A DNA stretch of 43,128 bases, taken from NCBI RefSeq assembly GCF_000963695.1, contig NZ_LAJX01000073.1, forward strand, positions 1 through 43,128, written 5' to 3'. This DNA comes from Methylocucumis oryzae. GTDB lineage: Bacteria > Pseudomonadota > Gammaproteobacteria > Methylococcales > Methylomonadaceae. The notes beneath the pieces are model-generated. The model did no database searches and was not told where the DNA came from. It saw only the letters and a program-made list of their open reading frames with translations. Of this stretch, positions 1 through 43,128 are shown piece by piece. Positions within the stretch are counted from its first letter, which is position 1; the number at the start of each line of letters is the position of its first letter. Made by a program: the position numbers and the translations under genes.

Positions 1-3000
1 TTCCAGCAATAACCGATATTGTGGATCCATGAGTTCGGCATTTTTTTTCGGCGAAATATTGAAAAACTCCGCATCAAACAGCTCTTTACCGGTCAGCGAA
101 TATTTCAGCGGCACAAACCCTTGACGATTAAACACGTCAGCCTCTAAACCTAAGGCTGTTAAATCGTCTAAGGTCACAGGCTCGGCGGCACATCGTCCAG
201 CGCTTAAGTTTTGCCAAAATGCGTACACATCATCAGCGCCCGGCACGCGGCAACTCATGCCGATAATCGCTAAGCTGTTTTGATAATAGTCAGGATAATC
301 CGATGCTGCTTTTTCGCTTATGGGCATCGTTTCAGGCGGTACAGCTTGTCCAGCGCGGTTTTGCAACGCGTTAGCTAAGCGTTGTACCGTCGCGTATTTG
401 AATAAATCCGTAGTCGTCACGGCTAACGTTAATTCAGCGCTTAAGCGTTGCGCTAATAACGCTGCATTAATTGAATTACCACCGACTTCAAAAAACTTAT
501 CGTGAACACTTAAGCCAGGTACAGCTAACACCTCTTGCCATAACGCTAAAACGCGCTGCTCTAAATCAGAAGCCGCTGCCGAACTAGGCGGTGCGCTCAC
601 TAGCAACTCGCGCTGTGCCAAGGTTTTTTTATCGACTTTACCATTAGGCGTTAACGGTAAGCTCGCGAGTGCAATGCAAAAATCAGGGATTAAATACTCC
701 GGTATGCGCTGACTCAACCAAGCTTTAAGCTCAGGCATCAGCCCTAACGCCCCGCTATTTAACACCGCATAAGCGACTAAACGCTTGCTACCGGCATGTT
801 CCACTGCGACCACGGCACAAGTTTTAACCTGCTGATGCTGGCTTAACACGGCCTCGATTTCACCCGGTTCGACTCTAAAGCCTCGAATCTTAAGCTGTTG
901 GTCGATACGACCTAAATGCTCTAAACACCCATCTAAACGCCAACGCGCTAAATCTCCGGTACGATACACAGTGCCTTCAGCTAGCAGCGGGTGTTGAATA
1001 AATTTTTCTGCGGTTAACTCTGGCTTTTGCCAATAACCTTGCGCCAAACCCGCCCCAGCAATACATAACTCACCGGCACACCCCAGCAACGCTAAACGCT
1101 GGTCAGGTGTTAATAAAAACACTTGGGTATTAGCAATGGGTTTACCGATGTTAATCGGGCTAGCGTCAATCTTAGCCACGCACGACCAAATCGTGGTTTC
1201 AGTCGGCCCGTATAAATTCCATGCCTGAGTATGCGTTGCTAAAAATTGCTGACGTAGCCAGTCTGGTAACGCTTCACCACCACATAATGCAATAACGCCC
1301 TCGCTATTACGCCAACCACTATGGAATAACATCGTCCATGTCGCTGGCGTTGCCTGCATTAGCGTAGGCTTACGCAAAGCAAGTTCACCTTTTAATAATT
1401 CTGCATCACGTAGCTTGTCAGCGGCGCAAATCATACATTCAGCCCCGCTAATCAACGGCAAAAACAACTCTAAGCCCGCAATATCAAAACAATACGTTGT
1501 CACCGCCAATAATTTATCGCGCGCCTGAATGCCCGGTTGTTGCTGCATAGCGGTTAAAAAATTTGTTAACGCCGAATGACTAATTGCGACGCCTTTAGGT
1601 ACGCCTGTACTGCCCGACGTGTAAATCACATACGCCAAACGGTTAAAGGCATCAGCGACAGGTTGCCAAGGTTGCTTTGCACTCACCGTCTGAATCGTTG
1701 ACCATTCACTGTCTAAGGCAATGCATTTTAATGTTGTTAAACCTTGGCCTAACTGCGTTAACTTGCTTAACAACACCTGCTCTGTTAACACATAACTCGC
1801 ACCGCTGTCTTTTAACATCAATAACAAACGCTCATTAGGATAGTCCGGGTCTAAAGGCAAATACGCCGCGCCAGATTGCATAACGCCTAATAATCCCAAC
1901 ACCATTAATGGCGAACGTGATACGCAAACAGCGATAATCGGTTGTTTATCACTACGCGCTTGTAAAAATGCCGCTAGCTGTGTGGTTTGTTCAGCGACCT
2001 CTTCATAACTATAGCGAGTGTAGTCAAAACTTACTGCTATCGCGTCTGGCGTGCGCTGAGCTTGTTGTAAAAATAATTCATACACGCATTGGGCAGGGTA
2101 AACACGATGGGTATCATTCCAGGCGCTGAGCTGTTGCCGCTCTTTAGCGCTGGCTAGCTCACAAGCCGCTAGCATGAGCTTAGGATTTTCCAGAGTCTGC
2201 TGCATCAAACATTGATAGCGCTCTAGCATTAACGCTATCGTGTCGCGTCTATACAGCGTCGGGTTATATTTCAGATTTAACACAAAACAACCTGCCTGTT
2301 CTCTCACTTCCAAAACTAACTCGTATTCACCCGCTTGTACCAGTTCAGACACAAAAGAAATCGCGTGTTCATTAAAAGTTTGCTGAAATTGTTTAAGCTG
2401 ATGCTCAGAAAACGCGTTCTGAAACTCAAACCCGACTTGAAACACTGGCGCGCTTAACGCTAGCTGCTCTGGCGCGACCTCCCGCACTAAGACAGGAAAC
2501 GGAATACCGGCATGATCTAATGCATCTGCCAACGTTAGCGCCAGCGTTGGCAAATAGTCGCTAAAACCTTGCTCTGGGCTTACTTGGCTTCTAATCGGCA
2601 ACATAGTAATGAAATAGCCAACCACGCCATCATAACGACTAGAGCGTCTACCGGTTTCTGGCATACCGATAATAATGTCTTGCTGCCCGGTATACACCGA
2701 CAATAACCATTGGTACCAAGCTAAGAACACCGTAGACGCGGTGACATGTTGTTGTTTAGCAAACGCGCGTATCTGTTGGCTTAACGCTTCCGGTAACGCT
2801 TGGCTAAAACAAGCCCCGGCGAACTCCTGGGCTTCAGCACGAGGAAAATCGCTCAGTAACGCTAAACTTGGTAACGGTGCGGCTAATTGCTGACGCCAAT
2901 ACACTTTTTGTTGTTCAGCTTTAGCAGACACTAAAAACGCAGCTTCATCATTGACATAAGCGCTAAACGCGTTGCTTTGTGGCTGAAGGCGGGGAGTAAC

Positions 3001-5649
3001 GCCTTGTTTTAACGCGTGATAAGCCGAAAACAAACTCGTCGCCACCGGTAAAAACGACTCACCATCAAACACGATATGATGACAATACAGTAATAAATAA
3101 CTTGTGTTCTGTTGTTGCACTAAAACGCGCGCGGATTAACGGTTCAGTCAACGAAAAAGGCTGTTTAACCTGTTCTGCTAAATAAGCCAATAACGCTGTT
3201 TCAGTGAGTTCTAGCTGAGTTTCGACTAACAACGGCGCGGCCAACTCAGGTTTAGGCATTAAGCCCAAGCGACCTTGCTGGACTTCGACAACACTGGCTA
3301 GCAACGGGTATTGCGTTAATAAACAATGATATGCTTCTGCCAACGCCGCACTATCCACCGGCTCAGCTAGCTTAAAACACAACGGAATGTTATACGCACT
3401 AACGTTGGGACGGCTTTGTTGTAACGCCCATAAGCCTTGCTGGGCTTGCGAGAGGGGTATCAATAAACCATCATGCTCCTCATTTCTGTCGGATTGGCAT
3501 TCATCGTTAGTCAACGGCGGATTAATTTCGACCTTATTCGCCAACCAAGCCGACAAGGTGTTCACCGTGTTATGCTCCAACAAATCGCGTGACCGTATCT
3601 CAACTTTTAACCTCGCATTTAACTGCTCTAACAATTTTAAGCTAGACATTGAATCAATGCCGTAAGCGAAAAAATGCTGGTCTGCATCTAACGCAGTTTC
3701 TGGAATCGCTAACACGTTGACTAAATAATCAATTAAAAAAACGCCGGATGCCATCCTGATCAGGCGTCAACAAGAGCACTTCAGACTTAACCTCTGTCTG
3801 TCCACGCCAATACGGCTCTGTGTCAAACACATAAACCGGTAACGAAATCCGGCGCGCGGGTTTTACCCGGACGCTAGACCAATCGACTAAACCGCCTTGC
3901 AGCCAATGCTGAGCTAAACGTTTTTAAACTCGCCGCATCACTCGATTGAATAGATAGTGGCTTAACCTCAGTTAAAGCTTTCGCGTCTACTTGGCCTTGT
4001 GCAAAAAACACCTGTGCTGGTACAGGCTGTTCAGCGCTTAATAATGGTAACGCGGTGCTTAACTCGCTTATCGAACTGACGATTAACGCCAAGCGATGCG
4101 TAAAGTCATCTCGGCCTATTTGTAAGGTATGGGCGACATCGGCTAACTCAGGTGGGTTTTCTAAGCCAGTTAAATAGTCAGCTAAAGCTCGCACCAGTCC
4201 TAATAAACTGGCTTGGCTAGCGGCCGACAACACGATTAATTCTGACGGTAAAACGGTTTGGGGTTGATTAAGTGAGTGCGGATTAGCGAAATGTTTAGTA
4301 ATAGGTGCTACATAGTCTTCGATAAGCAAATGGGCATTACTGCCGCCCATTGCATAGGCATGTAAACCTGCTAAACGCGGTAAGTCTTGCTCAGGCCAAG
4401 CCTCGGTTTGCTTGACTAAACGGCATGGCACATCGACCAGCTCTAAATCAGGATTTGCTTCGGTAAAGCCAATAATTTTATGAATCGTATTGGTTTTAAA
4501 GCTTCGGATAATTTTAAATAATGCGCCTAAAACCGAGGCGGATTCCATGTGACCTAACAGAGGCTTTAGCGTACTGACTCGACATTGACCGGGGCTTAAC
4601 CTCACTTTTTGCCGCTGAGCCAGCTGAGTTAAGGCTTGATTAAAGGCTTGCCATTCGGCTAAATCAGCTAATCGATTCCCCATGCCTTGCGCTTCGATAT
4701 AAGCGATACGGCGAATATCAACACCGGTTTGCTCATAACACTTAACAATTAGCTCAACATGACTGGCCACGTTCGGCGCAGCGATAGACGCACCACCTTG
4801 ACCATTAAAATTCACCCAACTGTTTTTAATCGCTGCATAAATCGGGTCGCCATCCGCTAACGCATTAGCCAGCGGTTTTAATAACACTGTCGCGACGCCT
4901 TCGGAGCGCAAATGCCCGTCAGCATCGCGCCCAAACGAAGCGACGTGCGGCTGGCGGCTAAGCTGTTTATGTTCAGACAATAACAGATACGGCTCAGGCG
5001 ATAAAATCACATTCGCCGCACCGACTAAAGCCATTGTTAATTCACCCGAACGCAAGGCTTGCACAGCCCTATGTAACGCCAGCGCCGCGCCTGGACATTG
5101 CGCATCGATAATTTCACTAGTCCCGCGCCAATCAAAAAAATACGATAAACGATTCGCCAATAAACACGCTTGCGCATAGCCTTGCGTTGAGTAATCGTTA
5201 TCTTGCGCAGCAATAAACACGCCAGTAGCCGATTCACGTAAGCGGCTAGGTGCTAAGCCTGCATCACCCAGCGTTAAATAAGCCGACATCAATAATAAAC
5301 GCAGCTTAGGGTCTAACTCCGCCGCCTCGGCCGGTGTGATATGAAAAAACAACGGATCAAAACCGGCAATATCAGGAATAAATCCGCCCCATCGGCTGCG
5401 ATTCTTGCCGGGTACATCGTCTGGACTAAAACTTTGCTGCCAATCAAAACGACTCAGCGGTATTGACGCTAGTGCTTGTTGATCTTTGTCTAACAACGTC
5501 CAGAATTCCTTAACCGACATCGCGTTAGGAAAATAACCCGACAAGCCGATAATCGCGATAGGCGCTTGATCTGATAATGGCGCTGTCTGCTTAACGCTCG
5601 CGCTTAACATGGCTGCGTGAATTCGTTGCAACTGTTGTTCTAGGTTCAT
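1..5649 (-). CDS. Hybrid PKS/NRPS, KS-ACP-C-A(Gly)-PCP-KS (partial, frameshifted)
   Basis: Assembly-line synthase that runs off the left edge. Domains from the N-terminus: KS1 (about 5565-4310), post-KS linker (to about 3790), ACP (about 3770-3540, GIDSMSS with the carrier Ser near 3654), condensation domain (about 3470-2150, HHIVFDG at 3061-3081), adenylation domain (about 2090-600, TSGSTGVPKG, YGPTE and PNGKVDKK), PCP (about 560-345, GGNSI) and the beginning of KS2 (about 275-1). Reading the A-domain pocket by eye gives DILQLGLIWK, the glycine code. No AT domain is present, so a trans-acting acyltransferase is likely. KS1 has Cys185, Lys362 and His367, but the HGTGT histidine is Gln321. The start at 5649 is chosen because MNLEQQLQR follows a GAGG site and the upstream frame is repeat DNA. 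Three +1 indels (A7 at 3735-3741, T5 at 3921-3925, A4 at 3122-3125) interrupt the frame; removing one base at each restores continuous homology. Confidence 0.9.
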
Positions 5650-5718
5650 AACTGCCTCGAAGTTGTGTCTCGTCCCCACGCTACAGCGCTCGTCGTTATA
5701 CACCCATCTGTTTAAACC

Positions 5719-5859
5719 CGTCATTCCGGCAGGGATTGCCGGAATCCAGTCACAGGGATGTGAAACTTTGGGCTTACACTTCTGCTTAATCAAGCGTATG
5801 TGCAACAGCCAAGTTACCGTCCATGGCACTGGATTCCGGCAATCCCTGCCAGAATGACG
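5719..5859. repeat. MITE-like palindromic element, copy 1
   Basis: A 141-bp element bounded by terminal inverted repeats of about 32 bp beginning CGTCATTCCGGCAGGGATTG, with one mismatch between the two ends. A second copy lies at 6091-6229 in the same orientation with a similar interior (CACAGGGATGTGAAACTTTG is shared exactly). It carries no gene and lies just upstream of the PKS/NRPS gene. No target-site duplication is obvious. Confidence 0.85.
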
Positions 5860-6090
5860 AGCTTTGTGTGTCTCGTGGACACTTGTGTACAACAATGAGC
5901 GCTCCGGCATGGGGAATGCCTACCCATCTCTTTTCTCGTTACCACGCCGGAACGTGGAAACAAGAACATTTGCCAACCATTATAGCCAAGTTTTCTCGTT
6001 CCCACGCTCCAACTGATTGGGGGTGACCCTAGTACCCTGATAACTGGTGGTAGTTATCACGGCCTAATGGATAATGTTCGTGTTTACAAC
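5860..6090. other. Non-coding spacer with other repeat fragments
   Basis: No convincing gene. The stretch contains fragments of a second repeat family recognisable by TTCTCGTTCCCACGCT near 5994-6009 and a degenerate form near 5934-5960. The same motif recurs at 6237-6250 and, in the opposite orientation, at 21450-21480. Short open frames here and in the flanking elements are repeat translations. Confidence 0.6.
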
Positions 6091-6229
6091 CGTCATTCCG
6101 GCAGTGAAGCCGGAATGCAGTCACAGGGATGTGAAACTTTGGGCCTACACTTCTGCTTAAATAATCGCCTGTGCAACCGCCAAGTTACCATCCATGGCAC
6201 TGGATTCCGGCTTCCCTGCCGGAATGACG
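6091..6229. repeat. MITE-like palindromic element, copy 2
   Basis: Second copy of the 5719-5859 element, 139 bp, with inverted ends of about 31 bp that differ from each other at two positions. Both copies are followed by AGCTTT and then a TCTCG motif and preceded by a GTTTA-like flank. The repeated unit may therefore extend a little beyond the inverted ends. Confidence 0.85.
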
Positions 6230-6256
6230 AGCTTTCTTCTCGTTCCCATGCAATTA

Positions 6257-7639
6257 TCAATCAGCAACCAACCCACTAAATTCCACCTTAATTAGCAAGC
6301 CGCCTAACTCTGCCGACTTCGCTAGCGTGACATCGGCATGATGCAATTCGGCAATTTCTTTGACAATCGCTAACCCTAGCCCGCAACCATCACCAGAGCT
6401 TCCGGGTATGCGATAAAAGCGTTCTAATACTTTTGCGCGCTCGGCTTCAGCAATGCCTGGACCATCGTCTTCGATTATCAACATCGGTGCAGGTTTATCT
6501 AGCAATTTAACATTAATATTGCCTGCTTGATGCCCATAAGTCACCGCGTTGTCGAGCACATTAGTCATTAATTCTGTTAACAAAATTTCATCGCCCAAAA
6601 TCATAATGCTTGCAGGGGGATTGTCTAAACTAATTTCCATGTCTCGTTGTAATGCTTTTGGCACCTGGGCAATACACACTTGCCGGGTTAACTCTGCTAA
6701 ATCGACCGGATGTAGCTCATAATGATTAATCGGCTCTGATTTAGCCAACACCAGTAACTGCGAGGTTAAATGTGACATGCGGTCAGCACTGGTTTGTAAT
6801 TGCTTAAGCGCAGGTTGCATCGCATGAATGTCTTGCTCGCGTAAGGCGCGCTCGGCCTGTAACTTTAAACCAGCCAATGGCGTGCGCAATTGATGAGCCG
6901 CATTAGCGATAAAACGCTGTTGGGTTTCTATCGCGTCAGTCAGTTGTTGTAATAAGGTGTTTATTGTGTCCGTCAGCGTTTTAACTTCGATAAACACATG
7001 GGTTTCGGGAATAGGGTTTAAATCGCGTGCCGAGCGGCCAGCAATTTGTTTAGCTAAGGTATGTAAGGGTTGTAAGCCTCGATTTAAACCGGAAAATAAA
7101 TAAATGCCGGAAATCAGTACTAACGCCAACTGTGGCAATAAATCGGATAATAAAATATCAACCATCATCGCGTTGCGTTTATTCATCGTTTCGGCAACAT
7201 GAATGTAAACCACTTCGTCGGTATCGGAAAAAACCATACGCATAGAGGCAATACGCACGGGCTGAGCATTAAATCGAGCATTAAAAAACACCGGCTGCGA
7301 CCAATCCATCTCACCCGAAGTACTAAACTCAGGCAACTTCGCCTCACCGGCTAATAAGAGATTCCTAGACGAGTTAATCTTAAAATAGGTTTGATCTTGC
7401 TCGTCCCAATTGAACATTTCTAATGCTGCGGGTGGTAATTCAACGCTAATCTGACCGTTATTAATCTTAATTTCTTGCGCCAGCGAGTTAACCGAATCAA
7501 GCAGCCAACGATCATAGGCTTGATCAACAAAATGCGTAGTAACGAAATAGGATAATACGGCATCAATAATGACAAAAAACAACAGCGGTATGACTAACCT
7601 AAATAAAATCGCTGTTTTCAAGCTTTTATTGTTAATCAT
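6257..7639 (-). CDS. Two-component sensor histidine kinase (TctE/QseC-like)
   Basis: A 460-residue membrane sensor kinase. One transmembrane segment lies at about residues 12-33 and a second at about 165-185, enclosing a periplasmic sensor region of the 2CSK_N/TctE kind. A HAMP-like segment follows. The H-box is FIANAAHQLRTPLAG with the phosphorylated His at about residue 248. The ATP-binding domain has an N-box (VLDNAVTYG), a G1 box (EDDGPGIAE) and a G2 box (GCGLGLAIVKE). The start overlaps the 3' end of the response-regulator gene by 8 bases, so the two are translationally coupled. The pair is divergent from the SulP/carbonic-anhydrase genes, which makes those genes plausible targets. The signal is not recognisable from sequence. 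Confidence 0.92.
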   Translation of the reverse strand: MINNKSLKTAILFRLVIPLLFFVIIDAVLSYFVTTHFVDQAYDRWLLDSVNSLAQEIKINNGQISVELPPAALEMFNWDEQDQTYFKINSSRNLLLAGEAKLPEFSTSGEMDWSQPVFFNARFNAQPVRIASMRMVFSDTDEVVYIHVAETMNKRNAMMVDILLSDLLPQLALVLISGIYLFSGLNRGLQPLHTLAKQIAGRSARDLNPIPETHVFIEVKTLTDTINTLLQQLTDAIETQQRFIANAAHQLRTPLAGLKLQAERALREQDIHAMQPALKQLQTSADRMSHLTSQLLVLAKSEPINHYELHPVDLAELTRQVCIAQVPKALQRDMEISLDNPPASIMILGDEILLTELMTNVLDNAVTYGHQAGNINVKLLDKPAPMLIIEDDGPGIAEAERAKVLERFYRIPGSSGDGCGLGLAIVKEIAELHHADVTLAKSAELGGLLIKVEFSGLVAD

Positions 7640-8299
7640 GCGCAGCTACCAATAAATAGCCTAAGCCGCGCACGGTTCGTATCATCACGCCATAACGTTC
7701 AATGCGCTTACGCAAGCGGTGTATATAAATCTCCACGGCGTTATCACTAATACCCTCGCCGTCGCTGGCTAAGCGCTGCGCGATGCGTTCTTTCGTTACT
7801 ACTTTGCCTGTTTGCAGCATTAGCAATTCTAAAACTTTATATTCGCCTGACGTTAAATGAAACGCTTCTTCATAAACTAAAATGCGTTGCTGAGTGGTAT
7901 CCAGGCAAAGATGACCTACCATGATTTGCTTATCAAAACCGCCATAACAACGTCTTATTAACGCTTGTATGCGCGCCTCTAATTCCCTCAGCTCAAAGGC
8001 TTAGTCAAATAATCGTCAGCGCCTTGTTCTATGCCTTTTACTCTATCATTGACCGCATCTCTAGCCGTTAAAATTAAAATAGGTAGCGATAAATGCTGGC
8101 GAAAGCGCTTTAATAAGTGCAGACCATCAATATCAGGCAAACCTAAGTCTAAAACAATCAAATCAAAATTCTGACTGTCCAGTAAACGCTCCGCCGCACA
8201 GCCTGAATCTGCGCGCAGCACCGTATAACCATTACTGCTTAACGTATGTAATAAGCCATCCGCTAACACAGCATCATCTTCGATTAATAAAATATTCAT
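7632..8299 (-). CDS. OmpR-family response regulator (one frameshift)
   Basis: DNA-binding response regulator partner of the kinase at 6257-7639. The receiver domain starts MNILLIEDDAVLADGL, with the acidic pair at residues 8-9, the phospho-acceptor Asp in LIVLDLGLPDIDG (about residue 51) and the conserved Lys in LTKP. The C-terminal winged helix of the OmpR type ends with IYIHRLRKRIERYG and RTVRGLGYLL. The frame breaks at 7995-7997, where three A on the plus strand should be four; adding one base gives a normal KPFELRELEARIQAL linker and a protein of about 222 residues, the family norm. The upstream region of about 80 bp is shared with the divergent SulP gene. Confidence 0.9.
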
Positions 8300-8381
8300 T
8301 AAAAAAACGCGTTGAAAGGTTTTTGCAAGTTATCAACCGTATGCTAGTGGTATAACCACATTGATTGAAAGGAGTATCGTT

Positions 8382-9968
8382 ATGATACACAAACATCTAA
8401 CCTATTATTTAAACCATAGCAAAGACGACTTACCCGCTGGCATTGTAGTCTTTTTAGTGGCATTACCGCTTTGTTTAGGTATTGCACTTGCATCGGGTGC
8501 TCCTCTATTTTCAGGATTGATTGCCGGTATTGTTGGCGGTTTAGTCGTGTCGTGGCTGAGTGGTTCACAACTTAGCGTATCGGGTCCTGCTGCGGGTCTA
8601 ACCGTCATTGTCTTTAATGCCATAGAAACTTTAGGCAGCTTTCAAGGCTTATTAACCGCTTGCGTGTTAGGCGGTGTTTTGCAATTGGGTCTAGGCTATT
8701 TACGCGCCGGTATTATTGGCGCTTTTTTTCCCGCTGCCGTTATTAAAGGCATGTTGGCGGCGATAGGCTTAATCCTCATCATCAAACAACTGCCACACGC
8801 AGTAGGGTTTGATGCTAGCTTTGAAGGCGATGAAAGCTATATGCAAGAATCGGCTAGCTCCAGTATTGCTGAGTTTTTAGCTGCGTTTGAGCGTTTTTCG
8901 ATAAGCTGCGTCATTATTAGCGTTGCCTCGTTAATCATTTTGGTGTTATGGGAACTACCTGCGATAAAAAAATCGTTCTTAAAAATAATTCCCGGCCCAT
9001 TATTAGCTGTTATTCTAGGGATTAGCTATAACTTAATTGCAACACTAGTCGCACCGGAATTCACGGTAAAACCTGAACACATGGTTAGCCTGCCGGTACT
9101 TAATCAGCCTTTGGATTTTTTTAGCCATTTGACTTTCCCTGATTTCAGTTATTTAGCCAATCCAAAGCTCTATCTCGTCGCACTGACTATTGCCATCATC
9201 GCCAGTCTTGAAACCTTACTAAGCTTAGAAGCCACTGACAAGCTAGACCCATTAAAACGCATCGCACCGACTAACCGAGAACTGAAAGCGCAAGGCGTTG
9301 GTAATATCATCAGCGGCATGTTAGGTGGCTTACCTATTACCGCCGTCATCGTCAGAAGTTCTGCCAATATTAACGCTGGAGGTAAAACCCGTGTATCGTG
9401 TTTTTTCCACGGCTTACTGTTACTGCTAAGCACCATGTTTATTAGCCAATACTTAAACGCTATTCCATTGGCTTGTTTAGCGGCTATTTTGCTACATACC
9501 GGTTATAAGCTCGCGAAACCGAGTCTTTTTATTGAGTATTACCGCAAAGGCATGAGTCAATTACTGCCTTTTGTCATCACCATCATCGCCATTTTATGCA
9601 CCGATTTATTAATCGGCATTGCTATTGGAATGGCTATTGGCTTGTTTTTCGTCATTAAAGCCAACTACCACGCCGCTATTACATTAATTCAGCAAGGCCA
9701 GCATTACACGCTGAGCTTAAATAAAGATGTGTCATTTTTAAACAAAGCGTTACTGCGAAAATTAATCTTGCGCATTCCTGAAAACAGCACCGTAGTCATC
9801 GATGCTAGCCAAGCTAAATTTATCGATCACGATATTTTAGAAACCTTACAAGATTTTCTGGAAACCGCACCCGACGACCAAATTACTGTTGAAGTCGTTG
9901 ATTTATACGGCAAAGAAAACATCCCTAAACATGAAACAATTTTAATCTTGGAATCAGTGAATGACTAA
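8382..9968 (+). CDS. SulP-family anion transporter with STAS domain
   Basis: A 528-residue permease of the SulP/SLC26 family, expected to carry bicarbonate, sulfate or a similar anion. A hydrophobic core of 10-14 helices fills residues 15 to about 430, starting DDLPAGIVVFLVALPLCLGI, the typical first helix. The conserved segment SLETLLSLEATDKLDP, then NRELKAQGVGNI, is present. A STAS domain occupies the last 90 residues (STVVIDASQAKFIDHD). The ATG at 8382 is chosen because AAGGAG lies 8 bases upstream; a TTG 21 bases earlier is open but lacks such a site. The next gene starts just after this one and encodes a second SulP fused to carbonic anhydrase, so bicarbonate is the likeliest substrate. 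A perfect dyad, GTGGTATAACCAC, lies at 8347-8359 in the divergent promoter region. Confidence 0.93.
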   Translation: MIHKHLTYYLNHSKDDLPAGIVVFLVALPLCLGIALASGAPLFSGLIAGIVGGLVVSWLSGSQLSVSGPAAGLTVIVFNAIETLGSFQGLLTACVLGGVLQLGLGYLRAGIIGAFFPAAVIKGMLAAIGLILIIKQLPHAVGFDASFEGDESYMQESASSSIAEFLAAFERFSISCVIISVASLIILVLWELPAIKKSFLKIIPGPLLAVILGISYNLIATLVAPEFTVKPEHMVSLPVLNQPLDFFSHLTFPDFSYLANPKLYLVALTIAIIASLETLLSLEATDKLDPLKRIAPTNRELKAQGVGNIISGMLGGLPITAVIVRSSANINAGGKTRVSCFFHGLLLLLSTMFISQYLNAIPLACLAAILLHTGYKLAKPSLFIEYYRKGMSQLLPFVITIIAILCTDLLIGIAIGMAIGLFFVIKANYHAAITLIQQGQHYTLSLNKDVSFLNKALLRKLILRIPENSTVVIDASQAKFIDHDILETLQDFLETAPDDQITVEVVDLYGKENIPKHETILILESVND

Positions 9969-9981
9969 AGGAGGAATGCCT

Positions 9982-12177
9982 ATGACGATAAACAACCTTA
10001 TTAGCCGCTGGAACAACTCCGCGTTATCGTATGACATACCAGCAGGCTTCGCTGTATTTTTAGTGTCTTTACCATTATCGCTAGGTATTGCGTTAGCTTC
10101 TGGCGCTTATTTGTTCTCAGGTTTAATCGCTGGAATTATTGGCGGCTTAATTGTTGTACCGTTAAGCGGTTCTCGACTGGCTATTAGCGGCGCGACGGCG
10201 GGTTTATCAGTAATTGTATTAACGGCTATTAATAAGCTAGGTTTTAATGAATTTTTAATGGCGGTGATACTAGCGGGCATCTTACAAATCGGTTTAGGTT
10301 GTTTACGCGCCGGTGTCATTGCCTATTATTTCCCATCAGCCGTCGTTAATGGCGTATTAACTGGTATGGGTATTATTTTAATACTAAAACAGATTCCTCA
10401 TGCATTAGGCTATGACAAAGACTATGAAGGTGATTTTGCGTTTCTACAAAACGATGACTACTCATCGTTTTCAGAGCTATTACACATGGTTAACTTTATT
10501 TCACCAGGCGCGCTGATTATTGCCGTACTCTCGTTAACCGTATTGCTATTATGGGAACGCCCAACCATTAAACGCTCCACACTGTTTCGCTGGCTGCCTA
10601 GCCCTGTTGTCGCCACGCTCACTGGCGTCTTACTGAATCATTTATACATGATTTACCTGCCAGTCTTAGCGCTTAGTGCTAACCATTTCGTTACCATACC
10701 GGAAACCTCATCAATACAGGAGTTGATTAAACATCTACATAGCCCGGCGTATCAAGCTTGGCAACACCCAGGCGTTTATACAACAGCGGTCACCCTCGCG
10801 TTAGTCGCCAGCTTGGAAAGCTTACTCGCTGTTGAAGCGATTGATAAATTAGACCCTTACCGTAACAAAACCTCGGTCAATCGCGAGCTATTAGCTCAAG
10901 GCGTAGGTAACATCATGTCGGGCTTATTAGGTGGCTTGCCCTTAACCATGGTTGTGGTGCGCAGCTCATTTAATATACAAGCTGGCGCAAAAACCAAACT
11001 GTCAGCATTTGTACAAGGCTTATTATTGCTATTAACCTGCTTATTGGTTCCGCATTGGTTAAATGAAATTCCTTTAGCGAGTTTAGCCGCCATTTTATTA
11101 GTTGTCGCTTATCGCTTAGCAAGGCCAGTCGTCTTTAAAACCATGTACAAAGCCGGTTACTACCATTTTGTACCGTTTTGTTTAACGATTGTCGGTTTGG
11201 TCTTAACTGATTTATTAACCGGGATTATTATCGGCTTAGTTATCGCGCTTATTGCTATTTTGTTGGAAAACTACAAAGCCGCGTTTTATTTCCGTGAGTT
11301 ACATATTGGCAATAAGATTATTTTACGCCTAGCTGAGCATGTGTCGTTTTTAAACAAGGCCAACATTCAGAAAACGTTAGAGCAATTACCTGAAAAATCC
11401 GAAGTCGTTATCGATGCAACTCGCGCGAAATACATCGATTATGATGTGTATGAGATGATTAATGAATTTAGCAACGAAGCCAAATTAAAAAACATTGCGT
11501 TAACGATTAAAAACTTACGCGGCTACGGCAGTCTACCACCGCTTAGCAACGCCAGACCGCCAACCTTTGACACACAGCAAGCACTCACCCCCTCAGCCGT
11601 ATTAACTATCTTAAAAGAAGGGAATGAGCATTTTTGTCAATAATTTACATGCCAACCGCAATTTATTAGAGCAAATCAACGATACTCGACAAGGGCAATT
11701 TCCTATTGCGATTATCTTAAGCTGTATGGACTCGAGAACATCGGTGGAATTAATTTTTGACCAAGCTTAGGTGATGTTTTTAGCGTGCGCATTGCAGGCA
11801 ATATTGTCAATGACGATATTCTAGGCAGCATGGAATATGCCTGTAAAGTCGCTGGCTCACGCTTAATTGTTGTATTAGGACATACCCATTGTGGCGCAAT
11901 TAAAGGCGCGTGTGCAGAAGTCAAAATGGATCATTTAAGCGGTTTACTCGAAAAAATTAAACCTGCCGTCGATAACGTAACCCGTTGTTGTCAACATGAA
12001 TTAGACGAAAATGAAAAAGTGTTACGCGTAGCCGAAGAAAACGTAGCGCTGACTGTTAACGCAATTCCGCAACAAAGCGCTATTTTGCGCGCCATGATAA
12101 GCTCAGGTGAAATCGGTATAGTCGGTGCGATGTACGATATAGAAACGGGTAGAGTTAGGTTTTTCTCAGAGGTGTAA
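9982..12177 (+). CDS. SulP transporter fused to beta-carbonic anhydrase (two compensating frameshifts)
   Basis: A SulP permease (about residues 10-430), a STAS domain (about 440-520, SEVVIDATRAKYIDYD) and a beta-class carbonic anhydrase (about 535-731) in one chain. The enzyme part begins LTPSAVLTILKEGNEHF, keeps the zinc ligands Cys and Asp in SCMDSR and His and Cys in LGHTHCGAIKGA, and ends RVRFFSEV. The frame is broken twice: T5 at 11631-11635 has one base too many and a G is missing near 11765 (CAAGCTTAGG where GGC is expected for DQGLGDVF). The errors cancel, and both ends lie in one frame totalling 731 residues. The start at 9982 has GGAGG seven bases upstream and follows the preceding SulP gene closely. 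SulP-carbonic anhydrase fusions are known in bacteria and are tied to bicarbonate transport. Confidence 0.92.
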
Positions 12178-12183
12178 AGCTGT

Positions 12184-12206
12184 GGGCGGGTAGTTATTAC
12201 TCGCCC
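12184..12206 (+). terminator. Possible hairpin after SulP-carbonic anhydrase gene
   Basis: GGGCGGGTA pairs with TACTCGCCC around a 5-base loop (one G-U pair), six bases after the stop codon. There is no T-run directly behind it, so a Rho-independent terminator is only possible. The rest of the gap to 12355 shows nothing recognisable. Confidence 0.35.
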
Positions 12207-12355
12207 AAACGACTATCCCAAATAAAACAATTTTTCACGATAGCGTGGCGCCTGTGCTCTTTAACACGTTAAAACCAAAGATGGCTACGTTAGATGCAAT
12301 GGCACAGAAGCAAGTAGCTATCCAGTATAATTAGACATTTACCCTGGCTATCTAT

Positions 12356-13147
12356 TTAGAGACTTTTAGCAAGATGAATTTCATCATACAACGCTCTAAA
12401 CTCATCGCTAAGCTTATGACTTGGCACATAATGAATTAAAGGCTGCGATAAAGAATGCGATTCGCGTACTTTCACCGACGGTGAAATCATTGAATTTAAG
12501 ACGGGTAGACCCTCGGCAATTAATGCATCGACTAATTGCCTGGGTAAGTTGGCTTGTCGTTGGAATTGATTGACGATAATGCCTTCGACATCTAATGCTT
12601 GATTATGGTCGGCTTTTACCTCAGCGACGGCTTGTAACAACGTATATAACGCATCTCTAGCAAAGGTATCGCAATCAAATGGAATTAAGCATTTATGTGC
12701 AGCGATTAACGCTGATTGACTGTAAAAATTTAAGATAGGCGGGGTATCGATATAAACGTTATCAAAGCCTTGCAGTTTTTCTAACGCTTCTTTGAGTTTG
12801 AATATTTTAAAACGTGATTCTAACCGGCCTTGTAATGGCTCTAATTCAGGGTGTGACGGCAACACGTATAAATTAGCAAACGGTGATTCATGAATCAGAG
12901 CCTCAAGCCCGGAACCCGCATTCGTGCCACCGAACAATGAAATACTCAAACTGTCTTTAAAATAATGCGCAATAGTTTTATCGCTATCGGTGACTTTCGC
13001 GCCTAATAAATAATGCGTAGAGTTACCTTGAATATCTAAATCAATCACTAAGGTTTTAAGGCCTTTTGCCGCATTAATGGCTGCTAAATTACAGGTAATC
13101 GTTGATTTACCAACGCCGCCTTTTTGATTAAATATGACTCTACGCAT
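12356..13147 (-). CDS. ParA/MinD-type ATPase (orphan)
   Basis: A 263-residue P-loop ATPase of the ParA family. The deviant Walker A is FNQKGGVGKSTITCNLA (residues 6-22), the A' motif is LVIDLDIQGNST and the Walker B region is VYIDTPPILNFYS. The remainder follows the family to the C-terminus (SHKLSDEFRALYDEIH). No ParB or centromere-like site array is visible next to it, so it is not evidently a chromosome-partition locus. Its role is unknown; proteins of this type position DNA, chemoreceptors, carboxysomes or other cargo. A different ParA-like protein is encoded at 38802-39554. The neighbour upstream is ybeL, 43 bases away in the same direction, so co-transcription is possible. Confidence 0.88.
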   Translation of the reverse strand: MRRVIFNQKGGVGKSTITCNLAAINAAKGLKTLVIDLDIQGNSTHYLLGAKVTDSDKTIAHYFKDSLSISLFGGTNAGSGLEALIHESPFANLYVLPSHPELEPLQGRLESRFKIFKLKEALEKLQGFDNVYIDTPPILNFYSQSALIAAHKCLIPFDCDTFARDALYTLLQAVAEVKADHNQALDVEGIIVNQFQRQANLPRQLVDALIAEGLPVLNSMISPSVKVRESHSLSQPLIHYVPSHKLSDEFRALYDEIHLAKSL

Positions 13148-13190
13148 AAAGTTATCCTGTCACGACTGCTTAAAAATTCGGCGGAGTATA

Positions 13191-13673
13191 TCAAATGCGG
13201 TTAAACGTGTCGCCTTGACAAGCAGGGCACACAGGAATTTCACTAGGCATTTTAAATGCGATTTCTTTGCCGCAACTCGCACACACAAACGTACCAGGCC
13301 CAGTTATTTCACCGCTATGGTAGCTTTGCTTATGATAAAGTTGATCTAATTTTGCCAGTTCTAGCCGCGTTTTATCTGCTAAGCTAAAAAACGCATCGAC
13401 GGCAAAATTTTCAATTAGCTCGACATCAAATTTAAACCATTCTTTTAACGAATCCGGGTCAGCTTTGGTATCTACTTGCGCCGCATGTTCCACATCGCGT
13501 TTAACAAAATGCGCTAATTTATCTAATTCTTCGGCGCTAAAATCACCGGCATCGTGTAGTTTTCGTTTCGCAATATCCAACGCATCGGCCATAGAATGCA
13601 AGGTATCATCCATTGCTTCATATAAATTCGCCATTAAATCGCTATAGGCATCGGTCAGTTTATTCTTATTCAT
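13191..13673 (-). CDS. ybeL: Zinc-ribbon protein of the YbeL (DUF1451) family
   Basis: A 160-residue protein with a helical N-terminal region and a C-terminal zinc ribbon formed by CASCGKE and CPACQGD, followed by TFNRI. The arrangement matches the DUF1451/YbeL family, whose function is unknown. It is divergent from leuS, and in Escherichia coli ybeL likewise lies beside leuS, which supports the name. The gap of 81 bases to leuS must carry both promoters; no clear box stands out. Confidence 0.88.
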   Translation of the reverse strand: MNKNKLTDAYSDLMANLYEAMDDTLHSMADALDIAKRKLHDAGDFSAEELDKLAHFVKRDVEHAAQVDTKADPDSLKEWFKFDVELIENFAVDAFFSLADKTRLELAKLDQLYHKQSYHSGEITGPGTFVCASCGKEIAFKMPSEIPVCPACQGDTFNRI

Positions 13674-13754
13674 AGTTGTCTCCTACAATTGGCACTTTTG
13701 ATTTAAGCAAGTGTACGGTATTCTAGCGCTTTTGATCGGCAAAAGACGAGTAGG

Positions 13755-16215
<2,461 letters not shown>

Positions 16216-16220
16216 GCGCT

Positions 16221-16737
16221 ATGAGCAAACCATTAAGCCTAAGACAAGTCTTTCTCGTCACGTTGATGCTACTGCTAACTGCCTGTGGTTATCATTTACG
16301 CGGCAGTTATGCCTTGCCAGAACGCTTAAAACAAATGTATTTACAAGGCGAATCGTTGGCGCTACGCGAACAGTTTCGCCTAGCGTTAAGAACAGCGTCA
16401 GGACAATTATTATCAGCACCCAATAATGCCGGTGTTATTGTCCATATTATTAACGAGGAAAACAGTCAGCAGGTCTTATCGCTTAATGAACGCGGTCGCT
16501 CTAACGAATTAGAGCTGTATTACCGGCTAAATTATGAAATACTCGATGCCAAGCAAAAACGTGTTAGCGCCTGCGCAAGCAGTAGAAATTAAGCGTGAGT
16601 ATTTTAATAACCAAGATGATATTGTCGCGAAAGCCAATGAAGAATCGGTAATTCGCACTGAAATGCGCAACCAAGCGGTACGCTCAATATTAGATAGAGC
16701 GCGTGTCGTTTTGGCGGCTACAACTCATGTTGATTAA
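16221..16737 (+). CDS. lptE: LPS-assembly lipoprotein LptE (one frameshift)
   Basis: Outer-membrane lipoprotein that pairs with LptD to insert lipopolysaccharide. A signal peptide of about 21 residues ends in the lipobox LTAC, followed by GYHLRG, the family's usual mature start. Residue pattern and position between leuS and holA match LptE (RlpB). The frame breaks at A5, 16555-16559; removing one A joins LNYEILDAKQ to NVLAPAQAVEIKREYFNNQ and gives 171 residues, the normal size. It starts 5 bases after leuS and overlaps holA by 11 bases, so the three genes form an operon. Confidence 0.92.
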
Positions 16738-17779
16738 GCCTGAACAACTTGGCTCGGCATTAAAGCGGGGGTTAGCGCCGATTTATTGGCTAACCGGCGA
16801 CGAACCCCTTCAACTCAACGAAGCAGCCGATGCAATTAGAAGCGCCGCATCGAACGCGGGTTTCCAAGAACGCGAGTTAGTGACTACCGATGCCAATGAT
16901 TTTTCCTGGTCAGCTGTGCAAACCAGTTTAAGCGAGTATTCGTTATTTTCCGATAAAAAAATACTCGACATACGCTTAGCGGCGGCTCAGCTCGATGCCC
17001 AAGGCGCAGCACTGATAACAAAATACTGTCAGAAACCATCAAGCGAGACAGTCTTGCTAATAACCTCTGGCAAATTAGCTAAAGATGCGACTAAATCAGC
17101 GTGGTACCAAGCAGTAGAAAGTATCGGCGTCATCGTATCGGTTTGGCCTATTGAAAATAAAAGCCTAAAACCCTGGCTTAAACAGCGCTTATCGGAGCGC
17201 GGTTTAACGCTAGATGATCAAGGACTGGATATTTTGGCAATGCGTGTCGAAGGCAATTTACTGGCCGCCGCGCAGGAAATCGACAAACTATATGGCTATT
17301 ACGGTGCGGGAACTATTAATGCTACCCAAGTCGATGAGGCAGTTGGCAATAACGCTAAATTCGATGTGTATAAATTAATCGATACCGTATTAAGCGCGAA
17401 TCTAGCTAAGGTTTTTAGAATTTTGGCAGCATTAAAAGCCGAAGGTATTGCTGCAGCGATTGTGTTATGGGCGTTAACACGTGAAGCCCGATTATTAGCA
17501 AAGCTAAAAAATGCACTTACGCTAGGACAATCATTAGATTCAGCCTATAAACAACTGTATGTATGGGATAACCGTAAAGCATTATTGAATCAAGCACTGA
17601 ACCGATTAACGCCACGCGACTTAAGCCGAATAATCGCTTACAGTGCCAAAGCAGATAGGCAAATAAAAGGGCAAGAATTAGGTGATGCCTGGGATACGTT
17701 ATTAACACTTTGTTTATTATTGTGCTCTGCACCTGTACTGCTCGAACCTGATTCATACAAGTCGGCTACACACTTATGA
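16727..17779 (+). CDS. holA: DNA polymerase III delta subunit
   Basis: Clamp-loader subunit that opens the beta sliding clamp, 350 residues. N-terminal MLIKPEQLGSALKRGLAPIYWLTGDEPLQ is typical for HolA, as are IAAAIVLWALTREARLL and YSAKADRQIKGQ in the C-terminal domain. The start at 16727 overlaps the end of lptE, giving translational coupling. The last five residues (SATHL) and the stop codon are encoded by a 134-bp repeat that begins at 17764. Before that insertion the C-terminus would have read differently: joining the flanks directly gives about DSYNPKNR. The insertion should be harmless at such a terminal position. Confidence 0.93.
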   Translation: MLIKPEQLGSALKRGLAPIYWLTGDEPLQLNEAADAIRSAASNAGFQERELVTTDANDFSWSAVQTSLSEYSLFSDKKILDIRLAAAQLDAQGAALITKYCQKPSSETVLLITSGKLAKDATKSAWYQAVESIGVIVSVWPIENKSLKPWLKQRLSERGLTLDDQGLDILAMRVEGNLLAAAQEIDKLYGYYGAGTINATQVDEAVGNNAKFDVYKLIDTVLSANLAKVFRILAALKAEGIAAAIVLWALTREARLLAKLKNALTLGQSLDSAYKQLYVWDNRKALLNQALNRLTPRDLSRIIAYSAKADRQIKGQELGDAWDTLLTLCLLLCSAPVLLEPDSYKSATHL

Positions 17780-17897
17780 CGGGGCAGGCCGTTTAGAACG
17801 CAGGTGTCGGCAGCAGGGATGCTGCCGCCAAGCCTACAGGGACGTATTTACGGCGTCCTGCGGTCTGAATGACCTGTCCCGTCTTAAGTTGGTAACC
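17764..17897. repeat. 134-bp MITE-like element, copy A (3' end of holA)
   Basis: Palindromic element with imperfect ends, GGCTACACACTTATGACGGG against the complement GGTTACCAACTTAAGACGGG. The core is GTCGGCAGCAGGGATGCTGC, a perfect 7-bp hairpin with a 6-base loop, followed by CAGGGACGTATTTACGGCGT. The flanks TACAAGTC and TACAATCC match at 6 of 8 positions, compatible with an aged target duplication. It supplies the stop codon of holA. Sister copies lie at 24788-24922 and 25720-25870. The remaining gap to 18037 holds no gene. Confidence 0.9.
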
Positions 17898-18037
17898 TAC
17901 AATCCTAAAAACCGGTAAAATAGCTGAGCTCGACTAATCTGGCCAACCAACCTAACCCAATAGGTTCTGGAAAAATCTAAATACAATGTCTATCTCCTTA
18001 TTTATTTTAACTTTTTTGCCTATACAACGAGCAACGG

Positions 18038-21000
18038 ATGCGTAGATTTAAAAGAATACTGTATCGGCTGTTAACAGTATACATTGGCTTAGGTTTGATT
18101 ACGGTTGCGGTCATTGTGGGTAGGCTGATTCATCAAGAAGTCAAAACATCAAAATATCAAGCGCAATACTTAACGCAAATTAGCAAGCAGTTAAGTTATA
18201 AATTAGTGCCAGGTCAAAGCCAATCGGTACGTTATCCGCAGGCAGGCCCTTATGACCAACGTTTAGGCTATACCGCATTGCCTGAGGCGATTAAACGCCT
18301 GCAAAATTTAGGCTATGAAATTACTGCGCAAGCGGCGTTTCCACCTATCATGACCGAATTAATCGATGAATATGGCTTATTCACCGTTTATCACGAAAAA
18401 TCCCAAGCGGGCTTGCGTATTATTGACAATAACAATCACACCATCTTCAGCGCAACCTACCCCGAACACGGTTATGCGCAATTTCAGGATATACCGCCTG
18501 TCGTCTTAAATACCTTGTTATTTATAGAAAACAGGGAATTACTTAATCAAGAAAATACCCAAGTTAACCCGGCTATCGAATGGGATAGATTTGGTTTTGC
18601 GGGTTTACAACTCATCGCCAATAAACTTGGCGTAGACAGCAATGTGCCTGGCGGTAGCACCTTAGCAACACAAATCGAAAAATATCGGCACTCGCCTAAT
18701 GGATATACGAACTCAATTGTTGATAAATTTCGCCAGATGGGTACCGCATCGGTTAGAGCCTATTTAGAAGGCGCTGATACGCGCGCAATGCGGCAAGAAA
18801 TCGCCTTATCGTATTTAAACACCATGCCACTAGCCGCAACACCGCAACACGGTGAAGTGCACGGTTTAGGCGATGGTTTATCGGCTTGGTTTAACGCAGA
18901 TTTTAATAACATTAACAGCTTGCTGACGCCTGAAGCCTTAGCCACGACAAACATCAGCAAAGCCCAAGCCAAAGCCTATCGCCAAGTGTTAAATATCTTA
19001 CTATCACAGCGCAGGCCGACGTATTTATTAGGCAAAGGTTTTCGTGCTTTACAAACACTAACCGACAGTTATCTACGCTTACTCGCTGAGCAAGGCGTCA
19101 TTTCGCCCGAATTACGCGATGCAGCATTAAAAGAAACCACGCCGTTACCACCCCGTCGCAGCAATGCCCCAACTAAATTCGCCTTGGAACGCAAAACCCA
19201 ATCCGTCTTACGGGCACGACTCGCAAAAGCCTTAGGCGTTAAATCTAACTATGAAATGGATAGATTTGATTTAACGGTTAAAACCACCTTAGATTATAAA
19301 ACGCAACTGGCTGTTACTCAGGAATTACGCGAACTCAGTCATCCTGACAAAGCCCGCGAAGCCGGTATTATCGGCACTCGCATGTTAGGCGACACCTTGC
19401 ATTTAGACCCAATTGTGTACAGTTTAATCGTGTACGAAAAGACTAAAACCGGTAATCAACTGCGCGTACAAACGGACAATTACGACCAAGCCTTAGACAT
19501 TAACGAAGGTATACGCTTAGACTTAGGCTCAACGTCTAAACTACGCACTATGGTGCATTATTTAGAGTTAATTGCGGAGCTGTATCAACAATATCAAAAG
19601 CTTAATCGTAGTGAACTAGACCAATTACAATTTCACCCTAAAGATTATCTATCAGCCTGGGTAAGAGAACAGCTCCGCATACAACCTAATATCTCATTAG
19701 AGCATTTACTCTATTCAGCGCTAGACAAATCGTATTCAGCCAGCCCGAATGAAAGTTTTTACACCGGCGGCGGCTTACATACGTTTAGTAACTTTACCAA
19801 AGGCGAAGACAACCAAATCATGTCTATACGCCATGCGCTAAGAGATTCGGTTAACTTAGTCTTTATCCGCTTGATGCGTGATTTAGTCTACCACCACTTA
19901 TATAAGCCGGGTGGCATTGCGCGTTGGTTGGAAATACCAGACAGCCCTAAACGAGAAGAATATTTACAACGCTTTGCTGACAAAGAGGGCAGTGTTTATT
20001 TACGGCGCTTTTACAGCAAATATCACGGCAAAACACCTGATGAGATTTTAACCAGCTTAGCGCAACGAGTACTCGCTAAACCCTCACGTTTAGCCATGTT
20101 ATACCGTTCGATTTATCCAGAGCGCGATGAACAAGCCTTAAGCCATTTTTTAAAAACGCATCTGGATAAAAGCCAATACGCTAAACAAAATATCGATGAG
20201 TTATACAATAAATACTCGCCTAAAAATTTCGATTTACAAGATCAAGGCTATATCACCAAAATTCACTCGTTAGAATTATGGCTAGCGGGCTACATGGCAA
20301 AAAATCCGGGGGCTAATTTAGAACAAGCCTTAGCGGCAGGTGCAGATGCACGTCAACAAGTTTATCGCTGGCTAATAAAAAGCCATAAACGTCAAGCGCA
20401 GCAAAACCGCATTATGAATATGTTGGAAACAGAAGCCTTTTGGGAAATACACCACGCCTGGCAACGGGTAGGCTACCCTTTTGCCGCACTGACACCTTCT
20501 TATGCCACGGCAATAGGCGCATCAGGCGATAGACCGGCTGCATTAGCGGAATTAGTCGGGATTTTACAAAACGATGGCGTGAAACTGCCGATGATACGCT
20601 TTGATTACTTACAATTCGCGCAAGGTACGCCTTATGAAACGGTGATGAAAAAGCGCCCCGATGAAGGCGAGCGTATTTTTCCAGCAGAAGTAGCAAAAGC
20701 CGCGCGTAGTGCCTTAAGCGGAATCGTCGAAGGTGGTACGGCCTCACGTTTAAACAATATTTATACTGATCAAAACGGCAAGCCTTTATTAGTCGGCGGT
20801 AAAACAGGAACCGGCGACCACCGCAAGGAAATTTGGGGTAAAGGCGGACGCTTAATTGAATCGAAATTTGTCAGTCGCGCTGCGGTCTTTACGTTCTTTC
20901 TAGGCCAACGCTTTTTTGGCGTCATCACCGCCTATGTCGCAGGGGAAAACTCGGGTAGCTATCATTTTACTAGCTCGCTACCGGTGCAAATTCTCAAACA

Positions 21001-21358
21001 CTTAAAACCGACATTAACACCGTTGCTGCATACCGCTCCGGCAGGTGAAGGTATAAAAACCGGTGAAACACCCACGTTCATTGACGCCAAGCCTTTGCTG
21101 AGCAAACCCAAGCCTAAGCCTGCGGCTAAACCGGTGTTTCAATTTAAACGCTCGGATTTTCCCGATTTTAATGACTACAAACCAACACCAGCACCTAAGC
21201 CAGCGCAGCCCCCTAAATCTACGCAGCCGCCGACATCGCCGGGTTATAGAAGAGCGCAAGATGCTTATCCGCCAGTAACGAAACCGAATGCGGCTACACC
21301 AGCCGTAAAACGAACAAGTAAACCTGAAACCAAAAGCAAGGCGCCCACCCCGCCTTAG
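18038..21358 (+). CDS. Large GT51 transglycosylase/transpeptidase (PBP1-like)
   Basis: A 1106-residue bitopic cell-wall enzyme. One N-terminal membrane anchor (about residues 8-28) is followed by an extra N-terminal region and a GT51 glycosyltransferase domain. There the catalytic Glu lies in FIENRELL (about residue 162) and the second motif reads GGSTLATQ rather than the usual GGSTITQQ. A penicillin-binding transpeptidase domain follows, with SxxK in GSTSKLRTM (about 496), a candidate SxN in SASPNESF and KTG in VGGKTGTGD (about 921). The tail from about 1030 is rich in Pro, Lys and Thr. It resembles a divergent long class A group rather than PBP1a/1b. It may polymerise and crosslink peptidoglycan; specificity is unknown. 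It lies alone, 3' of holA and the repeat. Confidence 0.85.
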   Translation: MRRFKRILYRLLTVYIGLGLITVAVIVGRLIHQEVKTSKYQAQYLTQISKQLSYKLVPGQSQSVRYPQAGPYDQRLGYTALPEAIKRLQNLGYEITAQAAFPPIMTELIDEYGLFTVYHEKSQAGLRIIDNNNHTIFSATYPEHGYAQFQDIPPVVLNTLLFIENRELLNQENTQVNPAIEWDRFGFAGLQLIANKLGVDSNVPGGSTLATQIEKYRHSPNGYTNSIVDKFRQMGTASVRAYLEGADTRAMRQEIALSYLNTMPLAATPQHGEVHGLGDGLSAWFNADFNNINSLLTPEALATTNISKAQAKAYRQVLNILLSQRRPTYLLGKGFRALQTLTDSYLRLLAEQGVISPELRDAALKETTPLPPRRSNAPTKFALERKTQSVLRARLAKALGVKSNYEMDRFDLTVKTTLDYKTQLAVTQELRELSHPDKAREAGIIGTRMLGDTLHLDPIVYSLIVYEKTKTGNQLRVQTDNYDQALDINEGIRLDLGSTSKLRTMVHYLELIAELYQQYQKLNRSELDQLQFHPKDYLSAWVREQLRIQPNISLEHLLYSALDKSYSASPNESFYTGGGLHTFSNFTKGEDNQIMSIRHALRDSVNLVFIRLMRDLVYHHLYKPGGIARWLEIPDSPKREEYLQRFADKEGSVYLRRFYSKYHGKTPDEILTSLAQRVLAKPSRLAMLYRSIYPERDEQALSHFLKTHLDKSQYAKQNIDELYNKYSPKNFDLQDQGYITKIHSLELWLAGYMAKNPGANLEQALAAGADARQQVYRWLIKSHKRQAQQNRIMNMLETEAFWEIHHAWQRVGYPFAALTPSYATAIGASGDRPAALAELVGILQNDGVKLPMIRFDYLQFAQGTPYETVMKKRPDEGERIFPAEVAKAARSALSGIVEGGTASRLNNIYTDQNGKPLLVGGKTGTGDHRKEIWGKGGRLIESKFVSRAAVFTFFLGQRFFGVITAYVAGENSGSYHFTSSLPVQILKHLKPTLTPLLHTAPAGEGIKTGETPTFIDAKPLLSKPKPKPAAKPVFQFKRSDFPDFNDYKPTPAPKPAQPPKSTQPPTSPGYRRAQDAYPPVTKPNAATPAVKRTSKPETKSKAPTPP

Positions 21359-21373
21359 AATATACTTTGCTCT

Positions 21374-21477
21374 GCGTGGGAATGCATACCCATGCTCAAG
21401 TTATCTCACTGATACGAATGGAAAACCATGCCAAGCCGAAGACCGGTAGGCGTTCCCACCCAAAGCGTGGGAACGAG
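21374..21477. repeat. Repeat of the GCGTGGGAACGAG family
   Basis: GCGTGGGAATGC near 21374 and GCGTTCCCACCCAAAGCGTG near 21450 form short inverted parts of a repeat also seen near 5934-6010 and 6237-6250 in the opposite orientation. There is no coding potential. It follows the stop of the GT51 gene by about 15 bases. Confidence 0.6.
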
Positions 21478-21514
21478 AAAAAAAGGGTTAAGTTTTAGGC
21501 TTTTACAGCTCACT

Positions 21515-21586
21515 GTAGGGTACGCTATGCGTACCTTGTTATTGATTTATTGCGATTTTTTTAATGGTACGCACAGCGTACCCTAC
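21515..21586. repeat. 72-bp inverted-repeat element (GTAGGGTACGC family)
   Basis: Ends of 21 bp, beginning GTAGGGTACGCTATGCGTAC, are inverted copies with one mismatch and enclose a 30-bp AT-rich centre. A relative with the same plan lies at 42227-42297. Half-sized remnants lie near 35404-35425 and 38675-38695. Confidence 0.85.
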
Positions 21587-21633
21587 TCAAAAAACCGAAC
21601 ATGACCGTGTAGAGTATAGATAGGCTGGTGTTT

Positions 21634-21660
21634 GTAAGGGTACGCAATGCATACCCTTAC
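21634..21660. repeat. 27-bp palindrome
   Basis: GTAAGGGTACGCAATGC continuing into ATACCCTTAC is a near-perfect palindrome centred at about 21647. It is probably a shortened relative of the 72-bp element 50 bases upstream. It lies about 50 bases beyond the 3' end of the minus-strand gene at 21709-22282 and could act as its terminator. Confidence 0.6.
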
Positions 21661-21708
21661 AGCCTGATTTTATTGACGATGGATTGAATCGTGGAGCCCT
21701 GTTGTAAG

Positions 21709-22282
21709 TTATTTAACACGCCGCACTAATTGCGTTTCCGCAACCGGTTGGTTTTGCTCTAAGTAGGCATTTTTAAGCTCTACATAATGATGAGCAGAAT
21801 ATTCTAGGAATTTTTTTCTCGGCAGGTTTTAACGCGCGGATTTGTCTGACAGGGGAACCAACATAAAGATAACCACTTTCTAATTTTTTGCCCGGAGGCA
21901 CTAAACCACCTGCACCAATCATGACATAGTCTTCCAGTACAGCGTCATCCATGACAACTGCGCCAACACCAATCAAACAATAATCCCCGACGGTACACGC
22001 ATGTAATACGGCTTTATGACCTACGGTGACTCCTCTACCAATCGTTAGCGGGTGGCCTTGTGGTGAATAATCTCCGGCATGAGACACATGCAATACGGAA
22101 CCATCTTGTATGTTGGTCGCTGCGCCTATCGTGATGCTTTCAACATCTCCTCTGACCACTGACATTGGCCAAATTGAAACATCTTCTCCTATATTAACAT
22201 TGCCAATGATAACAGCACTGTCATCGACGTAAACTGACGTGCCTAATTTAGGAAAATGATTTTTAAATGCTTTTATTGGCAT
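21709..22282 (-). CDS. Gamma-carbonic-anhydrase-like hexapeptide protein (YrdA family, one frameshift)
   Basis: Left-handed beta-helix protein of the gamma-carbonic-anhydrase/YrdA family, about 190 residues after correction. Hexapeptide repeats run through VIIGNVNIGEDVSIWPMSVV and on to VPPGKKLESG. The candidate metal-binding histidines are in VLHVSH, GHKA and LHAC. Many family members have no proven carbonic anhydrase activity. T7 at 21811-21817 holds one extra base: without it the end reads LKPAEKKFLEYSAHHYVELKNAY and stops at 21709, normal for the family. The start at 22282 is chosen because GGAG precedes it and homology begins at MPIKAFKNHFPKLG; an open frame of 15 more codons upstream is not supported. 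Confidence 0.9.
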
Positions 22283-22426
22283 TTTTGCTCCTTGTTTATA
22301 GTCAATAATAAGTTGCCATGCAATCAATCGCGTAATGGCATAAAATTTTAGGTTTATCTAGTGATAAGGTATTGTACCTGTTAATAGCTAAGATTCTTGC
22401 CCGATTCAGCCTTATCAAGAAAAAAC

Positions 22427-23017
22427 ATGAAACTCATCACAAAAGATTATCATTATGAAGAATTAATAAAAAAATCTCGCTTTATCGGCTTGCTGTTACC
22501 CTGTGATTCAGAAACTGATGCACAGGCTTATATCAAACACGTCAATACCGATTATGCCGATGCTAGCCATGTAGTTTATGCGTACAGAATTAAAACCAGT
22601 CAAGGCTTAGTGTATCGTTTTTACGATGCAGGAGAACCCTCAGGCACAGCCGGCAAGCCCTTATTGCAACAATTAGAAGGTAAACAGTTGATGAACGCGC
22701 TACTGATTGTCGTTCGGTATTTTGGTGGCATTAAGCTAGGAGCTGGGGGATTAACCCGCGCTTATGGTAATACCGCGCGCAAAGTATTAGAACAAGCTGA
22801 ACTTATGCCGTTTATCGAATGGCTTACGCTGTCGATGACACTCGCGTATGAACGCTTGCAACAGCTAGAATACACGTTAAAGACATTAGACGGCAAAATA
22901 CTTGAACAAGAATTTTCAGGCCACATTCGTTTACAGGTGCAATTACCTAAACCCTCGCTTGCACAATTCAATACCCGTTTTGCTGATGCCATTAACAGCA
23001 TTCAGGATAACCCATGA
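22427..23017 (+). CDS. yigZ: YigZ/IMPACT family protein
   Basis: A 196-residue protein of the UPF0029/IMPACT family, which is related to the eukaryotic translation regulator IMPACT; the bacterial role is unclear. The N-terminal domain carries KSRFIGLLLPC, SHVVYAYRI and the hallmark DAGEPSGTAGKPLLQQLEG, then VVRYFGGIKLGAGGLTRAYG. A C-terminal ferredoxin-like domain follows. The ATG at 22427 fits the usual family start; the open frame reaches back to a TTG at 22397 without support. It is divergent from the YrdA-like gene and followed by the HerA-like gene about 100 bases on. Confidence 0.92.
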   Translation: MKLITKDYHYEELIKKSRFIGLLLPCDSETDAQAYIKHVNTDYADASHVVYAYRIKTSQGLVYRFYDAGEPSGTAGKPLLQQLEGKQLMNALLIVVRYFGGIKLGAGGLTRAYGNTARKVLEQAELMPFIEWLTLSMTLAYERLQQLEYTLKTLDGKILEQEFSGHIRLQVQLPKPSLAQFNTRFADAINSIQDNP

Positions 23018-23116
23018 GTTCGTTGTGTTTTTTTCGGTTATACTTTTTCCCTATACCATAAAAACAAAACTATCTGTATACATAGCTCAAGCACCGATTA
23101 TCTCTGAGGCGGTATT

Positions 23117-24787
23117 ATGTCTGAACAATCACATGTTAATTTTTTAATCGCTACGTTAACCGTAGTCCGTGGCGATGGTATGGATGCCAGAATTTCCAAC
23201 GAATATGCTAATCGTGCGCCATTAATTACGATTGATGACGAAGAATTATTCGCTGGGCAAATCGGTTCTTATGTCGTGATTCGACAAGTCACGATTGGCG
23301 TGCTCGCCGTCGTGCATAAAATGTGGGAACAAGACCGCTTTGATAGTACAGGCCAACGGCATACGGATCGTTTTATTTCGTTAATCCCGGTAGGCGAAAT
23401 TACCGACAGCGGTGCATTTCTGCGTGGTGTGCGTAAATATCCTACGGCAGGTGCCGGTGTTTACGCCGTTGGTCTAAAAGAGATAAATGCGATATTTTCT
23501 AAATTCGTCAATTACAACTTTTTAATTGGCCATTTATCGTCGCATAAAAGCTATCATTTAAGTTTAGACCCTCGCTCTTTATTTGGTCGCCACTTTGCTA
23601 TCGTAGGCCAATCCGGTTCCGGTAAATCTTGGACGGTTACCAGCTTAATTCAAAGTACGATTAAAGCCATGCCAAATTGCCACATTATCTTGCTGGATTT
23701 ACACGGTGAATACTGTTGGAAAGATAAATTTGGCGAAATACATTCGGCATTTGGTAAAAATGAAGTCAATTATGTCGATGCTGTTACGATGGAAATGCCG
23801 TATTGGATTATGAGTTTTGCCGACTTAATCGACTTATTCGTAGACAGAGACGATAAAAGCTCATCATTACAAATTTCCTATATGCGTGAAGTCATTCAGC
23901 ATTTAAAGCGTAAAGAAGCCAAAGAAATCGGCCTACCCGCAGCAACCGTCGATACGCCTATTTACTTTCCCCTCTCAGAGTTATACCTGCAATTTAAAAA
24001 TGCCAACGAAGAGCGCAAAGAATTCGGTAAAGTAGAAGGCGCCTTATTCGGTCAATTCGACGAATTTTTGATTCGTATGCAAAGCCGGTTAAACGATGTA
24101 CGCTTTAACTTCTTATTAAAACCTAGAGTACACAAAACCTCTGACAGCCTAGCTAGTTTATTACGGCAGTTTGTTGGCTTAATCGATGGTCGGGCAAATA
24201 TCACGGTCATTGATTTAAGCTCAGTACCGACCGGTATCGTCCCTGCGGTCTGCTCCCAAGTAGGTCGTCTGGCTTATGAATTCAATTATTGGAACCCAGT
24301 GCGGCGCGACTTCCCTATTACGTTAATTTGCGAAGAAGCCCATGCTTATATTCCTAGAGAAAAAAATGCTCAATTTGAAGGCACTAAACGCATGATGGAG
24401 CGTATTGCCAAAGAAGGTCGTAAATATGGCGTGTCAATTGGCGTGGTGAGTCAACGCCCGACAGAATTATCAGAAACCATGCTCGCACAGTGCAGCTCAT
24501 TTATTTGTTTACGCACATCTAACCCCGATGACCAAGCCTATATTAAAAAATTAGTCCCTGAGGCCGAAGGCGATATTACCGATACTTTAAGCTCACTAGG
24601 TCGTGGTGAAGCCTTAGTCTTAGGCGAAGCCACGCCAATCCCGGTGCGGGTACAGATTTACCGACCCAATCCAGAACCTAAAAGTAACGATGTCGATTAT
24701 TTTACCGGCTGGCGCGAAGGTCCTGATGATTTAGACATTAAAGAAATTGTACAATTCTGGCGTACACAAACACGTAAAACTTATTAA
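23117..24787 (+). CDS. HerA-like hexameric ATPase (DUF87)
   Basis: A 556-residue ATPase of the HerA/FtsK group. An N-terminal HAS-barrel-like region (about residues 1-110) precedes the motor core with Walker A GQSGSGKS (about residue 164), DLHGEY, and Walker B ITLICEEAHAYIPRE (about 400), followed by RKYGVSIGVVSQRPTELSET. HerA enzymes pump or unwind DNA, often with the nuclease NurA or, in defence islands, with SIR2 or other effectors. No such partner gene is adjacent, so this is a stand-alone HerA of unknown role. GAGGCGG precedes the ATG. A 135-bp repeat begins at the base directly after the stop codon. Confidence 0.88.
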   Translation: MSEQSHVNFLIATLTVVRGDGMDARISNEYANRAPLITIDDEELFAGQIGSYVVIRQVTIGVLAVVHKMWEQDRFDSTGQRHTDRFISLIPVGEITDSGAFLRGVRKYPTAGAGVYAVGLKEINAIFSKFVNYNFLIGHLSSHKSYHLSLDPRSLFGRHFAIVGQSGSGKSWTVTSLIQSTIKAMPNCHIILLDLHGEYCWKDKFGEIHSAFGKNEVNYVDAVTMEMPYWIMSFADLIDLFVDRDDKSSSLQISYMREVIQHLKRKEAKEIGLPAATVDTPIYFPLSELYLQFKNANEERKEFGKVEGALFGQFDEFLIRMQSRLNDVRFNFLLKPRVHKTSDSLASLLRQFVGLIDGRANITVIDLSSVPTGIVPAVCSQVGRLAYEFNYWNPVRRDFPITLICEEAHAYIPREKNAQFEGTKRMMERIAKEGRKYGVSIGVVSQRPTELSETMLAQCSSFICLRTSNPDDQAYIKKLVPEAEGDITDTLSSLGRGEALVLGEATPIPVRVQIYRPNPEPKSNDVDYFTGWREGPDDLDIKEIVQFWRTQTRKTY

Positions 24788-24922
24788 GGCTACACACTTA
24801 AGACAGGACAGAGCGTTTAGAGCGCAGGTGTCGGCAGCAGGGAGGCTGCCGCCAAGCCTACAGGGACGTATTTACAGCGTCCTGTGCGCTGAACGCCCCG
24901 TCCTGTCTTAAGTTGGTAACCG
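24788..24922. repeat. 134-bp MITE-like element, copy B (abuts herA stop)
   Basis: Same family as 17764-17897 and in the same orientation. The element begins one base after the TAA of the HerA-like gene. It is flanked by a perfect 8-bp direct repeat, CTTATTAA (24780-24787 and 24923-24930), the best target-site duplication in the window. The duplicated sequence includes the herA stop codon, so the gene was not altered. The core hairpin is GCAGCAGGGAGGCTGC. Confidence 0.92.
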
Positions 24923-24970
24923 CTTATTAACTTAATAGACCCGCACTCGCTGGTCTCAGGAAAACACATT

Positions 24971-25711
24971 ATGGCAACTAATACCCAATCGATACGTCGT
25001 CGCGGCATTTATTTATTACCTAATTTATTTACCACTGGCGCGCTTTTTGCCGGTTTTTATGCAATTACCTCAGCCATGAATCATCATTATGAAACGGCTG
25101 TTGCATCTATTTTTGTTGCGATGATTTTAGATGGTTTAGATGGTCGCGTCGCCCGCTTAACGAACACTCAAAGCGAATTTGGCGCGCAATACGACAGCTT
25201 ATCGGATATGGTGTCATTTGGTGTTGCCCCTGCCCTAGTCATGTATCTATGGGCTTTTAGCAGCCTAGGCCGATTAGGTTTGTTCGCAGCCTTCGTTCAT
25301 ACAGCAGGTGGCGCGCTACGCTTAGCCCGTTTTAACACGCAAATAGAAACTGCCGATAAACGTTATTTTCAAGGCTTGCCCAGCCCAGCGGCGGCGGCCA
25401 TTTTAGCGGGCTTTATTTGGATTTGTTTAGAACATCAATACGACATCGATGTGATTAAATACTTTGCTATTGCACTAACAGTTATCACGGGGTTATTAAT
25501 GGTTAGCAATTTTCGCTACTCTAGTTTTAAACAAATCGATTTAAAAAAACGCGTACCGTTTATCGTGGCTATCGCGATTATGTTAGCCATTGCCTTCGTC
25601 ATGGCACAACCACAAACCATGTTGTTTTTAGTGTTCTTAGGCTATGCCGTATCCGGGCCTTTGATTACCTTAACTCAGCGTAAACGCATCTTATCAGAGC
25701 GTAAAAATTAA
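24971..25711 (+). CDS. pssA: CDP-diacylglycerol-serine O-phosphatidyltransferase
   Basis: Membrane enzyme making phosphatidylserine from CDP-diacylglycerol and serine, the first step to phosphatidylethanolamine. The 246-residue protein carries the full CDP-alcohol phosphatidyltransferase motif: DGLDGRVARLTNTQSEFG, then AQYDSLSD, with all the Asp, Gly and Arg positions in place (about residues 56-80). Six or more hydrophobic segments follow. The family is the integral-membrane PssA found in many bacteria, not the E. coli peripheral type. AGGA lies about 10 bases before the ATG. Its stop lies 8 bases before another repeat; before that insertion it overlapped the stop of the convergent kinase gene. 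Confidence 0.93.
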   Translation: MATNTQSIRRRGIYLLPNLFTTGALFAGFYAITSAMNHHYETAVASIFVAMILDGLDGRVARLTNTQSEFGAQYDSLSDMVSFGVAPALVMYLWAFSSLGRLGLFAAFVHTAGGALRLARFNTQIETADKRYFQGLPSPAAAAILAGFIWICLEHQYDIDVIKYFAIALTVITGLLMVSNFRYSSFKQIDLKKRVPFIVAIAIMLAIAFVMAQPQTMLFLVFLGYAVSGPLITLTQRKRILSERKN

Positions 25712-25719
25712 TCTGATTT

Positions 25720-25870
25720 GGACTACCAACTTAAGGCGGGACACAATACCAAGCCGGGACAGGGCACACGAGTGCAGGTGTCGGCAGCAGGGATGCTGCC
25801 GCCAAGCCTACAGGGACGTATTTACGGCGTCCTGCGCTCGTGTGCCCTGTCCCGGCTTAAGTTGGTAGCC
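25720..25870. repeat. 151-bp MITE-like element, copy C (between pssA and kinase)
   Basis: A longer relative of copies A and B with the same core (GTCGGCAGCAGGGATGCTGC and CAGGGACGTATTTACGGCGT). The ends are GGACTACCAACTTAAGGC and GCTTAAGTTGGTAGCC. About 20 bp near the left end looks like a local duplication (CCAACTTAAGGCGGGACA then CCAAGCCGGGACAGG). It is flanked by a perfect 7-bp direct repeat, CTGATTT (25713-25719 and 25871-25877). The right end supplies the last codons and stop of the minus-strand kinase gene. Confidence 0.92.
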
Positions 25871-27546
25871 CTGATTTACTGGTAGCGTCTGCCACAATAG
25901 GGATTAGCAGTTTAAACAATGCGCCTTGCTGGCAGGCCAATACGTCAAGCTGTCCGCCGTAGGCTTTTAACACCGATAAGCAAATCGATAACCCTAAGCC
26001 TGCGCTACCTTGATTACGCTTAGTCGTAAAAAAAGGCGTAAAAATTTTATCCCGATTCGCGTCTGAGATGCCGCTACCGTTATCGTGTAATGCTATCGAT
26101 AACTGAGCGCTTTTAGCTTCAGCGTAAATCTGAACGCTACTCGCACCGTTTTGCACGCTATTCTCGAATAGATTAACTAACACCATTTCCAATGCATCGG
26201 GCGCAATGGCTAACGGCGTGCGCGGTAGTTCATAAGCTATTAACTCAAGACCACGAGCCTTGAAACGAGGCGTAATCGTCGCTAATAATTCCGATAGCTG
26301 GCAAGTTTGACGACTAGGCTCTAACGCGTCGGCACGGGCTAACTCTAATAAACGATGCACTAATTGTTTTAATCGTTGCGTGTCAGCTAGCGCATTGGCA
26401 ATAAAACGCTGCTTATCTGACTCTGGCATAGAGTCAGCGTGTTCTTGGATGAGTTCTAATGCGCCTTGTATCGCCGTTAACGGCGTTTTGAATTCATGCG
26501 AGACATGAGTAGCAAAGCGACGTATATAATCCCCTCGCTCGACTAACGCTTTCGACATCTCAGCAAAACTACTAGAAAGCTGGTCAATTTCATAAGTCAC
26601 CGGGTTTTTTAACGGTTTTATCTGTTTTTGCTCGCCGTGTTTAATGCGCTCCGTTTGCGCTATCAATTCTCGTATGGGCCTTGCAATCGTCGCTGACACC
26701 AAAGTGCCTAACGCAAATACAATCGCTAACACGCTGCACGACACGAAAACTACGGTAGCTTTAACCGCATATAAATCCCGTAAAATATTATTCGGTGTAC
26801 GAGACAGATAAATGACACCTTGCAGATAACGCTGCTCTAAACCAACATCTTCTACAACCGGAAGCGTTTCAATAATCGGATAAGCAATAAACGCACGTAT
26901 ATTAGAGCCTCGACTCAATGAATACAGTGGCGGCGGCGGTTCATCAGAGAGTCGCTGCCGTATGCGGGCGCTATAAAAGCCCTTTAATGCCTCTTGCACT
27001 TCCTCGACATGAGCCAACGACAACCCGACTTCATCTCGACCCGCAATCACTAAGCCCTGGGCATCTAAGACACGCATACCGGTCAACATCACTTGTTGTG
27101 TATCTCGCAGCACAGGTGTCATAAGATTAGCGATTTTCACACTAGTCGTATCAGCTTTTAACAGACAAAACTGTGCATCAGGACGTTTTAGCCAAAATCG
27201 GATTAATCAAACTGAGAATAGGCGGCACCGGTTTATACATGGGCAATGCTGCCGGTGCCGTTGTTAATAAGCGCCCATAAGGTTTTTGAGCGTGAGTTAA
27301 ACTACGCACGTTTTGCCTAAATGTCGCCGCTAATACTGCCGCTTGTGCGATTAATTCCTGCTCAGTTTGACGAACTAAGCTATTTTCATAAATGCGAAAA
27401 AAATAAATGCTGCCTAATGGCAGCATTAATACTGTTAACATGACTACAAATAAAATACTGCGTAAGCGTAGTAACGGCTTACCCGAACCCCATGCTAAGG
27501 ATAAAAACACAACCATGAATGCAAGCCTCAAACGGTAATCCGTCAC
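25857..27546 (-). CDS. Sensor histidine kinase (one frameshift, repeat-altered C-terminus)
   Basis: Membrane sensor kinase of about 562 residues after correction. The N-terminal helix lies in ILFVVMLTVLMLPLGSIYFF, followed by an extracytoplasmic region (VLDAQGLVIAGRDEVGLSLA), a second helix near VKATVVFVSCSVLAIVFALG, and HAMP. The H-box is ATHVSHEFKTPLTAIQGALE. The ATPase boxes are LFENSVQNG, LHDNGSGISD and GLGLSICLSV. T4 at 27186-27189 has one extra base; removing it joins PILAK to RPDAQFCLLKADTTS. The start is uncertain: GTG at 27546 or ATG at 27516. No response regulator is adjacent. The final GLPT and stop come from repeat copy C; without it the end would read SKSD. It is divergent from the GGDEF/EAL sensor, suggesting joint signalling. 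Confidence 0.88.
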
Positions 27547-27633
27547 CCATCAAAGAAAATATTTTTGTCAATTTCGACAAATTAACGACTTATGCGTAAA
27601 ATCTTGTCCCGTTATCTTAAGCGGAGAGTGTGA

Positions 27634-30460
27634 GTGTTTACTTGGTTAACTGAGCTGTCATCGAATTCTAATCATTTTATGCCTCATGGCGCTTGTTATC
27701 TGTGGCAACAGTCTATCTTACTATTGCATGTGATTAGTGATACGCTTATTGCGTCAGCCTATTACTCCATTCCAGTCGCGTTAGGCTATTTTGTTCATCG
27801 CCGTACTGACTTGACGTATCGCTGGGTGTTTTTGTTATTCGGCGGTTTTATCTTGCTATGCGGCACTACGCATCTACTTAGCATTTGGACAATATGGTAT
27901 CCCAACTATTGGCTTGCCGGTTGGGTTAAAGCGATTACCGCATTAGCGTCTTGTATAACGGCTGTATTAATTTGGCCGTTAATCCCTAAATTATTGTCAT
28001 TGCCAAGCCCAGAAGCGTTAGCCTCTAGCGAAGCCTATATGCGGGCAATATTTGATTGTACACCCGATAGTATTTTAATTACCGATGATAAAGGCGTTAT
28101 CTCGTTGGTCAATCACGAAGCTCAGCATTTACTGGGCTACCCACATGATGAACTCATTGGCACGACCATCGATAACCTATTCCCTACGCCATCAAAAAAC
28201 GCTTATGCCAGTTTACGCGCGCACTGTATCGATAACGCAACGATAGATTTAGAACCGATTACCCAAACTTTTTCAGTATTAACTAAATTCGGCCATGAAA
28301 TCGAAGTTTCACTTAGATTGAGCATTATTAACACCAAACAAGGCTTATATTTTGCCTGTACGCTACGTGATATTACGCAAGAAAAACAAGCAGAAAATGC
28401 GTTAAAAGCTAGCGAAGAGCGCTTTAGGCGTATGGCCAATGCCTCACCGACTATGATTTGGATTACCGATGCCTCAGGTAAATTCAGCTTTATCAATCAA
28501 ACCTGGCTTAATTTTACCGGTATTAAACCCGCTGATGCGCTTGAATTGGGATTGTCATCTAGCCTTAATCCACCTAGACGATCAAGCTCTTTTTATTAGT
28601 GCTTTCGAGCATATTCGCTTTAGCCATCCCCAACCCATTACTTTTGAATATAGAATGCGTAAATATTCAAATGACTGGCGCTGGATTTTAGACCATGCCG
28701 TACCGCTACACGATAATAAGGGGGAATTTTGCGGTTATATAGGCTCAGCTATCGATATTACCGAGCGTAAACAAGCCGAAGCTGAATTTAGAATAGCTGC
28801 CGCCGCCTTTGAATCACAAGAAGCCATGGTCATCACCGACACAGAGACCGTTATCTTACGCGTTAATAAAACGTTCTGCGATACAACCGGTTACTCGGTA
28901 GAAGAATTAGTAGGCAAAAAATGAATCTGTTGAAATCGGGTAAACATGATGACGCGTTTTATACTGAAATGTGGCAACAGGTCAATGCCACCGGCGCTTG
29001 GCAAGGTGAAGTTTGGGATAAACGCAAAAATGGCGAAATTTATCCCAAATGGTTAACAATTACCGCCGTAAAAGACAATCATGGCGTTACCACGAATTAT
29101 GTTGGCACGCATATCGATATTAGCGTTCGCAAAGCACAAGAAGATGAAATCAAATTATTAGCCTTTTATGACTCATTAACCCAACTACCTAACCGACGCT
29201 TATTACGCGATAGGCTACAACAAGCGCTAATCAACGCGAAACGTCATAAACTGTATGGTGCTTTATTATTCATCGACTTAGATAATTTCAAAACACTAAA
29301 CGATACGTTAGGGCATGATATTGGCGATTTGTTATTAATCGGAGTCGCTAATCGATTAAAACTGTGTATCCGCGAAGCCGACACCATCGCTCGTTTAGGT
29401 GGCGATGAATTTATTGTTATGTTAGAAAAAAATTACCGATAACGCGACGGGGGCCGCGTTAAGTGCCGAAGCCGTTGCACAAAAAATGATTGCCGCCTTA
29501 AACCAACCTTATCATTTTTCAGGTCATGAGCATCATAGTTCACCAAGTATTGGTATCACGTTATTCAGCGCACAAGACGAAACTGTTGATAGTTTATTAA
29601 AGCAATCCGACATTGCTATGTACCAGGCAAAAGCCGCTGGACGTAACACGCTACGTTTTTTCAATGCCGATATGCAGGCAGCGGTGACTCAACGAGCGTT
29701 AATGGAAGAAGATTTACACAAAGGCATCTTAGAACGGCAATTTACGTTGTATTATCAATCTCAAGTCGAGCAATCAGGCCGTATTTTGGGTTGCGAAGCA
29801 TTAGTACGCTGGAATCACCCACAACTCAACTTTGTCACACCGGCAGATTTTATTCCATTAGCTGAAGAAACCGGACTTATTATTCCGTTAGGTCAATGGG
29901 TCTTAACCGCAGCGTGCCAGCAATTGGCCGCTTGGGCTAACAGTCCCGTATTTAGCCATGTCACCATCGCGGTAAATGTCAGCGTTAGCCAATTTAAACA
30001 AGATAATTTTATCGACCAAGTCTTAATGGCACTGAGGCAATCGGGCGCGAATCCTAACAGACTAAAACTTGAACTGACCGAAAGCTTAATCGCCTCTGAT
30101 TTAGACGATATTATTAGGAAAATGAAAGCGTTGAAGCAAATAGGCGTTTCCTTTTCACTCGATGATTTCGGCACAGGATTTTCTTCGCTAAACTATCTTA
30201 AAAAACTGCCTTTTGATCAGTTAAAAATCGACCAGAGTTTTGTCAAAAATATTTTAACTGACCAAAATGACGCCGCGATTGCCACTATCATTATTAAACT
30301 TGCCGACAGCTTAGGCTTACAAGTCATTGCAGAAGGCGTTGAAACCCAAGCACAACTAGATTTTTTAGCCACGAGTGGCTGCCCTTATTACCAAGGCTAT
30401 TTGTTTAATAGACCGTGCCCCGTCGAAGAGTTTGAGCAGTTGTTTGAAAGTATGAGCTAA
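27634..30460 (+). CDS. Ethylene-receptor-like membrane domain, three PAS, GGDEF and EAL (three frameshifts)
   Basis: A bifunctional cyclic-di-GMP enzyme, 941 residues after correction. Residues 1-125 form three membrane helices matching the ethylene-binding domain of plant ETR1: VISDTLIASAYYSIP and FILLCGTTHLLSIW align without gaps. They keep the equivalents of Asp25, Tyr32, Ile35, Pro36, Cys65 and His69 (here Asp36, Tyr43, Ile46, Pro47, Cys76, His80); Cys and His bind Cu(I) in plants. Three PAS domains lie at about 138-255, 256-385 and 386-505. GGDEF (about 510-675) has an intact GGDEF and a READ inhibitory site five residues before it. EAL (about 700-935) has CEALVRW and DDFGTGFSSL. Indels: extra G at 28548-28550, missing A at 28916-28921, extra A at 29426-29432. 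The GTG start has GGAGAG upstream. Confidence 0.9.
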
Positions 30461-30466
30461 TCACGA

Positions 30467-31558
30467 CTAAGTGTTTTGCACCACTATCGTTGGAAATTTA
30501 CGGCTAAAATCCTTTGCCCGCAACGCCAATTTGGCGGCAATTTTGCGCGCAATCTCTTTATAGAGTTGCGCGGTACGGCCATCGGGTTCCGCCACCACAG
30601 TCGGGCGTCCTAAATCGGCATCTTGTCGAATCGCAATATCTAACGGCAACGCACCTAACAAATCGACTTTATTAACCTCAGCCATCGCTTTACCACCGCC
30701 GTTACCAAAAATAGCTTCTTCATGCCCGCATTGAGAGCAAATATGTAAGCTCATATTCTCAACAATGCCTAACACCGGCACATTGACTTTTTCAAACATC
30801 GCTAAACCGCGTTGTGCATCAATAAGGGCAATATCTTGCGGCGTAGTCACAATCACCGCGCCACTGACTGGAATTTGCTGAGCTAATGTTAATTGAATAT
30901 CGCCCGTACCTGGTGGCAAATCGATGATTAAATAATCTAAATCATCCCAGTTCGTATCGCGTAACAATTGCTGTAACGCATTAGTCGCCATAGGTCCTCG
31001 CCAGATGACGGCTTGATCGGCTGCCACTAAATAACCGATAGACATGGTTTGTATGTCATAAGCCATTTTAGGAATCATCGTGCGGTTATCATGGCTTTCT
31101 GGTGAGCCAGACAGCCCTAACATAGTAGGTATACTAGGGCCATAAATATCAGCATCTAAAATCCCAACTCTAGCCCCTTCAGCCGCTAACGCTAATGCGA
31201 TATTGACTGTTGTTGTAGATTTGCCCACCCCGCCCTTACCTGAAGCCACGGCGACAATATTTTTAACCTGCGGATGCGGTTTTAACGATTGCTGTACCGA
31301 GTGGGCAATAATATTAACCGTAATATCAACGTTTATCTCACCAACGTCCGGCAATACGCTAACATGTTGTTTTATAGCTGCTTTCATATCATCGATAATC
31401 GAGTTAGCCGGATAGCCCAACTCTACTCGAATAGTGATGTTATTGTTATCCACGTCAATCGACTTAACCGATTTGGCTGCTATTAAATCTTTGTTATGGT
31501 TAACATCAATAAATGTTTTTAATAACGCTTCAATACTAGACTTTTCAATAGGGGTCAT
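30467..31558 (-). CDS. apbC: Iron-sulfur cluster carrier ATPase (ApbC/Mrp/NBP35)
   Basis: A 363-residue P-loop ATPase that carries and transfers Fe-S clusters. The N-terminal MIP18/DUF59 domain (about 1-85) is followed by the deviant Walker A ASGKGGVGKSTTTVN (about 105-119), GILDADIYGPSIPTMLG, IIDLPPGTGDIQLTL and the cluster-binding CxxC in HICSQCGHEEAIFG. The length is normal for Mrp/ApbC. Its 3' end nearly meets the convergent GGDEF/EAL gene (6 bases apart). The gene often found opposite it, metG, is not present; a 600-bp non-coding stretch follows instead. Confidence 0.94.
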   Translation of the reverse strand: MTPIEKSSIEALLKTFIDVNHNKDLIAAKSVKSIDVDNNNITIRVELGYPANSIIDDMKAAIKQHVSVLPDVGEINVDITVNIIAHSVQQSLKPHPQVKNIVAVASGKGGVGKSTTTVNIALALAAEGARVGILDADIYGPSIPTMLGLSGSPESHDNRTMIPKMAYDIQTMSIGYLVAADQAVIWRGPMATNALQQLLRDTNWDDLDYLIIDLPPGTGDIQLTLAQQIPVSGAVIVTTPQDIALIDAQRGLAMFEKVNVPVLGIVENMSLHICSQCGHEEAIFGNGGGKAMAEVNKVDLLGALPLDIAIRQDADLGRPTVVAEPDGRTAQLYKEIARKIAAKLALRAKDFSRKFPTIVVQNT

Positions 31559-32154
31559 GTGTTTCCTTGTTTTACTAAAACCATAGAATCTAGTCAGAAT
31601 ATAGGCGCTACTCGAAAATTACAAGCAAGTTTAGTGAAATTCAACGTTTTACTAAATTATCAATAGCAAACAAAGTAAGCCGACACACTCCTTAAAAAGT
31701 TAACCTACTCATAACCGAAACGCTAAACAATAATCATGCCCTATTCAGCGTGGTAGCCTATTCAATACCACGCAACCAGGGCGAACGCATTTGACTTTAT
31801 TATTTATCGTTAAATCAAATAGTTGAAAAAATATGACTACATTTTAGACAATTTATTGCCTTGTATCCATTTGATTATATTAATAAAAAATTTTAATGCG
31901 TTTGCCCTGGTTCATAACCATTCACGCCAATACAATATGATCTTTAAAAATCAAATCCGCTTCAGCATGTGGGTTGAGTATTAGTTTACGCGAATGATGC
32001 GCTTCGTTTCTCAGCGCATCCTATCGCCCTGATAAAAAACTAAACTCCAAAACTGCCAGCGGGCAGCGCGTCTCTTTTACCGACTGTTGGGTTTGATAAT
32101 GAACACCAAAACCATATTACCGCTAAATAGAAAAGACCAAGCAACAAAACAACG
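31559..32154. other. Long non-coding stretch with repeats
   Basis: No credible gene in either direction. It holds one 139-bp inverted-repeat element (31774-31912) and a short dyad at 31996-32020 (GATGCGCT and AGCGCATC around 9 bases) of a kind that suggests another dispersed repeat. A short minus-strand open stretch, reading LILNPHAEADLIFKDHIVLA, lies at about 31925-31985 but has no start or homology I recognise. The apbC promoter should lie near 31559-31640. Confidence 0.55.
31774..31912. repeat. 139-bp inverted-repeat element (AACCAGGGC family)
   Basis: The left end AACCAGGGCGAACGCATT is matched in inverted orientation by AATGCGTTTGCCCTGGTT, 18 bp with one mismatch, around an AT-rich centre without coding capacity. 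Only one copy is in the window. No clear target duplication is visible. Confidence 0.75.
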
Positions 32155-32161
32155 CTAAAGC

Positions 32162-32373
32162 TTATAGGTCATTTGGGCTAAGCCCAGTATGTTTGGATAT
32201 TCGAGCAAGCATACGAGGGCCGATTTCTTCACTATCGTGAAATGCAAAAACAAAATCAGACCAGCACTACGACATAAAGTACGATGGGAACCAGATTGAC
32301 GCTTAATTACCCAACCAATACTAAGCAATGCGGCAAGAACGCGCTTAGCCTTTGTAGAAGGCCACTGGCTCAT
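32162..32373 (-). CDS. hicA: HicA-type toxin (one frameshift)
   Basis: Small mRNA-interferase-type toxin of the HicA/YcfA family, 70 residues after correction. The double-stranded-RNA-binding-like fold is visible in KRVLAALLSIGWVIKRQSGSH, with the catalytic His in GSHRTL. The frame then breaks near 32258-32263, where one base is missing; in the shifted frame the sequence reads DFVFAFHDSEEIGPRMLARI, then SKHTGLSPNDL, a textbook HicA end, stopping at 32162. It overlaps the antitoxin gene by 4 bases, with hicB first. Whether the toxin is truly frameshifted is uncertain, because many other genes here show the same defect. Confidence 0.85.
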
Positions 32374-32576
32374 GCAGCCACGAACTCAATATTGATGGGT
32401 ATAGGGCGGTTTTCTCCTGTTTCGATTCGCTCAGCAAGCACCCGAAGCGCCAATGTTTCTGTCTTTGCCATTGCGTCTTCAGCTGAAACACCATAAGCAA
32501 GCACCCCTGGAATTTCAGGTACTTCGGCTAACCAGCGACCATCTTCTTCGCGTTCGTATTCTATGTGAAAATTCAT
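32370..32576 (-). CDS. hicB: HicB-type antitoxin
   Basis: A 68-residue antitoxin of the small HicB type: FHIEYEREEDGRWLAEVPEI, then PGVLAYGVSAEDAMAKTETLALRVLAER in shortened form, ending IPINIEFVAA. It would bind and neutralise HicA and probably repress its own operon. No separate C-terminal DNA-binding domain is evident in so short a protein. A strong GGGAGG site lies 6 bases before the ATG. It is transcribed ahead of hicA with a 4-base overlap, the reverse of the common hicA-hicB order but frequent for this subtype. Confidence 0.88.
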   Translation of the reverse strand: MNFHIEYEREEDGRWLAEVPEIPGVLAYGVSAEDAMAKTETLALRVLAERIETGENRPIPINIEFVAA

Positions 32577-32761
32577 ACGGCCTCCCGTAAAGGTAATTGC
32601 TACTTATTTTATGCTAAGGGTGCGAGTACACCTAAAAAACCTACCCACACCCAGCGCCTGTGATTGGGCGCAATGCCTATTGGTTATTGCGCTTTACCGC
32701 CTTACATCTATACGCCTTACGGGTTAATTTATGACTAAACTCAGGAATTTTTACCTTAAGC

Positions 32762-33519
32762 TTATTTTGGGCGTACGACTTCAAATGTCATACCAGGTTT
32801 GATGCCTACTTCCCAAAGTGCCCTTCCATCTGGTAGAGGAATTCCGGGCTTGGTTCCAGTAATCATTCGTGCGTTTTTAATTATTGCGTCTGTTGCTTTA
32901 TCTTTAATAACCCACGTGTGACCATATTCATATGGCTTAACTAATTTATTGATTTGGAAGTAAATTTCGTCCGTTAAATCGTTTAACGATGAAAAAGCAC
33001 TTGCCTGGAATTCGTATAAATCATCGTCTGACCCTGTAAATGATCGTGCATCCACTGTAATAAAGGATGATTTCCTAATTTCATTTGTTATTTTCTCTGC
33101 CGCCTTTATTAGGCTCTCTTGTAATTCAGGTTTATTATTCGCACTTGATAGAAGTTTGTCAGATGTTAAGACTGATTTTATTTTTTCCTCGATTTGCTTA
33201 TCTAGTTCTTTAAGTTCTGGGCGAGCTTCGCTTTTTTCTTGTAATGCTTTTAAAAAACCATCATCGCTATTGAAATCCCGAGGTGCATACAATTATTTGT
33301 AATGGCAACTTACAAGCCATCCAAAAACACAGAGAACAATCACAGGGAAAATAACCATAAACCAAACAAGTGGATAAAGCTCATTTGCCTCTAATTCTGA
33401 GCTATAACCTACTACTAAGGCAGCAAATCCATAAATTAAAACGATAAAAAGAGCGATTATTCCAAGGGGATTTCTTGAAAGTTCTTAGCAGTGTTGCCAA
33501 AATCGTTTAGTATGTTCAT
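32762..33519 (-). CDS. Uncharacterised two-helix membrane protein (frameshift and in-frame stop)
   Basis: Function unknown. Reading back from 33519 the chain starts MNILNDFGNTAK, continues after one missing base (near 33482-33483) as LSRNPLGIIALFIVLIYGFA, crosses a second hydrophobic segment (LVWFMVIFPVIVLCVFGWLV) and reaches SCHYK. An in-frame TAA then occurs at 33293-33295, directly before LYAPRDFNSDDGFLKALQEK. The soluble remainder of 176 residues is charged and helical, ending PGMTFEVVRPK. The two halves look like one protein of about 252 residues in a family I recall only as hypothetical. The stop may be a point error or true decay; the C-terminal half alone could only start at a TTG. 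No promoter is evident. Confidence 0.6.
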
Positions 33520-33600
33520 GTGATTTTTTGGTTGTTTATTGATGTGCCTATACGGTAAGCCGTGCCGCTCACTGAGCTTTAACGAAGCCACCGAACCTTT

Positions 33601-33860
33601 CTACCACCCCTTGCTCGCACGAAAGTCGGCTAACACCTCAGCGTCAAAGCGTATAGCGACCTGTTCTTTGATGGGATGTTTGCCTGCGCCACAGGCGCGA
33701 TAAGTCGTTTCATTATGCAAGTCATGGGCATTATGACAAGCAAACGCATCCTCCCAATCAGTCTGGTTATTGGTTTCGGCCTTTCTGATAGAAATAATAT
33801 GATCGGCATTGTCTTTTGGCGTGTGTACAACAAAAAACCACGATTCCTTACCGCATTGCT
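33601..33860 (-). pseudogene. Degraded BrnT-BrnA toxin-antitoxin remnant
   Basis: One minus-strand frame reads WFFVVHTPKDNADHIISIRK, resembling the C-terminal strand of BrnT toxins (VVHT...IRIISARKA). About 35 residues later comes HPIKEQVAIRFDAEVLADFR, then ASKGW and a stop, resembling the ribbon-helix-helix region of a BrnA antitoxin, cut off where GKGWQTRIN would be expected. The start of BrnT and the end of BrnA are missing. It lies between the membrane protein and the desaturase gene, 1 kb from hicBA. The similarity is judged by eye, so the assignment is tentative. Confidence 0.5.
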
Positions 33861-33867
33861 AGCGCCC

Positions 33868-35361
33868 CTAACCCCTCGTCAAATCCGCAACAATCTTATC
33901 ACGCACCAGTTGCCCTGATAGCGTCACCATAGGCATACCACCACCGGGATTCACGCTACCGCCAACAAAATATAAATTGTTTAATACTCGACTGCGCTGA
34001 GGGATTTTAAAGCCTAGATTTTTGTTACGGTCTGCAACAACGCCGTAAATCGAGCCTTGATTGGAATAATAACGTGCTTGAATGTCTAACGGCGTCCAAT
34101 ATTCTTCACAAACAATGTGTTTGCGTAAGTCAGTTAGCCCCATGTTTTCAAGTTTTAGCAATACACGCTCGCGTAATTGCCAATAATCATCGGCACTTAG
34201 TGGACGCTCAGGGTTAATATTGGGGATGTGCGGCAGGATTTTAATAATCTCGCAGCCTGGAGGTGCAATACCCGCATCGGATTTTACCGGTGCAACTAGG
34301 TAAATAGTCGGGTCTTCTGATAAACGACCGCTATGGAATACTGAATCAAAATGCTCTTTCGCGTGCTCGGAATAAAAGAAATTATGATGTGCTAGCTGGT
34401 CGTAATATTTATCAACACCTAAATGTAAGACTAAACCCGAACAAGACGGGGCAAATTTCTTTAAGCGATTAAGTTCGGCTTCTTGTCCAGTTAACAAGCG
34501 TTGGTAAGCCGGAATGGCTTCCATATTGCTGACCACAATATCGGCCGATAACTCACGACCATCGCTTAGCACCACGCTAGTCGCTGTTTTTTGCTGATGC
34601 CGAATCTCGGTAATTTCACTATTTAAATGTATAACAACGCCTAACTCTAAGGCTAGGCGTTCAAGTGCTTGCGCCAGTTTATACATGCCGCCTTGCACAT
34701 ACCATAAGCCATAGCCGAATTGGATATACGGTAATAAATTCATTAAAGCGGGTGCATCATAAGGCGATGAGCCGACATATTTAATGAAGTAATTTAGAAT
34801 ATCGACCAGTTTAGGATGCTTGATAAAACGCCTAACCCCTTGATCCATTGTTCTAAATACATCGAATTCGGTTAAGCTTGCGATTCCGTAGAAGTTTAAC
34901 AACGACCAAAAGCTATCTAAGCCCTGGGCAAAATAGCCCCGCTCCGTCGTCGTACATAATTGCTTAGAATAAGTTAGGAATTGGCAGAATTGTTCATAAA
35001 CCTCAGGCCCTAGCTTAGCTAGCTCAGCTGCATAACCCCATCATCACCGGATAAATCAATCACCGTGTCATCCGCAAAAAAAATTACGCCAATGCGGTTC
35101 TACCGGCTCAAAACGCACATAGTCTTCAATATTTTTCCCTACGCGGGTAAATAACGCGGCGAAAATATGCGGCATCGTTAATATCGAAGGCCCTAAATCA
35201 AAGCTAAAGCCGTCTTTAACCAGGATATTTAATTTACCGCCTACTTTATCGTTTTTTTCAATAAGTTCTACGCTAAAGCCTTCAGAGGCCAGCGAAATGG
35301 CCGCCGATAACCCGCCTAACCCAGCACCTATGACAACAACATGTCGTTCAGAAAAATTCAT
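33868..35361 (-). CDS. CrtN/CrtI-type carotenoid desaturase (two compensating frameshifts)
   Basis: FAD-dependent desaturase or oxidase of the phytoene/diapophytoene desaturase family, 497 residues after correction. The N-terminal dinucleotide-binding motif is [20 protein letters not shown], followed by KVGGKLNIL and [11 protein letters not shown]; the C-terminal FAD motif is [22 protein letters not shown]8 at 35076-35083 has one base too many ([15 protein letters not shown] expected) and C4 at 35036-35039 one too few ([16 protein letters not shown] expected). The two cancel, and the ends share a frame. The exact substrate (C30 or C40 chain, desaturation or terminal oxidation) cannot be decided. 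No other carotenoid gene is adjacent. Confidence 0.88.
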
Positions 35362-35443
35362 TAAGCCATTCTCCGCTTAAGACGCTAAGTAATTAAACAC
35401 ACTGGCTACGCATTGCGTACCCTACCCTAATGTATGCAATCGA

Positions 35444-35782
35444 CTAGCCTGGCGGCCATGTCATTTGCCGACCACCTAATAAATGTATATGTAAGTGGTA
35501 AACTTCTTGTCCGCCATGCTTATTGCAATTGACCACGAGGCGATACCCGTTTTCGCTCAAGCCTAATTGCTTAGCAATGATAGGCGCTGCAGAAAATAGC
35601 TGTCCAGCAAGGCCAGCATCAGTTAGCTCGTTTAAAGTTTCGATGTGTTGCTTTGGAATAATTAACACATGCACTGGCGCTTTTGGATTAATATCGTTAA
35701 ACGCCAACACAAAATCGTTTTGGTAAACAATATCTGGTTGTATTTCACCGGATACCATTTTGCAGAAAAGACATGTACTCAT
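35444..35782 (-). CDS. hinT: HIT-family nucleotide-binding protein
   Basis: A 112-residue purine nucleoside phosphoramidase of the HinT group. The N-terminal CLFCKMVSGEIQPDIVYQND is characteristic, and the active-site histidine triad is HLHIHLLGGRQM near the C-terminus. VHVLIIPKQHIETLNEL is also typical. It is followed upstream by recR, 8 bases away in the same direction, so it may be the last gene of a dnaX-ybaB-recR-hinT run. Confidence 0.94.
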   Translation of the reverse strand: MSTCLFCKMVSGEIQPDIVYQNDFVLAFNDINPKAPVHVLIIPKQHIETLNELTDAGLAGQLFSAAPIIAKQLGLSENGYRLVVNCNKHGGQEVYHLHIHLLGGRQMTWPPG

Positions 35783-35789
35783 AAGCCAC

Positions 35790-36386
35790 CTAAATTTGTT
35801 GTCGCCCGTTTAAAGCATGAGCTAATGTGCCACTATCAATAAATTCCAGTTCTCCGCCCATAGGCACGCCATGTGCAATACGATAAGCTTTAACCTGGTG
35901 TTTTCTAGCTAATTCAGCGATATAGAAAGCGGTGGCCTCGCCTTCTACGGTAGAATTAGTCGCTAAAATAAGTTCTTTAATCTGCCCGTGTGCTAAGCGC
36001 TGCTCAAACTGCGCCAAACCTAACTCATCCGGCCCTATACCGTCTAGTGGCGATAAACGACCATGTAGCACAAAATAATGACCTTTAAATACAGCCGCTT
36101 GCTCAACGACCCAAACATCGGCTGAACTTTCAACGACACAGATTGAGCTAGTATCTCGGCTGTTATCTTGGCAAATATCGCAAACAGCTTGTTCAGTAAA
36201 AATACGACACGACTGACAAAAGCCTATCTCGTTAACCGCTTTAAGCAAGGTTTCGGCTAAGTTTTTCGCATTTTGCCTGTCACGCTGCAATAACTGAAAC
36301 GCCATACGTTGTGCAGTTTTAGGTCCTACGCCTGGCAAACAGCATAAATTCTGGATAAGTTGAGCTAGCAGCCCTGTCCTGCGCAT
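35790..36386 (-). CDS. recR: Recombination mediator RecR
   Basis: A 198-residue RecR that works with RecF and RecO to load RecA at gaps. The helix-hairpin-helix is [20 protein letters not shown], the zinc finger has CQSC and CDIC, and the Toprim domain includes [14 protein letters not shown] and [19 protein letters not shown]. It ends [20 protein letters not shown] and a short tail. Only 3 bases separate it from ybaB, within the conserved dnaX-ybaB-recR cluster. Confidence 0.95.
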
Positions 36387-36389
36387 AAA

Positions 36390-36713
36390 TTAAAACGGCA
36401 TTTGAAAGCCAGGCGGCAATGGAAAGCCAGCGGTTATGCCCGACATTTTATCTTTTTTTAAGCGCTCAACTTTAATTTCGGCATCATTCATCGCGGCCGC
36501 GACCAAATCTTCCAACATATCTTTGTCATCACCGACCAACGAAGCATCAATTTTTACTTTTCTTACTTCGCGTTTACCGTTCATAAACACGGTAACTAAT
36601 CCACCACCTGACTCACCGAGTATTTCAGTTGCGGCAATTTCATCTTGCACTTTTTGAAAATCTTCCTGCATTTTCTGTGCTTGTTGCATTAAATTTCCCA
36701 ATGCCCCTTTCAT
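36390..36713 (-). CDS. ybaB: Nucleoid-associated protein YbaB/EbfC
   Basis: A 107-residue DNA-binding protein of the YbaB/EbfC family: [20 protein letters not shown], then [23 protein letters not shown] and the C-terminal [12 protein letters not shown]. It forms dimers that bind the nucleoid. It lies between dnaX (14 bases upstream) and recR (3 bases downstream) and is surely co-transcribed with them. Confidence 0.95.
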
Positions 36714-36727
36714 CTCTATCTCCCAAG

Positions 36728-38329
36728 TTAAACAGGCTTAATCGTGCCCGGAATAATTTTAGCGTCAAACTGTTGTTGCAATAATTGAACGGTTGTATCG
36801 GTTTGAATCGCGTCAACAGCCGCTTGCTGTAAGTCTTCTTGTTGCTTAATCAATTGTGCCGCAGGTGTATCGGCAAGTGCTGAACCTAGGCTTATTTTGA
36901 GTTTAATCGCTTTACCTGTCCATGTCTGTAAGGCGGATTGCAATTTCTGCTCGCGCATAGGACTTAGTAAATTCTTCTGCGCTTGATCGAGCAATAGCGA
37001 GCAACTCTGGTCGTCTAAATGCTCTAGGCGACAATTTTGTGCCAATTGTTTAGTGATACTTTCAAGTTTCATAGCGCTAATCATATCTGCCCAATCTAAT
37101 TCAGCGCTATCAGGCGAGACGGTTATTGCGCTTGTCTCAGACAATCCGGCTTGGTCTTGTGCAGCTAGGTTATGATGAACGACTGGCTCAACCGGTTTAA
37201 CACTAGGTTTATCAAGCGGCTTAGCCTTTGACATTACCGGCATAGGCGCAACAGGTTTAAACGCTATCATTCTTAACATTAGCATTTCAAAACCACTGCG
37301 CACATCCGGCGATAAGTCTAAATCTTTTTGTCCTAGTAACGCGATTTGATAATACAGTTGCACGTCTTCAAATGATAAGCGACCTGCTAGATTCTTATAT
37401 AATTCGCCATCCAAATCATCCCCACACAGCGTCGGTACATGTTGAAATAAAGCGATTCTATGCAAGGCCTTAATAATTTGTTGCAGCAACGCAGAAAAAT
37501 CGACGTGTTGCTCGGCAATGCGTTTAATTAACGCAAATAACGGCTCCGCTTGACCATCAGCGAGTGCGGATAATAAACCCAACACCGCTTGTTGCTCAGT
37601 ATAGCCTAACATAGCGTTAACACTGTCTTCGCTGACGCGGCCATTACCGAACACAATGGCTTGATCTAATAAACTTAAGCCATCGCGCATACTGCCATCT
37701 GCCGCATACGCTAATAATGTTAACGCAGCCAGCTCATACGCTATCGCTTCCTGAGTCAGAATATACTGCATTTGTGCTTGAATTTGGCTAGGCTTAAGAC
37801 GTTTAAGATTAAATTGTAAACAACGGGATAATACCGTTACGGGTATTTTTTGCGGGTCGGTCGTTGCGAGTAGAAATTTAACATGTAATGGCGGCTCTTC
37901 TAGCGTTTTTAATAAGGCATTAAAGCTATGGCCTGATAACATGTGTACTTCGTCGATTAAATAGACTTTATAACGCGCCTGGCTGGGCGCATATTGCGCA
38001 TTGTCCAGTAAATCACGGGTATCTTCGACTTTGGTTCGGGACGCCGCATCGACTTCTAATAAATCTAAAAACCGGCCTTCATCGATTTCTTGGCAGACAC
38101 GACATTCACCACAAGGATTAGCGTCTTTCAAATTTTCGCAGTTAATCGCTTTAGCTAAAATTCTGGCTAGTGTGGTTTTACCTACGCCACGCGTACCGGT
38201 AAACAAATAGGCATGATGTAAACGATTGTGTTGTAACGCATTAATTAATGGGATGACAACGTGTTCTTGGCCGACAACTTCTGTAAAGTTATGAGGACGC
38301 CATTTTCTGGCTAAGACTTGATAATTCAT
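36728..38329 (-). CDS. dnaX: DNA polymerase III gamma/tau subunit
   Basis: Clamp-loader ATPase, 533 residues from the chosen start. [20 protein letters not shown] is the classic N-terminus, so the start is set at 38329. The open frame upstream to 38383 lies inside the 4.5S RNA gene and is rejected. Walker A is [17 protein letters not shown], zinc cysteines are in [16 protein letters not shown], Walker B/DEVH is [20 protein letters not shown], and the sensor region is [19 protein letters not shown]. The C-terminal tau part is shorter than in E. coli. No AAAAAAG slippery site was seen in the stretch of linker I checked, so production of a gamma form by frameshifting is not evident. Confidence 0.95.
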
Positions 38330-38355
38330 GCGGTGATAAACCATACCAAGTGGGC

Positions 38356-38465
38356 GGTAATCGTACCAGCCGCATCTCGGCACACGAATCTGCTGCTACC
38401 GTTGCTCCCTTCCGGACCTGGCGGGGTTTACAGCATATCGTTGCGAGAGAACCAGCACGATTACC
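38356..38465 (-). ncRNA. ffs: 4.5S RNA (signal recognition particle RNA)
   Basis: The minus strand contains the SRP core CCAGGTCCGGAAGGGAGCAA with the GGAAG tetraloop region, preceded by GGTTCTCTCGCAACG as in bacterial 4.5S RNA. The 5' GGTAATCGTGCTGG pairs with the 3' end CTGGTACGATTACC, closing a hairpin of about 110 nt. It lies 26 bases upstream of the dnaX start, the usual gene order in many gammaproteobacteria. The ends are set from the pairing and may be off by a few bases. Confidence 0.95.
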
Positions 38466-38801
38466 ATAGTGATTTAGCCGTATGGCTAAAGGACGCGCAT
38501 TATGCTGGAATTCGGCCATTAAGACAACTCTTTTTTTACTGGCTTTTTTGTGTAGCTAAATTAGCCAAAATAAATTATCTATATCTCTCCCAATCAAACA
38601 TCCGTATTAAACACTAGGGTGGTGTTCTTAATGTGGCTATACTCTGAACGGTCACATTCGGTATCTTGTGTTGCCTTATGGTGCGCTGTGCGCACCCTAC
38701 TAATCCCAGCAAAATCTGCGGTGCTCGGCGCGGCAAACGGGATTAGACTTGCGAGTAACGTGTAAGTAAAAATCCAGATTAACAATACTACCAAAACTAT
38801 T
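38466..38801. other. Intergenic region between ffs and a ParA-like gene
   Basis: No gene is seen. It should hold the promoter of ffs-dnaX on the minus strand, with no unmistakable box. Around 38675-38700 lies GGTGCGCTGTGCGCACCCTA, a half-copy of the inverted-repeat family found at 21515-21586 and 42227-42297. Confidence 0.6.
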
Positions 38802-39554
38802 ATGGCTATACTGGCGTTCTACAATATCAAAGGCGGCGTTGGCAAAACAGCAAGCGCGGTTAATTTAGCGTATCTGGCTGGGCAAAGTGGGTTTAAAACC
38901 TTAGTATGGGATTTGGACCCACAAGCCGCTAGCAGTTTTTATTTCCGGGTAAAAGCCAAAGTCAAAGGCGGTTCAAAAGAGTTGCTGGCTGGTAAGTATG
39001 AATTAGAGCAATTCATTAAGGCTACCGACTACGCTAACCTAGATTTATTGCCGTCAGATTTTTCCTTCAGACATTTAGACTTACACTTAGATAATAAGAA
39101 AAAACCTAAGCAACAGCTAAAAAAATTGATTAAACCGTTAATTGACGAATACGATATGATTTTTTTAGACTGTCCTCCTAACATTTCACTGTTATCCGAA
39201 GCGGTTTTTGCTGCCGCTGACGCGCTGGTTTCACCACTGATTCCAACAACTTTGTCTTTGCGCACCTTAGAACAATTAAAAGTGTTTCTGCATGAGCACG
39301 AACTCAACTATCTGCCACTGATTTTATTTTGGTCTATGGTCGATAAGCGAAAAAAACTACATAAAGACATTATCAAGCAATGTGAACAATCAGAGTCGAC
39401 GATACTCTCAACGGTAATCCCTTATGCTAGCGATATTGAGCGCATGGGTATAGAACGTAAACCCTTACCCTGTTTTGTTCATAACAGTGTCTCAGTAACC
39501 GCTTATCATGAACTATGGCAAGAAATCCTTACCCACTTACCCACTAAGTCTTAA
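38802..39554 (+). CDS. ParA-like ATPase, second type
   Basis: A 250-residue ParA/MinD-superfamily protein: FYNIKGGVGKTASAVNLAYL (deviant Walker A), TLVWDLDPQAASSFYFRV, IFLDCPPNISLLSEAVFAAA, and IPTTLSLRTLEQLKVFLHEH. It is clearly different in sequence from the ParA at 12356-13147. No ParB is nearby. It is followed within about 16 bases by glycogen phosphorylase, so the two may be co-transcribed. A link between this ATPase and glycogen metabolism or storage granules would be speculation. Confidence 0.88.
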   Translation: MAILAFYNIKGGVGKTASAVNLAYLAGQSGFKTLVWDLDPQAASSFYFRVKAKVKGGSKELLAGKYELEQFIKATDYANLDLLPSDFSFRHLDLHLDNKKKPKQQLKKLIKPLIDEYDMIFLDCPPNISLLSEAVFAAADALVSPLIPTTLSLRTLEQLKVFLHEHELNYLPLILFWSMVDKRKKLHKDIIKQCEQSESTILSTVIPYASDIERMGIERKPLPCFVHNSVSVTAYHELWQEILTHLPTKS

Positions 39555-39569
39555 TTTTTGGAGTCAACC

Positions 39570-42096
39570 ATGCCTTGTAGACGTTTTTATTACTAGCAAA
39601 CCGAATGCCTCAATTACCGAATTACCGGAATTAGGCATGACTAAAGAGGATTTTATTGCTGACTTCAAGCAATACTATGTGCATTGCTTAGGTCGAGATG
39701 AAGATTGCCGCTCGCCTTTTTACGCGGGTGAAGCCCTGTCGCAAGTCGTGCGCGACAGACTGATGGAACGCTGGAAGGCTACCCATAAAACCTATAAACA
39801 AGCCCGTGGCAAACGCGTATTTTACTTGTCTATGGAATTTCTGATGGGGCGTACGCTAAGCAATGCCATGTTAAATTTAGGCATTACCGATACCATTACC
39901 CAAGCCATGTACGATTTAGGGTTAGAAATTGAAGAACTCATCGACAGTGAACACGATGCCGGCTTAGGCAATGGCGGTCTAGGCCGACTTGCCGCTTGTT
40001 TTATAGATAGTTGCGCAACGTTACAACTACCGGTTATGGGGTATGGTTTACGCTACGAATACGGCATGTTTACGCAAACGATAGTCAATGGCGAACAAGT
40101 GGAAAAACCTGACCATTGGCTGCGAAACGGCTATATCTGGGAAATCGAACGCTTAGAATACGCGATTCCGGTCAAATTTGGCGGCCATACCGAAGTACAA
40201 ACCGACGAAGAAGGTAAACACCGGGTTTGTTGGTTAAATACTACTGATGTACTCGCTATCCCCTTTGATGTGCCTGTACCCGGCTATCGCAATAATACTG
40301 TCAATACCTTACGTTTATGGAAAGCCGTTGCCACGGAAGAATTTGATTTAGAAGACTTTAATGCCGGTGATTATGCCGAATCTGTAGCCGCTAAAATCAC
40401 CGCTGAGCATATTACCATGGTGTTATACCCTAACGATGCGAATGAGAACGGCAAAGAACTTAGACTTAGACAACAATATTTTCTCGCCTCGGCTAGTTTA
40501 CAAGACGTGGTTTCACACTGGGTTAAACTACATGGCCACGACTTTAGCCAATTCGCGCATAAAAGTTGTTTTCAGCTTAATGACACACACCCAAGCATTG
40601 CGATAGCGGAACTGATGCGTTTATTAATGGATTTACATGGCTTATCTTGGGATGAGGCTTGGCAAATCACCTATGAGACCATGGCGTATACTAACCACAC
40701 CTTACTCCCCGAAGCACTCGAAAAATGGTCTGTACCATTAATGCGACGCTTATTACCTCGCTTAATCGAAATTATTTTTGAAATTAATGCGCGCTTTTTA
40801 TCGCAAGTCGCCGCGCACTGGCCTGGCGATAACGAGCGGCTGCGTAGAATGTCGATTATTGAAGAAGGCCCGGTGCAACAAGTACGCATGGCTTATTTAG
40901 CGATTGTCGGTAGTTTTTCCGTTAACGGCGTCGCCCATTTGCACTCTAAGCTATTACAACAAGGCTTGTTCAAAGATTTTTACGACTTATGGCCGCATAA
41001 ATTCAATAACAAAACCAATGGCGTGACCCCTAGACGCTGGCTTGCTGGCTGTAATCCTGAATTAGCTCAGCTTATTACCGAAACTATTGGTGAACAATGG
41101 GTTACGGATTTATCAGAATTGAAGAAGCTAACACCGTATGCCGATAATGCTGAATTCAGAGCGCGTTGGCGTCAAATCAAACAAAACGCCAAACAACGCT
41201 TAATCGATTACAAAAAACAACATCAAGAGCCCGTCCATCTCGACATAGGGGCATTGTTCGATGTACAAGTCAAACGCATACACGAATATAAGCGCCAAAC
41301 CCTTAATGTTCTACACGTCATTCATTTATACGACCGTATTAAACGAGGTGACACGCAAAATTGGACACCTAGATGTGTGTTAATCGGTGGCAAAGCCGCG
41401 CCAGGTTATTTTATGGCGAAAAAAATTATTAAATTGATTAATAATGTTGCGCATGTGATAAATTCAGACCCGGATACGCATGGTAAATTATCGTTGATTT
41501 TTTTAACCGATTATCGAGTATCCGCGATGGAAAAGATTTGCCCAGGCGCTGATTTATCCGAGCAAATATCCACTGCGGGCAAAGAAGCCTCAGGCACGGG
41601 TAATATGAAATTCATGATGAACGGCGCGATTACTATCGGTACGTTAGATGGTGCCAATATTGAAATTCGCGAGGAAGTGGGCGAGGAAAACTTTTTCTTA
41701 TTTGGCTTAACTGAAGCTGAGATTGAAGTTAAACGAAGCCATTATAATCCTGTGACGATTATCAACGAAGACCAAGACTTACATCGAGTCATGCATTTAT
41801 TAGAATCAGGCCATTTTAATCAATTCGAGCCAGGCATTTTTGATGCGCTCATTACCTCGTTAAAAAGCCCTGATGATCCGTGGATGACCATAGCCGATTT
41901 CAGAAGCTACCTAGACGCTCAACGACGCGTAGAACATGCTTATCAAAATACCGAATTATGGACAAAAATGAGTATCTTAAACTGTGCCAATAGCGGTAGA
42001 TTTTCAACTGATAGAACAATTACGGAATACAACAATGACATTTGGAAACTACAATCTAAAGCCATTAAATTTCCTTATGGGTTAAAATTTACTTAA
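39570..42096 (+). CDS. glgP: Glycogen/starch/alpha-glucan phosphorylase
   Basis: Releases glucose-1-phosphate from glycogen; pyridoxal-phosphate dependent, about 840 residues. Landmarks are FYLSMEFLMGRTL, GLGNGGLGRLAACFIDS, the DTHPSIAIAEL stretch, VKRIHEYKRQTLN and the PLP lysine in EASGTGNMKFMMNGAITIGT. The start is uncertain. ATG 39570 has GGAG upstream, but reaching the main frame needs removal of one T from T5 at 39583-39587, giving MPCRRFITSKPNASITELPE; the alternative is ATG 39634 (MTKEDFIADF). The open frame before 39570 overlaps the preceding gene and is not supported. Confidence 0.93.
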
Positions 42097-42226
42097 GCCA
42101 CTCGCGCGTACCTGATGTTTCTGGATAGAGGGTAAGGCGTCGCTGCCATGCATGACATCTCCCGTTTAAATAACGACTGACATTTTGCGTGGTCAAGTTT
42201 GCGACTATATCTTGTAAGTTGAGTAG

Positions 42227-42297
42227 GTAGGGTGCGCTACGCGCACCTTATAAAATCATTAATAATCAATGAAAAAGGTACGCACAGCGTACCCTAC
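42227..42297. repeat. 71-bp inverted-repeat element (GTAGGGTACGC family)
   Basis: GTAGGGTGCGCTACGCGCAC at the left and its inverted relative GGTACGCACAGCGTACCCTA at the right enclose an AT-rich centre, matching the element at 21515-21586 in plan and size. The remaining gap before mgtE (42097-42226) shows no gene. Confidence 0.8.
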
Positions 42298-42337
42298 AGC
42301 AACCCAGGATACCGAAAATTTTACCTATCTCTCGTAA

Positions 42338-42408
42338 GTTGAGTTAGCGGTAACGTAACTCAACGCCATACCCGGTGGTGTTGGGTTACGGCTATCGCCT
42401 AACCCAAC
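42338..42408. repeat. Pair of short palindromes
   Basis: GTTGAGTTA...TAACTCAAC (42338-42364) is followed by GTTGGGTTACGGC...GCCTAACCCAAC (42380-42408). Both are inverted repeats of the kind dispersed in such genomes. They stand in the mgtE leader region. No Mg2+-sensing riboswitch was recognised, but a structure search was not possible here. Confidence 0.55.
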
Positions 42409-42459
42409 CTACAATTAAAGCCACGGCATGTTATTACTCTCTCGACACACTGGTTAATT

Positions 42460-43128
42460 ATGGAAACAACCGATAAACTTCATACCGCGCAATTTTTGCA
42501 GCATCAATTACAGGAAGTGCTGACGTTGCTCGCAAAGCAAAGTTTAGAAAAATCCTTAGTCGATAGAGGCCCCGCCACCAAACACGAGCTTATCGAAGCC
42601 GTGCTGCATAAGCAGCATCAGACCCGATTACAAGAAAAATTTTCCGTTTTACACCCAGCCGATATTGCATTTATTTTAGAATCGTTACCGTTAGCCGAAC
42701 GCAAAACCGTGTGGGATGCGATTAAATCTGACCTAGACGGCCAAGTGTTACTGGAAGTCTCTGACGCTGTCAGACAAACACTGATTTCTGACATGGCGGA
42801 GGAAGAACTCGCCTCTGTTGCCAGTAATTTAGATGCGGATGAATTAGCCGATTTAGCCGCCGACTTGCCTAAGCGAGCGATGTTAAAAATCTTACGCTCG
42901 CTAAACTCTACTGAACGCACGCATTTAACCGCGATTTTGTCATATCAAGACGATCAAGTCGGTGCGTTTATGGATTTCGGCATGATTACCATACGCGATG
43001 ATATGAGCCTAGCCGCAATATCAGCGTATATCCGCAAAATGGGTAAATTACCGAGTCATACTGATAAGCTATTTGTCGTGAATCAAGACAATGAAGTCAA
43101 AGGAATTTTGCCACTACAACGCTTATTA
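42460..43128 (+). CDS. mgtE: Magnesium transporter MgtE (N-terminal part)
   Basis: The first 223 residues, open at the right edge. The cytosolic MgtE N domain is seen in LHPADIAFILESLPLAERKT, DMAEEELASVASNLDADELA and DLAADLPKRAMLKILRSLN. The first CBS domain begins at VGAFMDFGMITIRDDMSLAA, and its second half follows with LFVVNQDNEVKGILPLQRLL. The membrane channel part lies outside the window. MgtE is a Mg2+-gated channel for magnesium uptake. The ATG at 42460 begins METTDKLHTAQFLQ; no strong ribosome site is visible before it. Confidence 0.93.
   Translation, partial: METTDKLHTAQFLQHQLQEVLTLLAKQSLEKSLVDRGPATKHELIEAVLHKQHQTRLQEKFSVLHPADIAFILESLPLAERKTVWDAIKSDLDGQVLLEVSDAVRQTLISDMAEEELASVASNLDADELADLAADLPKRAMLKILRSLNSTERTHLTAILSYQDDQVGAFMDFGMITIRDDMSLAAISAYIRKMGKLPSHTDKLFVVNQDNEVKGILPLQRLL

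Follow-up and report, generated by a model that had tools for sequence, protein, structure and literature searches.

The locus described here raises the question of whether a sensor domain of the ethylene-receptor type can be joined directly to the enzymes of cyclic-di-GMP (c-di-GMP) metabolism, and of what such a protein would sense. It lies in a stretch of 43,128 nucleotides from Methylocucumis oryzae (contig NZ_LAJX01000073.1 of assembly GCF_000963695.1), the whole of which was analyzed and is referred to as the window.

Identity of the sensor domain

The ethylene-receptor-like domain is genuine, and the case for it is stronger than an earlier note on this DNA had claimed. The first ORF of the gene (27634-28599, forward strand; GTG start, 321 aa) was searched with the profile of the ETR1 N-terminal family, as that note had suggested, and matches Pfam ETR1_N (PF25487) over residues 28-123 with an E value of 2.4e-40 and 137.1 bits against a cut-off of 27. 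The ETR1_N search model gave no match in 14 control genomes, which excludes a chance match. The transmembrane sensor domain as a whole comprises residues 1-125 (27634-28008, forward strand) and aligns with AzoEtr1(1-130) of Azospirillum brasilense over 115 residues without a gap, 60 of them identical (E 2e-46). The AzoEtr1 sequence was reached through A. brasilense plasmid records matched by the window domain; the gene was taken from strain Sp 7, and its identification as AzoEtr1 follows from its length of 525 aa and its exact match to the published cloning primer.

Sites D36, Y43, I46, P47, I73, C76, H80, and K99 of the window correspond to D25, Y32, I35, P36, I62, C65, H69, and K91 of ETR1. 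The first seven of these ETR1 residues are those needed for ethylene binding, K91 is the partner lysine, and C65 and H69, the counterparts of C76 and H80, are the Cu(I) ligands. All eight sites agree between the window and plant ETR1 in an alignment with 46 of 113 residues identical. The window has the complete set of seven ethylene-binding residues (DYIPICH) and the same columns are kept in AzoEtr1; in this second alignment, where the AzoEtr1 letters come from its own record, all eight sites are again conserved. The six key residues singled out in the earlier note (Asp, Tyr, Ile, Pro, Cys, and His) are therefore present, and every ethylene or copper residue that was checked agrees. Binding of Cu(I) and of ethylene by the window domain is putative, being carried over from ETR1 and from AzoEtr1, whose 1-130 fragment binds ethylene saturably (PMC11819568).

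A domain alignment was built from 178 distinct ETR1_N domains of fetched loci, which were chosen mostly by rank and are not a random sample. The Cys is kept in 170 of the 178 rows and the His in 172, the Asp/Lys pair is more variable, and all eight sites are intact in 128 rows. A PHGxCxxW motif (27676-27705, residues 15-24) precedes the first helix, beyond the reach of the Pfam match, and hardly varies among the same rows (His in 164, Cys in 167, Trp in 171).

A structure prediction of residues 1-125, also proposed in the earlier note, returned the expected three-helix bundle (AlphaFold2, pLDDT 88.2, pTM 0.73) from an alignment that combined the window domain with one locus of cyanobacterial origin and 13 viral-contig homologues. 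Helix 1 (residues 26-56; 27709-27801) carries D36, Y43, I46, and P47, helix 2 (residues 63-88; 27820-27897) carries I73, C76, and H80, and helix 3 (residues 92-121; 27907-27996) carries K99, the counterpart of ETR1 K91, all on the forward strand. The ethylene-binding sites sit on helices 1 and 2 of the predicted bundle, as ETR1 would have them, with Cys76 and His80 about one helix turn apart. Searches for a solved homologue gave nothing meaningful by sequence (best phmmer match a cytochrome bo3 subunit 4 at E 0.02, none by profile search) or by fold (Foldseek against the PDB, none at E 0.001 or better), and a fold search of BFVD gave a single match, A0A8E4UZR7, at E 5.4e-4.

Architecture of the gene and its surroundings

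The earlier note had read the output of the protein as three PAS domains followed by GGDEF and EAL. These domains are indeed present, and in intact relatives they occupy a single frame; what that reading missed is that the window gene is broken three times. Alignment with intact relatives by tblastn showed that the coding stretch 27634-30460 is divided into four ORFs by three frame changes. Downstream of the sensor on the forward strand are PAS domain 1 (28036-28374; PF00989, residues 135-247), frame change 1 (28541-28565), the portion of PAS domain 2 in the second frame (28547-28747; PF08447), and PAS domain 3 (28820-29124; PF13426), which spans frame change 2 at a run of A (28915-28921) and is matched in two frames, the second piece alone scoring 25.1 bits and so falling below the cut-off of 27. 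The GGDEF domain (29161-29647; PF00990, E 1.9e-33 and 3.3e-8 in two frames) is in turn crossed by frame change 3, also at a run of A (29426-29432). The GGDEF motif lies at 29398-29412 with an I-site, R-E-A-D, immediately ahead of it, and the EAL domain (29708-30415; PF00563, E 1.1e-76) has EALVR, ELTES, DDFGTG, and EGVE motifs, so that both enzymatic domains carry their catalytic motifs. The best relative, L109 (941 aa), matches in four pieces from 27634 to 30451 with 58, 70, 72, and 59% identity, and the window aligns end to end with intact relatives of 941-957 aa, the best six of which show 54-76% identity per piece.

A divergently transcribed histidine kinase with HAMP, HisKA, and HATPase domains (25857-27546, reverse strand; Pfam and ORF list), itself split in two frames, had been put forward as a possible partner. 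This is not borne out, as the kinase does not recur beside the relatives: searched with its two pieces, it gave only eight matches, none over 150 bits, in 119 ETR1_N loci longer than 4 kb, which mostly extend about 4 kb to either side and represent all ETR1_N types and not the window clade alone. The Mrp-like, PssA-like, and HerA-like neighbors in the window (names given by eye) had no match in these 119 loci.

A second copy of ETR1_N is present in the same genome on contig C384, from about 15091 down to 12303 on the reverse strand, with GGDEF and EAL behind it in a different frame; its sites read by eye as DYISICHK. The genome of the window (G000) gave 50 GGDEF matches, some of which are halves of broken genes, versus 12, 24, and 38 in three relatives of the genus.

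Distribution and outputs of ETR1_N proteins

ETR1_N matches at E 0.001 or better were obtained for 138 of the 237 genomes from the window's family, 135 of them exceeding the cut-off, and for 156 of the 301 from its order, with 152 exceeding it; of the 156, 134 belong to family f1 and 22 to f4. The domain was detected in 11 of the 20 genomes of the window's genus, with no match in the other nine, in 17 of 240 genomes of the class of G539, and in 29 of the 398 genomes of a phylum sample (28 over the cut-off, G000 among them).

For the 131 collected domains from inside the order, complete frames numbered 65 with c-di-GMP domains (GGDEF and/or EAL), 44 histidine kinases, and five in which no output was found, the window gene in its broken state being one of these five; cut frames numbered six, three, and eight, respectively. 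Outside the order (46 domains) there were 33 histidine kinases (32 complete, one cut), one c-di-GMP protein, and 12 with no output found (11 complete, one cut); the single cyanobacterial locus collected, L023, has a GGDEF-EAL output. Among the domains collected, which are not a random sample, the statement of the earlier note that bacterial domains of this type usually sit on histidine kinases holds outside the order (32 versus one) but needs refining inside it, where 65 c-di-GMP proteins stand against 44 kinases and the architecture of the window is a recurrent type, not the oddity of one gene. Among the 29 domains scoring above 175 on a custom ETR1_N profile (the window scores 181), 19 have a c-di-GMP output, one is a kinase, and nine have none; the locus ends within the frame in seven of these nine, and the two complete ones are the broken window gene and L142, a frame of 195 aa.

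Pfam recognized ETR1_N, PAS, GGDEF, and EAL in each of L101, L103, and L083, with three PAS stretches in L101 and four in L103. Catalytic motifs are widely kept in the 64 GGDEF-EAL relatives, some of which are cut: GGDEF or GGEEF occurs in 64, ExLxR in 63, DDFGxG in 58, an ExVE type in 55, an ELTE type in 51, and the I-site in 50.

The genome has a PF02461 (PmoA/AmoA family) gene (E 1.7e-128), which makes a methanotroph of the Methylococcales type likely, and PF02461 was found in 32 of the 41 genomes that make up the set of relatives, of which G000 is one. Methanotrophy was considered as the driver of ETR1_N and rejected, since PmoA is also present in families f2, f3, f6, f7, and f8, in whose genomes no match to ETR1_N was obtained. 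The domain follows families f1 and f4 and not PmoA as such, and a link to methane oxidation as such is unsupported by the distribution.

The Asp/Lys pair

In ETR1 the conserved Asp sets the affinity for ethylene, Asn being about 100-fold weaker, and a salt bridge with the conserved Lys has been modelled, as described in PMC13012798, which cites Azhar 2023 and Aman 2025. In our alignment 153 of the 178 rows have Asp with Lys or Arg, 21 have neither, two have Asp with a non-basic residue, one has Lys without Asp, and one has a gap. Rows in which this pair alone is changed and the copper Cys and His are kept read NYIPICHE (seven), HYIPICHL (four), and NYIPICHD (three). The pair Asp36-Lys99 ranks third of 6903 by APC-corrected mutual information (z 5.8; sequence weighting to about 80 effective rows, pairs with a column separation of at least five). 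In the tree of the domain, seven changes of Asp and eight of Lys are counted, and on five branches the two change together; for five of seven Asp changes to coincide with a Lys change, given 354 branches, the hypergeometric P is 2.6e-8, a crude figure which assumes uniform placement. The five shared branches are two single end branches, one with support 0 and zero length, one with support 66, and one with support 96. A sign test on the well-supported branches has one independent pair only, so the co-variation is unconfirmed there, and some of the joint losses fall in degenerate domains which have lost other sites too. Should the co-variation hold on a larger tree, it would be independent evolutionary support for an Asp-Lys salt bridge in ethylene receptors.

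The window keeps both residues. Of the 16 ETR1_N proteins of its genus (the partial match G001:C248 left out) 12 have a changed pair, and not every such protein need therefore be a high-affinity ethylene receptor. The fourteen proteins L087, L088, L089, L091-L098, L186, L187, and L196 have the counterparts of Asp25 and Lys91 changed jointly (N/E, N/D, or H/L) with the other six sites intact; 11 come from the window's genus, and 13 show GGDEF-EAL, L093 being cut.

ETR1_N proteins in viral contigs

Scanning of viral contigs (IMG/VR) with domain alignment A1 identified 15 ETR1_N loci (L223-L237). Most of these frames hold little beyond the three-helix domain, and custom GGDEF, EAL, kinase, and receiver profiles gave no match in any of the 15; inspection by eye shows a kinase-like tail in L224 and possibly the beginning of one in L228. 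All ten viral proteins submitted to Pfam (114-190 aa, some with trimmed starts) pass the ETR1_N cut-off, and Cys and His are kept in all 13 viral rows of alignment A3. A phage hallmark gene was found in the same stretch in six of the 15 loci, namely an endolysin (L230, L237), a tail gene (L226, L231), a virion structural protein (L233), and a terminase (L228), in a check that covered 20 neighbor proteins from 10 contigs, L223, L224, L227, L235, and L236 being left out. None of ten viral ETR1_N proteins had a PHROG match, the window domain and three viral ETR1_N proteins had no match in 50,697 phage records, and L230 and L231 matched only themselves in IMG/VR, which indicates that the viral ETR1_N proteins are rare and varied.

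Proposed mode of action and alternatives

We consider it probable, with some reserve, that the window protein is a Cu(I)-dependent membrane receptor for ethylene or a similar gas which directly sets c-di-GMP through its GGDEF and EAL domains. By analogy with ETR1, the three transmembrane helices would hold Cu(I) at Cys76 and His80, and ethylene or a similar small unsaturated gas would bind at this site. Asp36 may tune the affinity and pass the signal on by bridging to Lys99 of helix 3, as the literature and the co-variation suggest. The resulting shift would run through the PAS domains to GGDEF and EAL, a putative cyclase plus phosphodiesterase, and would alter c-di-GMP and hence attachment or biofilm formation. 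Plants and soil are likely sources of the ethylene. Ethylene is a co-substrate of methane monooxygenase, and methane oxidisers meet it in this role and in root zones; if the proposal is true, it suggests that methane oxidisers sense ethylene. As to the sign of the response, ethylene lowers c-di-GMP in A. brasilense (PMC11819568), which weakly favors the same direction for the window protein. With receptor domain and c-di-GMP enzymes united in a single protein, the link from ethylene to c-di-GMP would become testable in one tube.

Beyond the window we put forward, tentatively, a wider scenario for two mainly methane-oxidising families: a Cu(I) ethylene receptor may have been rewired from two-component signaling to c-di-GMP control by one protein, ethylene, from plants or as a competing substrate of methane monooxygenase, would set attachment or biofilm formation, and paralogues would have been retuned by joint change of Asp and Lys with the copper ligands kept.

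One alternative is that the domain reports not ethylene but copper, or a different ligand of Cu(I), for example CO or acetylene. Coupling copper status to c-di-GMP would be sensible in copper-dependent methane oxidisers, the genome has a PmoA-family gene, and the near-constancy of Cys and His beside a more variable Asp/Lys pair points the same way; we nevertheless regard this as unlikely, given that the window keeps every residue needed for ethylene and not those for copper alone, that its closest characterized match, AzoEtr1, is a proven ethylene binder, and that PmoA is found in families without ETR1_N. The signal could also come mainly from the three PAS domains lying between the sensor and the enzymes. 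A role of the ETR1_N domain chiefly in membrane anchoring or dimerisation, with the PAS domains doing the sensing, would agree with the three PAS domains of the window gene and with a spacing to the enzymes that varies from the three of L101 to the four of L103, but polar and metal-binding residues inside the helices are needless for an anchor and 128 of the 178 rows keep all eight sites, which renders it improbable.

It is also very improbable that the gene is a decaying pseudogene in this organism: for all its three frame changes, and the multi-frame state of the second ETR1_N-GGDEF-EAL stretch of the genome, two of the three changes fall at runs of A, every piece retains 54-76% identity to the best six relatives with the catalytic motifs kept, and the class I tRNA synthetases of this assembly include two split genes and one with a short frame, with the limit that relative G016 also has one split. 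The assembly is fragmented (389 contigs, 88.6% complete), and its class I tRNA synthetases include one with a frame of 729 aa on C14 and two with split frames, of 222 and 681 aa on C360 and of 134 and 434 aa on C361, the contig of the window, compared to frames of 821 to 975 aa in G011 and G019. As essential genes of this kind are unlikely to have decayed, sequence errors are the best reading of the frame changes, with errors in the assembly likelier than decay, and the living cell probably has the ETR1_N-PAS-GGDEF-EAL gene intact.

Within the window the class I tRNA synthetase gene (13877-15609, forward strand) looks frame-broken, and a gene from 35376 down to 33868 on the reverse strand, whose product is phytoene-desaturase-like, looks split. 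Together with the histidine kinase these genes all look broken, and indels may be genome-wide.

Comparison with known systems

Bacterial ethylene-receptor-like domains are already known; in the published accounts consulted those characterized are histidine kinases, and direct coupling to c-di-GMP is little studied. Searches of the open-access literature brought up no report of a fusion between an ETR1-type domain and GGDEF or EAL, none on ethylene receptors in methanotrophs, and no description of the ETR1_N-PAS-GGDEF-EAL proteins of the order. Such c-di-GMP outputs may be mentioned in the reviews of Papon and Binder and of Carlew. Plant ETR1 has the same three-helix copper and ethylene domain as the window (46 of 113 residues identical). 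Its output is composed of GAF, kinase-like, and receiver domains, unlike the c-di-GMP enzymes of the window.

AzoEtr1 has a sensor like that of the window, with the 60 identical residues, the same eight sites, and the same PHGxCxxW lead, and binds ethylene, but it is a histidine kinase of 525 aa encoded beside a response regulator gene (PMC11819568), while the window type has a PAS-GGDEF-EAL output. In A. brasilense ethylene lowers both c-di-GMP and biofilm, and the route from receptor to response is described there as unknown (PMC11819568). SynEtr1/UirS of Synechocystis, likened to the window by description, is also a bacterial ethylene receptor of the ETR1 type, with PAS and GAF domains (PMC6682694, PMC5812497), but it signals through a histidine kinase and phosphorelay (PMC11819568). 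As its output is GGDEF-EAL, the window protein lacks the histidine-kinase-type output of AzoEtr1, SynEtr1, and ETR1 and is receptor-like by its sensor only. The nearest link to c-di-GMP that we found in print is the GeiEtr2 cluster of Geitlerinema, in which a putative receptor gene is grouped with a gene for a predicted diguanylate cyclase domain; in that cluster the cyclase has a gene of its own, and a receiver domain placed behind the others terminates the receptor (PMC6682694), while the window type has sensor and cyclase in one protein. Close counterparts are from the same order, where proteins such as L101, L103, L083, and L109 have the same kinds of domain in the same order as the window, with a varying number of PAS domains, in one intact frame of 941-1185 aa.
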